This document shows, piece after piece, positions 1 through 64,000 of a DNA stretch of 64,000 nt (the stretch's first letter is position 1; each line of letters opens with the position of its first letter). The notes below the pieces were generated by a model that saw only the letters and a list, made by a program, of their open reading frames with translations, had not been told where the DNA came from and made no database searches. This DNA comes from Lachnospiraceae bacterium (lineage in GTDB: Bacteria > Bacillota > Clostridia > Lachnospirales > Lachnospiraceae). Position numbers and translations under genes: made by a program. Where the stretch lies: NCBI GenBank assembly GCA_024697065.1, contig JAILGE010000028.1, positions 1-64,000 on the forward strand, in the 5' to 3' direction.

Positions 1-21
1 TTCAAGTTTGTTAAATCTCAA

Positions 22-343
22 GAGCATCACCTAATGGATGATCTCCCTGCCTAAAACGGAGCGGAAGTATAAGTCAAGGAGACCGTGGAATACCGGAGCG
101 GCTTGCCGCGAGGATATGCCGCGAAAGCTTCTTGACTTATACTTCTCGGATATCCTATAAAGCCAGAAGGCAGCTGTGCCTGCCTTCCTGCCCTCCGGCG
201 AGGACGGGTCTGGGCGGAGCCCAGGTCAAAAGCTTCGGCAAGGGGATGCCTGAGTGGCGGGGATGCCCTTCTCGAAGGGCAATCCCCAAGAACGGACTAC
301 CCGTTCAGGAATACTAAAGCCCCGGCAAAAAACCAGGGCTAAT
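22..343 (+). ncRNA. Probable structured non-coding RNA, family not identified
   Basis: No convincing coding sequence lies here, but the stretch is packed with stems. A perfect 15-bp helix joins 64-78 (GAAGTATAAGTCAAG) to 131-145. Inside it 98-101 pairs with 106-109 around CTTG. Further hairpins are GAAGGCAG/CTGCCTTC just after 160, CTGGGC/GCCCAG near 210-225, a 12-13 bp stem at 260-288 with a CUCG loop, and GAACGG/CCGTTC at 291-307. A GC-rich hairpin at 319-341 followed by a T run (353-358) could be the 3' end. I do not see the hallmark sequences of RNase P, SRP RNA, tmRNA or a T-box. The strand is inferred from the terminator-like end. The 5' end may lie before base 1. The raiA class is one family worth testing; I cannot confirm it by eye. 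Confidence 0.45.
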
Positions 344-358
344 GTTTCGGATTTTTTG
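319..358 (+). terminator. Possible terminator of the structured RNA
   Basis: A hairpin pairs AGCCC at 319-323 and GG at 325-326 with CC at 334-335 and GGGCT at 337-341, around an A-rich loop. It is followed within about 12 bases by six T residues (353-358). The gap before the T run makes it weaker than a textbook intrinsic terminator. Confidence 0.35.
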
Positions 359-378
359 GGACATTTTCAAAAATGCTT

Positions 379-398
379 GACAGAATTGTTTTTCTGTC
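379..398. repeat. Short perfect inverted repeat upstream of the first gene
   Basis: GACAGAA (379-385) and TTCTGTC (392-398) form a 7-bp perfect hairpin around TTGTTT. The left arm overlaps a TTGACA hexamer at 377-382. It lies about 100 bases before the first glycosyltransferase and could be an operator, but no good -10 sits 17 bases downstream of that hexamer. Confidence 0.3.
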
Positions 399-494
399 GG
401 ATTGCAAAATTTTTATGTTATGTTAAACTAAACATTGTGTAATATAAAGCCTTTTTTCTTTAGGCTATATCAAAATTATTGGAGGAATCTCCCG

Positions 495-1640
495 ATGGTA
501 GTTACAATTGTCGCCGACGTTCTCGGGGAGGAGAACAACGGTACCACAGTTGCCTGCATGAACCTTATCCGATATTTAAAGTCGTGCGGAGATACTGTCA
601 AAGTAATCTGTCCCGACAAATCCCGCGCGGGTCAGGACGGCTTCTACATAGTTAAAACCCTTAATCTAGGCTTCATAATAAATAAAATCGTACAAAAAAA
701 CAATGTTACGATCGCAAAACCGGACAAAAAAATCATTCGTGAAGCGATCACGGGTTCGGATCTCGTCCATATCATGATGCCGTTTCCTGTCGGAACGTGC
801 GCCGCAACCATCGCACGTGAAATGAATATCCCTGTTACGGCGGGCTTTCACTGCCAGGCAGAAAACTTTTCAAGTCATATTCTGATGTTTATGAACTCGG
901 ATTTCTTTAACAGACTTGTATATAAGCATTTCTATAAAAAACTGTACAGATACGTTGATACGATACACTATCCCACTCAATTCATCAGGGATCTTTTTGA
1001 GAAAACAGTCGGTCACAAAACAAACGGTGTTGTCATCTCAAACGGTGTAAACGAAGCATACAGTTACGCTCCCGCGGAAAAGCCCGAAAGACTCAAAGAC
1101 GATTTTCTTATTCTTTTCACGGGCAGATACGCAAAGGAAAAATCTCACACCATTCTTGTTAAAGCAGTGGGATGCAGCAAATATAAAGACAGGATCAGGC
1201 TCATTTTCGCAGGCAACGGTCCCAGAAAGGCACAGATCCTCAGAGCAGTAAGAAAAGCCGGTATCAAGATGCCGATCATGAAATTCTTCACAAGAAAACA
1301 GCTTGCAAGGATAATAAACTACTCAGATCTTTACTGTCATCCGGCAGAAATCGAGATTGAAGCGATCGCCTGTCTTGAAGCCATAAGCTGCGGACTTGTT
1401 CCGATCATCAACAACTCTCCGCGATGTGCGACAAAGGCCTTTGCGCTTGATGACCGATCGCTTTTCAATCACAATGACTACCGTGATCTTGCCAAAAAGA
1501 TAGATTTCTTTATCGAGCACGATGACATCCGACACGAGTATTCCGAGCGTTACCTTGCTTCTCCATATGCCGAAAGCCAGAAGGAGTGCATGATAAGGAT
1601 GCGCCGGCTGCTCACCGATACCATAGCGAAAAGGAACTAG
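495..1640 (+). CDS. Glycosyltransferase family 4 (GT-B), probably lipid or envelope glycosylation
   Basis: A 381-residue GT-B retaining glycosyltransferase. The N-terminal acceptor domain opens with a hydrophobic strand and an ENNGTT turn. The C-terminal nucleotide-sugar domain has the usual ILFTGRYAKEKS start and an E(x7)E-like segment, EIEIEAIACLEAISCGLVP. I placed the start at the ATG at 495 because GGAGG lies 10 bases upstream (481-485); a longer reading from 435 lacks a ribosome site. It is three bases from a PlsC-like acyltransferase, so the pair is an operon. Related clostridial GT4 enzymes paired with acyltransferases make glycolipids (family knowledge). That role is inferred here and the sugar is unknown. 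Confidence 0.85.
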   Translation: MVVTIVADVLGEENNGTTVACMNLIRYLKSCGDTVKVICPDKSRAGQDGFYIVKTLNLGFIINKIVQKNNVTIAKPDKKIIREAITGSDLVHIMMPFPVGTCAATIAREMNIPVTAGFHCQAENFSSHILMFMNSDFFNRLVYKHFYKKLYRYVDTIHYPTQFIRDLFEKTVGHKTNGVVISNGVNEAYSYAPAEKPERLKDDFLILFTGRYAKEKSHTILVKAVGCSKYKDRIRLIFAGNGPRKAQILRAVRKAGIKMPIMKFFTRKQLARIINYSDLYCHPAEIEIEAIACLEAISCGLVPIINNSPRCATKAFALDDRSLFNHNDYRDLAKKIDFFIEHDDIRHEYSERYLASPYAESQKECMIRMRRLLTDTIAKRN

Positions 1641-1643
1641 CTT

Positions 1644-2453
1644 ATGCGTAAAAAAAAGAGGACAATCTACTATTCCGACCCGATCAATGATGATTTTGCG
1701 TCGAATTCGATCGAAACGAAAAAGCTTCCCAAAGACTTTAAGTATGTCAGGAAGAACCCCGTTTGGCGATTTTTCGAATTTACCATCTATCATTTTGTCG
1801 TACGTCCTCTTATTTTCGCGTGGATAAAGCTCAAATTCCACCAGCATTTCGTCGGCAGACGCAAGGTCAGAAAATGTAAAAAGACAGGCTATTTTGTTTA
1901 TGCCAATCATACCGGTACGGATCTCGACGCTTTTACTCCGTCGATGCTCACATTCCCCAGAAAGGATTTCCTTATCTGCAATCCCGATGCCACGTCAATT
2001 CCCGGTATACGCAACTTTGTAGTAATGCTCGGTGCAATCCCCGTATATACAGGCATCGAACATGCCCGTAACTTCAGGAATGCGGTTGCTACCCGCATTA
2101 AAGAGAAAAAGGCCGTTATCATATATCCCGAAGCTCATATCTGGCCCTATTACACTGATATACGTCCCTTTAAAGACACGTCTATGGCATATCCCTACGA
2201 CCTTGACGTTCCCTGCTTTACGATGACAAACGTATACAAAAAACGACTCTTTCCGTTCATAAAGCGTCCGAGAGTCGTTTCATACGTCGCGGGTCCCTTC
2301 TATGCCGACAAGTCTCTTCCCCGTCAGGAAGCAAAAAAAGTTCTTCGCGAACAGATTTACCGCGAAATGAAAAACACGGTTGACTCGTTCCCCAAATATG
2401 AATATGTCCATTACGAATACCGTGAGCCCGACGAAAAATCATCGGCCATGTAA
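1644..2453 (+). CDS. PlsC-like lysophosphatidate/glycerolipid acyltransferase
   Basis: A 269-residue protein of the LPLAT/PlsC superfamily, which moves acyl groups onto glycerol-phosphate or other lipid acceptors at the membrane. The acceptor-site block reads NHTGTDLDAFTP, a variant of the usual H(x4)D motif with the acid at His+6, as in some Firmicute relatives. It is followed by GAIPVYTG (block II) and IIYPEAHIWPYY with downstream RPF (block III). A hydrophobic segment near residues 45-65 probably anchors it. It follows the GT4 gene by three bases and is likely co-transcribed, suggesting joint glycolipid synthesis. It may be a specialised acyltransferase rather than the housekeeping PlsC. 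Confidence 0.8.
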   Translation: MRKKKRTIYYSDPINDDFASNSIETKKLPKDFKYVRKNPVWRFFEFTIYHFVVRPLIFAWIKLKFHQHFVGRRKVRKCKKTGYFVYANHTGTDLDAFTPSMLTFPRKDFLICNPDATSIPGIRNFVVMLGAIPVYTGIEHARNFRNAVATRIKEKKAVIIYPEAHIWPYYTDIRPFKDTSMAYPYDLDVPCFTMTNVYKKRLFPFIKRPRVVSYVAGPFYADKSLPRQEAKKVLREQIYREMKNTVDSFPKYEYVHYEYREPDEKSSAM

Positions 2454-2473
2454 TATGAACCGCCAAAAAGCAA

Positions 2474-2513
2474 AATGTCACCGCGACCGTTTCAATGTGT
2501 CGCAGTGACATTA
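2474..2513. terminator. Bidirectional hairpin between convergent genes
   Basis: Arms at 2474-2486 (AATGTCACCGCGA) and 2501-2513 form a 13-bp stem with one mismatch. It lies between the plsC-like gene and the convergent hydrolase. On the minus strand it is followed by a T-rich run (ATTTTGCTTTTT), so it best fits termination of the hydrolase transcript. Confidence 0.5.
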
Positions 2514-2572
2514 TTATATAGCATATCCCCTCTAAAGCATATTTAAAGAGCCTTCCGCCGTACTATCCGGGA

Positions 2573-4174
2573 TCATCTCGTGAATTTGCTGATAAACTTC
2601 CATGCCTCTTCGGCTGTGTGGTGTCTGTACTCATGTATCTGATTGTCTATGCTTGCGAATGCCGTACGGCAGACACCGTCTTCGCTGTCATAATAATTAA
2701 CGGTGAGATTTGCATCCCTTACTTCATCATGAATGACTTCCCTGCGATCGGGTGTTTCACCCCAAAGAGGATCGGGCCAGTTGTCCTTGTCCTCGAAATC
2801 AACATCAAACTTCTTTTTGAGATTATTTGCTTCCGCAGCGTATTGAACTCTCTCAAGCGCCGTAATATCCCTGTTAGGAAGCTCGGGAAGGAATGTCTTC
2901 TCTCCTCCCGAATAAAAGATCGGTACAGGAACAGTCCTGTTGACCCATGCTCCGTCTTCCCACGGTCTGCCGAATATGTTGTTCTTAACAGGGAACAGAG
3001 CGCTTCCGGGAGCCATTCCGGCAAACTTCCCGGGGAATTCCATGAACAGATCCCAAGTCTTGCCGCTGCCCATTGAGAATCCGGTCGCGTATATCCTCTT
3101 TTCATCGATATTGTAGTTCATCCTGATATGATCGATGAGTTCCATCGCCTCTGCTGCTGTTACATCCTGATGGTTTTCCACCGAAACGAACATAAAGCCG
3201 TACCTGTGAGCGATCTCCCACCAGTCGACAACAAAAGTCAGATACATCGATGAATCCCCGCCTCCGTGGAAACCGACAAGAAGCGGAGCCGGTCCTTTGT
3301 CGAAAAGATCGTTGTTGTAATATGCGAAATATCCGACGGGATGCTCCTTTGTGCCCTTATATTTGCCCATATTGTAGGGCGAAGTATGAACCGTGCACTT
3401 ACCGGCCTTTTCGGTCATATCAAGTGATTTAAAGTCAGGTTCGATATCGATATGCCCGCACCACATCTTGAACTTTCGAACGAAGCTCTTAAAGTCTTCT
3501 TTATAATCTGCCTCGTCCTTTATAAGGAGGCTTTCGCAACCGTCAAAGGCCGCGTTGATCTCAGCACTGTTGCCGACAGTAATAACGGCGATATCCTTAC
3601 GCTCGACATCGGGAACAACGGAAAGTTTTTCCATGGAGCACATGGCGGGTGTGATCTCGCCGGGTCCCCAGAGGTATTCGCCTTCGATCGTCTTTAATAG
3701 GTTTTTGGCAACATAATCTGCCGAAGCACCTTTGCTGTAGATATCTGTTCTGAACTTGGCACCGCGTACGAAATAGCCCTTGAATTCTCTCGTAAAGAAA
3801 TCAGTGATCGAAACGTACCCATCGGTATAGTTCGAGTCCATCTTGATCTCGGCGATAAGGTCAATATACAACTGCGTAGTGGCATTCTTCCAGCCACCTT
3901 CACATGTGGGATAAACAAAAAGAACGCTCGAATCAACGTCTGCCGCAATGTCGGCAAGACCTGTCTTTGCAGCGAATGCCACCGCACCGTCTCTGTCAAG
4001 TCGCTCTTCCTCAAACACAAGCAGAAGCGGTGCCCTGAAACCATAGTTATTGATGTCTCCCTCTACTTTTGATACAGGTACGACAACCTTCAGAAAGAAG
4101 CTCTCATAAGTGTGTTCCCAATACTTTGTTCCGTCGTTAAGGATCTGAACGACAGGTTTCTCCATCATAGCCAT
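2573..4174 (-). CDS. Alpha/beta hydrolase, esterase/PHB-depolymerase-like
   Basis: A 533-residue protein with an unassigned N-terminal half (1-260) and a C-terminal alpha/beta-hydrolase domain. GFHGGGD at about 301-307 is the oxyanion region. ATGFSMGSG with Ser367 is the nucleophile elbow. A His in the C-terminal IHEYRHH stretch is the likely catalytic base. No signal peptide is visible, so it is probably cytoplasmic. The start at 4174 is supported by AGAGGAG seven bases upstream. It resembles the PHB-depolymerase/feruloyl-esterase group in which such catalytic domains are found (family knowledge). The substrate cannot be inferred. It has its own promoter and is divergent from the MATE gene. 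Confidence 0.75.
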   Translation of the reverse strand: MAMMEKPVVQILNDGTKYWEHTYESFFLKVVVPVSKVEGDINNYGFRAPLLLVFEEERLDRDGAVAFAAKTGLADIAADVDSSVLFVYPTCEGGWKNATTQLYIDLIAEIKMDSNYTDGYVSITDFFTREFKGYFVRGAKFRTDIYSKGASADYVAKNLLKTIEGEYLWGPGEITPAMCSMEKLSVVPDVERKDIAVITVGNSAEINAAFDGCESLLIKDEADYKEDFKSFVRKFKMWCGHIDIEPDFKSLDMTEKAGKCTVHTSPYNMGKYKGTKEHPVGYFAYYNNDLFDKGPAPLLVGFHGGGDSSMYLTFVVDWWEIAHRYGFMFVSVENHQDVTAAEAMELIDHIRMNYNIDEKRIYATGFSMGSGKTWDLFMEFPGKFAGMAPGSALFPVKNNIFGRPWEDGAWVNRTVPVPIFYSGGEKTFLPELPNRDITALERVQYAAEANNLKKKFDVDFEDKDNWPDPLWGETPDRREVIHDEVRDANLTVNYYDSEDGVCRTAFASIDNQIHEYRHHTAEEAWKFISKFTR

Positions 4175-4285
4175 TGTAATCTCCTCTTAAATTGCGGTTC
4201 TAAACCGATACTTCAATCAATCTTTCAAACGCGGGTCGGTTAACCTTCATTTACCCTTGGAATTCTGAATTATTCAAGTTCCTAC

Positions 4286-4315
4286 TCAATACACGTAAAA
4301 AACTTTTATTGTCAA
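4286..4315 (-). promoter_or_regulatory. Promoter of the esterase-like hydrolase
   Basis: On the minus strand TTGACA (4310-4315) is separated by 18 bases from TATTGA (4286-4291). The rest of the 340-base gap 4175-4515 contains the divergent MATE promoter and no reading frame I would support. Confidence 0.55.
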
Positions 4316-4451
4316 GCTACACAAAAATTTTACCACAATATGAATGATTAGAAAATTCAATTTACTCTCGCTACGTCGATGCTTTCAGGTTTCTGCTATC
4401 GGATAAGCAGGCAAGCATTTGGTCCGGTTATTTAAGATCCGTTGTACGTAC

Positions 4452-4480
4452 TTGCTTCAAACGTTTAAAAGATGTATACT
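4452..4480 (+). promoter_or_regulatory. Promoter of the MATE transporter gene
   Basis: TTGCTT (4452-4457), a 17-base spacer and TATACT (4475-4480) lie 36 bases before the start codon, giving a short leader. Confidence 0.6.
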
Positions 4481-4515
4481 ATCTAATCTGAGTCAATGCA
4501 TTCGAGACAAAAGTC

Positions 4516-5871
4516 ATGAGGTACATCAACTTGAACACAAACGACAATTTTGGTAAGAGGTTACGCTCGCTCGTCCTCCCCATGACATTTCAATATTTCA
4601 TGTATGCCCTCGTCCCTGTTGCGGACGCGGTCATGCTTGTTGCGCTCAATCAGGACGCGATGTCATCCGTTTCTCTGGCGGCGCAGGTCTCTTTCGTCAG
4701 GGATCTGTTCCTCTTCGCGATCACAACCGGAGCGAGCATGCTTGCCGCACAGTATTGGGGCAAGGGCGACATTGCTTCGATAGAGAAGCTTCTCGGATAC
4801 ATCTACAAGCTCGCTCTTCCGATAGCCCTCGTATTCTTTACTTTAACGCTTATAGTCCCCGGTGCAGTCATCCGCATCTTTACGGATGAACCCGAGATCG
4901 TCAGATACGGTATCTCTTACCTGAGGGTTGTCAGCTTCTCATGCGTCTTAATGAGTCTTGCAAGCATCGAGCTCTCTATCATGAAAAACATCGGCCAAGT
5001 AAAAGAGGCGACGGTCATAAGCATTATCATGGTGCTTACCAACGTCTGCCTCAATGCTGTGTTTATCTACGGGTTACTGGGTCTGCCCCAGATGGAGACA
5101 GCGGGTGCCGCTCTCGCGACAACCATCTCCGCTCTTGTTGGATACCTGCTCTGCGTCTTTGTCCGCTTAAAGAAGAAGGTACTCAGGTTTAAGATCTCTT
5201 CGATCTTCTCCACTCCGAAGGAGATTACTTCGATCTACAGGAAGCACACCTTCCCCGTGCTGCTCAACCAGCTCACCTGGGGTATCGGCTTCACGATGAT
5301 CAGCGTCATCATGGGACATCTGGGATCCGATGCTATCGCTGCGAATTCGATCGTAGCTGTTGTAAAGGACCTGATCTCATGCTTCTGCTTCGCTCTCTCA
5401 ACGGCAGGCTCGATCCTTGTCGGAAACGAGCTTGGTGCCGGACGTCTTGATGAGGCACGTGTCTGCGGACGTAAGGTTGTCAGACTTGCCATCGTCAGCG
5501 GTGCTGTCGCGGGTCTGGTGATACTCGCTCTCTCACCTCTCATCGTCAGCGCGGTCAATCTGACCGATCAGGCCAAAGACTACCTTTTCTGGATGCTCGT
5601 GATGTGCGTTTACTACATGGTAGGGCGCTCGATCAACGGCAACGTTATCACCGGTATCTTCACTGCAGGCGGTGACACCAAATTCGGCTTTATCTGCGAC
5701 ACGATCACGATGTGGGGCTTTATCGTCCCCGTGGGTGCTCTTGCCGCTTTCGTGTTCGAGCTCCCCGTTCTCGCGGTCTTCTTTATCCTTAACCTCGACG
5801 AGATCGTGAAGCTCCCGGCCGTTTATATCCACTACAAGAAGTACAAGTGGGTCAGAAACCTCGTGGATTAA
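4516..5871 (+). CDS. MATE family multidrug/cation antiporter
   Basis: A 451-residue polytopic membrane protein with about 12 hydrophobic segments in two similar halves, the fold and length of MatE transporters, which export drugs or metabolites in exchange for Na+ or H+. Conserved features include an N-terminal LPMTFQYFMYALVPVADAVM helix and the second-half segment beginning FPVLLNQLTWGIGFTM. The ribosome site is weak, but a good promoter lies 36 bases upstream. It stands alone; the MocR-like gene downstream is 235 bases away with its own promoter. The substrate is not predictable from sequence. Confidence 0.9.
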   Translation: MRYINLNTNDNFGKRLRSLVLPMTFQYFMYALVPVADAVMLVALNQDAMSSVSLAAQVSFVRDLFLFAITTGASMLAAQYWGKGDIASIEKLLGYIYKLALPIALVFFTLTLIVPGAVIRIFTDEPEIVRYGISYLRVVSFSCVLMSLASIELSIMKNIGQVKEATVISIIMVLTNVCLNAVFIYGLLGLPQMETAGAALATTISALVGYLLCVFVRLKKKVLRFKISSIFSTPKEITSIYRKHTFPVLLNQLTWGIGFTMISVIMGHLGSDAIAANSIVAVVKDLISCFCFALSTAGSILVGNELGAGRLDEARVCGRKVVRLAIVSGAVAGLVILALSPLIVSAVNLTDQAKDYLFWMLVMCVYYMVGRSINGNVITGIFTAGGDTKFGFICDTITMWGFIVPVGALAAFVFELPVLAVFFILNLDEIVKLPAVYIHYKKYKWVRNLVD

Positions 5872-6030
5872 AGTATCATCTCCATCCCGACCTTCTGAGG
5901 TACAAGTATCCTATAATACATAGACAAAAAGCTTACATCACGATCTTTACTATTCTGCAATAATATCAGTTTAAACTTATCATCAGATATTTTTTCTCCT
6001 TTAGAAAACTCTTATGTAACATAGAAAGCA

Positions 6031-6060
6031 TTTACATCATGCAGTGTTTTAAGCTATAAT
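6031..6060 (+). promoter_or_regulatory. Promoter of the MocR-like regulator
   Basis: TTTACA (6031-6036), an 18-base spacer and a perfect TATAAT (6055-6060). GAAAGG at 6086-6091 is the only ribosome-site candidate and is about 15 bases from the ATG, which is unusually far. Confidence 0.55.
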
Positions 6061-6106
6061 CTGATCATAAACAAACGACAGTTGCGAAAGGATTTGATAT
6101 TACCAG

Positions 6107-7255
6107 ATGATATATACGATAGACTCCTCTTCACATGTACCCGCATACCTGCAGCTTTACCGGCTCTTTGTCCGTGATATTACATCGGGCGTTTACCCCG
6201 GAGGGTGCAAGCTTCCTTCAAAGCGCACTGTCTCGGACGAAGTCGGCGTGAGTGTTATCACCGTCGAACATGCCCTCTCACTCCTGTGCGACGAGGGCTA
6301 TATCGAGTCGCGCGAAAGAAGCGGCTACTTCGTTATATACCGTGAGGACGACTTTCTGACAGATCCCGTTCACACCTCTAAAAACAGCTTCACCGATAGC
6401 GGCAAGGGATTAAATGTCGGATCACTTCTTCCCTCGTCGGCGACGGATGATAATATCGTCAAAAATATCGCTCCCGCTGCCCGCAGGGGAGATTTCCCTT
6501 TTTCCATACTTGCCAAGACAATGAGAAAGGTTCTGCTTGATAAGAGCGAAAGCATCCTCGTAAAATCTCCCAATCAGGGAAGCGAAGAGCTCAGAACCGA
6601 AATAAGCAGATATTTAGCTCGCAGCCGCGGCATCTTTGTCGATTCCGAGCAGATAGTTGTCGGTGCCGGAGCCGAGTACCTGTACGGACTTATAGCACAG
6701 CTGCTCGGAAGTGACCTTATATACGCAACCGAGAATCCCTGCTACAACAAGATCGTAAAAGTTTACGAATCACTCGGCATCAAGTGTGACCCCATTACGC
6801 TTTCATCAGACGGACTCTACTCTCCCGAGCTCGCCGCAACGAAAGCTCATGTTCTTCATGTGACGCCCTTTAACAGTTTCCCGAGCGGCATCTCCGTCGG
6901 TATCTCAAAGAAAAAGGAGTATCTGCGCTGGGCTGACACGCGTAACGGCATAATCATCGAAGACAACTACGATTCAGAGCTTACGGTTTCCAGTAAGGCT
7001 GAGGACACTTTGTTCTCAATGTCGGGCGGAAGCCGCGTGATCTACCTTAACACATTTTCAAAGACGATCGCGCCTTCACTTCGTGTCGGATATATGCTCC
7101 TTCCCGCCGATCTGCTTAAATGCTTTAAAGAGAAACTCGGATTTTATTCCTGCACGGTTCCTCTCTTTGAGCAATACGTGCTTGCGGACCTCTTAAGGAG
7201 CGGCGATTTTGAAAGACATATCAACCGGGTAAGAAGAAAAAAACGTATGCAGTAA
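6107..7255 (+). CDS. MocR-type GntR regulator with aminotransferase domain, C-terminally shortened
   Basis: Residues 1-80 form a GntR winged helix (SGVYPGGCKLPSKRTVSDEV is typical). Residues from about 90 form a fold-I aminotransferase-like effector domain. The PLP lysine lies in NTFSKTIAPSLRVGYML near residue 320, and the EDNYDSEL motif is present. MocR proteins sense vitamin B6 or amino compounds and regulate nearby genes. At 382 residues it ends inside the HINRVRR helix, where relatives run on for roughly 80-100 residues. The stop codon sits in the loop of a terminator hairpin. It may be a decaying gene or a natural short form. Confidence 0.75.
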   Translation: MIYTIDSSSHVPAYLQLYRLFVRDITSGVYPGGCKLPSKRTVSDEVGVSVITVEHALSLLCDEGYIESRERSGYFVIYREDDFLTDPVHTSKNSFTDSGKGLNVGSLLPSSATDDNIVKNIAPAARRGDFPFSILAKTMRKVLLDKSESILVKSPNQGSEELRTEISRYLARSRGIFVDSEQIVVGAGAEYLYGLIAQLLGSDLIYATENPCYNKIVKVYESLGIKCDPITLSSDGLYSPELAATKAHVLHVTPFNSFPSGISVGISKKKEYLRWADTRNGIIIEDNYDSELTVSSKAEDTLFSMSGGSRVIYLNTFSKTIAPSLRVGYMLLPADLLKCFKEKLGFYSCTVPLFEQYVLADLLRSGDFERHINRVRRKKRMQ

Positions 7256-7267
7256 CATACGTTTTTT
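7238..7267. terminator. Bidirectional terminator overlapping the end of the MocR-like gene
   Basis: AAAAAACGTATG (7238-7249) and its perfect complement (7256-7267) flank a six-base loop that contains the TAA stop of the regulator. The T run on both strands lets it serve both the regulator and the convergent GTPase gene ending at 7286. Confidence 0.75.
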
Positions 7268-7285
7268 AGATTCGTTTATATCATT

Positions 7286-8389
7286 TCAGGCTTCGATGCA
7301 GTCATACAACAGCTTAACGATCTCGGTCTTTTCATATCCTTTTCCGATAAAAACAAGCTGATTGCACCTGTCTCCGTATGTCTCATCCCAGTCATCCTTA
7401 AGATCGGGGAAATCCGCAAGAACCGGCTCAAGCTCTTTATCAGGCCATGCCGAAACCCACTCCGAGAGTTCGGTAATGGATGCATTTCTGCCGGCCTGCT
7501 CAAAAAGCTGTACGTGTTTCCAGTCATCCGAGAACCAGATATATCCTTTCGACCTAATCAATTCTCCCGGATACTCTTCCACAAGTCTGTTAAATGCATC
7601 ACGGTTAAAGGGTCTTCTCTCCTCAAACACAAACGATGAGATACCGTATTCATCGACACAGGCCTTTTCATCATCATGTTCGCAGTTGTTAAGCGCTTTC
7701 TGTACCGCGCTGAAAGCTTCGACTTCTTCGAAATCAAAATCTTCGCGATTTAGTATCACGTCAAGATCGACGTCTCCGTGCGTACAGGTTATCATCTCCG
7801 CTTCCTGCTGGATATTTCGAAGTCCCGCCTTAACTTCATCAAGCTGTTCTTCGGTCAAAAGATCCGTCTTGTTGAGGATCATCAGATTACAGAATTCGAT
7901 CTGGTCGATGACGAGATTTATGATATCTCCGTCCTCATTATCATCGCTTCCGAGATCATGAAGGAACTCCCTGTATATTCTGTCCACATCTACTACGGAA
8001 CAGACGGTCTTTAAGTATACACGTGTATCTTCGGTGCTTTCCTCGTAATTAACAAACGCTCCCGCGATCGATGAAGGCTCGCTTATACCGGATGCTTCCA
8101 CGAATATGGCTTCGATGCTCTTATCTTGCGAAAGCCTCTCGATCTGTTCCATAAACTCGTCCCTTAAAGTGCAGCATATACAACCGTTCTGCATTTCTAT
8201 CATTTCGACCTGTATAAGCTTGTTTCCGGATTTATTGAGCAGGGAAGCATCGATGTTAATACTGCCCATATCATTGACAATGAGCGCTATCCTACGCTTT
8301 TCCTGTTTAAGAATGTTCTGCATCAAGGTCGTTTTACCCGAACCCAGATACCCCGTTATCACAACTATGGGAACTTCTCTTTTTGACAT
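7286..8389 (-). CDS. COG0523/CobW-type GTPase, probable metal (zinc) chaperone
   Basis: A 367-residue G3E GTPase. Walker A TGYLGSGKTT lies at residues 12-21. The metal-binding CxCC motif (NGCICCTL, Cys70, Cys72, Cys73) is intact, and the CobW C-terminal domain includes the GYIWFSDDWKHVQ strand. Such proteins use GTP to deliver metal, often zinc, to client enzymes. I chose the ATG at 8389 because AAGGAG sits five bases upstream; an ATG six codons earlier has no such site. The adjacent Fur-family gene supports a zinc- or iron-homeostasis role. Subfamily (ZigA, YeiR, Nha3 and others) is not resolved. Confidence 0.85.
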   Translation of the reverse strand: MSKREVPIVVITGYLGSGKTTLMQNILKQEKRRIALIVNDMGSINIDASLLNKSGNKLIQVEMIEMQNGCICCTLRDEFMEQIERLSQDKSIEAIFVEASGISEPSSIAGAFVNYEESTEDTRVYLKTVCSVVDVDRIYREFLHDLGSDDNEDGDIINLVIDQIEFCNLMILNKTDLLTEEQLDEVKAGLRNIQQEAEMITCTHGDVDLDVILNREDFDFEEVEAFSAVQKALNNCEHDDEKACVDEYGISSFVFEERRPFNRDAFNRLVEEYPGELIRSKGYIWFSDDWKHVQLFEQAGRNASITELSEWVSAWPDKELEPVLADFPDLKDDWDETYGDRCNQLVFIGKGYEKTEIVKLLYDCIEA

Positions 8390-8435
8390 TTTTTCTCCTT
8401 TTCGCAATCCTGAACGATTATGTCAGGCTTTATAA

Positions 8436-8452
8436 TTTGCAACACATTTGCA
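8436..8452. promoter_or_regulatory. Possible operator: two TTTGCA repeats one helical turn apart
   Basis: TTTGCA at 8436-8441 is repeated at 8447-8452, an 11-base period, directly downstream of the -10 of the GTPase promoter. It could bind the neighbouring Fur-family regulator, but it is a direct repeat and does not match the usual Fur or Zur palindromes. Confidence 0.25.
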
Positions 8453-8453
8453 T

Positions 8454-8482
8454 ATTATATGTATCGCGATCAGGTTTGTCAA
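8454..8482 (-). promoter_or_regulatory. Consensus promoter of the CobW-type GTPase
   Basis: On the minus strand a perfect TTGACA (8477-8482) and perfect TATAAT (8454-8459) are separated by exactly 17 bases. So strong a core promoter implies repression is the main control. Confidence 0.75.
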
Positions 8483-8504
8483 TAAAAAGCGACCGGGCGA
8501 AAAA

Positions 8505-8915
8505 TCATTCACGAGGGCCGCATTCCTCGCAACGACCGATTATCACGGTTTTCCCGAAATCAATCTCCAGTCCGTATTCTTCTTTAAGCTTCTCTTCCGC
8601 GTCGGAAAAGATCTCGTTATCAAGATGGTATATTTTCCCGCAATTGGCGCACTTCGCATGCATATGCTTATGACACGAGCCGTGTCCTTCCGAATACTGG
8701 TAACATGCCGCATTTATATCGTTTTCTTTATAACGCAAGAGCTTACCTTCATCGCAAAGACGGTCAATATTGCGGTATATGGTCGAACGGTCGATCGCAG
8801 CCCCGCTTTCAGAAAGAGCTTTCACTATATCTCCCGCGGTAAATCGCTTGTCGGCGTTTGCTTTCAGGTAGTCTATGATCATATTTCTCGCTTTTGTCTT
8901 ATACTCGCCCTTCAT
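8505..8915 (-). CDS. Fur-family metalloregulator (Zur-like)
   Basis: A 136-residue Fur-fold repressor. The winged helix spans about 10-80 with the signature IDRSTIYRNIDRLCDEGKL. The dimerisation domain has two CxxC structural-zinc pairs (CANCG and CEECG) and a His-rich HGSCHKHMHAKC stretch for the regulatory metal. GGAGGAG precedes the start. Its stop is 23 bases from the promoter of the CobW-type GTPase, so it is a natural candidate to regulate that gene according to zinc or iron. The sequence does not separate Zur from Fur or PerR with certainty; the zinc-chaperone neighbour favours Zur. Confidence 0.85.
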   Translation of the reverse strand: MKGEYKTKARNMIIDYLKANADKRFTAGDIVKALSESGAAIDRSTIYRNIDRLCDEGKLLRYKENDINAACYQYSEGHGSCHKHMHAKCANCGKIYHLDNEIFSDAEEKLKEEYGLEIDFGKTVIIGRCEECGPRE

Positions 8916-9009
8916 ACCTGTCTCCTCCGCTTTATCTCTCTGAATTTCAGATATTCTTAGACAGTTCTGTGCTTAACCTAAAAAGATTCTTTATGCAACC
9001 CGCCTTGCT

Positions 9010-9621
9010 TTACCAGTAGCTTTCCACATTATAGCCCCAATAACCTTCGTTTTCCACGAGCCCGTCAAGAGCAAACTTACCACTCTTTATGTAGAGCCTC
9101 ATTTCCTGTTTGTCGGGGTCACCGCTGGTGAGGTATATATTTCCGTCCTTAACCTCGAGTCCGATATTATCACGATATCCCAAGGCAAATGTAGTCTTAT
9201 ACTTAACAACATCGTCAAGTACTGCCTCAAAAGTCAGTGTAAAAACACCAAGCGTAGGCCCTGAACTGACAATGACAGTTTCTTCTTTCCCGTCATTGTC
9301 TATATCAAAAAGTACGGAATCATACATATATTTGACTTTTGTTTCAGGAACCCCTTCAACGGTGACATCCGGTATTTCATATGTCTCTACTTTTGTTGAT
9401 TCTCCTTCTGCATCGGTTGTTTCTTTCGGAGCATTCGGATCCGCTCCCGATTCTCCGGTGAACGAATATTCAACAAGACCTATGGCTGTGGGATCGATCG
9501 TTTCGGCACCGACCTGCGGATCATCGTTCAGCGTGTCAACCTTGGAACATCCGGAAAGCCCGATCGCGAGCAATCCCAAAACAAATGTCATAATCAGTCT
9601 TTTTCTTCTGTTTATCTTCAT
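9010..9621 (-). CDS. Hypothetical secreted lipoprotein
   Basis: A 203-residue protein from the ATG at 9621. The first 25 residues are a lipoprotein signal: basic MKINRRKR, a hydrophobic core, and the lipobox LSGC. The mature part begins with a Thr/Glu/Ala-rich linker (to about residue 85). A compact domain follows with a DIDNDGKEE segment reminiscent of FG-GAP/VCBS calcium-binding loops. Function is unknown. An upstream TTG/ATG pair at 9651/9648 would extend the N-terminus by about 10 residues but spoil the signal peptide. It lies alone between the Fur gene and the alkD region. Confidence 0.7.
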   Translation of the reverse strand: MKINRRKRLIMTFVLGLLAIGLSGCSKVDTLNDDPQVGAETIDPTAIGLVEYSFTGESGADPNAPKETTDAEGESTKVETYEIPDVTVEGVPETKVKYMYDSVLFDIDNDGKEETVIVSSGPTLGVFTLTFEAVLDDVVKYKTTFALGYRDNIGLEVKDGNIYLTSGDPDKQEMRLYIKSGKFALDGLVENEGYWGYNVESYW

Positions 9622-9680
9622 ATTCGATACCGTCCGTATATATATCATCAAAGCGAGGTCAGCGTTTTAGTTTCCTCATC

Positions 9681-9756
9681 TGACACTACTCTAGATTAAT
9701 AGGTTTCTTGCTTGTTGGCAACCCATTCAAGACACTCTTCCTTAAAATCCTCACCG
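9681..9756 (-). pseudogene. Remnant of a second alkD-like gene
   Basis: These 76 bases align without a gap to 10027-10102 inside the intact alkD-like gene, with 13 mismatches by my count (about 83% identity). On the minus strand they read GEDFKEECLEWVANKQETY followed by a stop, against GEDFNEEYLEWVANKRETY in the intact copy. No other part of the gene is found around it, so it is a leftover of a duplicated or previously resident paralogue. Confidence 0.8.
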
Positions 9757-9789
9757 TCTTTTTAAAGGAGGCAAGCACCGCTGCGCATT

Positions 9790-10530
9790 TCAGCGTTTTA
9801 ATGTTCTCAGATATGCTTTATGCTCATCCGTAACCCTGAAGCTTTCAATCGCCTTTTGGATCGCTTTATTGTGTGTCCATGCGTCAAGCCTCTTCTCCTC
9901 TATGAAGACAACACTCTCATCGTAGCGCTTGGCAAGCGCGGTTGCGAAATACCAGGCTATCATCATCTTGATATAGTAATCATCTCCTCCTTGCGGTCGG
10001 TTTTCTGCCGACTGCGTTTCCTTGCCTGACACTTCACCGGAATAGTAGGTTTCACGTTTATTCGCAACCCATTCAAGATACTCTTCATTAAAATCCTCAC
10101 CGAGAAACTCGTTCATAAGGATGCGGATGCCGAATCTTGCGGTATAAACGTGTTCGGAGTCTATCCAGCTCTTAATGATACCGGGGAGCCTGTCATGATG
10201 CTTCGCGAACACCTTCGGGCTCGACTGGTCGCTCACGGGCCAGCAATCAATAAAGGGCAGAAAGCGCTCAACCTCAGAAACACATTCGTCGAAATCCTTG
10301 ATCATCGAGATCAGAAAAAAGTGCACGAGATTCTCCTCGTAGTACTTGTGAGGCAGCTCCCGGAGAAACTCCTGCGCCTCGCTCGTTCCCTTGATCTCTT
10401 TGGCGATACGGCGCATGTCCGGCGTTTTGACACCGATGATCGTGTCCTTATCTATGTTCGGAACAAGCTTGCTCTGAAAATCCCTGTATTTCTCGTTTCC
10501 GCATTTCTTTAGTCTTTCAATTACCGTCAT
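9790..10530 (-). CDS. AlkD-like DNA alkylation repair protein (HEAT-like)
   Basis: A 246-residue all-helical protein of the AlkC/AlkD family, DNA glycosylases built of HEAT-like repeats that excise N3- and N7-alkylpurines without base flipping. The N-terminal GVKTPDMRRIAKEIKG and the DCWPVSD stretch with a following WIDSEHVYTARFGI segment match the family. Length is normal. The start has an excellent AAAGGAGG. A fragment of a close paralogue lies just beyond the stop. It stands alone with its own leader. Small-molecule or DNA activity is inferred from family membership only. Confidence 0.85.
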   Translation of the reverse strand: MTVIERLKKCGNEKYRDFQSKLVPNIDKDTIIGVKTPDMRRIAKEIKGTSEAQEFLRELPHKYYEENLVHFFLISMIKDFDECVSEVERFLPFIDCWPVSDQSSPKVFAKHHDRLPGIIKSWIDSEHVYTARFGIRILMNEFLGEDFNEEYLEWVANKRETYYSGEVSGKETQSAENRPQGGDDYYIKMMIAWYFATALAKRYDESVVFIEEKRLDAWTHNKAIQKAIESFRVTDEHKAYLRTLKR

Positions 10531-10562
10531 ACAATTCCTCCTTTGAGTACCGTTGCCGGTAA

Positions 10563-10588
10563 ATGTATTCCTTGTTCAGTGAATACAT
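10563..10588. repeat. Hairpin in the leader of the alkD-like gene
   Basis: ATGTATTC (10563-10570) and GAATACAT (10581-10588) pair around a 10-base loop, 33 bases upstream of the start codon. It could be a leader structure or an operator. Nothing links it to a known regulator. Confidence 0.3.
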
Positions 10589-10625
10589 GCGGCATCTTTC
10601 TAATTCTGTCCTTACTTGAAGTCGC

Positions 10626-10653
10626 TATATAAGAAGCGATCAGATTCTGCAAG
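10626..10653 (-). promoter_or_regulatory. Candidate promoter of the alkD-like gene
   Basis: On the minus strand TTGCAG (10648-10653) and TATATA (10626-10631) are separated by 16 bases, about 95 bases before the start codon. Confidence 0.35.
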
Positions 10654-10731
10654 TTATCGAAACACTAATTTTGTCTTTTGAAAAATTGTGTCGTTAACGC
10701 ATCAATTTATTCTGTAACCATTAGAAATTTA

Positions 10732-10926
10732 CTAAGTAAGCTTCTCTACTCCGGACTCAGATTGATCTACCTCGGGATTTCGGTTTGTCATAACAACAGA
10801 AATCTCTCCTGTCGCGAAATTCATTTTCAGCATGCTCTGTCCGTTTTCTCCCCAGCCCTGCGACACCATCGTGTCATTGCCTCGCAGGAACAGACCAAGC
10901 TTTGCGATGAACTTTTTCCAATTCAA
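10732..10926 (-). pseudogene. C-terminal debris of a serine hydrolase (beta-lactamase-like)
   Basis: A 64-residue open frame whose last 45 residues (from VSQGWGENGQ through VVMTNRNPEV) resemble the C-terminal end of class C beta-lactamase-type serine hydrolases, which carry a similar Gly-rich turn followed by a VVMTNR strand. The active-site Ser, Tyr and most of the fold are absent. A shifted frame overlaps it, encoding MSKEELREAYVEAMIELEKV, which is also unattached. The first 17 residues look unrelated to the family. I read it as gene debris, not a working small protein. Confidence 0.4.
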
Positions 10927-11180
10927 TCATAGCCTCGACATACGCTTCCCTAAGTTCTTCTTTAGACATGTATCGCATGAAAGAACCTTTTTCTGTTTAT
11001 AATAATCCATACCTCGCCATACAGATTTACTGCTGGCTTGTTGTACCCGCTGATCATTCCAATATCATCGGTCTTCGCAATACTTTTTCTCTCCGAGCTG
11101 TCTCTGTTGATATTTCCCTTGAAAAGTTGGACTACCGTCTCGGTGGTGGTATTTTCAATTCAATATACTCATATCCAACT
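10927..11180. other. Non-coding or decayed stretch
   Basis: Between the hydrolase fragment and the palindrome I see only short frames broken by stops on both strands. A minus-strand stretch reading TDDIGMISGYNKPAVNLYG has coding-like composition but ends quickly. With the fragments on either side it forms about 700 bases of probable gene remains. Confidence 0.4.
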
Positions 11181-11243
11181 TCAATTGCCTCATTTTTCAA
11201 AAAATGAGGCAATTGAAAGAGTAAATGAGGCAATTAATGAGGC
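11181..11243. repeat. Perfect 36-base palindrome plus AATGAGGC repeats
   Basis: 11181-11197 and 11200-11216 are 17-base exact inverted copies around a two-base centre. AATGAGGCAATT occurs at 11203 and 11224, and AATGAGGC again at 11236, spaced by multiples of three. On the plus strand this encodes NEAIERVNEAINEAI, like the repetitive tails of some RecG/AlbA_2-type ATP-binding proteins. It may therefore be a coding remnant. It also sits just past the stop of the PARG-like gene, where a terminator would be expected, but no T run follows. Confidence 0.6.
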
Positions 11244-11245
11244 TA

Positions 11246-12046
11246 TCATTCAAAGCACTTCCTGAATGCCGTAATGTTTTTCCCATCCTCCGCACCATAT
11301 ATCGCGAAGCATATATTCTCGAAGCAGTACCCGTACTTATCGTCTATTATGACTCTGCGGAAGTATTCGGATACATCCTCCGGCTTGTTTCCGAAGGCTC
11401 CGCAGCCCCACGCTCCCAGGATGATATCCTTGTAGCCGTATTTTGCGGCCGCGGCAAGCATTATCCTGATCCTTCTGATGAAAGTCTCTTCTATGAGCTT
11501 ATTGCTTGCAAGGAGCGCCGCTCCGAACCTGTTGGGAGCAGGTACCGTTACCACTGCCATGGTTACAGGTTCTTCCAACAGTTCATATTTCTCGTCACGG
11601 ATGACGACCACCTCAGGTGATATCAGCATATAGTCCGATTCGACACGCCCAGGATGAAGGTTGTTATATCTGTACATCTTAGAAGCTTCTTTTGAAGTAA
11701 TAGACTCATAGAGACTGCTGCATCTGCACAGAGCTTCTTCCTGCGTACTTGCTCCAAGTAAAAAACCGCCTCCGGGATTATGAGCATTTGCGAAATTCAT
11801 CACAAGCGGGTTTTTATACATCCTGCCGGCCTGAAATGAATCGGCATTTATGACATTTATCCTGCACATCTCATCTTTCATCAGAGACGAGATGCCCTTT
11901 TCCAGATATGCCTTTCCGTCCTCCGGAGAAATGACGACCACGCTGTCGGTCTTTACCGCAGGAAAAAGTACTCCCCTGTCGCCGAGCATATATTTGCCGT
12001 CTTTTACGATATTTAAGGTCTGCTTTGCAATTGCTATATTGTTCAT
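11246..12046 (-). CDS. PARG-like macrodomain protein (TIGR02452 type)
   Basis: A 266-residue bacterial poly(ADP-ribose) glycohydrolase-like macrodomain. The signature is intact: PGGGFLLGASTQEEALCR gives GGG at 92-94 and the catalytic QEE at 102-104. FANAHN precedes it, and GAWGCGAFGN contributes the distal ribose-phosphate loop. Such enzymes hydrolyse ADP-ribose from proteins or nucleic acids, and bacterial forms also occur in toxin-reversal settings (family knowledge). Its ATG overlaps the stop of the acylphosphatase by four bases, so the two are translationally coupled. It is the last gene of the VYGPP-lipoprotein/radical SAM operon. Whether ADP-ribose plays a part in that system is open. 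Confidence 0.85.
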   Translation of the reverse strand: MNNIAIAKQTLNIVKDGKYMLGDRGVLFPAVKTDSVVVISPEDGKAYLEKGISSLMKDEMCRINVINADSFQAGRMYKNPLVMNFANAHNPGGGFLLGASTQEEALCRCSSLYESITSKEASKMYRYNNLHPGRVESDYMLISPEVVVIRDEKYELLEEPVTMAVVTVPAPNRFGAALLASNKLIEETFIRRIRIMLAAAAKYGYKDIILGAWGCGAFGNKPEDVSEYFRRVIIDDKYGYCFENICFAIYGAEDGKNITAFRKCFE

Positions 12047-12309
12047 ATAGTTCTAAACCCCATTTCATCCTCTACAGGAGTCAGTTTTTGGACATCCATG
12101 CTTTCTATCATCACATATCGCCCCTGACCTATCGCTGTGATAACCGCATCTACGGATTCCTCCGAGCCCTGTATCTCCATGCTCACACTTCCGTCCCATT
12201 CATTTCTGACCCAGCCGGTACAGCCATACATTTCAGCCGCATGCATAGCCCTGTAGCGAAAGCCGACACCCTGTACGGCACCGTAAAATACTATATATTT
12301 TCGAACCAT
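12043..12309 (-). CDS. acyP: Acylphosphatase
   Basis: An 88-residue acylphosphatase, the full family length, hydrolysing carboxyl-phosphate bonds. The phosphate loop VQGVGFRYR carries the catalytic Arg18. Asn36 in GWVRNEWDGSV positions the water; the 18-residue spacing equals that of the vertebrate enzymes. It starts three bases after the radical SAM gene and overlaps the PARG-like gene by four bases, so it belongs to that operon. Acylphosphatases are common housekeeping genes, so the linkage may be incidental. Confidence 0.92.
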   Translation of the reverse strand: MVRKYIVFYGAVQGVGFRYRAMHAAEMYGCTGWVRNEWDGSVSMEIQGSEESVDAVITAIGQGRYVMIESMDVQKLTPVEDEMGFRTI

Positions 12310-12312
12310 AGT

Positions 12313-13380
12313 CTAGAACAGCACTCCCTTAAAGCACACCTTCGGCTTTTCATTCTCATAATCCCAGCTGTGGTATGCGTCGCCTCTGCACCACTTTGCT
12401 TCCGGGCAGGCCGCACATTTCTCGTTACGCTCGGAAAGCGGTGTACGGTATATTTCAAATCGTTCTTTCCACAGCTTTGTAAAGCTCTCTGAATTTATAT
12501 TACCCTGTATGGTCTTTTCATTTCTCGGGATATCGATGCAGGCAGTCACGTCACCGTTAACCAGTACTCCCGCAACATAGATTCCCGCATTGCATAGGAA
12601 ATACCAGTCACGTACTTCCGCCTCGTATTCCAGTCCCAGGAAATGAGTACAGGAGTATGTTACCGGAATCCGCTTTTTCCGCTTCTCCTTTATGAACTCC
12701 ATTATCATACGGTTATCATCCGCAGTAAGCAGCATATCCGGAACCATCTCGGCACGGCCTATAGGCTCGATGCCGGTCAGTCGCCACTCATTGATATCCA
12801 TCCCGTCGAACACATCAAAAAGCGCATCCAGCTCATCTATATTCTCATGATTCACGACCGTCGTGACCATTATATTAAAGCAGTCTTCATCAATAAGATT
12901 CTGTATGCCTTCCATTCCCAGCTTATATGCGTCCTTAAGGCCTCTGTAGCGGTCATGGGTTTCAGGCAGGCCATCGATACTTAGTGATATGCTCTTCATC
13001 CCCGCTTCCTTCAGATGATGAGCCACCTCTTTCGTGATAAGCGTCCCGTTGCTGGTCATCCCCCACTTGAATCCCAGCTCTTGTGTATATTCCATGAGCT
13101 CAAAAAAATCCGGATACAGAAGAGGCTCACCGCCTGTCACGGCGATCAGCGCCTTTGTCCCGAAATTCTCTTTTACTTCATCCAGAAGCGACTTATATTT
13201 TTCCACAGGCAGCCCGTCCGGCAGATTCCCGCCACAGCTGCTTCCGCAGTGAAAGCAATGTTCGTTGCACTTAAGCGTCAGCTCTAAAAAAAGCTGCTTA
13301 AGAATCGGTTCCTTACGCAGCTTTTTCTGATAGTCCGCAAGTGTATCCAGATTACGTATCTTGATCTCTTCCCTTGTCAT
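12313..13380 (-). CDS. Radical SAM/SPASM enzyme, probable lipoprotein maturase
   Basis: A 355-residue radical SAM protein. The [4Fe-4S] cysteines are Cys38, Cys42 and Cys45 in LTLKCNEHCFHCG, followed by the SAM-binding VTGGEPLLYPDF. The C-terminal half carries a SPASM-type auxiliary-cluster pattern: a Cys in FLCNAG, GDVTAC, then Cys322, Cys325 and Cys331 in CAACPEAKWC, and Cys349. SPASM enzymes mostly modify peptides. It lies 18 bases downstream of a lipoprotein gene carrying three VYGPP motifs, the obvious substrate candidate. From memory, Bacteroidetes have a radical SAM family paired with small lipoproteins bearing a YGTP-type motif; this looks like a Firmicute counterpart. The chemistry is unknown. 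Confidence 0.85.
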   Translation of the reverse strand: MTREEIKIRNLDTLADYQKKLRKEPILKQLFLELTLKCNEHCFHCGSSCGGNLPDGLPVEKYKSLLDEVKENFGTKALIAVTGGEPLLYPDFFELMEYTQELGFKWGMTSNGTLITKEVAHHLKEAGMKSISLSIDGLPETHDRYRGLKDAYKLGMEGIQNLIDEDCFNIMVTTVVNHENIDELDALFDVFDGMDINEWRLTGIEPIGRAEMVPDMLLTADDNRMIMEFIKEKRKKRIPVTYSCTHFLGLEYEAEVRDWYFLCNAGIYVAGVLVNGDVTACIDIPRNEKTIQGNINSESFTKLWKERFEIYRTPLSERNEKCAACPEAKWCRGDAYHSWDYENEKPKVCFKGVLF

Positions 13381-13398
13381 CCGTCACTATCCTGTAAA

Positions 13399-13758
13399 TT
13401 AAAAATCTTCCGGCGGTCCGTACACATCAGGCAGCTCATTATCCTCGACGTTAACTGTCGGTGTCGGAGCATCAGTCACTTCCGGTGCGTCCGTAGCTTC
13501 ACCCCGCTCATTTTCATGCTCTTCCAGTACCTGAGGAGGACCATATACAGCTGCCGGTTCGTTATCATCCACGCCCATGGTCGTCTGAGGCGATATTGCA
13601 TCTCCACTCAAACTGTTACCATCGTCTTCGATCTGAATATTATTATTGCCGGGATCATAACCAGGCGGGCCGTACACGCAGCCCGAGAAACCACCCACTG
13701 AGAACAGCGTGGTGGCAGCCAGCCCAAATACTGCCGCTTTCTTTTTCGTCATCTTCAT
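13399..13758 (-). CDS. Small lipoprotein with three VYGPP motifs, candidate radical SAM substrate
   Basis: A 119-residue precursor. A Lys-rich start and hydrophobic core lead to a lipobox-like FSGC with Cys27, so the mature protein would begin C-V-Y-G-P-P. The pentapeptide VYGPP occurs at 28-32, 71-75 and 112-116. The last two follow near-identical acidic leaders (DDNEPAA and EDNELPD), and the third sits three residues from the C-terminus. The rest is low-complexity Asp/Glu/Thr/Pro-rich linker. GGAGGGG lies seven bases before the ATG. The gene starts the radical SAM operon. Periodic identical cores on a flexible chain are what a multi-site modified substrate looks like; no modification is proven. 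Confidence 0.8.
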   Translation of the reverse strand: MKMTKKKAAVFGLAATTLFSVGGFSGCVYGPPGYDPGNNNIQIEDDGNSLSGDAISPQTTMGVDDNEPAAVYGPPQVLEEHENERGEATDAPEVTDAPTPTVNVEDNELPDVYGPPEDF

Positions 13759-13782
13759 TGGCTAACCCCTCCGAATGGTTTC

Positions 13783-13791
13783 ATTATACCA
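13783..13791 (-). promoter_or_regulatory. Extended -10 promoter of the lipoprotein/radical SAM operon
   Basis: On the minus strand TGG immediately precedes a perfect TATAAT (13783-13788), an extended -10. No good -35 is seen, because that position falls in the end of the licD-like gene. The leader would be about 18 bases. It lets the operon be expressed apart from the glycan cluster upstream. Confidence 0.5.
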
Positions 13792-13794
13792 TAA

Positions 13795-14685
13795 TCACTT
13801 GCCCAGCACTTCCTTATATGATCTCTCTGTATCGATGATGAGATCCGGGTGGAATGCCGTGCCCTTTATGGGTGTCATATAATCCTTACCGAACTGTGCC
13901 TTAAGCACCTCGTCATACATGAAGGGGGCTGGCAGCTTAGTATTTTCAAATTCGAGCCAGACCGTCTTATCATACCATTCGGATCGTATCTTTTTGACAC
14001 TCTTTACATCATGCCAGAAAAGCAGCTTATCGACTAAGCCTGTATCAGGCACGGCCTTTACCACTTCTTCGGTTTTCCTGTATACGGAAGCCACATTGCC
14101 ATACTTAAGTCTTCTCTTTAATATCCCATACTTACATCGAAGCTTCGTCAATGCACTCCCCTTGATATCACGCTGCGTCAGTATCGTCATCACATCATGA
14201 TAAGCATTTAATTCATCTATCTCCTTCTTAAGATCATCTTCATTATCAGGTATGTTATCCATTACAAAGATATCCAGAAACATTCCCTGATTGATCTTGG
14301 ATGTATATGCTTCCGAAGGGATCGCCGCACAGGTATCACTTTTGCGAAGCTGCGCATGTCCTCTGAAATAATCCTTTTCCGAGTATGCCGTCTGGAGGAA
14401 AAAAGGATCTTTGAACTTGTCCCCGCATTCATGTATCAGCCTGTCATAATCCTTCCTGAACATTATGAGATCTATGTCATCATCCCACGGAATAAATCCT
14501 CCGTGTCTTACAACGCCAAGTAAAGTCCCCTGATCCGCATAATACGGCAGATCATTTTCCCTGCATACTCTGTCGAATTCACTAAGCAGTTCCAGTTCCA
14601 CAGCCCATATCTTCTTCGTAGAAGCGGTTACGGTATGTCCGCTTCTTACTTCTTCTCTGTAGAATTCCTCCGGCAGTTCGATCAC
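13795..14685 (-). CDS. LicD-family phosphotransferase
   Basis: A 296-residue LicD/fukutin-related nucleotidyltransferase-fold protein. These transfer phosphocholine or similar phospho-alcohols onto glycans. Diagnostic blocks are YADQGTLLGVVRHGGFIPWDDDIDL, with the catalytic DDDID acids near residue 70, and a DIFVMDNIPD strand. It is the last gene of the 27-kb glycan cluster. A CDP-choline pathway (LicA, LicC) is not present here, so the donor may be CDP-choline made elsewhere, CDP-glycerol or another activated alcohol. Confidence 0.88.
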   Translation of the reverse strand: MIELPEEFYREEVRSGHTVTASTKKIWAVELELLSEFDRVCRENDLPYYADQGTLLGVVRHGGFIPWDDDIDLIMFRKDYDRLIHECGDKFKDPFFLQTAYSEKDYFRGHAQLRKSDTCAAIPSEAYTSKINQGMFLDIFVMDNIPDNEDDLKKEIDELNAYHDVMTILTQRDIKGSALTKLRCKYGILKRRLKYGNVASVYRKTEEVVKAVPDTGLVDKLLFWHDVKSVKKIRSEWYDKTVWLEFENTKLPAPFMYDEVLKAQFGKDYMTPIKGTAFHPDLIIDTERSYKEVLGK

Positions 14686-14740
14686 TGTTTTTTCTCCATT
14701 CTATGATTTTCTATAATCACTTTTCTTTAATCGCTTTTCT

Positions 14741-16204
14741 TTAGGATTTATTCTTTAGGCACTTAACCTTTATCCATTTTAAGAAAGTAATCGCAAAGCT
14801 GTCCCGAAATACGAACATGGCAACAATATATATCACTGCCCCTGCGACAAACTGTACTAAAGTAAACACAACCCCGCTTAAGCCCGTCCCCGTCAAAAGC
14901 AATATGCCTCCGAACATGATAAGCGATGCGGCAAGCTTCTTAACAGACATATGTAACAGCTGTGATATCCTCACAACGTCTCTGCTCATATATATATATA
15001 TCAGACTTATCACCAGTTCTGCAGCGACAGATCCTACTGCGGCCCCCGCTGCTCCATATCGCGGTATCAGTATCAGATTCAGCACTACATTTACCGCCGC
15101 ACCTGCTATTATCCCTTTAGTACTCCTGACTCTCTGTCCCGAAGGTGTAAGATACTGGCTTCCCAACACATTACTGATGCAGATGATCACCGGAAGGGGT
15201 GCCAGCAGACACAGGAGATATCCCGTTCTCTCGAATCCTTCTCCGAAGAACCATAAGACAAAATTGCCGGATACCGCCACCAGTCCGAACATTACAGGTA
15301 TGGAAAGAGACAGCAGAAAATCATAGGAGTCTGATATCTTTTTCTTCATCTCCGTGATCTTACCTTCCGAAAAAAGATAAGACATCCTCGCGTACATCAC
15401 GGTATTGAGTGAAAATACAACAGACTGTATCATCCTTATGATCTTAACAGCCTGCTCATAATATCCGTTCTCGGCTTCGTTCCCCGTTATGAATCCGATC
15501 ATGGATTTATCAAGTATCGTATAAACCGACGTTGCCGCAGATGGAATAAAATATGCAAACGTATTTTTCAAATGAGAAAACGGATGTATATCTCTGACAC
15601 TTACCTTCTCAAGCATTCCTTTCAGGCTAAGCCACATGGACAGATTTCCCACAAGGCCTGTTGCACACAGCAATGCCATGTAAAGCAGCAGATCGTCCGC
15701 ATCCTTTACAAGTGTAAAAAGAACGATGATACCTGCGAGCTTTATCACCGCATTCCTGGCGACAATGAGTCCGAACTTTTCAAATCCGCCAAAATACCAG
15801 GAGATATCAAATGCAACGGAAAAGATCTGCAAGGTCAATACCGCATAGTAGATCCTGTATTTTCCGGCCATGTATACCCATATCGCCCATAATGCCAGTA
15901 CAAATACAGAGGATATCAGACTTAAGCCTTCTATCTCCCAGAAAAGTCTGCTGCTCTTTTTCCTGTCATTCCTGGCCATGGCTATCTCACGCTGTCCGTA
16001 GGTAGCCGTTCCAAGCACTGCTATGAGCGTAAAGAATGCTGCATTTGATGACGTGAAGCTCTGTATTCCTATTTTATCTTCACCCAATACTCTTGAAGTA
16101 TACGGTGCTGTTATGAGCGGAGTGATAACGGCAAGGATCTGATACAGGGTATTATATATATAATTTTTCTTAATGCTTGGAAGCTTATTATCGCCTGATT
16201 CCAT
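14741..16204 (-). CDS. Wzx-type polysaccharide flippase
   Basis: A 487-residue membrane protein with about 12-14 hydrophobic helices, of the MOP superfamily polysaccharide-transport group. The opening NYIYNTLYQILAVITPLITAPYTSRVLG matches Gram-positive Wzx/RfbX proteins, and VLGSQYLTPSGQ is a typical mid-loop. It would flip undecaprenyl-linked oligosaccharides to the outer face. It sits near the distal end of the cluster after the glycosyltransferases. Its presence makes a Wzx-dependent route likely, though no Wzy was recognised. Confidence 0.9.
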   Translation of the reverse strand: MESGDNKLPSIKKNYIYNTLYQILAVITPLITAPYTSRVLGEDKIGIQSFTSSNAAFFTLIAVLGTATYGQREIAMARNDRKKSSRLFWEIEGLSLISSVFVLALWAIWVYMAGKYRIYYAVLTLQIFSVAFDISWYFGGFEKFGLIVARNAVIKLAGIIVLFTLVKDADDLLLYMALLCATGLVGNLSMWLSLKGMLEKVSVRDIHPFSHLKNTFAYFIPSAATSVYTILDKSMIGFITGNEAENGYYEQAVKIIRMIQSVVFSLNTVMYARMSYLFSEGKITEMKKKISDSYDFLLSLSIPVMFGLVAVSGNFVLWFFGEGFERTGYLLCLLAPLPVIICISNVLGSQYLTPSGQRVRSTKGIIAGAAVNVVLNLILIPRYGAAGAAVGSVAAELVISLIYIYMSRDVVRISQLLHMSVKKLAASLIMFGGILLLTGTGLSGVVFTLVQFVAGAVIYIVAMFVFRDSFAITFLKWIKVKCLKNKS

Positions 16205-16211
16205 GGATGTA

Positions 16212-17405
16212 TTACCGCCTGATCACGCTCTCTGCCAGATCCATTACCTGTCTCAGATAATTATCTTCCGAATTATTATCCTCAAGATACTTAACACACT
16301 TTTGTCTCATCCTGTCTTTCTCATCTTCATTAAGACTGACTGCCAGATCAAGCTTACGGATGATATCTTCACTGTCCGTTATCTTAAATCCTATGCCTCT
16401 GCCCTCAGAGATCATTTCTCTGATGCCGCCTCTGGCGGATCCCGCAACCACCGCGCCTGATGAAAATGCATCCAATACAGTGGTGGGATAATTCTCTATT
16501 CCCATGGAAGGCACAACAGCAAACTCTGTTCGTCCCATAAGCTCCAGGATCTCTTCGTGAGATTTCTCACCGATATATCCGATCCAGCCATATCTGTCTT
16601 CGAGGCTTTCAAATCTCTTTCTGTCATCCTCCGAAGAGAAAGCTCCGGCAACTGTTATACTATGTTTTCCGGATATATTCCATTCCGCAAAAGCATCAAG
16701 AAATTCAAATATACCCTTATCCCTGCTGATACGTCCCGCATACAGAAATTCTATCGTCCTCTCCTGCTTTTTCCCTGTTCCCACAACCTTTTGATCATAA
16801 GGATTGTTGATTACGACCGTCTTATATCCATATGCATTAAGAAATGCTGTAAGTCTCTTACTCGGAGCAACAAAGCATCTTACCATTCGTTTTCTGAGTA
16901 TCCCGGAGACAAAAGATATATATTTAAAGACGGCAAGCTTGGCTTTTGAGCCGTCATATCTGCATCCCTCTTTGCAGCAGGATCTGTACTTGCTCCCCTT
17001 ACATACCGATCCGTCGGGAAGTAAACAGTTGAACTTCGGACAGATATAGAAATAATCATGCACGATCTGGATACATTTATATCCCCTGACAGCAAGATAC
17101 TGTGATATAGGAGATCTCAGAATACCGTGGAGGAAAATAACATCAGGTGCAAAATCCCTGACCTTCTCCCGTAGCTTCAGATATATGGAAGGAGAAAAAC
17201 ATCCCTTATTCAGTATATTGATGATCGTATTTGAGCTTGTCTTAATATTATAGACATCCTTCTCAATAAATCCCTCACGGTATGCAGGATCAAAAGTGAT
17301 CAGCATCACTTTCTCATTACAGGCTGACAGAAGCTCTCTCTGCTTTAATGCAGCGAGCTCCGCTCCACCGTATTTATAATAGTCATTGATGATCAGTATC
17401 CTCAT
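16212..17405 (-). CDS. Glycosyltransferase family 4
   Basis: A 397-residue GT-B enzyme. MRILIINDYYKYGGAE opens the acceptor domain, with a Cys-rich insert (CPKFNCLL through CCKEGC) that is seen in some capsule GT4s and may bind metal. The donor domain includes EFLYAGRISRDKGIFEFLDAF and the SMGIENYPTTVLDAFSSGAVV block. Seven bases separate its stop from the flippase start. The sugar is unknown. Confidence 0.88.
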   Translation of the reverse strand: MRILIINDYYKYGGAELAALKQRELLSACNEKVMLITFDPAYREGFIEKDVYNIKTSSNTIINILNKGCFSPSIYLKLREKVRDFAPDVIFLHGILRSPISQYLAVRGYKCIQIVHDYFYICPKFNCLLPDGSVCKGSKYRSCCKEGCRYDGSKAKLAVFKYISFVSGILRKRMVRCFVAPSKRLTAFLNAYGYKTVVINNPYDQKVVGTGKKQERTIEFLYAGRISRDKGIFEFLDAFAEWNISGKHSITVAGAFSSEDDRKRFESLEDRYGWIGYIGEKSHEEILELMGRTEFAVVPSMGIENYPTTVLDAFSSGAVVAGSARGGIREMISEGRGIGFKITDSEDIIRKLDLAVSLNEDEKDRMRQKCVKYLEDNNSEDNYLRQVMDLAESVIRR

Positions 17406-17422
17406 ATCGATCTCTACTCAGC

Positions 17423-18367
17423 CTATTGTATCCAGACACTGGTGCTGATTCTCCCAACAGCATGTTTAAGACTTATCCGACACATCTTTATCAAAGTCCG
17501 AAGCAGCTCACGATCAAAGCCGCAGGTCCTTATACTTTTTCCGAGCATTCCGAAAGCAAATGCGACCCGTCTACATTCCCATGCATTTACGGCCAGCATA
17601 TCCAGGAAACAGCATTTTGCCTCCGGATACTTTTTGAATAATCTGTTGTACTTTCTGTAGATCCTTTTCCAGCCTTTGATCCTGCGATCAAAATCATCTG
17701 TTATATTTCCGGGATGCATATGATAGTCAACGATGACATCTCTTACAAAAGCGAAGTCTCCCGCTTCCGCCAGTCTTATCCAGAGATCGTAATCCTGTGA
17801 TGATGCAAATCCTTCATCAAAGCATCCGCACTGCAATACTGTACTTTTCTTAAGAAGCGGAGCAGAGCAACCTCCCACGAAATTATTTCCAAGGATCTTT
17901 GTGAGCACACTGCCTTCATATTCCCAGCCACGGTTATATATCCTCGTTTTCCCGTCTTCGTCATTAACCACTCTGATATAACCGGTGATGAGTACGGCAT
18001 TCGTATTCTTTAATGCCACCTTCTCCTGAAGGTAGAGCTTATCCTTAGTCCACTCATCATCATCATCAAGAAATGCGATATAGTCTCCGTTCGCAGTCTG
18101 TATCCCCTTATTTCTGGAATAGCATGCTCCCTTACAGCAGGCATTCTTAATATAACGAAGATCGATCTTCCCGGCGTACCGGGATAGCATCTCTGCCATT
18201 TCCTGATGATCATTGATTTCATCAGATGAATCATCAACTATTATGAGTTCATCCGGAATACGTGTCTGGGAAACAACACTTCTCACAGCCCGTTCAAGTA
18301 TACTGACAGGTCTGTTGCAGGTTGTTATTATCGCACTGATTGTTGTTCCGTTCACACTCTCATTCAT
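17423..18367 (-). CDS. Glycosyltransferase family 2 (GT-A)
   Basis: A 314-residue inverting GT-A enzyme. TISAIITTCNRPVSILERAV begins the fold. The first acidic pair is IVDDSSDE and the metal-binding acids are FLDDDDEW. A FDEGFASSQDYDLWIRLAEAG block holds the catalytic Asp region. The C-terminal 60 residues are helical and basic. It acts at the cytoplasmic face adding one sugar; donor and acceptor are unknown. Confidence 0.88.
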   Translation of the reverse strand: MNESVNGTTISAIITTCNRPVSILERAVRSVVSQTRIPDELIIVDDSSDEINDHQEMAEMLSRYAGKIDLRYIKNACCKGACYSRNKGIQTANGDYIAFLDDDDEWTKDKLYLQEKVALKNTNAVLITGYIRVVNDEDGKTRIYNRGWEYEGSVLTKILGNNFVGGCSAPLLKKSTVLQCGCFDEGFASSQDYDLWIRLAEAGDFAFVRDVIVDYHMHPGNITDDFDRRIKGWKRIYRKYNRLFKKYPEAKCCFLDMLAVNAWECRRVAFAFGMLGKSIRTCGFDRELLRTLIKMCRISLKHAVGRISTSVWIQ

Positions 18368-18422
18368 GATCTTAATTCAAAAACGCTCTTTTCAAATATA
18401 TCTATCGATTAACAGCAGCCTT

Positions 18423-19436
18423 TTATAAAAATGCTTCATGATCTATAAGATCCCAAAACGGTATCAGGATAAAGCTGAAATGTCTCAGCAGAGAAAGTTT
18501 CTTTCTTTTTATCATTTCATAATATTCCCTGTGATCGTTATATATGATCTTATCGTATGCCCTGAATTCTCTTATCTTTCCAAAGTGAGCAAATATCATA
18601 TATTGCTTATATACATACGGTGCGATAAACGCCCTGCTCATTTCACTTTTATAAGATGAAGCATCTATCCTGCCTGCGGCTTCCAGCATATTAAAAACCA
18701 AAGCTTCATGATCTTTGTAATGTTTCTTTGTGCCGCTAATACTTACACTCTGCCCGTCACGGCCGAGTCTGTAATCATATACGACAGCATCATCCAGATA
18801 TACGGTATCCGCACCCAGGAGTCCCTTTAATACATATTCCTTATCCACGTAGAATCTGTGAAGTGCTGCACTTACACCGTTATCTATAAGGAGCTTGGTC
18901 TTAAATGTCATCGAATGCATCCTGAAGGTCAGTTCTCTCCAATGATCTTTCAGGCTGAGCTTATTATTTTTCGGTATATCCTTCTTCTGATCTATTACCG
19001 ATGTCACTTCTCCCGTTTCATCATCAAATGTGCAGAATGGATTAAAAACAATATCCGCATCTGTCTCTTCCAGAATATCAATAAGGTGATCAAGTCCCCC
19101 AGGATCAAGCCTGTCATCACCATCCACAACCTTATAATATCTTCCTCCCGCTTCCCTGATCCCGGAATTGATCACATTTCCGTGTCCTCCGTTTTCCATG
19201 GAAACGAGAGTGATGGTACCGGGAAGTTTACGTGAGTATTCTTCACAGATCTTCATGGTATCATCCGTTCCGCCGTCATCAAACACAAGGACTTCCAGCT
19301 TATCCGCATTCCTTAAATGCATGAAGCTTTCCATTGTCGTCCTGATGTATTTCTCAACATTATATGCGGCGACGGCAACAGTGAGTATCTTTTCATGTAT
19401 ATCCGATTGTATGATCTTATCTTCCAATTTATTCAA
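18423..19436 (-). CDS. Glycosyltransferase family 2
   Basis: A 337-residue GT-A enzyme with TVAVAAYNVEKYIRTTMESF, VFDDGGTDDT and the YKVVDGDDRLDPGG acid block. Its product family includes Gram-positive surface-glycan GT2s. The N-terminus overlaps the stop of the next gene upstream by four bases, so the two are coupled. The C-terminal 90 residues are helix-rich and may contact the membrane. Confidence 0.88.
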   Translation of the reverse strand: MNKLEDKIIQSDIHEKILTVAVAAYNVEKYIRTTMESFMHLRNADKLEVLVFDDGGTDDTMKICEEYSRKLPGTITLVSMENGGHGNVINSGIREAGGRYYKVVDGDDRLDPGGLDHLIDILEETDADIVFNPFCTFDDETGEVTSVIDQKKDIPKNNKLSLKDHWRELTFRMHSMTFKTKLLIDNGVSAALHRFYVDKEYVLKGLLGADTVYLDDAVVYDYRLGRDGQSVSISGTKKHYKDHEALVFNMLEAAGRIDASSYKSEMSRAFIAPYVYKQYMIFAHFGKIREFRAYDKIIYNDHREYYEMIKRKKLSLLRHFSFILIPFWDLIDHEAFL

Positions 19437-20371
19437 TACTTTCCTGCGTGATAAAGCTTTGACATCACTGCATGTAAATATATCTTCTTAAAACCTGTCT
19501 CAGCTCCGATCATCTGCTTAATGAAATGCTTATCGACTTTGATCTTTTGATCCCTGACCTTATCCTTTTCCGAACTTTCAAGAGCCGAATACATCACATT
19601 TATCGTGCGATACAGATCGCAGATATGTGAAACAAGTGCCTTGTCCCTATTCTCTATCTTCTCCAGCCCTGCGATCACATGCAGCATAGCAGAGAGATTC
19701 TTTGCGCTTTTCTTCGTTGTGGTCACCGAATCATCATGTATCTTCCTGATATAGAAGATGTCGGGGATGTAAGCGATACTGTCTGCCGAATATAAGATCT
19801 GAGGTGTAAACAATTCATCCTCATGTATGGTTTTTATGAACCCTGTTCTGATCACTGATCTTTTTATCAGCATGAAAGGAACACAACATGAATACTCGTT
19901 ATTCCTCTTCATCTCTGCGAATAGAACCCTGGGATCTCTTATATCGCTATAGTCATTATTCTTCTCATAGGGATCGTTTTGAACTGCTTCGCCGGATTCC
20001 GTAACAGTAACGGCACCGAACATAACTATATCAACGCCGTTGTTTACAGCAGTATCAGTCACCTTCTCAACCGTATCAGGTCTGATGGTATCATCACTGT
20101 CGCAGAAAAGAACATATTCACCTTTAGCTATGCGCAGTCCCGCATTACGTGCAGATCCGGCTCCGCCGTTTCTTTTATTGATGAGTCTTATCCTTTTATC
20201 ATTCCCCGCATAACTCTCGCATATCGATCTGCTGTTATCGGAAGATCCATCATTTACAAGGATGATCTCGATATCCCCGTAAGTCTGTGATACAAGACTG
20301 TCCAGACATTCTGCAAGATACTTCTCAGTGTTAAATACAGGCACTATAATGCTTATTAACGGTCCCCTCAT
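19433..20371 (-). CDS. Glycosyltransferase family 2
   Basis: A 312-residue GT-A enzyme of the EpsJ/WcaA type. IIVPVFNTEKYLAECLDSLVSQ, LVNDGSSDNS and YVLFCDSDDTIRPD are the nucleotide-sugar and metal-binding blocks, followed by an FIKTIHEDELFTPQIL segment. Both ends overlap neighbours by four bases (ATGA), marking tight translational coupling in the cluster. The sugar is unknown. Confidence 0.9.
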   Translation of the reverse strand: MRGPLISIIVPVFNTEKYLAECLDSLVSQTYGDIEIILVNDGSSDNSRSICESYAGNDKRIRLINKRNGGAGSARNAGLRIAKGEYVLFCDSDDTIRPDTVEKVTDTAVNNGVDIVMFGAVTVTESGEAVQNDPYEKNNDYSDIRDPRVLFAEMKRNNEYSCCVPFMLIKRSVIRTGFIKTIHEDELFTPQILYSADSIAYIPDIFYIRKIHDDSVTTTKKSAKNLSAMLHVIAGLEKIENRDKALVSHICDLYRTINVMYSALESSEKDKVRDQKIKVDKHFIKQMIGAETGFKKIYLHAVMSKLYHAGKY

Positions 20372-21555
20372 AATACTTCACCCATAAGCTCGTCCAAAAT
20401 TACCGCAGCGCTTTTATCCCATGAATATCCTTCTAATATATCCATTCTCTTATCCCGCGAATATCTCTCCGATAAAGTCTTAGCATCCCCGTAGACAATA
20501 TCCTCATCTTCCAAAATGCACTTCCTCATCAGCCCGGCAAGTTCCGTTTCATCTCCGCTTTTAAAATATAAAACCGCATCACCAAATACTTCATGATGAA
20601 CAGGGATATCGGAAATTATTATATTCTTCACATTGCATTTCATAGCTTCGAGGGGTGGCATATCAAAGCCTTCATACACTGAAGCATCGATAAATATATC
20701 CGCATGAGCATACAGCTCATCTATATCCTCATCATCTATGAACCCCGGTACCAGAACTCTCTCTCCCAGTTCTCCGCATATCCTCTCCATCTCTTCTTTC
20801 ATCTTCCAGCCGTTTCTTCCGGCAAGAACAAGCGGCGGAATACCCACCTCTCCCGATCCTTTTATGAGGCTTCCGTATGCTTCCGCTATAAGTCCGGTAT
20901 TCTTCCTGGGTTCCAAAGTTGAAAAGGCAAGAATGTAGCGTTCCGGCAGATCATATTTTTCTCTGAACCTGCCACTGTCTCTCTCGGGCTTTTGATCTCC
21001 GCCCGGTATGTCATCTGCGGCACAGGGAGCAAATAGTATCTTTCCCTTTGGCTTCAGGTTACTTCGTATCCTTGATGCAGAGAATTCGGAAATGGTAATG
21101 ATACCATCGGATACAGCAGCTGTATGTCTGAGCCCCATTCCAAATAAAAGTCTTGATCTGAACTTCATTGTTTCGGGAACATCAAACACCGCCGTATCCG
21201 CGATAAGACCATAGATCCGTTTGTCTTTTTTCTTACCGGATAAAAGCGGAACCGGGAATGACGGGAATAAATATACATCCGCCTTTATCCCCTTCATTAC
21301 CGCAGGGAGCTTTAACTGATTGATAAAAAGCTTGCCCCCCTTTACCATTACAACTCTGATATCTCCGTGCAGCTTATCCTTTAATCTTTTGACAAATAGC
21401 GGAACACTGTTGCGGACAACAAGTATCCATTCGATACGTCCGTGGCACTTACTGTTACGGCTGAGACGTATCATGGAATCTGTGATATTTGCCGCATATC
21501 TCTCAAGCCCCGAAAGATTGCCGCTTAAACTTGTCAGATCAACTGCTATCTTCAT
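20368..21555 (-). CDS. Glycosyltransferase family 4
   Basis: A 395-residue GT-B enzyme. It opens MKIAVDLTSLSGNLSGLERY, typical of the mannosyltransferase-like group. The donor domain has ILAFSTLEPRKNTGLIAEAY and a Gram-typical DASVYEGFDMPPLEAMKCNVKN block that includes the E(x7)E glutamates. Four-base overlaps join it to genes on both sides. Confidence 0.9.
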   Translation of the reverse strand: MKIAVDLTSLSGNLSGLERYAANITDSMIRLSRNSKCHGRIEWILVVRNSVPLFVKRLKDKLHGDIRVVMVKGGKLFINQLKLPAVMKGIKADVYLFPSFPVPLLSGKKKDKRIYGLIADTAVFDVPETMKFRSRLLFGMGLRHTAAVSDGIITISEFSASRIRSNLKPKGKILFAPCAADDIPGGDQKPERDSGRFREKYDLPERYILAFSTLEPRKNTGLIAEAYGSLIKGSGEVGIPPLVLAGRNGWKMKEEMERICGELGERVLVPGFIDDEDIDELYAHADIFIDASVYEGFDMPPLEAMKCNVKNIIISDIPVHHEVFGDAVLYFKSGDETELAGLMRKCILEDEDIVYGDAKTLSERYSRDKRMDILEGYSWDKSAAVILDELMGEVL

Positions 21556-22853
21556 CTCATCACATCCCTGTATTTCCAGGCCAGAATAAATATCTTCATA
21601 TCATCGATAAAATATCTTTTAAATAATCTTCCCGGCTCCTGGAAGAATCTGTAGAACCATTCCAGTCCTGCATTCCTCATCCATAAGGGAGCACGCTTAT
21701 ATTCTCCTGCCGCAAAATCTATAGCCGCCCCCACCGGAAGCGCCACATGAAATGACAGTTCATCCATATGCTTCGCAATGAACTTTTCCTGTTTTGGTGC
21801 ACCCATACATACTACAAGGATATCAGGCGCGGCCTTATTCACTGCGTTAATGGCTTTTTCCACATCACTCTCTTCCGGTTCCACCGCATCTTCCTCACAC
21901 AGTTCTTCATCGAATCCCATGGGCGGTGCATAAGTTCCGGCTATGATCAGCCCCTTGTACTTTTTCTTCAGATTAGCTGCCGCCGTCTCGGCAACACCAT
22001 CTCTTCCACCTAACAGGAAAACAGACTTTTTTTCTTTCGCTGCCCGCTCACATACGGCAGGCAGTATATCGGCACCGCTTATCTTCTCCGTGAGGGGATT
22101 CCCCAGAGACTCTGCTATCCATAAAAGAGGCATGCCGTCAGCAGTCACCAGATCAGCCTTCTCATATATATCAAGGAACTGCTTATCCTTTTGAAGCTTT
22201 ACGATATGATCCGCATTGGGAGTCACGATATAATGCTTGCCGCTCTTTGCCATATCCATGATCTTATCAATTGCTGTATCAAAGCTTATATCATCGATCA
22301 TGAAGTTCATGAACTTTCGTCTGATTTCTTTATATTCCCCGTGATCATTGGATTTACTGTCACGCTTCCCTGTCTTTTTTTTCTTATCTTTGTAATCACC
22401 GATCAGATAGAAAAGCCCGGCCACTATGATCACACTTACACAATCCGCAGTGAAATCTCCCGGATCTCCGTATCTGTCATATACAAATATCTGAAAGAAC
22501 TCATCAGCAAATGCGATGGCAGCTCCGGCAAAGAACATATACAGAAATCGAAGCTTCCCCTTAAAACCATTAACCGAGACAACAATTCCCGTAAAAAAAG
22601 ACAATGCCGCATATTCAAACATATGCAGCACCACTCTGGTCCAGTAATCAAACACCTGGGGAGCCGTTCCGTCAGATAATGATTCACCTGTTGACAAAAA
22701 GTATACTTTTGATGATATTAGCATACTTGTTGCTTTTGACCTCGGACCCGGCTGTGATGAAAATACAAATACCATTATCATCACAACTGCAAACGGGATC
22801 AAAGCCATCATCCGGCCTGTCTTCGATGTTTTTTTCTTTATTTCATTTTTCAT
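21552..22853 (-). CDS. Fusion: VanZ-like membrane domain plus WecG/TagA-type glycosyltransferase
   Basis: A 433-residue two-domain protein. Residues 1-150 are VanZ-like with four hydrophobic segments and the FSSQPGPRS signature. From about 180 there is a full WecG/TagA/CpsF (GT26) domain: DISFDTAIDKIMDMAKSG, TPNADHIVKLQKD, LVTADGMPLLW and the GAPKQEKFIAKH motif, ending in a basic tail that binds membrane. GT26 enzymes transfer N-acetylmannosamine or similar sugars to a lipid-linked acceptor early in wall-glycan assembly. The DNA shows no break between the parts. VanZ domains are of unclear function; here it may tether the transferase to the lipid substrate. Confidence 0.88.
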   Translation of the reverse strand: MKNEIKKKTSKTGRMMALIPFAVVMIMVFVFSSQPGPRSKATSMLISSKVYFLSTGESLSDGTAPQVFDYWTRVVLHMFEYAALSFFTGIVVSVNGFKGKLRFLYMFFAGAAIAFADEFFQIFVYDRYGDPGDFTADCVSVIIVAGLFYLIGDYKDKKKKTGKRDSKSNDHGEYKEIRRKFMNFMIDDISFDTAIDKIMDMAKSGKHYIVTPNADHIVKLQKDKQFLDIYEKADLVTADGMPLLWIAESLGNPLTEKISGADILPAVCERAAKEKKSVFLLGGRDGVAETAAANLKKKYKGLIIAGTYAPPMGFDEELCEEDAVEPEESDVEKAINAVNKAAPDILVVCMGAPKQEKFIAKHMDELSFHVALPVGAAIDFAAGEYKRAPLWMRNAGLEWFYRFFQEPGRLFKRYFIDDMKIFILAWKYRDVMR

Positions 22854-22867
22854 CTAAGGTCTTATCT

Positions 22868-23803
22868 TCAGACAAACTGTTTAAAGTAATCTATAGTCTT
22901 GCGCAGGCCTTCCTCCAAAGGTATGGTGGGCTGCCAGTCGAGTTCCTTCTTAGCCAGATCGATCACAGGTCTGCGCTGTGTAGGATCATCCGAAGGAAGG
23001 GGCTCGTAAACTATCTTCGATGAAGATCCGGTAAGCTCGATCACCATCTCGGCAAGCTGCTTGATGGTAAATTCTCCGGGATTACCGATATTGACCGGTC
23101 CCGTGAATCCGTCTCTTGAATTCATGAGTCTTACCATACCTTCAATAAGATCATCCACATAGCAGAAGCTCCTGGTCTGTGAGCCGTCACCATATACGGT
23201 GATATCTTTACCCTGCAGAGCCTGCATTATAAAGTTCGATACTACTCTTCCGTCTGCGGGGTGCATATTCGGACCGTATGTATTGAATATTCTCATTACC
23301 TTAATGTCTACATTATGCATTCTGTGATAATCAAAGAACAGAGTCTCAGCCACACGCTTTCCCTCGTCATAACAGGAACGGATGCCTATGGTATTTACAC
23401 ACCCTCTGTAGCTCTCGGGCTGGGGATGAACTTCCGGATCTCCGTACACTTCCGAAGTGGAAGCCTGAAGGATACGTGCGTGAACTCTTTTAGCAAGCCC
23501 CAGCATGTTCATGGCACCAAGAACTGATGTCTTGGTAGTCTTGATGGGATTGTACTGGTAATGAACAGGGCTTGCGGGGCATGCCAGATTGTAGATCTGA
23601 TCCACCTCGATAACGATGGGCACCGTAACATCATGTCGTATGAATTCAAAATAGGGATTACCGATAAGATGTCTTATATTATTCTTATTTCCTGTAAACA
23701 GATTATCAAGACATATAACATCATTCCCCTCTTTGATAAGTCTGTCACAAAGATGTGATCCCAAAAAACCTGCTCCGCCTGTTACCAGTATTCTCTTTCC
23801 CAT
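22868..23803 (-). CDS. uxs: UDP-glucuronate decarboxylase (UDP-xylose synthase)
   Basis: A 311-residue extended [18 protein letters not shown] binds NAD+. The Ser-Tyr-Lys triad is [10 protein letters not shown] and YDEGKRVAE, and the [18 protein letters not shown] block is diagnostic of UXS, which converts UDP-glucuronate to UDP-xylose. Length and order match plant and bacterial UXS closely. UDP-glucose dehydrogenase is not in the window and must be elsewhere. It implies xylose, or arabinose after epimerisation, in the glycan. Confidence 0.9.
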
Positions 23804-23861
23804 GATTATCTCCTTACTGTCTCTGTAATAATTTCAATATGTTTACGACCTGTATCCGTGT

Positions 23862-24674
23862 TCATTTCTTTATCATGATCCTGATATACGGAGTTGCCGA
23901 ATGGTAACAGGCCGGTATCAGTCCGTAATTCTTCTTAACAAAGTGGTACCAGTCCGCTGCCGGAAGCCCCTTCGGACTTTCCTTCTTTTCTAATCTGATC
24001 TTCCTGTCAAGATTCTTATCCAGCCAGCTTCCTGCCGTGTCATTGCCTTCACACTCACCTGTGAATTCCGAGCTGCAGATCACCTTAAGTCCCAGCCTCT
24101 TCATTCTCATTCCGTAATCATAATCACCCATGCTGTGAACATAAGCCGCATCAAGATTACCGGCATTCATCATACATCTCTTTGACATCAGGAGGCAATT
24201 ACAATTGAACGTATCGCAATATGTATATTCTTCAACCGGCGCAATGAGTTCGAATTTTGCAAAATGCTTTGACTTCATCCTTACTCCGCCATAGGTCTGC
24301 TTTCCAAAGGAGTCGCACATGGCGCCAACCGCAGCATCCGCACCGGATTCCGTAAGTCTTCCGTAGAGCTTATCTACCGAATCAGGATAGAATACAACAT
24401 CATCATTCACAAGCATTATCATATCTTCATCCGCTGCATGAAGCGAAGCATATGACATCGCAGCTCTCATACCACCATTCCAGAATATCTCTCTGTTACA
24501 TCTGAGTATATGAGTCTCCATCCCGCACTTTTTAAGCGCTTCTTTGGTGCCGTCATTACTTCCCGCATCAGCATCAACAATGATAAAGTCTTCACTGTAT
24601 GCTTTTTTTAAAGACTCCACACAGGCTACAGTCTTATCTTTCCTGTTGAAAGTCGTCATCAAAACCCAAAGCAT
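23862..24674 (-). CDS. Glycosyltransferase family 2 (rhamnosyltransferase-like)
   Basis: A 270-residue GT-A protein: MLWVLMTTFNRKDKTVACVESL, DADAGSNDGT, MIMLVNDDVVFYPDSVDKL (the VNDDV metal site) and a CNCLLMSKRCMMNAGNLD block. The ndDv-type acid motif and short length resemble the rhamnosyltransferase-like GT2 group. It lies 16 bases after the KdsC-like gene. Confidence 0.85.
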   Translation of the reverse strand: MLWVLMTTFNRKDKTVACVESLKKAYSEDFIIVDADAGSNDGTKEALKKCGMETHILRCNREIFWNGGMRAAMSYASLHAADEDMIMLVNDDVVFYPDSVDKLYGRLTESGADAAVGAMCDSFGKQTYGGVRMKSKHFAKFELIAPVEEYTYCDTFNCNCLLMSKRCMMNAGNLDAAYVHSMGDYDYGMRMKRLGLKVICSSEFTGECEGNDTAGSWLDKNLDRKIRLEKKESPKGLPAADWYHFVKKNYGLIPACYHSATPYIRIMIKK

Positions 24675-24690
24675 TTTTACTTCCTTTCCA

Positions 24691-25161
24691 TCACACGCGC
24701 GCCACTTCGGAAAGTGTTCTTGCCAGATCGCGAACCACTCCGTCGCCGCCGTTTTTCTTTGATACCCAGTCGGCGATACGCTTCACTTCCGGCTCGGCAT
24801 CCGCCGGCACGCCCTTTACTCCCGCTACATTCATGGCTTCATAATCATTCAGGTCGTTTCCTATATACATCACATCCTGAAGATCGATGCCTTCCTGCTC
24901 ACAATATTTGATAAGAGTGATCCTCTTATCATCTACACCATGGATCACATCAAGCTTAAGCTTGGCAGCACGTCTCGCCACAACAGGATTCACCTCGGTG
25001 GAAATGATCACCTGTCTGATCCCCATGTCTCTGATCATATTCACGCCCCAGCCATCGCCTCTGTTGACCATCACGGTTTCCTTGCCATTCTCGTCAACAA
25101 ACACATGATTGTCAGTCATCACTCCGTCAAAATCATAAACTATAAGCTTGATCTCTTTCAT
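24691..25161 (-). CDS. KdsC/YrbI-like HAD phosphatase
   Basis: A 156-residue C0-type HAD hydrolase. The nucleophile motif is YDFDGVMTDN near residue 10, motif II is VIISTEVN, the lysine is in DDKRITLIKYC, and motif III is YIGNDLNDYEAM. KdsC-type enzymes remove phosphate from Kdo-8-phosphate or 9-phosphosialic-type sugars. I set the start at the ATG at 25161 because GGAGG lies six bases before it. No nonulosonate synthase or CMP-sugar transferase accompanies it, so its substrate may be another sugar phosphate. Confidence 0.82.
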   Translation of the reverse strand: MKEIKLIVYDFDGVMTDNHVFVDENGKETVMVNRGDGWGVNMIRDMGIRQVIISTEVNPVVARRAAKLKLDVIHGVDDKRITLIKYCEQEGIDLQDVMYIGNDLNDYEAMNVAGVKGVPADAEPEVKRIADWVSKKNGGDGVVRDLARTLSEVARV

Positions 25162-25251
25162 CATCCACCTCCGTGCCGGTTTTCTCTCTTTATAACTCAA
25201 CCATCCCGCAAGTTTACCTGTGTCCGTAATCCATCAGTTCCCCCGCCATTC

Positions 25252-26169
25252 TCAGAACAGCTTCAGCCTCTTGGCAACGGCTTCCACGAACTTCTTCATT
25301 CCGTAGTATTTCTTTATATATGCGCGATCGTATTCAACATCACGCTTTATGGGCAGGATCTTTTTTAACGGGAACTCTACCGTTCCGTAGGAGAAATCTT
25401 CCTCTGTATGCCATGTGGTATGTGTTGCATCCTCTCTGTCGAATCCGATATTGCGTATCAGATTCTCCCTCGGAACTATTCCAAGCCCGTGATGAGTATG
25501 TCTGCAATAATCCCACTGTATATCCCAGGTATCCTTCTCATGTGTATATACACTGTCAATATGATTGGACAGGAACATATATGCAAATCCACCGCCCTGT
25601 ACAGTTTTCAGCGTGCCCTTCTTCTTAAGCTCAGGCCAGTTCTTTACGTCCACATCATAATCTTTCCATGCGCGGGCCCATGTAGCCCATCCCCAGATGC
25701 TTGAGAAGCATGAGAAAGTATAAGGTGCATCTATCTTGTGATCCCTGATGAGATTCGTACCGGAGATCATCATCACACGCTCATCATTCTCATAGAGCTT
25801 GAGCATTTCCTCACAATATCTGAAGAACTCCGGAACAGGCACAACGTCATCCTCGAGTATTATGGTATAGGGTTCCTTTGACAGAACATTCGTTATACCG
25901 GAAGCCATGCGCATCTTGCAGCCCATATTGGTCTCGGCATAATCCTTTATCACCTCACAGGGCCAGTCTATATGAGACTCCACGTATTCCCTGCAGGCCT
26001 TAACCTTCTCCACATCATCTTCCCTGCCCTCTCTGGGCGCATCGGAAACGATATAGAATTTAGGCGGCTTAGCTCTCCTTATCTCTTCAAATACTTCCTT
26101 TGTCGTATCCGGTCTGTTGAAGATGATCATCATCACCGGAACTGTCAGTTTAAATTCATTGCCAGTCAT
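25252..26169 (-). CDS. Glycosyltransferase, GNT-I/GT2-like
   Basis: A 305-residue protein opening PVMMIIFNRPDTTKEVFEEI, then IVSDAPREG, and a clear LEDDVVPVPEFFRY metal site. A Trp-rich SIWGWATWARAWKDYD block follows. This is the pattern of bacterial sugar-nucleotide transferases annotated as GT2 or hemolytic-protein-HlpA-like in capsule clusters. The gap of about 90 bases before the KdsC-like gene is the longest in this part of the cluster and holds nothing I recognise. Confidence 0.8.
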   Translation of the reverse strand: MTGNEFKLTVPVMMIIFNRPDTTKEVFEEIRRAKPPKFYIVSDAPREGREDDVEKVKACREYVESHIDWPCEVIKDYAETNMGCKMRMASGITNVLSKEPYTIILEDDVVPVPEFFRYCEEMLKLYENDERVMMISGTNLIRDHKIDAPYTFSCFSSIWGWATWARAWKDYDVDVKNWPELKKKGTLKTVQGGGFAYMFLSNHIDSVYTHEKDTWDIQWDYCRHTHHGLGIVPRENLIRNIGFDREDATHTTWHTEEDFSYGTVEFPLKKILPIKRDVEYDRAYIKKYYGMKKFVEAVAKRLKLF

Positions 26170-26222
26170 TTTCCTTATCCTCCATTATCAGAGTAATATC
26201 CCCGATCGCAACTTATTTAATT

Positions 26223-27230
26223 CTATCCGTGCAGTTTATTATATGTTCCTTCAAACATGCTGAGCACTTTATAAAAGGGATAACCCATCGCAAAAGCTTT
26301 CATCCTGAGCCTCTTGGCTGCAGGCCACTTTTCTTTCTTAAAGTACTCATTATATATTTCAAAGAACCATTCTCTTGTTTCTCTCTTGCCTGTCTTATCC
26401 TGTGCCGCTTCATAGAATCGTATCGCAGAATAGATATTCAGATTCAGTTCTTTTAAATACAATTCCTTCTCATCATGCTCCCGGAAGAACTCCAGTTTGC
26501 CTGCTCCCGCTTCTCTTGCGGCCCTGTAATTCCTGTCGGCATTTTTATTCATTATACTGTCCTTACGCTGCCTGTAGAAATACATTGCCTCATCGATCAC
26601 TGCGACTTTTCCGGCCTTATATATAAGCTTATATGTCGTATATCCGTCTTCGAAGATCTTTCCCTTCGGATAGCGGATCTTATCATCATCAAAGAACAGG
26701 TCCCTCAGATAAAGCTTATTCCATGCCACCATGCACTCGCCCATTTTTCCCGGCTCGTAGAAAAGCATTTCGGCTTCTTTGTTTGATCTGACTTTTATCT
26801 CGGTCTTGCTGTTATCCTTATCGATTTCTCCAAACTCATCTTTTGAATATACGCTCTCCGCAGGTATCTCTTTGAATCCGCACCATACAAGATGCGCTCC
26901 CGTCCTGTCTGCGGCATCCGCCAGCTTCTTTATCATATCCGGAGATGCATAATCATCCGAATCTATAAAGACTATCCATTTACCCTGTGCGATCTCTATA
27001 CCCGCATTCCTTGCATCCGACAGCCCGCCGTTTTTCTTGTGTATCACTTTTATGCGCCTATCCGATGCGGCATAAGCATCACACATCTCCGGACATTTAT
27101 CTGTTGAGCCGTCATCCACAAGGATTATTTCTATATTATTATATGTCTGATCCAGAATACTGCGCATGCAGTCATCCAGATATTCTTCCACTTTATAAAC
27201 AGGAATTATTACACTGATAAGATCATTCAT
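26223..27230 (-). CDS. Glycosyltransferase family 2
   Basis: A GT-A enzyme of about 335 residues with LISVIIPVYKVEEYLDDCM, LVDDGSTDKCPEMCD and WIVFIDSDDYASPDM. Middle residues include IFEDGYTTYKLIYKAG, the position of the catalytic base region. The C-terminal 80 residues are basic and helical. I prefer the ATG at 27230; a GTG at 27239 is possible. Either way the start overlaps the stop of the preceding gene. Confidence 0.87.
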   Translation of the reverse strand: MNDLISVIIPVYKVEEYLDDCMRSILDQTYNNIEIILVDDGSTDKCPEMCDAYAASDRRIKVIHKKNGGLSDARNAGIEIAQGKWIVFIDSDDYASPDMIKKLADAADRTGAHLVWCGFKEIPAESVYSKDEFGEIDKDNSKTEIKVRSNKEAEMLFYEPGKMGECMVAWNKLYLRDLFFDDDKIRYPKGKIFEDGYTTYKLIYKAGKVAVIDEAMYFYRQRKDSIMNKNADRNYRAAREAGAGKLEFFREHDEKELYLKELNLNIYSAIRFYEAAQDKTGKRETREWFFEIYNEYFKKEKWPAAKRLRMKAFAMGYPFYKVLSMFEGTYNKLHG

Positions 27231-28215
27231 ATCTTTCACACATATCCAGGAGATGAACCGGTGAGAACTCTCCGTTATATACAGCAGCCGGCATTTCCTT
27301 TCTGATCATAGCTATCATATCCTCACCGATGGCATCCACATCATCCGGCACAAATATCTGCTCACTGTCATACAGCCGCATATTTTTTACCTGCTTATTA
27401 TCCGAGAGGAGCTTCTTGCCCATTGAAACTGCCTCAAAATATCTGAGCGTCACTCCACCGCTGTAGTAACCTGTGAGATCGATAAGGCATCTGCTGCCCT
27501 TTGCTCTCCTTAATACCTCTTCGTATGGAATAGGTTCGTTGTATGTGATACCAGACAGTTCTTTACCCGTGATCTCCGTGTAACATATTCCCATCTGCAC
27601 TTTCAGTCCGGCATCCGTAAGCTGTCTGTAGATACTCTCTGCTCTGGCGCGTCTCCCGCCATCTGTCCCCCAGAAAAACGCATCTGTTTCGACAGGCACA
27701 TCCCCATCCGTCTGCGGGGTCGAATAATAACAGTCAAAAAGATCGAATCCGAAGCTGTCAGCATCTTCCGGAGAAAATGTAAACACTCTGTCAAAGATAC
27801 CTTTACGTGCAGCATTTACGGCATCAGCCGCATAAACGGAATCATGCTTATCCACAAGATACAAGAACAGTTTAGCCTTATATCTTTCCTTCCACCTCTT
27901 TAAAGTGGCCGGTTCATAATAAACCATTGCCAGATTGCTGAAGATGAGTGCAAGTGTCTCTCCCGGGTGAGCCGCAGCTGCCGCTTCCACTTTCATCTCC
28001 GCATCTGCTGCATACTTTCCCCATATACCTTTAAAAGGAGCAGGCGCATTTCTGTTAAGGCCACGCTTATGATGAAATTCCCAAAGCTTTGATCTGCTCT
28101 CGGGAATATGGGGAATGATACCCGTGACCTCAGATCTGCCCGGGATATCCGCATCCGCCATCAATGTATCAAATAATGGATTCTTTTCTCCGCCTGTAAA
28201 AACAATAAAATACAT
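27223..28215 (-). CDS. Putative GT-B glycosyltransferase, CgeB-like
   Basis: A 330-residue protein without a clear hit to the common GT families by eye. The C-terminal half has GIFDRVFTFSPEDADSFGFDL, then YYSGGVTLRYFEAVSMGKKLLSDN and a YDSEQIFVPDD strand. This resembles CgeB or lipopolysaccharide-type GT-B transferases, in which Gly-rich and Arg-Glu residues bind the nucleotide sugar. The N-terminus is Ala-rich. It sits between two GT2 genes in the cluster, overlapping one, which supports a sugar-transfer role. Confidence 0.6.
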   Translation of the reverse strand: MYFIVFTGGEKNPLFDTLMADADIPGRSEVTGIIPHIPESRSKLWEFHHKRGLNRNAPAPFKGIWGKYAADAEMKVEAAAAAHPGETLALIFSNLAMVYYEPATLKRWKERYKAKLFLYLVDKHDSVYAADAVNAARKGIFDRVFTFSPEDADSFGFDLFDCYYSTPQTDGDVPVETDAFFWGTDGGRRARAESIYRQLTDAGLKVQMGICYTEITGKELSGITYNEPIPYEEVLRRAKGSRCLIDLTGYYSGGVTLRYFEAVSMGKKLLSDNKQVKNMRLYDSEQIFVPDDVDAIGEDMIAMIRKEMPAAVYNGEFSPVHLLDMCERYE

Positions 28216-28224
28216 TCAAATGTC

Positions 28225-29208
28225 CTAAAACTTACCCATTGCTTTCTTAAGCACTCTGCTGCATCTTGCTTTCAAATGTCCGGCTTTTCCGTTCCGCAGG
28301 CTTTCCTTTATCCACTTACCATTCATCCTGTAAACATCCAGGGCTTCCGTGATATTATGATCCACCGCGGTTGTATAGAAGGGTTCCAGATTTTCGATCT
28401 TAAGCTCATCTCTGTGATTGCAGAGATATTTAAGATCCGGGTAATGTCTGGTATCACTGAGCTTCTTTAACTCAGGTGCCAGCTCTCGCTCTACACTGTA
28501 TCCGATCATATTGGATGCGCTTCTCTTAAGCAGGTCTATGGCACTCCATGAGGATCCTTCCACCTGTCTGTAATCTCCCATGGATTCCGGCAGGTAATAC
28601 ATCTTCCCAAAGCGCATGAGCCAAAACATTATATTATTATCATCAAAGGAAACCTTAAGTCTCCCTTCAGGTTTATGATCTTTATATATATTCCTGAACA
28701 TCACTGCATTCGACTGCAGGAACATTGTTGTCCAGTATTCATCAAGTTCTATCTTTCTCTCGGTCTTTGCATTTGAAAGCGGCATGCGTCTTCCGTCCTC
28801 ATATGCCAGATCCAGATTATGTGCGCATAAAATACAATCCCTGTTTTCCGGTGCATCCAGGATCTTCACCATCTTATCGATCCTGTGCTTATCCGTATAA
28901 TAATCATCTCCGTCCAGGAAAGAGCAATATTCTCCCCTCGCTTCTTCAAGGAGCTTCAATCTGTTAGCCGCAGATCTCTCCACCCTGTTGTATTTTACAT
29001 TTTTATCCCTGGGGGTCTCCAAAAGCCGGATATCCCTGTCCGGGTATCTCGCAATGATATCTCTTACGATACCGGCAGTACCGTCTTCGGATCCATCGTC
29101 TCCCACCAGTATCTCAACAGCTGTATTCGTTTCCTGCGAGATAACACTCTCAAGAGTCTGCTCTATATATTTTTCAAGATCATAAGTAGTGATAAGTATA
29201 CTTACCAT
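28225..29208 (-). CDS. Glycosyltransferase family 2
   Basis: A 327-residue GT-A enzyme: MVSILITTYDLEKYIEQTLE, LVGDDGSEDGT and CSFLDGDDYYTD. The start at 29208 is better spaced from AAGGG than an ATG three codons earlier, and it avoids running into the upstream gene. The C-terminal third (from about 230) is helical and ends in basic residues. The sugar is unknown. Confidence 0.87.
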   Translation of the reverse strand: MVSILITTYDLEKYIEQTLESVISQETNTAVEILVGDDGSEDGTAGIVRDIIARYPDRDIRLLETPRDKNVKYNRVERSAANRLKLLEEARGEYCSFLDGDDYYTDKHRIDKMVKILDAPENRDCILCAHNLDLAYEDGRRMPLSNAKTERKIELDEYWTTMFLQSNAVMFRNIYKDHKPEGRLKVSFDDNNIMFWLMRFGKMYYLPESMGDYRQVEGSSWSAIDLLKRSASNMIGYSVERELAPELKKLSDTRHYPDLKYLCNHRDELKIENLEPFYTTAVDHNITEALDVYRMNGKWIKESLRNGKAGHLKARCSRVLKKAMGKF

Positions 29209-29209
29209 T

Positions 29210-30481
29210 TCATACACCCTTGAGCTTATACTTCATTGCACTTATGGACGGTATGAATCTGAGCCCGATGCCGAATCGCAAAGCTCTTATCATCATCCTG
29301 ATCCACTTACCGTCATTGGAATAATTCCCCTGAGGCTTCACGTAGCGGGCATCCCGCCCGGCTATCACATCATCTAACATCTGATCCCATTCTTTGATGA
29401 TATCAGCGGCTTCGAACCTGTCCTTAAAAGTATCGCGGGCATTCTTACCCATTTTGTCATTAAACTCCCTGTTCTGCAAAAGCTTTACGACACTGTCCGC
29501 AAATTCTTTATCATTCTTAAATAAGAGTCCTGTCCTGCCATGGCTTACCGTATCCAAAAGCCCGTGCTTTTTCTTTGATACGACGGGAATACCGTGAAGC
29601 TCCATCTCCACAGCACTTAAACAGAATGTCTCATCAGACGCGGCAGGATTGACAACCCCCACCGCCGTATCTGCGAAGATCCGCTTCCTGCCTGCATTAT
29701 CAAGCAGCCCGCAAAACTCAACATTTTTTAATATATTCCCCTCGCTGTCCGTCAGATATCTCATAAAAGAATCTTCATATCCGCTCTCAGCGATCCCGAA
29801 TTTTCCAAGTTCCGCATTCCTGCTGTAGAGCCTTCCGGTACCTATGACCCTTAATCCTGCATCAGGCACCTTTTCAAGGATCTGCGGCCAAACCTTCGCC
29901 AACAGATGAAAATTCTTAGCAGGTACGAGAGACCCCACATAAGTTACATTCTTTCCGAAGTCAGACTTTCTCTCTCCCAGGCATTCCGCCGTATTCATCA
30001 TATTGAAGATGAACGCAGACTTCCTTATGATGTCATCATCCATATAGGAATCATATTCTTCTCTTCCCACAAAGATGACACGCTTGACATTCCCGCAGGA
30101 TACTATAGCCCTTGCTTCCGGATAGTGAATATAATTATGCGCCCATGGGATATCCGCAACACCGGTGGCAGTTATCTTCTCATACCAGGACAGATCTCTG
30201 TTGACATGATGGATGAATACTTCCGTTTTATCTGTCTTTAATCTTTCCAACAGATCATCTTCCGATGATACCATCACCCCTTCTGTACCTTCGGGAAGGA
30301 TATTCTCGCTATAGTGATATATCCTGACCCGGTACTTATCCCCGTAATACTTCTTTAAATACGTGGCAAGCATCACAAAGAGATATTCGGATCCGCCTAT
30401 TCCGGGATTTCCCTGCTCCGGATGAGCCAGATCCAATCCGGTAAAATTATTATCATGAAGTTCTATCCCTATGATATGCAT
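29210..30481 (-). CDS. Glycosyltransferase family 4
   Basis: A 423-residue GT-B enzyme. It begins MHIIGIELHDNNFTGLDLAH, with the GGSEYLFVML turn of the acceptor domain. The donor half has VTYVGSLVPAKNFHLLAKVWPQIL and the NPAASDETFCLSAVEMELHGIPVV block with its conserved glutamates. Unusually long for a cluster GT4, with a 50-residue C-terminal tail. Its start overlaps the end of the SDR gene by 13 bases. Confidence 0.87.
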   Translation of the reverse strand: MHIIGIELHDNNFTGLDLAHPEQGNPGIGGSEYLFVMLATYLKKYYGDKYRVRIYHYSENILPEGTEGVMVSSEDDLLERLKTDKTEVFIHHVNRDLSWYEKITATGVADIPWAHNYIHYPEARAIVSCGNVKRVIFVGREEYDSYMDDDIIRKSAFIFNMMNTAECLGERKSDFGKNVTYVGSLVPAKNFHLLAKVWPQILEKVPDAGLRVIGTGRLYSRNAELGKFGIAESGYEDSFMRYLTDSEGNILKNVEFCGLLDNAGRKRIFADTAVGVVNPAASDETFCLSAVEMELHGIPVVSKKKHGLLDTVSHGRTGLLFKNDKEFADSVVKLLQNREFNDKMGKNARDTFKDRFEAADIIKEWDQMLDDVIAGRDARYVKPQGNYSNDGKWIRMMIRALRFGIGLRFIPSISAMKYKLKGV

Positions 30482-31212
30482 ATCTTCCGATTTGTCCCGT
30501 TCTCTTTAAAGTCTGCGGAAAGCATCTCATCCATGGTCTCAAAAAGGTCCGACGGCACAAGGAGCTTTCCGTTTTTGTATAAAGACATCTCCCTGACCTT
30601 CGGATCCAGCTTATCTAAAAAAGAAGTATCCATCATTTCCGGAGATATGCCGTTTATCATAAGATTTCCGCCACCATATTCTGCTGCCGCAGCCTTCATG
30701 GCTCCAAGCAAAGCATATTTTGCCACCACATAGTCTGTCATGAATTTCGGAGGCATATCATCCGCTACATAGCTTGTAAGCATCACAAGCGCCCTTGCAT
30801 TTTCTCTCTTCTTCATAAGCGGAAAGAATTCCTTTGCAAGGAGCAGAAAGCTTTCTGCCTGTACCGCAAAAGATCTCTCGACTCTTTGCAGATCCAGCTC
30901 CTTTAATCTCATATATTCAAATTTAAGTGCAGGAAAAAACAGAAAGTTATCTATATCATACCCTCCGGATCTGATGTTCTCTATCATGGCACCAACCTGT
31001 CCGGGGTCAGATAAGTCTGCCCTGAGATCTGTGATACGGACTTCGGGGTATGATCTTTTAAGCTCATCAAACCTTCCCTGTCTTGAAAATGAATGGGCGA
31101 GGACAGTGATCCCCGCCGGATTATTCTTCACCAGGTGACCGATATATTCGGTACACACATCGGATGATGCGCCTATACAAAGATATGTTTTTTTAGAATC
31201 CAATCCACTCAT
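30469..31212 (-). CDS. Short-chain dehydrogenase/reductase, FabG-like, altered cofactor motif
   Basis: A 247-residue classical-SDR-length protein. The active-site Ser (MLTSYVA) and YVVAK motif are present, so catalysis is plausible. The cofactor loop, normally TGxxxGIG, reads IGASSDVC: the last Gly is Cys, which is unusual. It lies 14 bases after a MaoC-type hydratase and close to an acyl carrier protein and FkbH homologue. I infer a 3-oxoacyl-ACP reductase-type step in making an acyl substituent, rather than sugar oxidation. The start is the ATG at 31212; a TTG four codons earlier is possible. Confidence 0.75.
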   Translation of the reverse strand: MSGLDSKKTYLCIGASSDVCTEYIGHLVKNNPAGITVLAHSFSRQGRFDELKRSYPEVRITDLRADLSDPGQVGAMIENIRSGGYDIDNFLFFPALKFEYMRLKELDLQRVERSFAVQAESFLLLAKEFFPLMKKRENARALVMLTSYVADDMPPKFMTDYVVAKYALLGAMKAAAAEYGGGNLMINGISPEMMDTSFLDKLDPKVREMSLYKNGKLLVPSDLFETMDEMLSADFKENGTNRKICIS

Positions 31213-31225
31213 AGAACCTGACAAC

Positions 31226-31642
31226 CTACTCTGTAAGCATTGCCTGTATCGTTGCCTGAGATACTTTTACTCCGTTCTGGTTGACCACCACGGCCTTAAC
31301 CTTTATCATCTTCACTGCTTCATGAACCTCTTCCACGGTTCCCATTACAGTGAGCGTATCACCAATGTAAACAGGCGCATGAAATCTGGATCTGACTTCC
31401 TGGAGGATGCAATTCTCACCGGGAAGATAAACTCCCGCAAGTCTCGAATAAAGAGAAGAAGTCAGCATGCCATAGACAAGCCTTCCCTCATATCCCTTTG
31501 ATCTCGCATATTCATCATCCAGATGCATCGGATTGGTATCCCCACTGATCTCTGTGAAGTCATTTTGCATCTTCTCCGTTACCATTACAGTAAAGGATTC
31601 TGTCATTCCGATCTGCATATCGCCAATCTTGTAATGTTTCAT
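31226..31642 (-). CDS. MaoC-like (R)-specific enoyl hydratase
   Basis: A 138-residue single hot-dog-fold protein of the PhaJ/MaoC group. The catalytic Asp-His pair lies in FTEISGDTNPMHLDDEYA, the hydratase-2 motif. Such enzymes hydrate 2-enoyl-thioesters to (R)-3-hydroxyacyl-thioesters, or the reverse. AAGGA precedes the start. Between the ACP and SDR genes it completes a small acyl-thioester module. Dedicated hydratases inside surface-polysaccharide clusters are uncommon. Confidence 0.85.
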   Translation of the reverse strand: MKHYKIGDMQIGMTESFTVMVTEKMQNDFTEISGDTNPMHLDDEYARSKGYEGRLVYGMLTSSLYSRLAGVYLPGENCILQEVRSRFHAPVYIGDTLTVMGTVEEVHEAVKMIKVKAVVVNQNGVKVSQATIQAMLTE

Positions 31643-31664
31643 TTTGAAATCCTTCTCACCCGGT

Positions 31665-31907
31665 CTAACCTATGTTCTGTGAAATGATATCGAGCATCTC
31701 GCCCACGTCCTTCATTCCGACTACATCCTTCATCTTGAATTTAAAACCGAAGGCATTCTCGATCTCGGAAACCAGCGTGATATGCATGAGAGAATCCCAA
31801 TCTTCGATATCCTTTGCCGTAGTAGTCTCCGTCACAACGATGCTGTCATCATCAAATACTTCATGAAAAACTTCATTTACTTTGCTTAAAATCTCTTCCC
31901 TTGTCAT
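31665..31907 (-). CDS. Acyl carrier protein
   Basis: An 80-residue ACP. The phosphopantetheine site is DWDSLMHITL with Ser39, followed by the usual acidic helix. GGAGG seven bases before the ATG at 31907 sets the start; an upstream in-frame ATG at 31937 lacks a site. It is too far from any fatty-acid synthesis operon to be the housekeeping AcpP and lies two genes from an FkbH homologue, whose known partners are dedicated ACPs that receive glyceryl groups. Confidence 0.9.
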   Translation of the reverse strand: MTREEILSKVNEVFHEVFDDDSIVVTETTTAKDIEDWDSLMHITLVSEIENAFGFKFKMKDVVGMKDVGEMLDIISQNIG

Positions 31908-31945
31908 GATCATTCCTCCAAAGGATAATTTTACCATAAAATCCC

Positions 31946-33436
31946 TTATTTTTCACGCTTCCAGAAGCCATCCGGCCCTTCCGTATAGCCCTCAAAAAGC
32001 ACAGGATCCAGATCTTCGTCCAGATCAACGGGATAGACGGATACCCTGTCATAATCCCTTAGCAATGCGGCATCTTCTTCCCATACTGTCCTGTATCCCC
32101 TGTCGCGAAGATAGAACTCCGCCCAGCCGTCTCTTCCGTATTCATCAATGATATCCGAAGGGCGCTCCAATATGACCAATACCTCAGCGGGATCCACATC
32201 CACTTCCTCATCATGAATATCCTCGGCATCCTCACCGTCAACGATATATTCCGTATATGCATATTTGAATTCCTTAGCTCCGCAGAGGATCATCACACAT
32301 ATCACAGGTACAGGAGCAAGAAGACTTATCCATCCCGCATCCTTCTTTATCTTACCCGCTATTCCCTCTGCCAGGGCATACAGCGCCAACGCCTCCGTCA
32401 TCTGAAGTGCCGGCATTATAACAGTGAAATACCTCTGCACAAAGAGTCCGCCGCTCCTGCTTATAACGACACTGTAGATCAGTACGGCAGCAAATATCAA
32501 TATCACAAGAACCGAGAGCATGGCCGCCAGTCTGACATCACCGGTCTTTCGTTTTGATATGATGACAAACAATATATATATGATCATCATCAATGCGATA
32601 AACAAAGTAAGTGCGGGAATATGTCCGCATATGGAATTAACCGTTCCGAATATCTCCCTGATGCCCGGCACATCCACCCAAAAAGAATCGATATTCCTGC
32701 GTTTCATGGTCATGGCGCTTATGACCCACGCACCGCAGAGGGCCAACGGGATCATATATACCGCAATGATCTCCGCGAAGCTTCTTCCCTTCTTTCTTTT
32801 TATCCGCATAAAGAGCTCAACCGCAAAAAGTTCTGCCGCAAATAACACTCCGAAATAATGCGTAAATGAAAGTAAAAGCAGTGAGACTGAATAACCCGTC
32901 AGTTCCCCTGCGCGCTTTTCATCCGCCTGTGCCTCCTTTCCGGCTCCAAGCTCCGGGATCCTCGGTATGAACTGCATAAGTGTCACAGATGCGAGCATAT
33001 ACAAAAGCGCATAAGCTCTCAGTTCATTGATAACGGACTTTACCGCAAAGGGATTTGCAAATGCAAAGAAAACAAAGAGCAGTCCTGCCCTGTCATTCCC
33101 CGTAACCTTTTTTAAGACTCCTGTCAGGCAAAGAACGCCTGTGATATAAAAGATCAGATTAGGAAAAAGAAGAAAGCCCTCTGTATGCGGCACTATCCTG
33201 TACCAGAACCAGAGTATGACATCATACAACGGAAGATTTGTCACCTCATCCGTAAGAAAGATATGCAAAAGTTCACCCAGTGATCTGGGAAGACGTACAA
33301 AAGATATGGTGCAAAGCTCATCGTACCAGAATGTGTAATCCTGATAGTGAGTGACTACCGATAGCATAAATATGACCGCAAGGGCTATGATAATTATTCC
33401 CTCCGCGGATAATTTCAGATTTCTTTTAGCTGACAT
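31946..33436 (-). CDS. GT-C/GT39-like membrane glycosyltransferase
   Basis: A protein of about 496 residues with ten or more hydrophobic helices. After the first helix the loop carries FWYDELCTISFVRL, with the Asp-Glu pair that marks GT-C enzymes using polyprenyl-phosphate sugars at the outer face. A soluble C-terminal domain (from about 400) is Asp/Glu-rich. The start is ATG 33436 or GTG 33445; both overlap the end of the FkbH gene. It could add a side-chain sugar outside the cell. No Wzy is seen, so I considered a polymerase role, but the DE loop favours GT-C. Confidence 0.75.
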   Translation of the reverse strand: MSAKRNLKLSAEGIIIIALAVIFMLSVVTHYQDYTFWYDELCTISFVRLPRSLGELLHIFLTDEVTNLPLYDVILWFWYRIVPHTEGFLLFPNLIFYITGVLCLTGVLKKVTGNDRAGLLFVFFAFANPFAVKSVINELRAYALLYMLASVTLMQFIPRIPELGAGKEAQADEKRAGELTGYSVSLLLLSFTHYFGVLFAAELFAVELFMRIKRKKGRSFAEIIAVYMIPLALCGAWVISAMTMKRRNIDSFWVDVPGIREIFGTVNSICGHIPALTLFIALMMIIYILFVIISKRKTGDVRLAAMLSVLVILIFAAVLIYSVVISRSGGLFVQRYFTVIMPALQMTEALALYALAEGIAGKIKKDAGWISLLAPVPVICVMILCGAKEFKYAYTEYIVDGEDAEDIHDEEVDVDPAEVLVILERPSDIIDEYGRDGWAEFYLRDRGYRTVWEEDAALLRDYDRVSVYPVDLDEDLDPVLFEGYTEGPDGFWKREK

Positions 33437-35144
33437 ATGTTTCACGCATCACAAAGCTGTTTACATCGCACAGGTACTTTCCTTCCCCCAGATCCTCGAA
33501 TCCCATGCGGGAATAGATATCCTTTACCATGGCATTCTTGGCCGAAGGGATGTACTCAGCTTTCAGTTTCCCGATCCCTGCTTCCTTCACCGCATTTACC
33601 ATTGAATTGATTATATATTCTTCCATGGTGCGCTTCAGGACCCGACAGCTCATAAACCAGTTTTCCACGAAAGCACTGTCAGCTTCCTTTTTGATCACTG
33701 CCACACTGATCAGTCCGTGGTCTCCGAACTTATCTTTCAAAGTAAAGTAAAGCGTGATATATGAAGGATCTCCGGCAAGCGCCTTTATCTCGTCTGCCGT
33801 ATAACGCACAGTCCTGAGATTAAACTGATTGGAGCGCTGTGACAGCTCCGCTATCCTGGGATAATGGAAGGTATCAAAGGGACCTGCGTACGCTTCCATC
33901 TCCAGATCCTTTAAATAATCCTTATAATCTGAGAATGCCGCCTGAGACTTAACGCGTTTTGCCTCAGCCTGATACTGCTTAGTCCTTACACCGTCATCCG
34001 CCACAAATGATATGGTCTCAAAAAGATCCAGACCTTTCAAATATGCGAGATATTCAGCCGGATCTTCCGGAAGCTCCGGTACCGTGATCTCCGGGATCAT
34101 GCTCTTTACAAGATTTCTCTCAAACGGATTGTCATCAAGAAATACAAAGCTGTCCATTCCGAGATTGAGTATCTCTCTTATCTTTCTGATATTAGAAGCC
34201 TTATCTTCCCAATTGGCTATGAAGCATGCTATATCATCGAGTCTGAGCACCATATCGGGATGCTTCTCAAAGGGCTCCTTTGCCTTATCCTCATCATTCT
34301 TGCTGCATACCGCCAGGATTATCCCGCGCTTTGTAAGCTCCTTAAGCCACAGCTGGAAATCCCTGAAAGCTCTCCCTATACCGAGCTCTCCTATCTCGAT
34401 GCCTTCCAGTCCGTCATCTCCTATGACACCGCCCCAGAGAGTATTATCAAGATCAAGGACAACGCACTTCTTTATCTTTGCTCTGAGAGCATTTATTATC
34501 TTCATTACTTCATCGGATATATAAACCAGCATTTCCGTCGAGTAAGGGAGCCTCGCAGCATAATACATTTTATTATCCTTAAATGCGCTGTCTCCGTATT
34601 TTGCTTTAAGTACATTCAGGTCACAGATAAATACTCCCGTATCCGAAGCCGCATTTTGCATCAATAAAAGATTTAATTTACGAACCTGAAATAAAAATGA
34701 TGATTCCACGGAATTAGCATAATTACCGAAGATCCTGTCGTCACTTTCCGGAAAATTAAACTGAATGATCTTTGCGCCCCCTGCGTTTGACCTGATATGA
34801 TCCCAGTATCCTCTGATCTCTTCCATCTTCCTGTCAGCGAAGTCACATCTCTCTTCCATCGCCGTCATGCAGTAAGCTTCATAGAGCTTTTCCGTGCACA
34901 TATCTATCAATATCGCTTCGGGCCTGTGTCCATAGAGTTCCGAATCCGGATCCATAAGCTGGGCACGTATCTCATCATAATCAGCATCGAAGAGTACGAG
35001 ATCCATACCATATTCATAAGCCTGTCCGCGCAAAGCCGTTGCCAGATGCTGTGTTGCGCAGTCCCCGGTAACGGCAAAACGATATTCAGGTAATCCGGAC
35101 ATATCTTTTTTCAGATTTTTCTTTAATTTCAGAAATGAAGCCAT
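33426..35144 (-). CDS. FkbH-like HAD-IIIC protein, glyceryl- or acyl-ACP loading
   Basis: A 572-residue three-part protein. Residues 1-210 are an SGNH-like N-terminal domain (FAVTGDCATQHLATALRG). A HAD phosphatase core follows, with CVVLDLDNTLWGGVIGDDG at about residue 225-243, SKNDEDKA, and FLDDNPFERNLV. The C-terminal part from about 430 is GNAT-like (NRTM-type LRTVRYTADEIKAL region). FkbH-type proteins take 1,3-bisphosphoglycerate and load D-glycerate onto an ACP thiol (established for polyketide extender units). An ACP, hydratase, SDR and MBOAT acyltransferase flank it, so it likely starts acyl-ACP formation for glycan decoration. The acyl group itself is inferred. Confidence 0.85.
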   Translation of the reverse strand: MASFLKLKKNLKKDMSGLPEYRFAVTGDCATQHLATALRGQAYEYGMDLVLFDADYDEIRAQLMDPDSELYGHRPEAILIDMCTEKLYEAYCMTAMEERCDFADRKMEEIRGYWDHIRSNAGGAKIIQFNFPESDDRIFGNYANSVESSFLFQVRKLNLLLMQNAASDTGVFICDLNVLKAKYGDSAFKDNKMYYAARLPYSTEMLVYISDEVMKIINALRAKIKKCVVLDLDNTLWGGVIGDDGLEGIEIGELGIGRAFRDFQLWLKELTKRGIILAVCSKNDEDKAKEPFEKHPDMVLRLDDIACFIANWEDKASNIRKIREILNLGMDSFVFLDDNPFERNLVKSMIPEITVPELPEDPAEYLAYLKGLDLFETISFVADDGVRTKQYQAEAKRVKSQAAFSDYKDYLKDLEMEAYAGPFDTFHYPRIAELSQRSNQFNLRTVRYTADEIKALAGDPSYITLYFTLKDKFGDHGLISVAVIKKEADSAFVENWFMSCRVLKRTMEEYIINSMVNAVKEAGIGKLKAEYIPSAKNAMVKDIYSRMGFEDLGEGKYLCDVNSFVMRETYVS

Positions 35145-35165
35145 GATGATCTTAGTCTTCCTTTA

Positions 35166-36638
35166 TCAGAAAATATAATAAGCGAATCCTGCGGCACTTC
35201 TGTCTCCCTTGCATATATATACAAGTAATATGCCAAGGATATAGACCGCCCATCTGCAAACAGGATTCCATTTATGTATCCTGCCCAATATATCAACTTC
35301 CCTGTATTTTAATATATCAACCACCAAAAGTATCATAAGCGGAAGAGTGATCAGGAACATGTCGTAACTGTGGTCATAGATAAACATCGCTGTCGCTCTT
35401 ACGTCCGCTCTGACAAAGATATCCTTCATCATCAGAAGCGAATCATCCAGTGTCTCCGGTCTGAAGAACATAAAGCTGAAAGCGACCAATAAAAACGTTC
35501 TCACGGTTCTTAACATATCCATGATACGGGAACCGAATACCTTTGGCGCCGAATCATTGACTTTTGCATAAACGGGACGGAGGAATTCCGAAACGATGAT
35601 GACCAGTCCGCAGAACCAGTCATATGCAAGATAATTCGCATCGAATCCGTGCCACAGTCCTATAAGTGTCCAGTTAACGGTAAGGGCCACCGCAGTGGGC
35701 ACTGTCTTCATCAGATATTTTTTCTTCTTTGCCTTAAAATGCTTCTGCAATCCCATGCAAAGCTTTGTTCTTAAACAAGGATAGAAAATATAAGCTTTAA
35801 ACCAGAGTCCCAGGGACATATGCCATCTTCTCCAGAACTCTGCCATGGACTTTGATCCGTAGGGAACATTGAAATTATCCCTGATCTCTATTCCCAACAG
35901 GAGTGATGCACCGGATGCCATATCCATATATCCGGAAAAATCCGCATAGAGCTGAATGGTATAGAGCACCATCACTAATACCACCGTGAATCCGTAATAT
36001 CCCTCCGGACTCTCAAATACGGAATCAACGATATATCCTATTCGATCTGCCAGCACCAGCTTCTTCATAAGTCCGAACAGGAACTTTGCCGCACCTCTGT
36101 AGGCTTTATCCGCATCAAAAACATGAACGGCATCCAGCTGCGGTTTTAACTCCTTATAGTCTTCAAAGGGGCCCTGCAATACGTGCGGGAAATAGGAAAC
36201 ATACAGCGCAAGCTTAAGAAGATTTTTCTCTGCTGTCGTACTCTCCCTGTAAACCTCCGTGATATAACCTATACATTGAAGCGTATAGAAAGACAGACCT
36301 AACGGCATTATGAAAGATGCGAAAGGCAGTCTCATTATCACCAACAGAATGATAAAGAGGAGCATGGAGCTCCAAAAAGCCGCATTTCTCGCGACATTTA
36401 AGCCCTTATCATCAGCATTCTTTTTCGCCTTATTTACAGCCTTCTCAACTATGAGTCCCGCGCCCCAGGTGATCACGGCGATACCGCATAACATCAAAAA
36501 TCCGAGCACCCCTACCTGAAAGTAAAAGAATCCCGAAGCCAAAAGCAGTATGATCCACTGGCATTTTCCCGGAAGTATGTAATACAGAAGGAAAACAGCA
36601 GCGAAAAAATATGCAAATTCAAGTGTAGTAAATGTCAT
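35166..36638 (-). CDS. MBOAT-family O-acyltransferase (DltB/AlgI type)
   Basis: A 490-residue polytopic membrane protein. The family blocks are intact: SFYTLQCIGYITEVYRE, SGYMDMASGASLLLG, NVPYGSKSMAEFWRRWHMSLG, and GLWHG, whose His is the catalytic residue in DltB. It carries acyl groups from a cytoplasmic carrier protein across the membrane to a glycan hydroxyl. Encoded 22 bases upstream of FkbH and three genes from an ACP, it parallels DltB-DltC. No DltD or AlgX-like partner is visible unless the SGNH-like part of FkbH fills that role. Confidence 0.9.
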   Translation of the reverse strand: MTFTTLEFAYFFAAVFLLYYILPGKCQWIILLLASGFFYFQVGVLGFLMLCGIAVITWGAGLIVEKAVNKAKKNADDKGLNVARNAAFWSSMLLFIILLVIMRLPFASFIMPLGLSFYTLQCIGYITEVYRESTTAEKNLLKLALYVSYFPHVLQGPFEDYKELKPQLDAVHVFDADKAYRGAAKFLFGLMKKLVLADRIGYIVDSVFESPEGYYGFTVVLVMVLYTIQLYADFSGYMDMASGASLLLGIEIRDNFNVPYGSKSMAEFWRRWHMSLGLWFKAYIFYPCLRTKLCMGLQKHFKAKKKKYLMKTVPTAVALTVNWTLIGLWHGFDANYLAYDWFCGLVIIVSEFLRPVYAKVNDSAPKVFGSRIMDMLRTVRTFLLVAFSFMFFRPETLDDSLLMMKDIFVRADVRATAMFIYDHSYDMFLITLPLMILLVVDILKYREVDILGRIHKWNPVCRWAVYILGILLVYICKGDRSAAGFAYYIF

Positions 36639-36656
36639 TGTATTCTAAAACTGATC

Positions 36657-37673
36657 TTATTTATTCTTTGAAAAAACCTGATATCTGATCTTGTTCATGA
36701 GATGCATCGGCTTCTTTACCACATCCAGCATGCGTACCGCCTTCTTTGCATCTTTAAGCTTCTTCTGATAATCTCTGCCAAGATAGACCATATTTCTGCG
36801 CTTTGCCGCCGCAAGGTCCTGATCGAATATGTTTCTTAAAAATCCATCCGCGAAATCATCTTCAAGGATCTTCTTAGCCTGCACATCACCGGCCAGGATC
36901 GGAGCTTTCATCATTTTAAGAAAAAGCTCATCATCATTATCGATCCTCTTGATCTCTTCTATCGCAGCCTCTATACTCCCGAAAGATGCGGCATCGATAA
37001 AAGCTTCCGGATTGAACTCTTCCTTTATCCTTGAGCTTCCCCAGTACACCGGGATCGTATCTCCCGCAAAAGCTTCCAGTATCTTTTCCGTGGTATAACC
37101 GCTCATGCAGGAATTTTCAAATGCCAGCGTAAATTTATAATCCTTTTCGAATGCCACCTTATCGGCCACCGGACCGCCAACATTATTCCTGTATTTTCCG
37201 CCGGAGTCTATCTCCTTATACTCATTGAGCTTTAAGAACATCAGGTCTCTCTCGCCCATGGCATAAGGATTAGATACCACCCTGTTGCAGAATTTCTTCT
37301 TGGACAGATAATACTCATCCGTATATGTATGCTTCTTTAAAGCAGGCTCTATGACTTTATCGCGTGAATACAGGGCATACAGAGGGAGCCTCAGATACCT
37401 GTCTTCAAAATCGATATAATGAAAGCCCATGGCATAATCGAACAGGTTGAAATCCGGAACGATATTCTCTCCGGTAAAGAAGATCTTAACGCAGTCCTGA
37501 TAATCAAAATGCTTATCCGCGAATCCTCCGCTGAAGATATAATCCGGAGCATCGCTTATCTCAACGTCATAATATTTTATCAGTGTATTGTAAAAGAAAT
37601 TGTCCGTCTTAATAAAGTCGGGCCAGAAATCCACAAAATCAATTTTAATCTTTTTCTTTGTTTCCATTATCAT
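36657..37673 (-). CDS. GT10-like alpha-1,3-fucosyltransferase
   Basis: A 338-residue enzyme. Its C-terminal half holds the GT10 signature: FTLAFENSCMSGYTTEKILEAF followed by GDTIPVYWGS, which binds GDP-fucose in FucT. An IFFTGENIVPDF strand lies in the N-terminal half. Fucosyl- or similar deoxyhexosyl-transferase activity is probable. GDP-fucose synthesis genes are not in the window. The start region overlaps the end of the GT4 gene upstream by 29 bases, or slightly less if the third codon ATG is used. Confidence 0.82.
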   Translation of the reverse strand: MIMETKKKIKIDFVDFWPDFIKTDNFFYNTLIKYYDVEISDAPDYIFSGGFADKHFDYQDCVKIFFTGENIVPDFNLFDYAMGFHYIDFEDRYLRLPLYALYSRDKVIEPALKKHTYTDEYYLSKKKFCNRVVSNPYAMGERDLMFLKLNEYKEIDSGGKYRNNVGGPVADKVAFEKDYKFTLAFENSCMSGYTTEKILEAFAGDTIPVYWGSSRIKEEFNPEAFIDAASFGSIEAAIEEIKRIDNDDELFLKMMKAPILAGDVQAKKILEDDFADGFLRNIFDQDLAAAKRRNMVYLGRDYQKKLKDAKKAVRMLDVVKKPMHLMNKIRYQVFSKNK

Positions 37674-38847
37674 AAACCTGCATGATCTGAGTCAGATTAT
37701 CCGTATCCGTAAAGAGCGCTCCCGCTCTTTTGTCTCCCTTTTCGCCCATCTCCATACAAAGGGCCTTATCGTCCATCAATTTCAACATGGCATCTGCCAG
37801 ACCGCTTATATCATCATAGAGGATACCTGTATCGCCGTCCTTTACGATCTCGGGAGTTGCTCCCGATCTCCTGCCTATCACCGGCAGACCGGAGAGCATA
37901 TATTCAACTGTAGCAAGTCCGAAGCCTTCATATTCCGATGCTATGATACCCACATCCGCTTTATCCAGCAGACTTCCTACATCTTTGACAAAGCCGCTTA
38001 TGGTCACGTTTGTCCCAAGGCCATTTTTTGCGATACAGGATTCAAGCTTCTTCCTGTATGCCGGATCGCCGTCTCCCGCAAATGTGATATGGAAGCCGGT
38101 TTTATTTTTTTTCTTCAATAATGCCGCAGCTTTTATGACATCAAGCTGATGCTTGGCAGGAAAGAGATATCCCGTATATAAAAATTCGGTTTTTTCGCAA
38201 TTCGATTTTTTATGATACGCCGTATCCGAAGTCTCTGTTTCCGCAGCTTTTTTATTCTCTGTCTCTTCTTCCGGCACTTTTTTATCTGCCGCAACGCCGT
38301 CGTAAACTCTTATGACTTTGGCATCCGGGTATTTCTTTTTACAATTATCGGACACCGCATCGGAAATGGCTATAAGACATTTTGCTTTTCCGTAAAGCTT
38401 AGATACTCTGTCTCCCGGATAAAAATATCTCATGCCGTAATGCTCTCTTGCGAATTCCCTGATATGCCAGATATGTTCACAGCCCAGTCTTTCCGCAAGC
38501 AAAGCCCCTGTACCGATAACACTCGAATTCGAATGGATGATATCTATACCGGCATCCTTAAAATGATCATATAAGATATCCGTTTCACGCTCTATTGCCG
38601 CCAGTCTTTTCTTCTTCTTTAAAGCAAAGCTTACGGGCTCTCTGTAAACAGCCTGCCATTGCGTGATACCGCAGATAAAATATCCGATGCCTTTACTCTT
38701 AAGGATCTCCGTGAAATCACCTTCTGCTGGTATCACCACCACCGGCTCGTACCTGCCCGACGCATTTACTCCAAGCACAAGATCGAGAAGAGCCCGGTTT
38801 GCTCCGTACATATTGTCATAATGTGTTATATACAGTATCCGTTTCAT
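37645..38847 (-). CDS. Glycosyltransferase family 4
   Basis: A 400-residue GT-B enzyme. MKRILYITHYDNMYGANRALLDL begins the acceptor domain. The donor half has EFLYTGYLFPAKHQLDVIKAA and SEYEGFGLATVEYMLSGLPVIG with the E(x7)E-type acids. A Lys/Glu-rich linker (residues 195-220) joins the domains. The gene ends in an overlap with the GT10 gene. Confidence 0.9.
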   Translation of the reverse strand: MKRILYITHYDNMYGANRALLDLVLGVNASGRYEPVVVIPAEGDFTEILKSKGIGYFICGITQWQAVYREPVSFALKKKKRLAAIERETDILYDHFKDAGIDIIHSNSSVIGTGALLAERLGCEHIWHIREFAREHYGMRYFYPGDRVSKLYGKAKCLIAISDAVSDNCKKKYPDAKVIRVYDGVAADKKVPEEETENKKAAETETSDTAYHKKSNCEKTEFLYTGYLFPAKHQLDVIKAAALLKKKNKTGFHITFAGDGDPAYRKKLESCIAKNGLGTNVTISGFVKDVGSLLDKADVGIIASEYEGFGLATVEYMLSGLPVIGRRSGATPEIVKDGDTGILYDDISGLADAMLKLMDDKALCMEMGEKGDKRAGALFTDTDNLTQIMQVYDNGNKEKD

Positions 38848-38857
38848 AGCATCAACA

Positions 38858-39808
38858 TTACCAATAGCAGTTCATATCAAGTCTTTCCGCACCTCTGGGT
38901 CTCGTATCTTCCGTAAGACTTATCCATGAATCATTGTAATATTTCGCAATGCCCGATGTATCATTATCCCAGCGCTTCCCCTTGATACCAAAGTACAGCT
39001 GCAACTCACCACCGAGGTAAACAGACTTTTTGCCCATCTTCTTTATAGTTACCTGAAGGGGTGCTCCGAAAGGTCCGCAGCCAAGCAATGCTATATCAAA
39101 GTCCAGCTTCTCGATATCCCTGCGCTGTTTTTCCAAAGCCTCGAACCAGGTATTAAATCTCGGATCGTGCAGCTCCTTTTCCTTTGATATGAACCATACG
39201 GACTTATAAACTATCAGCTCTCCGAATTCCGGAAGGAATCCTTCGGGATAGATCTCATTCCGTCTCTCATACTGTCTTTTCACAGCTTCATCAAAAGGAG
39301 TCACCACGAGGACTTTCTTGCCCGCAAGAGCCTTAAGCCAGAAGGGTCCCTTCATTTCAAAGGCACTGATGACATTTAAAAATCCCGGATCCAGCCTTGC
39401 CGCACGGGGTGCATATTTACGAAGCATCTCCGCCTCACCTATCTTTGAGATATACCAGACACATGCCGCATCCGCATTCTCATAGCACTCCGAGAATACT
39501 TCTCCGTATTCCTCAAGGCAGTCTTCCGGCCAGTCATAAACCATATCACGGGGACCGGGCTTACGTCCGGGATGATATTTCTTCAGATCGTAAAGAGAAA
39601 ACCATCTTATCTCCGACACTCCGAGTCTCATAAGCATAAAAGGCTCATCATCCTGAAGTCTCTTATATACATAAGCATTGCACTTTTCATTTCCTCTTAT
39701 GAGTGAGCCGTTGTTTAACAGGAATAATCTTGCCCCGACAGCTACGGTACGATTATATAATTCACTGAGAAGCTTTCTTAATGCACTTTTTTTTGCAGGT
39801 TCAGCCAT
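38858..39808 (-). CDS. Probable GT-D-type glycosyltransferase
   Basis: A 316-residue protein. The PFMLMRLGVSEIRWFSLY stretch near residue 55 matches the position of the RFGDGE motif in GT-D enzymes. Near the C-terminus DIALLGCGPFGAPLQVTIKKMGKKSVYLGG parallels their substrate-binding end. GT-D enzymes (DUF1792) were first described adding sugars to streptococcal serine-rich adhesins. Here the metal-binding acids differ, so I give moderate confidence. It overlaps the epimerase gene upstream by eight bases. Confidence 0.55.
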   Translation of the reverse strand: MAEPAKKSALRKLLSELYNRTVAVGARLFLLNNGSLIRGNEKCNAYVYKRLQDDEPFMLMRLGVSEIRWFSLYDLKKYHPGRKPGPRDMVYDWPEDCLEEYGEVFSECYENADAACVWYISKIGEAEMLRKYAPRAARLDPGFLNVISAFEMKGPFWLKALAGKKVLVVTPFDEAVKRQYERRNEIYPEGFLPEFGELIVYKSVWFISKEKELHDPRFNTWFEALEKQRRDIEKLDFDIALLGCGPFGAPLQVTIKKMGKKSVYLGGELQLYFGIKGKRWDNDTSGIAKYYNDSWISLTEDTRPRGAERLDMNCYW

Positions 39809-40736
39809 TATACTCCTTGAGGAAATCCATTGTCATCCTTATGCCGTCTTCAAGAGACACGGGATCCAGCTTTCCGTAATATTTTTCATATCTGCTGATA
39901 TCAAGATAATTCTCCGGAACATCACTCGCTCTGGAGGATTCATATTCCACAGTGATATCATTTCTCACTATTTTTCTGATGGAATCTATCACCTGACTGA
40001 CGCTGGTCCCCTTACCGGATCCCAGGTTGAACACTCTGTATTCACAATCGCCGTCAGCGATATTGATGATCCCTCTCACCGCATCATCTATATAGATAAA
40101 ATCCCTTACCACACTTCCGTCGCCATAAACCTCAAGCTTTCCGTCATTCATGGCTTTATATATAAATGTAGTCACCACTCCCAGTCGTCCGTTCGGCCTC
40201 TGGTACGGCCCATAGGGATTTGCCAGCCTTATGATCCTGTAATCCAGACCAAACTGGTATCTGTATAGATACAGCATCTTTTCGATGGCAAGCTTCTGAA
40301 TACCGTACGAAGATATCGGATATGTCACCATATTCTCTTCTATGGGGCACTTTCCCTTCTTGCCGTAAACAGTTCCGCCGGAAGAGATAAATATCACTTT
40401 CTTAACCTTCTGCTTCACGCAGGCATCAAAAAGCCTGGCAGTAACGGTAACATTGGAATCCAGCTCCTCCGGGATATGCTGATTGGATGTTCCCGGTATC
40501 GTAGTGGATGCCAGATGGTAAATAACATCCTGTCCCTTTACCTGCCTGTCAAAATCCGTATCATTATCAAAACTGCCCACTAAAAAAGCCACATTTGAAA
40601 GATTAAGCTTTCTGAGTGGCTCAAAAAAAGACTCATCCCTGTCAACAACCGTTATGTGGTTGCCCGGAAAAGAGGAAAGCCTTATGGCCAGATTAACACC
40701 GATAAAACCGGCTCCTCCGATTATCGCAATGTTCAT
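39801..40736 (-). CDS. NAD-dependent sugar epimerase/dehydratase
   Basis: A 311-residue extended SDR, the first gene of the glycan cluster. GGAGFIGVNLAIRL binds NAD+. The catalytic residues are ISSGGTVYG and SSYGIQKLAIE (YxxxK). VYGDGSVVRDFIYIDDA and LGSGKGTSVSQVID are the sugar-nucleotide contacts. It belongs to the GalE-like group that interconverts UDP-hexoses or UDP-uronic acids. Exact substrate is not clear from sequence. It is preceded by the only convincing promoter for the next 27 kb. Confidence 0.82.
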   Translation of the reverse strand: MNIAIIGGAGFIGVNLAIRLSSFPGNHITVVDRDESFFEPLRKLNLSNVAFLVGSFDNDTDFDRQVKGQDVIYHLASTTIPGTSNQHIPEELDSNVTVTARLFDACVKQKVKKVIFISSGGTVYGKKGKCPIEENMVTYPISSYGIQKLAIEKMLYLYRYQFGLDYRIIRLANPYGPYQRPNGRLGVVTTFIYKAMNDGKLEVYGDGSVVRDFIYIDDAVRGIINIADGDCEYRVFNLGSGKGTSVSQVIDSIRKIVRNDITVEYESSRASDVPENYLDISRYEKYYGKLDPVSLEDGIRMTMDFLKEYNG

Positions 40737-40775
40737 TTGTATCTCTTTCTCCGATTTTGAACCATTTATCGTTTC

Positions 40776-40784
40776 ATTATAGCA
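40776..40784 (-). promoter_or_regulatory. Extended -10 promoter of the surface-glycan cluster
   Basis: On the minus strand TGC precedes a perfect TATAAT (40776-40781), with a leader of about 30-35 bases. The -35 position reads TGGCAG, a poor match, so the extended -10 would matter. No other clear promoter was seen down to 13.79 kb. Confidence 0.5.
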
Positions 40785-40889
40785 TTTTAAGCGCTTTACT
40801 GCCAGTTAAGAGCCTTATAATTAAAAGAATCCGTCCCCGGGATCCTTCCCGAAAACGGACCATCCATCGTTAATATCTGTCACAGCCGG

Positions 40890-41396
40890 TCAGCCGTTCA
40901 TTATGATCTGATATCCCTCTATATAATCCTTTACGATCTCAGGATGCATATCCGCATGGCAGAAAATATAATTGCCCATTCTGTCATCAATAAGGAATGT
41001 CTTTAAAGCTTCAGTCACTTCACCGTGAAAAACCGGACATGAAGGGCTTAAAGTAATGACTCTATCATTACCCTTCTGCATCACGTGCAAAGGCCATATC
41101 CTGCACTCAAAAGGCTTTTCCTGCTCATCAAGTGAACAACCGTTTTTCCGGTCAAGAAAAGGGCATGCCACTTCCTTTGCCGTATCATCTGCATCAAATC
41201 TGCCGTCAAAATAGTCTGCCGGAACCTTGTCCTCTGAAAAAACAGGAAAAAGGCTTACATTATCCTTTTTAAAGGAACAGCAGCATCTGCAATCAGCACA
41301 TATCTGTCTTTTTAATATCTTTGAAAGCATTATCGACGTCTCTACTCTCTTCCCTGTTCCGGCTTTGACACCGATTAAGGAACTGCTAAGGATCAT
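40890..41396 (-). CDS. YkgJ-family cysteine-cluster protein
   Basis: A 168-residue protein (or 146 from the ATG at 41330, which abuts the conserved part). The cysteines are arranged ICADCRCCCSF, then CPFLDRKNGCSL and CRIWPLHV, the pattern of the YkgJ/UPF0153 family, presumed to bind zinc or an iron-sulphur cluster. Function is unknown; relatives are small cytoplasmic proteins. It has its own promoter and lies between gdhA and the glycan cluster, linked to neither. Confidence 0.8.
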   Translation of the reverse strand: MILSSSLIGVKAGTGKRVETSIMLSKILKRQICADCRCCCSFKKDNVSLFPVFSEDKVPADYFDGRFDADDTAKEVACPFLDRKNGCSLDEQEKPFECRIWPLHVMQKGNDRVITLSPSCPVFHGEVTEALKTFLIDDRMGNYIFCHADMHPEIVKDYIEGYQIIMNG

Positions 41397-41478
41397 GTTT
41401 AAAGTATTCCGCAGGATTTCCGTCAGTCTCTAAAGTCGCGGTATTCTCAAGTATACCACGGTGTTTTTATTTTACTAT

Positions 41479-41507
41479 TGTGTATATTTTAGATTTTTCC
41501 CTGTCAA
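41479..41507 (-). promoter_or_regulatory. Promoter of the YkgJ-like gene
   Basis: On the minus strand a perfect TTGACA (41502-41507) is followed after 17 bases by TACACA (41479-41484); the overlapping TATACA would give a 15-base spacer. Confidence 0.45.
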
Positions 41508-41544
41508 ACTCTGAATGATACAGGCATATGTATTGATTGTATTA

Positions 41545-41576
41545 ATAAAAAAACGGCTCCGGTGAACCGGAGCCGT
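41545..41576 (-). terminator. Terminator of gdhA
   Basis: A perfect 10-bp stem, ACGGCTCCGG (41553-41562) with its complement (41567-41576), around TGAA. On the minus strand it is followed by a long T run. It ends the gdhA transcript 30 bases past its stop. Confidence 0.88.
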
Positions 41577-41605
41577 AAAAGTATCTTTAAAATCGTAAAG
41601 ACGAC

Positions 41606-42973
<1,368 letters not shown>

Positions 42974-43033
42974 TTATCGTTAACATTACGTACATATGGG
43001 AAAATATAACGCATTTTTCCCCGACACTTTTCT

Positions 43034-43062
43034 GTTATATCAGAATATTTTTTTCTGTACAA
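43034..43062 (-). promoter_or_regulatory. Promoter of gdhA
   Basis: On the minus strand TTGTAC (43057-43062) and TATAAC (43034-43039) are 17 bases apart, giving a leader of about 70 bases with AAGGAGG at its end. Confidence 0.5.
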
Positions 43063-43140
43063 TAAAAAAATCATCTTTTGCCAAAAAAACCGTTATGCTG
43101 TACAAACCTGCAACAGGCATACGCAAACATGCATTTACAT

Positions 43141-43184
43141 AACAAAAGACCCTGAAGGCCTTTATTCTAAAGGTTTTCAGGGTC
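43141..43184 (-). terminator. Terminator of the nfnA-nfnB transcript
   Basis: GACCCTGAAggCCTTTA (from 43148) pairs with TAAAGGttTTCAGGGTC (to 43184) around a three-base loop. TTTTGTT follows on the minus strand. It separates nfnB from gdhA. Confidence 0.75.
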
Positions 43185-43215
43185 TGTAAGCGCTTTTATT
43201 CCCAAAGACTTTATC

Positions 43216-44601
43216 TTATTTGCTTAAGAATTCGTCTATAGCCTTTGCCGCCGTTTTGCCGGCTCCCATAGCCAATATAACGGTCGCTGCACCTGTTACG
43301 GCATCTCCGCCTGCGTATACGGCATCTCTGCTGGTCTTTCCGCAGTCATCTGCCACGATGCACTTTCTTGCATTGATATCAAGTCCCTTGGTGGTAGAAG
43401 AGATAAGCGGGTTGGGTGATGTTCCCAGTGCCATGATGACTGTGTCAACATCGATAACGAACTCGCTTCCCTGTACCTCAACAGGCTTTCTTCTTCCGGA
43501 TGCATCAGGCTCACCGAGCTCCATCTTGATGCACTTTATACCGGTTACCCAGCCGTTCTCATCGCCGATGATCTCAACGGGATTTCTCAGAAGATCGAAC
43601 TGGATTCCCTCTTCCTTAGCGTGATGAACTTCCTCTGCTCTTGCGGGAAGCTCGGACTCGCCTCTGCGGTATACTACATGTACTTCCGCTCCGAGTCTGA
43701 GTGCTGTACGTGCTGCATCCATTGCTACGTTTCCGCCGCCGACAACAGCAACCTTCTTACTCTTCATTATAGGTGTCTTGGAATCGCTCTCATATGCCTT
43801 CATGAGATTGCTTCTTGTAAGATACTCATTGGCTGAGAATACACCGTTTAAGTTCTCTCCGGGGATTCCCATGAACTTGGGAAGACCTGCACCGGATCCG
43901 ATATAAACAGCATCAAATCCCTGTTCATTAAGAAGCTCATCGATGGTAACCGACTTACCGATGATAACGTCTGTCTCGATCTTAACGCCAAGACCCTTGA
44001 TGTTCTCGATCTCCTTCTGAACAACCTTCTCCTTGGGAAGACGGAATTCGGGGATACCGTAAACAAGCACTCCGCCTGCCTTATGAAGAGCCTCGAAGAT
44101 AGTAACATCATATCCAGCCTTTGCAAGATCACCGGCACAGGTAAGACCTGAAGGGCCGGAACCGATAACAGCAACCTTTTTGCCGTTCTTTACTGCAGCG
44201 GGTTCAGGCTTAATGCCGTTCTCTCTTGCCCAGTCTGCAACAAATCTTTCCATCTTACCGATGGAAAGTGACTCGCCCTTGATACCGCGGACGCACTTTC
44301 CCTCACACTGCTTTTCCTGAGGGCATACTCTTCCGCATACTGCGGGAAGTGCGCTTGATAAGCTGATAACCTTGTAAGCTTCCTCGATCTTTCCTTCCTT
44401 TAATTCCTGAACGAATCCGGGAATATTGATGGAAACGGGACAACCCTGTACACACATGGGATTCTTACAGTTAAGGCATCTGGTAGCTTCTGCCATTGCC
44501 TCTTCTTTATTATATCCTTCACAAACCTCTTCAAAATTCTTCGCTCTTGCAGCAGGAGCCTGCTCACGAACGGGAACCTTTTTCATCATATCAACTTCCA
44601 T
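43216..44601 (-). CDS. nfnB: NfnB-type NADPH-binding subunit of electron-bifurcating transhydrogenase
   Basis: A 461-residue GltD-like flavoprotein. The N-terminal ferredoxin-like domain has CLNCKNPMCVQGCPV and CGRVCPQEKQCEGKC for two [4Fe-4S] clusters. GSGPSGLTCAGDLAKAG binds FAD and VGGGNVAMDAARTALRLG binds NADPH. With NfnA it forms the NADH-dependent reduced ferredoxin:NADP+ oxidoreductase of clostridia. It was often named gltA or sulphide dehydrogenase alpha. A large glutamate synthase subunit is absent, and the NfnA partner is adjacent, so the Nfn role is favoured. AAAGGAGG overlaps the nfnA stop. Confidence 0.88.
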   Translation of the reverse strand: MEVDMMKKVPVREQAPAARAKNFEEVCEGYNKEEAMAEATRCLNCKNPMCVQGCPVSINIPGFVQELKEGKIEEAYKVISLSSALPAVCGRVCPQEKQCEGKCVRGIKGESLSIGKMERFVADWARENGIKPEPAAVKNGKKVAVIGSGPSGLTCAGDLAKAGYDVTIFEALHKAGGVLVYGIPEFRLPKEKVVQKEIENIKGLGVKIETDVIIGKSVTIDELLNEQGFDAVYIGSGAGLPKFMGIPGENLNGVFSANEYLTRSNLMKAYESDSKTPIMKSKKVAVVGGGNVAMDAARTALRLGAEVHVVYRRGESELPARAEEVHHAKEEGIQFDLLRNPVEIIGDENGWVTGIKCIKMELGEPDASGRRKPVEVQGSEFVIDVDTVIMALGTSPNPLISSTTKGLDINARKCIVADDCGKTSRDAVYAGGDAVTGAATVILAMGAGKTAAKAIDEFLSK

Positions 44602-44602
44602 C

Positions 44603-45448
44603 TTATGCCTCCTTTACAGCTTTAAGAGCTTCTGCTTCCGCGGGCTTGTACATACCGAGTCTGCGCATAGCTTCATTGAAATCAACCTCTGTTGCATCAA
44701 ATTCGGGACCGTCAACACATGCAAACTTTGTCTCACCACCAACTGTGATACGACAAGCTCCGCACATTCCGGTTCCGTCTACCATGATAGGGTTCATACT
44801 TACTATAGTATGGATGCCGAGTTTTGCTGTGAGCTGGCTTAAGAATTTCATCATGATCATGGGTCCGATGCAGACGCAATGATCATATTCCTTGCCTTCC
44901 TTTGTTACAAGATCCTCGAGGCAGGTCGTAACCATTCCGGTACGTCCGTAGGATCCGTCATCAGTAGTGATGTAGAGATTGCCAACTGCCTTCATCTCTT
45001 CTTCAAGGATAACGATATCCTTTGTCTTGGCACCGACAATAACATCAGCAGTGATACCATGCTCGTGAAGCCACTTTACCTGGCAGTATACGGGAGCAGT
45101 TCCGAGACCTCCTGCAACAAATACGATCTTTTTCTTCTTAACTTCTTCTATATCATCGGTCACAAGATCGGTAGGACGACCAAGAGGTCCCACTACATCA
45201 GCAAGATATTCTCCCGCTTCTTTCTTTGACATCTGAAGCGTACCTCCGCCGATGGTCTGAACAACGATGGTAATTGTCTTATTCTCTCTGTCATAATCAC
45301 AAATGGTAAGAGGTATCCGCTCGCCGTCTTCTGTGTCACGAACGATCACAAACTGACCGGGCAGGCAGGAATGTGCTACCATAGGTGCATCCAGAATCAT
45401 CTTGAATGTGTTTACATTCAGCCATTCTTTTTCAAGAATCTTAAACAT
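44603..45448 (-). CDS. nfnA: NfnA-type NADH-binding subunit (FNR-like, [2Fe-2S])
   Basis: A 281-residue dihydroorotate-dehydrogenase-electron-transfer-like protein. The N-terminal FAD domain has PGQFVIVRD and the NAD domain has FVAGGLGTAPVYCQVKWL. The C-terminal GMCGACRITVGG with a later FACVDGPEF supplies the [2Fe-2S] cysteines. It is the FAD/NADH module of Nfn, whose bifurcation couples ferredoxin and NADH to two NADP+. The stop touches the nfnB ribosome site, so the pair is coupled. It has a strong start site and its own promoter. Confidence 0.88.
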   Translation of the reverse strand: MFKILEKEWLNVNTFKMILDAPMVAHSCLPGQFVIVRDTEDGERIPLTICDYDRENKTITIVVQTIGGGTLQMSKKEAGEYLADVVGPLGRPTDLVTDDIEEVKKKKIVFVAGGLGTAPVYCQVKWLHEHGITADVIVGAKTKDIVILEEEMKAVGNLYITTDDGSYGRTGMVTTCLEDLVTKEGKEYDHCVCIGPMIMMKFLSQLTAKLGIHTIVSMNPIMVDGTGMCGACRITVGGETKFACVDGPEFDATEVDFNEAMRRLGMYKPAEAEALKAVKEA

Positions 45449-45514
45449 TTTCTCTTTCCTCCTTGTATGACTCCCGCAGGCACTGCGGATAACGCCGTAC
45501 CCATATACCTGCCT

Positions 45515-45543
45515 ATTGTATATAAAAAAAACTCAACTCTCAA
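45515..45543 (-). promoter_or_regulatory. Promoter of nfnAB
   Basis: On the minus strand TTGAGA (45538-45543), a 17-base T-rich spacer, and TACAAT (45515-45520). It lies back to back with the plus-strand promoter at 45554, so the two may share regulation. Confidence 0.55.
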
Positions 45544-45553
45544 TAGTTTTTTG

Positions 45554-45582
45554 TTGACACTTATTTTTAAAGTCCCTTATCA
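45554..45582 (+). promoter_or_regulatory. Promoter of the small YNGYT-repeat membrane protein
   Basis: TTGACA (45554-45559) is followed after 17 bases by TTATCA (45577-45582; TATCAT one base on). The ribosome site GAGGAGG follows. Confidence 0.5.
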
Positions 45583-45613
45583 TATCATCTGTATGTGAGG
45601 AGGACAGCCTGAT

Positions 45614-46069
45614 ATGGATAATAATTTCAACGATCCCTATAACGGTTATACGGATAATACCTACACCCCGACCGCATCGGGAAATGGTTACAGTAATTAC
45701 AATGATCAGCCGGCTTCTCCGGCAAACTATAACGGATATACCGGTAACACGTCCGCTCCTCAGGGAGAATATAACGGATATACCTACAGTAATGCTACAT
45801 ATTACAGTGGTCCCTCAATTCCGGAAACTTTACCGACAGATGAAGACACTACCCCCATCTCCGTTTTGGGATATATCGGTTATTATCTTCTTTTCAGTAT
45901 TCCCACAGTCGGATTGGTGGTAGCCATAGTATTTGCAACAGGCGCCAGCAAGAATATTAATGTTAAGAATTTCGCCAGAGCAATGCTTATCGTAAAGCTC
46001 GTATCCATCGCACTGTTTCTGCTGGTCTACGGCTCGATGTTCGCCTGGATGATGCATGAGATCAATTAG
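45614..46069 (+). CDS. Small membrane protein with Tyr/Asn/Gly-rich N-terminus
   Basis: A 151-residue protein with no recognised family. Residues 1-75 are low-complexity and rich in Asn, Tyr, Gly, Ser and Pro, with YNGYT at three places. Residues from about 82 to the end hold two hydrophobic segments (LGYIGYYLLFSIPTVGLVVAIVFA and LVSIALFLLVYGSMFAWMM) joined by a short basic loop. The architecture of a disordered cytoplasmic head before a membrane hairpin is common in Firmicutes. GAGGAGG supports the start. Divergent from nfnAB; convergent with the giant helicase, 38 bases away. Confidence 0.75.
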   Translation: MDNNFNDPYNGYTDNTYTPTASGNGYSNYNDQPASPANYNGYTGNTSAPQGEYNGYTYSNATYYSGPSIPETLPTDEDTTPISVLGYIGYYLLFSIPTVGLVVAIVFATGASKNINVKNFARAMLIVKLVSIALFLLVYGSMFAWMMHEIN

Positions 46070-46107
46070 CCGCGGTTGATCCACAGAGGCAGCAGCCCCT
46101 GTGCTTA

Positions 46108-49100
46108 TCACAGACTGTAGCGGGATGCTGTATTTTTAAGCCAGCCTTCCGCCAGTCCCCTTTCAAATGCTGCCCTGCAGCATTTTGAAGACACGGCACC
46201 CGTTCTTGAAAATCCGAAACATTTGACCGTCTCCTTGATCAGATCATCTTCCGAAAGAGATATCTGCGCTTCCAGCACTTCCTTTATCGCATTGCGGATC
46301 TCTGCATAAGGGATCACATCAAATGAGCGAAGCTCTCCGCTTTTATTCTCAACCCTGTAATAAGGATACGAATCTTCATCCTGATCTTCCCGCCAGTAGT
46401 AGTATTTTACGCCCTCAGGAAAAACCTCCGATGTCTTATGGCAGGATACGCCTTCCAGCGCTTTGTCGAAGACCGCCTCTATCCTGTCGGTCAACCGTGC
46501 GACGCCCCAATCGGACAATACTTTCTTTATAAGCACGCCTCTCTCTATAGGAGCTTCCGCAATAAGATATCTGACGATACTCCTTCTGACTTTTAAGATA
46601 TTGACAGGATCCGAATACTGCTCCGGATCTCCCTCATTTTGGGCTTCCGCTTCTTCATAGATCCTCCTTGCGGATTCACTGCTTTTAAACTCAAGACTGT
46701 TTACGATCCCGTTCTCATCGCTCTTACGGTCAACATCTCCCCGGTTTGATCCTTCTGATTTTGATCCTTCTGATTTTGATCCTTCTGATATCGATCCTTT
46801 AGCATCCGGATCTGCGGCATCACTCTTCTCCGGGATATAATTGGTCTTATCCTCCGGTCTTTCTTCTTCCTTCGGGGACTCTATGGCTTTTTTGATCTCT
46901 GACTTTATCTGATCGAGTACAGTCTCAGGATCATCGAGCCACTCCAGTACCCATACCCGCATGATCTTCCAGCCGAGACCCTTGAGGACTCCCGGCTGAA
47001 CGGAAAATCTGTCGGCGGCAGTCGGAGCTTTCATCATATTTCTTCCGTCCAGCATGATGCCAAGCACATAACTGTCCGGATCATCCGGATCTATCACCCC
47101 GATATCCATTCTGTAATCAGAGCAGCCTATCATGGTCTTCACATCATATCCGGCTTCTCTTATACGGCCGGCGATGATATCAGCTAACGCATCGGCTTTC
47201 TTCACGCTTCCGTTCTTTGCTGCCAGAACCCCTCTTCCGTGCTCTGCATATTCAAGAAATCCTTTAAGCCCTTCCACACCTGCTGCCGCAGACCGGGATG
47301 TATCTATCTGTTCCGGTTTCAGTACCGCATAGACTATCATTTCTTTTCTTGCACGCGATACAGCCACATTGAGACGTCTCCATCCTCCGTCTCTGTTTAA
47401 AGGTCCGAAGTTCATGGATACTTTTCCGTCCTTGTCGGGGCCGTATCCGACAGAGAAAAGGATAACATCACGTTCATCCCCCTGGACATTCTCAAGATTC
47501 TTTACGAATACAGGTTCTCTCGAATTCCTGTCCCACTCCTCTGTCTCCGGATGCTTAGCCATTTCATCGGCAAGCATGTCTTCAATAAGATGCTGCTGAA
47601 CGATACTGAAAGTAACCACACCTATCGAATCGCCACGCAGATCCCTGTCCGACAGGCGTCTCATTATCTCTGCGACTACAGCTTCGGCTTCCGCCCTGTT
47701 CTGTTTGCTCTTTCCCTTGTCATATACACCGTCAACATGGACCAGCTTCACTCTGCTTACCAGATCATTGGGGGAAGGGAAAGTTGAGAGCAATCCGTCA
47801 TAATATTTTGCATTTGAATATGCTATGAGGCTCTCATGTCTTGATCTGTAATGCCACTTCAGATACATCTGGGGCATGGATATGGCCAGGCAGTCATCCA
47901 GAAGACTCTCCAGATCATCCTCTGCCATGCTCTCATCATCAGTCTTTGATGATTTGAAAAAGCTGGTGGGAGGGAGCTGTCTGGGATCGCCTACTATGAT
48001 GGCATTCTCTCCTCTTGCGATGGTCCCTACGGCTTCTCCTGTCGGCAGCTGACTGGCCTCATCGAAGATGACCAGATCAAACTTGGGGAATCCGGGATCT
48101 ATGTACTGTGCTACGGATATGGGGCTCATCAGCATACAGGGACAGAGTCTCCGTAAAAGCAGAGGTATGTCATTAAACAGCTTTCTGATGGTCATCCTTC
48201 TGCCGCCGGAACGTATAGCTTTTTTAAGTATTCCCAATTCCGATGAATCCGCTGCCCGCATCGTTCCGGAAGGTATCCCTGCGGACAATCCCGCTACCAG
48301 TTCCTGTACCGTGAGATCACGGAATGTGTTCTCCAGTTCAAGATACCTGTCGATAAGACTCTCAAACTGTACGCCCCTGAAGTCTCTTAAACTTTCATTC
48401 TTATCGATGATCTCCAGTGCAAACTTATACATAAGACTGCATTCAAACGCATCCAACGCGTCAGCCGCCGATACCCTGCCTTCCTCAAATGCTTTTGTTA
48501 CGCAGGCAAGCCCCTGTTCATCAAGCTGCTTCTTTATCTTTCTGTATCCGGTATGATCACGCAGCAGAGATATCCCGGACGCATATCTTTCAAACCGTTC
48601 CGCAAGCTTTGGTAAAAAGTCCGCTTCCGCTTCCGCATCCGAAATGTCTATCTCCGAATCCGAAACCGCAGAAAGTATCCTGTCCAAAGCTCCGGACAGT
48701 GCAGCATGAGCAATACCGTCGGGGGCGCCTCCCTCTGTATATTCCTTCCATACGCCTGCTTTACAGGAGTCCTTGATTTTCTTAAGCGCGTCCGCTTTAA
48801 CCAATGCAGCGCGGAGTGCAAGGAAATCCGTGCGTTCTCCCGCATAGATGCCTCCAAGCATCGCCACCACGGGCTGCATCGCATTATTAAGTGAAGCTTT
48901 GTGTATCTCGAGTCTGCTCAATGCTTCCAGCAATGTCTCAACATTTACTTTTGTCACAAAGGAAGGATCTTTCGCATAACGTTTCAGATTCTTTACCGCC
49001 GCATTGATGGTCATGGCCTTGGCAAGGAACCATTTACTCTTCCCTTCCCTTAACACCGCAAGCTCCCTGCCTGCGTTGAGGCCTGTGCCCGCAACGAAAG

Positions 49101-52077
49101 CAGTCTCATTGAAATATGGAGAAAGCTCTCCGTATTCCTTTAAATATATGTCTCCCTCGTCTGCCAGTTCCTCCGCGGTCTTTCTTAATATCTCATATCC
49201 TTCGGCACCTGCAAGAGAATACAAAGAAGATACGCCGTCGGACTTAAGCTCCGCCATCCGGCATAGAAGCCTCAATCCTTTAAGATCCTTATCCACGGAT
49301 ATTCCCATACTGCTCATAAGTGCATCCGCATCTTTTTCTGCACTCCTGCATTCGGATGCAGCCTGTATCCATTCGTCTTTAAGCCTGTCCTTGAGCTCTA
49401 TCGAATAATCACTTCTTCCCACTTCCCTTAGAGGATGTGCGGAATAGCTGCCGATCAGTCCGGCAGCTTTGGAATAATCTTCAATAAGCTCTCTGTACCT
49501 GATGCGCATCTCAGAGGAGGCCGTATCCACAGAAAAATCCGTAGTCTTGCTGTCCCCCAGTCTTATTTTGTCTTTATGCGCTTTTTTGGCTTCATACTCC
49601 GTTACGGCATCGTAAAGCGAGCCTCCGAAATGTCTTTTCTTATGTATTTCGGATATGACACCGTCCAGCTCCTTTCTGGCTTCCAAAAGCTTCGCAGCCT
49701 GTATCTTATAATCCTCAGGTTCCCTGCGTCTACCCACTTCCAGAGTCTTTTCCAGCTGTCCCAGGACGGAATTCTTTCCCGCCTTATTTGAATGAAGTTC
49801 CAGAGAAAAAGGACCAAGGCCTATCTTCTCCAGTCTTTTTTGAACAACGGAAAGAGCCGCCATCTTCTCGGCAACGAAAAGGACAGACTTTCCGTTATAG
49901 AGAGCATTGGCGATCATATTTGTAATGGTCTGGGACTTTCCGGTTCCGGGTGGTCCGTGGAGAACAAAGCTCTGCCCTCCTGCTGCCGCAGCTATGGCAG
50001 CTAACTGTGAGGAATCCGCCGAAAGAGGTACCGCATTTTTCTCGGGTAAGAGCAGTTCATCCAGAGTCTCCGTATCTATATCGAAGTCTTCTGCCTCCCA
50101 GTTCATCCGGCCTTCCATGAGGCTGCTTACTACTTTGCTTTTCTTTAATTCTTCACTTCTGTTCCTCAGGTCATTCCACATCACAAACTGTCCGAAGGAG
50201 AACAGGCCAAGGAACGTCATATTTTCAACATTCCAGCGCTTCTTTTCCATAACAGCCTTACGGATGGTCTGAAGAACAAGAGGCAGATCGATGCCATGTT
50301 CATCCTCAGGGATGGGATCCAGTCCGTTTATGGCTATACCGTGATCCTGTCTTAAATATTCCAGTAAAGTGATATTGATCTGGCTTTCCTCATTCCTGGT
50401 GCGGAGGATATATCCGCCACCTTTGACACTCTTTACCAGATCTACAGGTACTAACACCAGTGGAGCGAAACGGGCTTTCTCGGATATCTCCGTCTCATAC
50501 CATCTTAGGAATCCCATAGCCAGAAAAAGAGTATTGGCTCCGTTTTCTTCAAGGCTCACTTTGGCTGCACGCTGCAAACCTTTAAGTGATGCCGCCAGCT
50601 CTTCCCTGCCTAAGAAGGTCCTTACTCTTGAATGTGACAGTTCTTCTTTTGAAAGAGACTCATATGTCCCCTCTCCCTGTTCAAGGAAAACCATCTTTTC
50701 ATCACGGAGTCCCGCCTTTAATTCCTCCGGAAGTTCATATATAGATATATCTTTCCCATCGGAGAGCATATCTTCAAGGATCCCCGGTTCCGTGACCAAA
50801 AGCTGGACCGTTGACTTTGTCGCTCTGAAATTAAGAAGTGCATTACGCAGGGTCAGATCAAGAAGCTTTCGCTCCCATACCTGCTGCCTGGAAAGAGCTC
50901 TTCCGTCTTCAGTCTTCTCCATACTGCCTTCACGGAGCGCAAGCGATCTGTCTAAGGACGAAGGTGCTCCCATCATCCCCTCATCATCGCTGCCGTATCC
51001 CCTGTATCCGTCTGCTCTCTCCCTCATGGATTCTTCAAGCATCTGTTTGTCTGCCGGCATAGGTCTGATACCGCTTGCGCGACATCTCTTGATATCGATC
51101 AGCATATCAAAGCTGCCTTCTTCCTTAAGCTTCGACAATGCCATTTTTACGGCTGTATCGAAATCAGTAGCATTACCTGTGTTCATGGCAGTGCATTCCG
51201 CAAGAAGTATTTCCTCTGCGCCCGCAGCTGTTCTCTTCTCAAGTGCCGATACATCATCCACTACGCAGTCCGCAAATCCGTCAGCCTCAAGCCAGCATCC
51301 GACAAAGGCATGATCTTTGAGCAGTACGATCATCGGGCGTAATCCCGCCGCCTCAAGACATGATGCAAAAAGCAGAGTCATATCTATACAGTTACCCTGT
51401 AGCGTCCCCGTGACTTCATGAGGAAGTCTTATACGCTGTCCTGCAGTTTCAAAACTTGCAGGTGCAACTACGTAATTGATCTTCCTGTCACTTATGGCAG
51501 CAAAGATCGCCGCCATTTGCTTTTTGACATTATCCGGATTCTCTGTCTGATATGCCGTAAAAGCAGGATCCGCATTCCACTTTTTCAGATAAACCACGGC
51601 TTCATTAAGCACTTCCGCAACCTGAGGGATATTGGGCATTACAAAAGATGCCAGCAGCTCCGGCATTATGCCTGTCCCGGTCCACTGTCCCTGCGCCAGG
51701 AGCCCGATCGGTAATACTGTCCTGCCGACGCAACATTCTTCGGTCATTCCCTCCGAAGTGGTTTCGTTCGTGAAGACCTCTGCGATCAAGCGGCCTTCTG
51801 TCCTTTCCGTTAAAGAGAAAAGATATTCCGTGGAAAGATCCAGTCTGACCGGATTGATATCTATACTGCCACCGGCCTCGATCCTGTCTACTTTAACTCT
51901 GAGATCCGAAGCAAAAGCCGGATCTGTTTTAATCGAAAAAGTGAGGTTTTCCACAACGGTTTCTCCCGTATTGGTCAGCCTCACATTCTTGATCAGAGAT
52001 ATGTAGTTTTGCTGCATCGAATAATTAAGAACAGGTCTCGCATCTATCGCAATTCCTATTCTCTCAAGTTCTTCCAT
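46108..52077 (-). CDS. Giant SF1-type helicase with transglutaminase-like and nuclease domains (DUF4011/DUF3320 type)
   Basis: A 1989-residue protein. An N-terminal beta-sandwich (1-125) is followed by a transglutaminase-like cysteine domain at about 160-310, with QGNCIDMTLLFASC as the Cys motif and DHAFVGCW as the His. DUF4011-like residues follow (about 400-690). The SF1 helicase core has LHGPPGTGKSQTITNMIA (near 708), FDEASQLP (near 1335), GDPRQLPPTSFF, WHYRSRHESL and LNVAVSRARKE. A PD-(D/E)xK-like domain (CSDYRMDIGVIDPDD, about 1625-1730), a Ser/Glu/Lys repeat linker and a DUF3320-like end complete it. Such proteins are candidates for DNA repair or phage defence. It is a single-gene transcript. 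Confidence 0.85.
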   Translation of the reverse strand: MEELERIGIAIDARPVLNYSMQQNYISLIKNVRLTNTGETVVENLTFSIKTDPAFASDLRVKVDRIEAGGSIDINPVRLDLSTEYLFSLTERTEGRLIAEVFTNETTSEGMTEECCVGRTVLPIGLLAQGQWTGTGIMPELLASFVMPNIPQVAEVLNEAVVYLKKWNADPAFTAYQTENPDNVKKQMAAIFAAISDRKINYVVAPASFETAGQRIRLPHEVTGTLQGNCIDMTLLFASCLEAAGLRPMIVLLKDHAFVGCWLEADGFADCVVDDVSALEKRTAAGAEEILLAECTAMNTGNATDFDTAVKMALSKLKEEGSFDMLIDIKRCRASGIRPMPADKQMLEESMRERADGYRGYGSDDEGMMGAPSSLDRSLALREGSMEKTEDGRALSRQQVWERKLLDLTLRNALLNFRATKSTVQLLVTEPGILEDMLSDGKDISIYELPEELKAGLRDEKMVFLEQGEGTYESLSKEELSHSRVRTFLGREELAASLKGLQRAAKVSLEENGANTLFLAMGFLRWYETEISEKARFAPLVLVPVDLVKSVKGGGYILRTRNEESQINITLLEYLRQDHGIAINGLDPIPEDEHGIDLPLVLQTIRKAVMEKKRWNVENMTFLGLFSFGQFVMWNDLRNRSEELKKSKVVSSLMEGRMNWEAEDFDIDTETLDELLLPEKNAVPLSADSSQLAAIAAAAGGQSFVLHGPPGTGKSQTITNMIANALYNGKSVLFVAEKMAALSVVQKRLEKIGLGPFSLELHSNKAGKNSVLGQLEKTLEVGRRREPEDYKIQAAKLLEARKELDGVISEIHKKRHFGGSLYDAVTEYEAKKAHKDKIRLGDSKTTDFSVDTASSEMRIRYRELIEDYSKAAGLIGSYSAHPLREVGRSDYSIELKDRLKDEWIQAASECRSAEKDADALMSSMGISVDKDLKGLRLLCRMAELKSDGVSSLYSLAGAEGYEILRKTAEELADEGDIYLKEYGELSPYFNETAFVAGTGLNAGRELAVLREGKSKWFLAKAMTINAAVKNLKRYAKDPSFVTKVNVETLLEALSRLEIHKASLNNAMQPVVAMLGGIYAGERTDFLALRAALVKADALKKIKDSCKAGVWKEYTEGGAPDGIAHAALSGALDRILSAVSDSEIDISDAEAEADFLPKLAERFERYASGISLLRDHTGYRKIKKQLDEQGLACVTKAFEEGRVSAADALDAFECSLMYKFALEIIDKNESLRDFRGVQFESLIDRYLELENTFRDLTVQELVAGLSAGIPSGTMRAADSSELGILKKAIRSGGRRMTIRKLFNDIPLLLRRLCPCMLMSPISVAQYIDPGFPKFDLVIFDEASQLPTGEAVGTIARGENAIIVGDPRQLPPTSFFKSSKTDDESMAEDDLESLLDDCLAISMPQMYLKWHYRSRHESLIAYSNAKYYDGLLSTFPSPNDLVSRVKLVHVDGVYDKGKSKQNRAEAEAVVAEIMRRLSDRDLRGDSIGVVTFSIVQQHLIEDMLADEMAKHPETEEWDRNSREPVFVKNLENVQGDERDVILFSVGYGPDKDGKVSMNFGPLNRDGGWRRLNVAVSRARKEMIVYAVLKPEQIDTSRSAAAGVEGLKGFLEYAEHGRGVLAAKNGSVKKADALADIIAGRIREAGYDVKTMIGCSDYRMDIGVIDPDDPDSYVLGIMLDGRNMMKAPTAADRFSVQPGVLKGLGWKIMRVWVLEWLDDPETVLDQIKSEIKKAIESPKEEERPEDKTNYIPEKSDAADPDAKGSISEGSKSEGSKSEGSNRGDVDRKSDENGIVNSLEFKSSESARRIYEEAEAQNEGDPEQYSDPVNILKVRRSIVRYLIAEAPIERGVLIKKVLSDWGVARLTDRIEAVFDKALEGVSCHKTSEVFPEGVKYYYWREDQDEDSYPYYRVENKSGELRSFDVIPYAEIRNAIKEVLEAQISLSEDDLIKETVKCFGFSRTGAVSSKCCRAAFERGLAEGWLKNTASRYSL
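46747..46800. repeat. 15-base tandem repeat in the helicase linker
   Basis: The unit TGATCCTTCTGATTT occurs about three times in a row, with a further degenerate copy, encoding repeats of GSKSE on the minus strand. The 15-base period keeps the frame, so copy number could vary without harm. Confidence 0.8.
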
Positions 52078-52102
52078 ATCTATAATTCCTTTCCCGGATA
52101 TT

Positions 52103-53179
52103 TCAATCTGCCCTTCCCGCTTTCATCCGTGCCTTATCGTCATACATTGCCTTATCCGCTTCCGCATATGTGGTCTCAAAATCCTTATGCCAGTCATGGA
52201 AACCTATGGCAAAAGAGAATTCCGACTCTTCCTGACGTTCACGCAATCTGTTGGTAAACAAGGCTATATTTTCTCTGGAGATATCTGTACACAGCACGCA
52301 GAATTCATCTCCGCCCACACGATACAGATAGCAATTGGCAGGAAGTATCGAGCGGATGACCAGTGCCGTTCCGCGGATGATCTTGTCACCTGCCTGATGT
52401 CCTTCCGTATCATTGACCTTCTTAAGATTGTTCACATCGATACTGTAGATATAAGTAATGTGATTCCCGTATTTCTGGGCATCAGCGAAGAAGCTGGTAC
52501 GGTTGTAGGCTCCGGTAAGGACATCATAACGGAAGTATCTGATGTGTATATACAGATAGTAGAAGGTGATATTCATGGAAATAACACCGATAAGGATACC
52601 TCTGAGGCTGAAGGCAAACTCAACAAAGGTACCCAATACAGCAAGTATGGATTCCACAAATATGATAGTCGCCTCTTCGACATTGCCGTGTCGTATGAAC
52701 ATGGCCGCCATCCAAAAGCAGATCAGTATGTACAGGATAAGAGTAAAATGCGGCGTATATGCCAGGGGTCCTCTCATTATCCTGCCATCGGGTCCGTACC
52801 AGAATACAAGCTTTGTAAAGAATGCCAGGAAGGTTATGACAAGATTGATGACAGCCGGGATCACAAAAAGCTTCTTGTGCCTGATCGGCATGTCCCTCAT
52901 TACTATGTTCACCAGCCTGTAGAGGATAAGGATCCTCACGTTATATCCCACGAACGCGGCAAAAACATGTGCAAAACCGGTACAGTGCCTGTCAAACTGG
53001 ATGTAATCGATATTATCAAAAATAACGAGGATCATGAGCAGGACCAGCATCGGCCAGAACTTGACAGTAAGCTCATGTTCAAAACGATTGTTGATGATAA
53101 GGAATAGCAAAAGAAATAAGATCACCATCAACGGAAGAAAATTTAATTGTAATATAGTCTGCAAATGATAATCAATCAT
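52103..53179 (-). CDS. Membrane GGDEF protein (diguanylate cyclase)
   Basis: A 358-residue protein with about six membrane helices (1-200) and a GGDEF domain (about 205-350). The active-site loop is intact, YRVGGDEFCVLC near residue 287, with DVNNLKKVNDTEGHQAGDKII upstream. It lacks an RxxD product-inhibition site five residues before the loop. It should make c-di-GMP in response to a membrane signal. It lies just upstream of the helicase with a 25-base gap and may share its transcript, though no functional link is evident. Confidence 0.88.
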   Translation of the reverse strand: MIDYHLQTILQLNFLPLMVILFLLLFLIINNRFEHELTVKFWPMLVLLMILVIFDNIDYIQFDRHCTGFAHVFAAFVGYNVRILILYRLVNIVMRDMPIRHKKLFVIPAVINLVITFLAFFTKLVFWYGPDGRIMRGPLAYTPHFTLILYILICFWMAAMFIRHGNVEEATIIFVESILAVLGTFVEFAFSLRGILIGVISMNITFYYLYIHIRYFRYDVLTGAYNRTSFFADAQKYGNHITYIYSIDVNNLKKVNDTEGHQAGDKIIRGTALVIRSILPANCYLYRVGGDEFCVLCTDISRENIALFTNRLRERQEESEFSFAIGFHDWHKDFETTYAEADKAMYDDKARMKAGRAD

Positions 53180-53290
53180 CTGAATTTATCCTAAAATGTA
53201 ATCCCCGAATATAAACCGATGTCAGGCCAGGGCCCGTCACCTCTTTCCGATTTTATCATATTACAGCCATTTATTAAACAGAAAAAACCC

Positions 53291-53983
53291 TCATGTAAAG
53301 GGTTTTTCGATCCCGCAGACAGTGATCACCCTGTCTTTTGCGGTGAATTTAATATTCATATTCTTGTAGGATACACCCCAGACTCTGCCTTCGTCATGTA
53401 TAAATGCTGTCCTTGGATCCTGTTTCAAAAGATCATATACCGCTCTCCTGTCACCTTCCGGTATCTCTTCTTCCATTTCCGGAGGAATGATAACTTCCAT
53501 TTCATCTCTTACTTCCGCAGCGAATCCCGCTCTCGCTTCGGGATGAGCATCGGCATAGGCGATATAGGGCTTTATATCCAGTATCGGAGTGCCGTCTAAC
53601 ATATCCACTCCGGATACCCTTATGACATTTCCGTATTTTTCCTCACAGGTAACTCCCTCAAGCTTCACACAGGATAAACCTATGGGGTTTGGCCTAAAGG
53701 GCGATCTGGTGGCAAATACGCCCTTGCGTTCCCTGCCGCCCAGTCTCGGAGGGGTGACGGTTGCATTCCATTTTGTCCTGACATTTTCCGAGAATACAAA
53801 GCTGATCCAGAGATAATCAAAGCCTTCTATCCCTCTTAATATATCCGGATGCCTGAATTCCGGCTCAAATACGATCCTTCCTTCGGCATCCGGAACCAGC
53901 AGGCTTTGCCTGGGTATTCCGAATTTTTCCGGGAAACCGGTATAAATATGCGCAATGGGACGAAATTCGTAACTCTCAGGCAT
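53291..53983 (-). CDS. trmO: tRNA m6t6A37 methyltransferase TrmO
   Basis: A 230-residue TsaA/TrmO protein that methylates N6-threonylcarbamoyladenosine at position 37 of tRNA-Thr using SAM. The family signature is GVFATRSPFRPNPIGLSCVKL, with DMLDGTPILDIKPYIAYAD downstream. The length fits TrmO with its C-terminal extension. Its start immediately abuts the uvrA stop, so uvrB, uvrA and trmO are probably one transcript. No relation to excision repair is known; position may be fortuitous. Confidence 0.92.
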   Translation of the reverse strand: MPESYEFRPIAHIYTGFPEKFGIPRQSLLVPDAEGRIVFEPEFRHPDILRGIEGFDYLWISFVFSENVRTKWNATVTPPRLGGRERKGVFATRSPFRPNPIGLSCVKLEGVTCEEKYGNVIRVSGVDMLDGTPILDIKPYIAYADAHPEARAGFAAEVRDEMEVIIPPEMEEEIPEGDRRAVYDLLKQDPRTAFIHDEGRVWGVSYKNMNIKFTAKDRVITVCGIEKPFT

Positions 53984-56875
53984 TTATTTCTCCTTAAGGA
54001 TCTTCTTTAAAAACTGTCCCGTGTAGGAAGCCTTTACCTTTGCCACTTCTTCCGGGGTACCCTTCGCGATGACCGTTCCGCCCCCGTCTCCGCCTTCCGG
54101 GCCCATGTCGATGATATAATCCGCAGTCTTGATGACATCAAGATTATGCTCTATCACCACTACGGTATTGCCGTTTTCCGTAAGCTTCTGAAGTATGCTG
54201 ATAAGCTTGCGTACATCTTCGAAGTGAAGTCCCGTCGTAGGCTCATCAAGAATATAGATCGTCTTGCCCGTGCTGCGTTTGGACAGCTCCGCCGCAAGCT
54301 TTATCCTCTGGGCCTCACCTCCGGAAAGTTCCGTGGAAGGCTGTCCCAACTTGACGTATGAGAGTCCAACGTCGTAGAGGGTCTGGATCTTATTCTTTAT
54401 GGACGGCACGGACTTGAAGAATTCCAGGGCTTCTTCAACTGTCATATCCAATACTTCAAAGATATTCTTACCCTTATAGAGCACATCCAGAGTCTCTCTG
54501 TTGTAACGCTTTCCGTTGCAGACTTCACAGGGAACATAAACATCCGGCAGGAAGTGCATTTCGATCTTTACGATACCGTCACCGCTGCAGGCTTCACATC
54601 TTCCACCCTTTACATTGAAGGAAAAACGTCCCTTCTTATACCCCTTTGCCTTTGCATCGGGTGTAGCCGCAAAGAGATCTCTGATCATATCGAATACTCC
54701 CGTATATGTTGCGGGATTGGATCTCGGTGTCCTGCCTATGGGTGTCTGGTCAATGGCAATGACCTTATCGAGCTGTTCAAGCCCCGTTATCTTCTTATGA
54801 TTTCCGGGCACTGTGTAGGCACGGTTTAGATTTCTCGCCAGAGACTTATAGAGGATCTCATTTATAAGTGAAGATTTACCTGAGCCGGACACACCCGTAA
54901 CACAGGTAAATATCCCCAGAGGAATATCCACATCGATATTCTTAAGATTATGTTCCGTCGCACCCTTGATAGTGATGCGCCCCTTCGGCTCTCTTCTCAC
55001 GGCCGGTATATCTATCTTCTTCCTGCCGGAGAGATACTGTCCGGTTATGGAATCCTTACATGCGATGATATCATCCACGGTTCCCGCCGCAACTATCCTC
55101 CCACCATGCGACCCGGCTCCCGGACCCACATCCACAAGGAAGTCTGCCTCTCTCATGGTATCTTCGTCATGTTCTACCACTATAAGGGTATTCCCAAGGT
55201 CTCTGAGACCTTTAAGCGCCCCCAGCAGTTTTTCGTTATCTCTCTGGTGAAGTCCTATACTGGGCTCATCGAGTATGTAGCATACTCCCACAAGTCCGGA
55301 TCCTATCTGGGTCGCAAGTCTGATACGCTGTGCTTCCCCTCCCGACAGAGTGGCCGTTGCTCTCGAAAGAGTGAGATAATCAAGTCCCACTTCATTTAAG
55401 AAACCTACTCTCGATCTGATCTCCTTAATAACCTGATCTCCGATGAGATGCTGCTGCTTCGTAAGCTTCAGATCCTCAAGGAACCTCCCCAATTCTCCGA
55501 TGGGAAGCGAAGTCATCTCGTAGATATTTTTATCGGATATGGTAACAGCAAGAGCCTCGGGCTTTAATCTCTGTCCATGGCATACACTGCAAGGTTCGAT
55601 TGACATGAACTTCTCATATTCCGCCTTGGATGTCTCCGAATAAGTCTCCCTGTATCTTCTCTCCACATTCTTGATAAGGCCTTCAAAGGCGATGGGATAA
55701 ACACCATACCCTCTCTGCCCCTGATAATGAACTTCCACTTCCTTATCCGTTCCGTAGAGAAGTATTGACCGTATCTTTTCCGGCAGTTCACACCAGGGAG
55801 TATCAAGATCGAACTTGAATTTCTTCACCAGCGCCAGGAGCAATGCATTGGTAAAGCTTCCTTCCTGATTTGCCGACTGCCATCCCAGTACAGCTATACA
55901 GCCTTCATTAATGGATCGTTCCGGGTCGGGTATCATGGATGCCTCGGTAAATTCCATCTTGATACCAAGTCCGGCACAGTTGGGACATGCACCGAAAGGA
56001 TTATTAAAGGAAAATGTCCTGGGTTCTATCTCATCAATACTTATACCGCAATCGGGACAGGAAAAGGACTGACTGAAATTAAGTCTCTTATTCTCACCTT
56101 CACGGGCTACAACTTCTATCACAACCAGTCCGTCGGAAATGAGCATGACATTTTCCAGGGAATCGGCAAGCCGCTTTTCTATCCCCGCCTTTATCACAAG
56201 TCTGTCAACCACCACCTCTATGGTATGCTTGATATTCTTATCGAGGGTGATATCCTCTTCGAGTTCATACAGGCTGCCATCGATCTGGGCACGCACATAG
56301 CCGCTCTTTCTCATCTGCTCGAGGACTTTTTCATGTCTGCCCTTCTTGCCTCTTACAACAGGAGCAAGTACCTGTATCCTGCTGCCTTCATCCAGCCCCA
56401 TGATCTGGTCCACCATCTGATCCACAGTCTGTCTCATGATAGGCTTGCCGCACTGAGGACAATGAGGAATACCTGCCCTTGCATATAAGAGCCTTAAGTA
56501 ATCATAGATCTCCGTAACTGTTCCCACGGTAGACCTGGGGTTCTTATTTGTGGATTTCTGATCGATGCTTATGGCGGGACTTAAGCCTTCTATCTTATCC
56601 ACCGCCGGCTTTTCCATCTGTCCCAGGAACTGTCTCGCATAAGATGACAGAGATTCCATATATCTTCTCTGTCCTTCCGCATAAATGGTATCGAAGGCAA
56701 GTGATGATTTCCCGGAACCCGACAGACCTGTGAATACAACAAATCTGTCTCTGGGGATCACCAGATCAACATCTTTTAAATTATGCTCTCTTGCACCTGT
56801 TATCCTTATTGTCTGGGAAGGCGGAAGCATCTTAAGAGCTTTTACTGCTTCCGAGTCCTTTATCTTTTCTGCCAT
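53984..56875 (-). CDS. uvrA: Excinuclease ABC subunit A
   Basis: A 963-residue UvrA, damage sensor of nucleotide-excision repair. It has two ABC ATPase modules ([19 protein letters not shown] in the first, [19 protein letters not shown] in the second), signature loops ([12 protein letters not shown] twice), and three zinc sites (CPQCG, CPDCG with CPNCAG, and CEAC with CEVC). Length is normal. It follows uvrB by 17 bases and precedes trmO directly. No sign of decay. Confidence 0.98.
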
Positions 56876-56892
56876 TTCTTTCTCCGTATACT

Positions 56893-58947
56893 TTAACTGT
56901 GCTTTTCGCTTCTCTTCTTTCTCCCGCCGGGCCGCTTTCCTGCGGCATGCTTTTCCTTATATCCTCCGGATCTTTCTCTGTAGGACTTGAGTTCCAGCAG
57001 CTGATCCCTGAGCTCAGCAGCGCATTCGAAATTAAGATCCGCCGCAGCCCTCTTCATCTCCTTTTCGGTCTTGGCGATCATCTTATCTAACTCTTCATCG
57101 CTCATGGATTCCGGATCTTTCTCAAGAGAAGCCTTCGTAGACTCTATCGCTTTGCTTACCGCGATAAGATCCCTGACCGCCTTCTTGATGGTTGTGGGAG
57201 TGATATTGTGTTCCTCATTATATTTCATCTGTATCGCACGTCTTCTGTTGGTCTCGTCAATACAGATCTTCATTGAATCCGTGATGGTATCGGCATACAT
57301 GATGACATGCCCTTCGGAATTTCTCGCCGCTCTTCCCACTGTCTGGATAAGAGATGTGGCTGAACGGAGGAACCCTTCCTTGTCGGCATCCAGTATGGCC
57401 ACCAAAGTCACTTCCGGGATATCCAGACCTTCTCTGAGGAGATTGATACCCACCAGGACATCAAATACATCAAGTCTCAGATCTCTTATTATCTGGGATC
57501 TTTCCAGGGTATCTATATCGGAATGAAGGTATTTAACCCTCACGCCCACATCATGGAGATAATCCGAAAGATCCTCCGCCATCCGCTTTGTCAGCGTGGT
57601 GATCATCACTTTATGTTTTTGGGCAGTCTCTTTCTTTATCTCCCCCAGCAGATCGTCGATCTGTCCTTCCACAGGACGGACATCTATCTCCGGATCCAAC
57701 AGTCCTGTCGGTCTTATGATCTGCTCGGCTCTCAGGAGTTCGTGTTCTTCCTCGTATTTGGCAGGAGTAGCCGAAACAAAAAGCATCTGATCTATCCTGG
57801 ATTCAAATTCACTGAAATTAAGCGGTCTGTTGTCCAATGCCGACGGAAGCCTGAAACCGTAATCCACGAGAGTGCTCTTTCGTGATCTGTCTCCCGCATA
57901 CATACCGCCTATCTGAGGAATGGTCATATGGGATTCGTCAACGATAATCAGGAAATCATCTTTAAAGAAATCAAAGAGACAATAGGGCGGCTCTCCGGGT
58001 TTCAATCCGTTTAAATGTCTTGTGTAATTCTCGATACCCGAGCAGACTCCGGTCTCTCTGAGCATCTCCACATCAAAACTTGTTCGCTCGAATATCCTCT
58101 GTGCTTCGATGAGCTTATCATTCTTCCTGAAGAACTCGACCCGCTCTCTCGCTTCCGCTTCTATGGCTTTACATGCCTCTTCCATCTTGTCCATGGATAC
58201 AACATAATGCGATGCAGGGAAGATGCTGATATGCTCCAAAGTGCATATCGCTTTCCTGCTCAGACTGTCGATCTGGGTGATACGGTCTATCTCATCGCCG
58301 AAGAATTCCACACGGATTATCCTGTCACCGCCTTCCGCCGGATTGATCTCCAGCACATCTCCGTGTACCCTGAAGCATGCACGGTTCAGATCCAGATCGT
58401 TTCTCTCATATCTGATACCCACCAGTTCACGCATTACTTCATCACGATCCTTGGTCATACCCGGCCGGAGATTAACAACCATGCCTTCGTATTCCTCCGG
58501 GCTTCCCAAACCGTAGATGCATGAAACACTTGAAACCACTATAACATCTTTCCTCTCGGTTAGAGATGCTGTGGCGGACAGTCTTAATTTATCTATCTCA
58601 TCATTTATCGCAGAGTCCTTCTCTATATAAGTATCCGTGGAAGGAACGTAAGCCTCGGGCTGATAATAATCATAGTATGATACAAAATACTCAACCGCAT
58701 TTTCAGGAAAAAAATCCTTGAATTCGCTGTAGAGCTGTGCAGCCAGAGTCTTATTGTGAGCGATGACCAGCGTCGGCTTATTGAGCTTTGCGATGATATT
58801 AGCCATGGTAAAGGTCTTGCCGGAACCCGTAACGCCAAGCAGCGTCTCAAACTGATTCCCGGCTTTAAAGCCCTCTACAAGCTTTTCGATCGCCCGGGGC
58901 TGGTCGCCTGTAGGCTGATATTCAGAATGTAATTTGAAATTTCCCAT
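56893..58947 (-). CDS. uvrB: Excinuclease ABC subunit B
   Basis: A 684-residue UvrB. Helicase motif I is [16 protein letters not shown] near residue 40. The DNA-binding beta-hairpin region [22 protein letters not shown] is intact. [28 protein letters not shown] and QTVGRAARN follow. A UVR domain near the C-terminus ([20 protein letters not shown]) contacts UvrC. The C-terminal tail after the UVR domain is basic and glycine-rich. An SOS-box-like sequence lies upstream, so DNA damage probably induces the operon. Confidence 0.98.
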
Positions 58948-59002
58948 ATACCCTCCGACCGGATGTTTTACACTTTTTCCGGACAGTCAGCGCGCATTTA
59001 TC

Positions 59003-59014
59003 GTACATATGTTC
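59003..59014. promoter_or_regulatory. SOS-box-like LexA site before uvrB
   Basis: On the minus strand GAACATATGTAC matches the Gram-positive LexA core GAAC-N4-GTTC with one mismatch. It lies three bases downstream of a perfect TATAAT (59017-59022, minus strand), near the expected transcription start, a position suited to repression. The promoter lacks a good -35. Confidence 0.6.
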
Positions 59015-59016
59015 CT

Positions 59017-59022
59017 ATTATA
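59017..59022 (-). promoter_or_regulatory. Probable -10 of the uvrB-uvrA-trmO operon
   Basis: A perfect minus-strand TATAAT, 70 bases from the uvrB start, adjacent to the SOS-box-like site. The -35 region reads TGGGAC, a weak match. Confidence 0.4.
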
Positions 59023-59026
59023 TAAC

Positions 59027-59060
59027 AAAATCATCGCCTGTCCCACTGTGAGACAGGCGA
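59027..59060 (-). terminator. Terminator of the second GGDEF gene
   Basis: TCGCCTGTC (59034-59042) and GACAGGCGA (59052-59060) form a 9-bp perfect stem. ATGATTTTG follows on the minus strand. It lies 62 bases past the stop of the GGDEF gene. Confidence 0.65.
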
Positions 59061-59121
59061 AATCTTTACCAAATATTTAAGCTTATGCCTCCGATTTTTC
59101 TATCACCGGATCACCCCGGAT

Positions 59122-60465
59122 TCATTTCGTATAAAAAGTGTATGTATGCTTTCCTTTTTTCTTGGACTCATACATGGCTTTATCGGTTTTTTCAAAAAGA
59201 TTTTCCGTATCCGTAACATCCCTTCCGTTTACTATACCTGCACTTATGGATATGGGCGGCAGTCCGTCATCGGTATTCTCAAGATCCCTTACTATCTGCT
59301 CTATCTTGGATTCTATAAGTCTTCGCTGCATGCCCGAAGAATGAACCATGAAAACAACGAACTCATCACCGCCTATACGGCAGATATAATCATCATCACG
59401 GAACACTCCCTTAAGTACATGAACAAGCTTTATCAGCGCTTTATCGCCGACCTCATGCCCGTAAGTATCATTGATACTCTTGAAGTTATCCACATCAAGC
59501 AGCATCATATAGGTTGTCTTAAGATCAACACTGGAGAGCATGATATCGTAGCCCGCACGGTTGTAGGCTCCCGTGAGTTCATCATGGGATGCCTTGTAAT
59601 TGAGTTTCTCCAGGCTGTTTCTGTATCTCTCGTACATCTTGTTGTAGGCCCTGGCCAGATAAATGAACTCACTGGCCCCGGATTCGGGTATGGGATCATC
59701 CGATTTGATCTTTTCCACTGCCGTGAGAACAGGCTTGATCCCCAGCCGTGAAGCAAGTCCCAGCATAAATAATATTGATATAACCTGAACCGCAAGGACT
59801 GTATATACCAGTTTTACCTTACGATTCAGGGATGATGTTTCATGCTTTTCGACCGCCTCCATGAGCTTGTCGATCTCTTCTATGCTTTCATGCATATCCC
59901 TGCGGATAGCTGCCTTCTGTTCAAAATAATCATCGCTGAGTACGATCTCCGTTGCCCGCCTTATCTTATCTTCCTGATCGAGGGCGTCATCTTCCGGGCT
60001 GAGAACCACCTTATCCAAAACAGGATCATATCCGGTATATCCCATTGCATCGACCACAAGACGCATTGCATAATATTCCCGCTCCATCAATGCAACCGAG
60101 TTATCCATCGCATCCTGAAGATCGTTGAATGCAGCCTTGGTATTTTCATCTTCACTCATTTTTGCAAGGGCTGTTTCACGCCGCCTGGTTTCAAAAGCCT
60201 CCGTGAAATACCGGTCCATATATTTCCTGTCACAGCTTACGGTAAATCTCTGAACATTCTCGGTAAGATAGTCCGAAGCATCCATAAGTTCGTGCGCGGC
60301 ATTTTCCATTTCATAATGCTTTTTCTGAGCCTCCGTCAGACGCTCAAATGAAGAAGCCAGAAGATAATCCGCGTACATAACGATACCGGACATGACAACC
60401 ACTACCAGAATAAGACATAAATTTATATTTTTCAGTGAAATTGATCTGTTTCGATTAATTAACAT
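59122..60465 (-). CDS. Membrane sensor diguanylate cyclase (periplasmic-type helical sensor, HAMP-like, GGDEF)
   Basis: A 447-residue protein. A first membrane helix (about 13-35), an extracytoplasmic helical sensor (36-215), a second helix (about 217-240), a HAMP-like linker and a GGDEF domain (about 290-447). The catalytic loop is ICRIGGDEFVVFM near residue 363. RDDD sits five residues before GGDEF, the canonical inhibitory RxxD I-site, so product feedback is expected. Distinct in architecture from the GGDEF gene at 52.1-53.2 kb. The signal is unknown. It has a strong promoter and its own terminator. Confidence 0.9.
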   Translation of the reverse strand: MLINRNRSISLKNINLCLILVVVVMSGIVMYADYLLASSFERLTEAQKKHYEMENAAHELMDASDYLTENVQRFTVSCDRKYMDRYFTEAFETRRRETALAKMSEDENTKAAFNDLQDAMDNSVALMEREYYAMRLVVDAMGYTGYDPVLDKVVLSPEDDALDQEDKIRRATEIVLSDDYFEQKAAIRRDMHESIEEIDKLMEAVEKHETSSLNRKVKLVYTVLAVQVISILFMLGLASRLGIKPVLTAVEKIKSDDPIPESGASEFIYLARAYNKMYERYRNSLEKLNYKASHDELTGAYNRAGYDIMLSSVDLKTTYMMLLDVDNFKSINDTYGHEVGDKALIKLVHVLKGVFRDDDYICRIGGDEFVVFMVHSSGMQRRLIESKIEQIVRDLENTDDGLPPISISAGIVNGRDVTDTENLFEKTDKAMYESKKKGKHTYTFYTK

Positions 60466-60523
60466 ATGCTTTCCTCATATTAAAAGCTTCACTCAAAGCC
60501 ATGCATTCTTTCAATAAGGTTTA

Positions 60524-60553
60524 ATTATATTGTTTTAATTTTAACTTTGTCAA
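60524..60553 (-). promoter_or_regulatory. Promoter of the second GGDEF gene
   Basis: On the minus strand a perfect TTGACA (60548-60553), an 18-base A/T-rich spacer and a perfect TATAAT (60524-60529), about 60 bases before the start codon. Confidence 0.7.
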
Positions 60554-60599
60554 CGGAAGTTATGGGCATCAAATCTGTATTTTTTGAAATACATAAATA

Positions 60600-60608
60600 T
60601 GATATAAT
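60600..60608 (+). promoter_or_regulatory. Extended -10 promoter of the U32-like gene
   Basis: TGA followed by a perfect TATAAT (60603-60608) forms an extended -10 with no good -35. Start codon 42 bases downstream. It is divergent from the GGDEF promoter. Confidence 0.5.
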
Positions 60609-60650
60609 CATCTATCGCAAAGTCCGAAATACAGAAATCCCAGGTTATAA

Positions 60651-61583
60651 ATGAGCGATCAAAGCAACAAAACAACTGCATACTTCCACCTTCCGGGACT
60701 TTTTGAATTCTATGAATTCTATAAGGTGTTTTTACCTGTATATAAAGAACATCCCGAATTTTTCCATGATCAGTGCAGGATAGGTTCCGTCTATGGAGCG
60801 CCGGCCGACTGCATCTGGGGAGGCGGAAGAGTCGGATACGGAGACAATGATCCCATACAGGTTCTGGACCTCATGGATAAATATCATATATCCGCAAGAC
60901 TTACCTTCAGTAATTCCCTGCTCAGAGAAGAGCATCTTAAAGATGAAAAATGTAACAGGCTCTGCAGGCTGTTTGAGAAATCTGCCTCTGATCATTATGT
61001 CAGTCCGGTACGAAACGGCATTATAGTTCATTCCGATATGCTGACCCGGTATATACTGCAGAACTATCCGTCTCTTTATCTGGTATCTTCTACAACCAAG
61101 GTACTCACTAACTTTGAAGATCTTCAAAGCGAACTGTCCCGTTCGGAATTTTCCTATGTCGTTCCTGACTTCAGGCTGAACAGATCATTCGACCGCTTAG
61201 CTTCTTTAAGTGAGGACAAAAAACGCAAAGTGGAATTTCTCTGCAATGAATGCTGCTATGTGGGATGCACCGACAGAAAAGCCTGCTATGAGAATGTCAG
61301 CAGAAAGGCTTTGGGCGAAGACTGTCCGGATCACATATGTAACGCTCCGGAGCACGAGGGCGGATACATGTTCTCCAAAGCGATGAAGAGTCCGGCCTTC
61401 ATAAGTTCTGATGATATCAGGGATATTTATATCCCGATGGGATTTAACAATTTCAAGATAGAAGGACGAAGTCTTGGCAGCGCCCTTCTTCTCGAATTTA
61501 TTCTTTACTATATGACAAAACCCGAATATCAGATCAATGTCAGAGAAATGATATATCTGGACAATACTCTTGATCTGTTTTAA
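60651..61583 (+). CDS. U32-peptidase-like TIM-barrel protein with a Cys cluster
   Basis: A 310-residue protein of uncertain function. The late NNFKIEGRSLG stretch resembles the FKIEGR motif of U32 proteins. Cys198, Cys201, Cys202, Cys206 and Cys212 form a cluster (FLCNECCYVGCTDRKACYE) at a position where U32-type enzymes such as RlhA, TrhP and UbiU/V hold their Fe-S-binding cysteines. Early residues AARLTFSNSLL and GIIVHSDMLT fit barrel strands. It could be an iron-sulphur RNA- or peptide-modifying enzyme, but its length is below the usual U32. Its end overlaps the convergent flavodoxin-like gene by four bases. Confidence 0.5.
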   Translation: MSDQSNKTTAYFHLPGLFEFYEFYKVFLPVYKEHPEFFHDQCRIGSVYGAPADCIWGGGRVGYGDNDPIQVLDLMDKYHISARLTFSNSLLREEHLKDEKCNRLCRLFEKSASDHYVSPVRNGIIVHSDMLTRYILQNYPSLYLVSSTTKVLTNFEDLQSELSRSEFSYVVPDFRLNRSFDRLASLSEDKKRKVEFLCNECCYVGCTDRKACYENVSRKALGEDCPDHICNAPEHEGGYMFSKAMKSPAFISSDDIRDIYIPMGFNNFKIEGRSLGSALLLEFILYYMTKPEYQINVREMIYLDNTLDLF

Positions 61584-62302
61584 TTCTCCTTCCACGGCCT
61601 TACTCTGCCAAGCCACCCGTTCGCATTCCAGTACTTAAAATCGGTATATTCGGGATCCTGCTTGCCTAACTGCTTTTGCAGCATCCTGACAGCGTAAAAC
61701 TTTGCCTTCACGACAATACCTGTATGGGCGGGCTTGGCAAAATCGACAGCGCTTATCTTTTCCGCAACACTGTTTAACTTCTTTTTGAATTCCTCTTTCC
61801 TCTTATCTCCGATCTTATTCCAGTCAATTTCCGACATCAGCCTGAAGCTCACGATCCTGATGCAGGAGATCCCCCACCAGGAGAGGCTGTCTTTAATATC
61901 CTTTGCAGTGGACTTTCCGCCGCCGCCCAGACACTGGGTGATTATCACTGCACGTTTTCCGAACATTTCTTTTGCAGGGCGGTGCGGCATCCAGCGATAA
62001 CCGAAATGATCCAACATTGCTTTCATCGCACCGGTGGCATGATATACATATGCAGGGGATGTGAATACAAGGAGATCCGCTTCAAGGAGCGATCTCTCGA
62101 TCTTCCTGACATATTCCGCATCCTTGCAAAGATCCTGACTGTTCCGGAAGCAGTTCGTACATCCCGAGCAGAAACCCGGGCAATCCTTTGGAAGATAATA
62201 CTCCGTTATGTCCGCATCGTCCCTGAATCTCTCTAAGAATATTTCTTTTAATCTGTATGTTACGCCGTGTTTTTCGGTTCCGTTGATAACTGTGATCTTC
62301 AA
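61580..62302 (-). CDS. Flavodoxin-fold NAD(P)H:FMN oxidoreductase-like protein
   Basis: A protein of about 240 residues. It opens LKITVINGTEKHGVTYRLKE, the phosphate-binding loop of NADPH-dependent FMN reductases, with CPGFCSGCTNCF and FTSPAYVYHATGAMKAMLDH, as in iron-sulphur flavoproteins. I prefer the TTG at 62302, with GAGGAG seven bases upstream. An ATG at 62338 overlapping the tetR stop, with AAGGA before it, would add 12 residues. The gene is coupled to the upstream tetR regulator. It may reduce quinones, nitro compounds or similar electrophiles. Confidence 0.78.
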   Translation of the reverse strand: MKITVINGTEKHGVTYRLKEIFLERFRDDADITEYYLPKDCPGFCSGCTNCFRNSQDLCKDAEYVRKIERSLLEADLLVFTSPAYVYHATGAMKAMLDHFGYRWMPHRPAKEMFGKRAVIITQCLGGGGKSTAKDIKDSLSWWGISCIRIVSFRLMSEIDWNKIGDKRKEEFKKKLNSVAEKISAVDFAKPAHTGIVVKAKFYAVRMLQKQLGKQDPEYTDFKYWNANGWLGRVRPWKEN

Positions 62303-62334
62303 TTTACATCTCCTCTCACCCGTTTGAAATAAAA

Positions 62335-62955
62335 TCATCCGCTTTTCCTTGAATACAGCCTGTTAAACTGCCTGATATGCGCTTCCAATGTTTTCAGTGC
62401 CTTTTTCTCACGCTTCGGGTCCCGGTCACAAATGGTGAGCAGCATATATATCGGCGCATAAAAATGCAGCGTCATTATCTCCGTATCCTCAGTCTGCAAA
62501 ACACCTGCGGAATTCATCATTCCGAGAAGCATACCCTGATAGGACAACGGCTCATCCACATATTGTTTCATATATGCCGCCGCCAGCTTCTTATCGTGAA
62601 ACTGTTCGATGGTAAGGATCTTGCGAAAACGTCTTGTGTAGTCATCATGTAAAAAATAAAGAAACAGACTCTTGCCCAGATCGACCAGTTCTTTTTCGGA
62701 TATATGCTTATATATTTCGGCATCACTTGCGGCATCCGCCCCGTTTATCCTGAGCTCCCCCGCCTCTTCCAGAAAACGCCTGTTCATCTCTTCGATGATC
62801 GCATCAAAGATAGCCTGTTTATTTTTAAAATGTTTATAGAGGGATGGTGCTTTGATCCCCACCTTCGAGGCAATATCTCCGACATAAACATTTGCATATC
62901 CCTTTTCCGAAAACAGCGTCAATGCTTCATCCAAAATTCTTTGCTTTGTATCCAT
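62335..62955 (-). CDS. TetR-family transcriptional repressor
   Basis: A 206-residue TetR protein. The N-terminal HTH (about 5-52) has ILDEALTLFSEKGYANVYVGDIASKVGIKAPSLYKHFKNKQAIFDAI. The ligand domain follows (55-206). GGCGGGG precedes the start. Directly upstream lie two perfect 18-base inverted operator copies around the promoter, so it almost certainly represses itself and the downstream flavodoxin-like gene. The inducer is unknown. Confidence 0.9.
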   Translation of the reverse strand: MDTKQRILDEALTLFSEKGYANVYVGDIASKVGIKAPSLYKHFKNKQAIFDAIIEEMNRRFLEEAGELRINGADAASDAEIYKHISEKELVDLGKSLFLYFLHDDYTRRFRKILTIEQFHDKKLAAAYMKQYVDEPLSYQGMLLGMMNSAGVLQTEDTEIMTLHFYAPIYMLLTICDRDPKREKKALKTLEAHIRQFNRLYSRKSG

Positions 62956-62996
62956 TTTGATTCCCCGCCGATCATCTCAGATCCTTTATGTAAATA

Positions 62997-63014
62997 GGCT
63001 AATTCAAATTAGCT
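62997..63014. promoter_or_regulatory. TetR operator O2
   Basis: GGCTAATTCAAATTAGCT, itself a near-palindrome (GCTAATT-CA-AATTAGC), just downstream of the -10 of the tetR promoter. It is the exact reverse complement of the copy at 63023-63040. Confidence 0.8.
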
Positions 63015-63016
63015 GT

Positions 63017-63045
63017 ATTGTAAGCTAATTTGAATTAGCCGTCAA
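63017..63045 (-). promoter_or_regulatory. Promoter of the tetR-flavodoxin operon
   Basis: On the minus strand TTGACG (63040-63045), a 17-base spacer and TACAAT (63017-63022). The spacer is filled by operator O1, so repressor binding would exclude RNA polymerase. Confidence 0.75.
63023..63040. promoter_or_regulatory. TetR operator O1
   Basis: AGCTAATTTGAATTAGCC lies between the -35 and -10 elements. With O2 it forms an exact 18-base inverted repeat separated by eight bases. Confidence 0.8.
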
Positions 63046-63075
63046 GGATAAAATTCAGGCCGGCACTATCCGGCC
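63046..63075 (-). terminator. Terminator-like hairpin after the SdpI-like gene
   Basis: GGCCGG (63058-63063) and CCGGCC (63070-63075) form a stem 28 bases beyond the stop, followed on the minus strand by TGAATTTTATCC. The T content is modest. Confidence 0.45.
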
Positions 63076-63103
63076 GGCCGTTAATATCATTCAGTGCCTT
63101 TTC

Positions 63104-63745
63104 TTACAGCCCCTTTTTTGCATGCAGCCAATATGAGTAGAAGCAGGGCACGGCTACCAATATCGGAAATATTCCGAAGATCCACTGAGCCGGAACGACG
63201 CGTGTCAGACTCAGCAACAGGGTAAGAATTCCGCCGGCCATCCACAGGTATCCGGCAAAACGATGGGTTTTATTCCAATTCGCTTCATTTTCAAGTGTCC
63301 ATCGTATCCTTATACCGACAGAATGATTCTGTCTTGATTTAGGCAGGTAGTTTCCGATTATTATGCACAGAAGCCCAAGTAATAATGCGGCTGCAAAAAT
63401 AACATTAAGTTCATATCCCAGATTGACGGGATAGATGACCGCCGCGGTCCAAACAGAGATAACGGGAACTATCCAGATCAGGATTGTTTTCACCTTGGGA
63501 CTGATATTCTTATTTTTGGGATCGCGGGAAGTAACATGGTATACAACCCCCATCATAGTTAAAAGAAATAACGGTATTCCAAACACTGCCATTTTCTTGC
63601 TGCTGAATCCGTTTGCCTCATTATCCAGTCCGAAATGTGTTGACATTACATCAGGCAGACGATTCCAAAAATATACACCGATCAGCATAGGGAGAAGCGT
63701 TACAATGCCCGGGATGATCAGGTTTTTACTGTTCATTTTCAACAT
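63104..63745 (-). CDS. SdpI-family membrane protein
   Basis: A 213-residue polytopic protein with about six membrane helices. The N-terminal PDVMSTHFGLDNEANGFSSKKMA is the DUF1648 motif and RIRWTLENEANWNKTHRFAG the SdpI core. SdpI gives Bacillus immunity to the SdpC cannibalism toxin and also signals to SdpR (established there). No SdpC-like toxin is in the window, so a general immunity or stress role is more likely. AAGGAGGT precedes the ATG at 63745, and the start overlaps the ArsR-type gene by 20 bases. Confidence 0.88.
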   Translation of the reverse strand: MLKMNSKNLIIPGIVTLLPMLIGVYFWNRLPDVMSTHFGLDNEANGFSSKKMAVFGIPLFLLTMMGVVYHVTSRDPKNKNISPKVKTILIWIVPVISVWTAAVIYPVNLGYELNVIFAAALLLGLLCIIIGNYLPKSRQNHSVGIRIRWTLENEANWNKTHRFAGYLWMAGGILTLLLSLTRVVPAQWIFGIFPILVAVPCFYSYWLHAKKGL

Positions 63746-64000
63746 CAGAATTACCTCCTTTAAGTTCCGAGATCCACAGCATGATCTCTTCCAATACAGT
63801 TGTATTTAACTGGTAGTAAATAAAGTTTTTTTCCCTGCTCTCAAAGATCAGATCTGCCTGCTTCAGCATTTTGAGATGGTAAGAAATCGTTGCGCCGGTC
63901 ATATTAAAGTGCGATCCGATATCTCCGGCAGAAAGCGGTCCCTGTTTTAACAATTCAAGTATCTGTCGTCTCACCGGATCAGACAGGGCTTTAAACGTTT
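63726..64000 (-). CDS. ArsR-family regulator (SdpR-like), 5' end outside the window
   Basis: At least 91 residues of a winged-helix protein. The reading frame stays open to the window edge, where it encodes FKALSDPVRRQILELL, the usual N-terminal part of ArsR proteins, so the start lies beyond 64000. HFNMTGATISYHLKMLKQADLI is the recognition helix. No metal-binding CxCxxC is seen, which fits SdpR rather than a metal sensor. Coupled to the SdpI-like gene, as in Bacillus sdpRI. Confidence 0.88.
   Translation of the reverse strand, partial: TFKALSDPVRRQILELLKQGPLSAGDIGSHFNMTGATISYHLKMLKQADLIFESREKNFIYYQLNTTVLEEIMLWISELKGGNSDVENEQ

Follow-up and report, generated by a model that had tools for sequence, protein, structure and literature searches.

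What does a radical SAM enzyme do when its gene directly follows that of a small lipoprotein repeating the same five residues three times along its chain? The question is raised by a two-gene unit of a rumen bacterium of the Lachnospiraceae, found in a stretch of 64,000 nucleotides (contig JAILGE010000028.1, positions 1 to 64,000; "the window" below). The enzyme gene begins 18 nt downstream of the lipoprotein gene, and the pair would encode a maturase and its own multi-site substrate (Table 1). Further downstream on the same strand are genes for an acylphosphatase (12043-12309) and a TIGR02452 protein (PARG_cat_microb, 11246-12046); neither could be recognised in the 18 neighbour clusters seen most often beside the enzyme's relatives.

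Table 1. Features of the gene pair, by position in the window.
Feature	Position	Strand	Basis
Predicted lipoprotein, 119 aa, putative multi-site substrate	13399..13758	-	ORF list
Signal peptide (residues 1-26) and predicted lipidated Cys27	13678..13758	-	MKMTKKKAAVFGLAATTLFSVGGFSGC, by pattern
VYGPP site 1, residues 28-32, immediately after Cys27	13663..13677	-	sequence
VYGPP site 2, residues 71-75	13534..13548	-	sequence
VYGPP site 3, residues 112-116	13411..13425	-	sequence
Radical SAM/SPASM enzyme, 355 aa, putative splicease	12313..13380	-	Pfam, NCBIfam, tree, AlphaFold2, Foldseek
CxxxCxxC (residues 38-45) of the SAM-binding cluster, then GS (46-47)	13246..13269	-	alignment
SPASM region, residues 263-349, with C263, C281, C322, C325, C331, C349	12334..12594	-	Pfam, alignment

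A sequence-only reading of the window had described three identical VYGPP copies, a predicted lipid-bearing cysteine right before the first, and an acidic chain, and all three are found in the translated reading frame. Across the six frames of the window VYGPP occurs only at the three lipoprotein sites. Cys27 closes a lipobox-like FSGC (residues 24-27, by pattern only) and, as predicted lipid anchor, is the single cysteine of a mature chain of 93 residues that has 22 Asp or Glu and one Lys or Arg. A putative Shine-Dalgarno sequence, GGAGGGG, lies 5′ of the gene. The protein had no match at E up to 1 in Pfam or NCBIfam, nor to the TIGR04134 model, with which controls L145 and L146 scored 207 and 44 bits. 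A 14-base pattern for VYGPP had three matches in the genome, all in the lipoprotein gene, and its backward control also had three, so that the number alone says little and it is the clustering that counts. Because the codons differ between copies (GTG TAC GGC CCG CCT, GTA TAT GGT CCT CCT and GTG TAC GGA CCG CCG), identity is held at the protein level and is not that of a fresh DNA repeat. When the mature chain was shuffled, any pentapeptide reached three copies in 3 of 20,000 shuffles; on these shuffles and the codon diversity, chance repeats were rejected.

The enzyme's radical SAM and SPASM-type cysteines, said in that reading to be intact, are so with one refinement. Pfam recognised Radical_SAM (88.6 bits) and SPASM (30.6 bits), both above cut-off, and the CxxxCxxC cysteines stand at 38, 42 and 45; the fourth cysteine of CX2CX5CX3C (position 335) is missing, as it is from every VY and TIGR04133 row in the tree described below; C49 and C244 are present in all of these rows instead. 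The AlphaFold2 model (pLDDT 92.6, pTM 0.90) places a single N-terminal helix (3-23) ahead of the core, and thus the enzyme has no N-terminal winged-helix (RRE) domain; no RRE gene was found among the neighbouring ORFs scanned with Pfam and NCBIfam. The top solved matches of the model in Foldseek were SkfB, SuiB and anSME. The top NCBIfam match was TIGR04133 at 261 bits (E 1.4e-77) against a cut-off of 425, with controls L145 and L146 at 608 and 451 bits; the numbers TIGR04133 and TIGR04134, named in the earlier reading, were the right ones, the second being the partner family of the first. AhbD (148 bits), NirJ2 (147) and mycofactocin (131) came next, and TIGR04103 scored below these at 105 bits (cut-off 725; Nostoc control 853). 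The next relative in the enzyme's own genome was at E 1.1e-11, and the closest named genome among the matches listed is Lachnospiraceae bacterium XPB1003, with a 99% identical enzyme.

The enzyme is a sister of TIGR04133 and not a member of it. The tree holds 27 VY enzymes (the window enzyme included), 3 of TIGR04133, 15 around TIGR04103, and an outgroup of 9 rows (AhbD-like, MftC and TIGR04053); ACGX, WgkB, StsB, ScmE and PlpX itself are absent from it. The VY enzymes are sister to the three TIGR04133 members at 100/99, not nested among them, and both groups lie with the TIGR04103-side rows on one side of a 100/99 branch, which is a bipartition and a clade only if the root falls within the outgroup. 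Support was 92/89 in a first tree and 100/99 in a second, where four long-branch outgroup rows (the genome's own C22, Rhizobium, Deinococcus and TIGR04347) had been dropped and five AhbD-like rows (one above the AhbD cut-off) added. G46-S47 follows CxxxCxxC in all 45 ingroup rows (outgroup 0/9 and 2/9), and G249, E253 and R257 are kept in 93-96% of them (outgroup 0/9 each).

TIGR04103 is, we take it, IPR026482, the PlpX family. A YG partner was read for 6 of the 15 rows on this side: Nostoc, three KYG systems and two GDL-type enzymes. In Nostoc a Nif11 precursor ending LYGLPPELF adjoins the TIGR04103 enzyme, and a second Nif11 precursor and the NHLP precursors have no YG; the GDL-type enzymes adjoin six DUF1843 peptides, three with YG and the others with YA or YM. 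VYAGP-type proteins were seen near TIGR04103-like enzymes of the same bacterial family in five of seven loci examined (L028, L030, L031, L032 and L034; none seen in L029 or L033), in multiple copies in four of the five. Their sites are VYAGP (13) and VYMGP, VYNGP, AYAGP, IYAGP and TYAGP (one each), with a residue between Tyr and Gly in 18/18; they have no evident lipobox, and some have zinc-ribbon-like CxxC tails. They appear to be a second family of repeat substrates. The enzymes near them form a clade grouped with the PlpX side, and their sequences suggest that either the site has changed there or Y-G is not strictly required.

The pairing of enzyme and YG-motif protein is strong. We kept for locus reading 80 named relatives from at least 575 matches listed, and 66 of them have a YG-motif ORF at most 350 nt upstream (median gap 26 nt). 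In one of the other 14 (L068) the adjacent lipoprotein has VYGIP and YGVD, which the strict pattern does not cover. The remaining 13 have no partner in the flanks fetched, and their genomes have VYGPP proteins elsewhere: in ten the protein is multi-site, G409 and G410 each have a lipoprotein with one site, and in G401 a fragment lies at the edge of a contig. In three of these 13 the protein may lie on the same contig, less than 6 kb away. The statement on non-adjacent partners is based on the ORFs read, because the 14-base pattern also matches by chance (backward control 0 to 10 matches in each of these genomes). Strict adjacency was accordingly dropped as a defining feature. Among ORFs of at least 90 residues the lipoprotein cluster was found at 41 loci and the next commonest neighbour family at 6.

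An even draw of 397 genomes of the same family yielded a TIGR04133-type match above 200 bits in 19, the next genome scoring 189. Seventeen of the 19 have a YG-motif protein, adjacent in 16 and distant in one (G120, a DUF805 fusion); three of these partners are zinc-ribbon proteins (IYGPKP, IYGPMP and CIYGPPP), and G266 has two small lipoproteins with YYGCP. All 17 genomes free of a visible enzyme defect have the partner; the G248 enzyme is cut by a contig end, and the G266 match was flagged for one stop, which lies before the enzyme start. The other two, G041 and G189, have broken enzymes and no VYGPP match in the genome: the former lacks the CxxxCxxC stretch, and the latter has its N-terminal part in another frame, possibly by assembly error, next to an ORF that resembles a lipoprotein and has LYAPPP. 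Distribution of the pair is patchy, as two other species of the genus lack a comparable enzyme (the best match in G004 is at E 2.7e-18, and G335 has none). Of 398 genomes drawn evenly from the phylum, 2 gave a match at E 1e-70, the window's own and one of the same family; spread beyond the bacterial family rests on the named relatives among the at least 575 matches listed.

The sequence-only reading had asked whether VYGPP proteins usually occur without such an enzyme. An 18-base VYGPPE pattern, run over 394 genomes of the same family, matched in 18 (backward control at most 2 per genome). Seven genomes have at least two clustered sites (G007, G116, G120, G142, G180, G229 and G238), and each of them belongs to the 19 enzyme carriers (p 1.8e-10), so the pairing was not refuted. 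Two single matches (G000 and G313) lie in true partners. The nine other single-match genomes have no enzyme match above 200 bits, and their VYGPPE lies in ORFs or frames unlike these lipoproteins, the sole look-alike being G273, where VYGPPE sits on the acidic tail of a frame of 613 aa. A PlpX-side enzyme occurs in G158, and in G357 there are pieces of a related enzyme with stops.

Some partners are not lipoproteins (zinc-ribbon, DUF805 and Big_2 proteins), and the partners at large can have little in common but the motif. Pfam domains above cut-off are DUF805 (L130), Big_2 (L070), Peptidase_M15_4 (L060) and zinc-ribbon (L007), and below it are a zinc-ribbon match in L125 and a lipocalin-like match in L141. 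The product foreseen by the earlier reading, a lipoprotein with several modified sites, therefore stands for its several sites per protein and not as a general description. Small proteins of zinc-ribbon type that have one [VI]YGPxP between ribbons (L007:2525-2911, L012, L023, L125:1336-1641 and L133) are adjacent partners of three enzymes, two of which form the deepest VY branch, or are extra VYGPP proteins elsewhere in the genome. The YG-motif lipoprotein L060:2246-3097 includes a D-alanyl-D-alanine carboxypeptidase domain (Peptidase_M15_4), and its sites lie between anchor and enzyme; by eye, L056 and L068 resemble it. A single-site variant is seen in L019, where an intact enzyme lies between two tiny lipoproteins (1327-1530 and 3098-3289), each with one YYGCPNS and a strongly basic tail.

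Motif conservation was examined in 82 de-duplicated precursors with at least two YGPP each, some of them near-copies from close genomes. VYGPP occurs 255 times in them, and variants one step away number 32 for xYGPP, 0 for VxGPP, 0 for VYxPP, 2 for VYGxP and 6 for VYGPx. Zero changes of Tyr or Gly in 40 has p 1.3e-9 under equal odds at five positions, as a guide only, the set having been chosen by YGPP. At 294 XYGP sites the residue X is V in 261, L in 24, M in 3, A and D in 2 each, and I and E in one each. An invariant Tyr and Gly after a variable residue fit an X-Y-G rule, here as conservation only and within precursors selected by YGPP. A loose lipobox pattern is present in 71/82.

This rule is that of the spliceases. 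As far as the available parts of the sources go, PlpX, together with PlpY, cuts tyramine out of Xaa-Tyr-Gly (PMC11002830), can use several splice sites in one precursor (PMC10373908), and acts natively at MYG and LYG without requiring a leader (PMC10533398). Printed splice tags include one with YGxP (..RPLYGLPI) and one without it (..GYGVVFP) (PMC10533398, in part); by the YGVV tag, the prolines of VYGPP lie outside the PlpX rule.

That the enzyme modifies the lipoprotein motif is very likely from pairing and conservation, and the chemistry at the VYG sites is somewhat more likely to be splicing than not. On balance we lean towards a pair made up of a leaderless tyramine-excising splicease and a three-site lipoprotein substrate, bearing ketoamides at the surface. 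The cytoplasmic enzyme would act on the flexible VYG(PP) segments ahead of export, presumably recognising the short motif itself with no RRE-bound leader. A tyramine equivalent (C8H9NO, about -135.07 Da) would be cut from each Val-Tyr-Gly and the chain rejoined, as with PlpX, leaving a Val-derived α-keto-β-amino residue ahead of Gly-Pro-Pro; with all three sites spliced the expected mass change is -405.21 Da. The spliced protein would then be exported and, by its lipobox pattern, lipidated on Cys27, so that the cell surface may display an acidic chain bearing as many as three electrophilic ketoamides. Its likely role, the weakest step, would be to trap or inhibit proteases, going by spliceotide products described as protease inhibitors in the accessible parts of PMC11117315 and PMC10373908. 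The sequence-only reading had supposed a Firmicute counterpart in which Tyr is crosslinked or altered: tree and co-occurrence bear out the Bacillota counterpart, and the X-Y-G core and phylogeny favour tyramine excision over the crosslink.

Several observations speak against splicing: YA or VYAGP sites occur too among the PlpX-side relatives, a YG partner was read for only 6 of the 15 rows there, TIGR04103 scored 105 of 725 bits, the fourth CX2CX5CX3C cysteine of the PlpX side is missing from VY and TIGR04133 enzymes, the neighbouring ORFs scanned include no RRE gene, and the tree that ties the enzyme to PlpX has nine outgroup rows and lacks PlpX. Some other radical reaction at the same YG sites, such as a Tyr C-C crosslink within VYGPP (-2 Da), oxidation of the Tyr β-carbon or epimerisation, is rather unlikely and still deserves weight. 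An aromatic-X-X crosslink, the mark of three-residue cyclophane maturases, leaves no trace in sequence. Many such reactions are known for SPASM enzymes, MftC, which is in our outgroup, acts on a C-terminal Val-Tyr, the closest solved folds are those of peptide maturases and sulfatase activators, and the VYAGP sites and YA-containing DUF1843 peptides keep Tyr without Y-G; yet the conservation of X-Y-G and the grouping with TIGR04103 suit splicing better. Thioether chemistry is unlikely, since 74/82 precursors are Cys-free from the first motif onward, and for the window, where the lipobox Cys is the only one of the mature chain, the sactipeptide and ranthipeptide types were rejected.

Short proline-rich motifs that recur along disordered chains are often protein-binding sites, and VYGPP might be a site for a ligand or partner, with the enzyme acting on another target or merely sharing the operon. 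The single VYGPPE on the acidic tail in G273, a genome without an enzyme match above 200 bits, would suit such a role. We hold it improbable, as co-occurrence persists with the genes apart, the motif is common to zinc-ribbon, DUF805 and Big_2 proteins, and it is absent from the two genomes with broken enzymes. That a heme- or cofactor-type enzyme like AhbD or NirJ2 has been misread as a peptide maturase is hardly credible: these families do score second and third after TIGR04133, but the AhbD-like rows lie beyond the 100/99 branch and the pairing with a motif protein would go unexplained.

To our knowledge, tyrosine backbone excision has so far been described mainly for small peptides. A broader extension of the splicing reading, to which we give somewhat less than even weight, is that a leaderless, RRE-free splicease clade, including the orphan TIGR04133, reads a bare X-Y-G-x-P tag wherever present, be it in lipoproteins, membrane proteins, a D-Ala-D-Ala carboxypeptidase or zinc-ribbon proteins. 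Surface lipoproteins of Bacillota from rumen and gut would then bear arrays of α-keto-β-amino acids, and backbone splicing would be a general protein modification, beyond released peptides. Should the splicing reading be right, many bacteria of rumen and gut would carry, on their surface lipoproteins, backbone ketoamides able to react with proteases and amines, which standard proteomics would miss. The clade might also be a source of spliceases that need no leader and use shorter tags, something called for in the case of PlpXY (PMC10533398).

Our literature search, made without the main splicease survey and so no basis for judging priority, found nothing on TIGR04133/TIGR04134 chemistry or on spliced lipoproteins, and the available parts of PMC10352776 and PMC13289728 contained no mention of either. 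Among known or related systems, the KYGYP/KYGVP loci, from genomes of the same bacterial family, resemble the window in that a TIGR04103-like enzyme adjoins a protein with repeated YG(x)P (L024:2488-3024, L026:2495-3400 and L027:2630-2893); they differ in having mostly Lys before Tyr (Ala, Glu and Met once each), no lipobox seen, and enzymes on the PlpX side. The L024 and L026 proteins are alike at the N-terminus and were not recognised by Pfam at E 0.1; a chagasin (I42) domain, suspected there, had no Pfam match at E up to 0.1. The PlpX spliceases (IPR026482), as described in the portions of the literature available, share with the window the radical SAM/SPASM architecture, the X-Y-G core and the possibility of multi-site precursors, and their side of the tree shares CxxxCxxC-GS. 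They differ in having the RRE protein PlpY and Nif11- or NHLP-type precursors, whereas the substrates of the window-enzyme clade are mostly lipoproteins and the window has no RRE among the neighbours scanned; the fourth cysteine of CX2CX5CX3C is present on the PlpX side.

Nearest is TIGR04133/TIGR04134 (rSAM_w_lipo and its lipoprotein, of Bacteroidota and Treponema), likewise an adjacent gene pair with a SPASM enzyme of the same cysteine pattern, in a sister clade, and with a lipoprotein bearing YG(x)P near the lipid Cys: EYGSP and CYGMP in the two annotated proteins, EYGTP in an unannotated Phocaeicola neighbour. In the CYGMP protein (L146:2586-2972, Treponema saccharophilum plasmid pTS1) the lipobox Cys of TSCYGMP is seemingly the X of X-Y-G, so that the lipidated and the predicted modified residue would coincide. 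The window enzyme reaches 261 of the 425 bits and its lipoprotein does not match TIGR04134. The two annotated proteins have YG(x)P once, ahead of a CarboxypepD_reg-like region (below cut-off in the Treponema protein), whereas the acidic chain of the window lipoprotein has several sites. For this named pair, being grouped with TIGR04103 points to a precise chemistry that can be tested.
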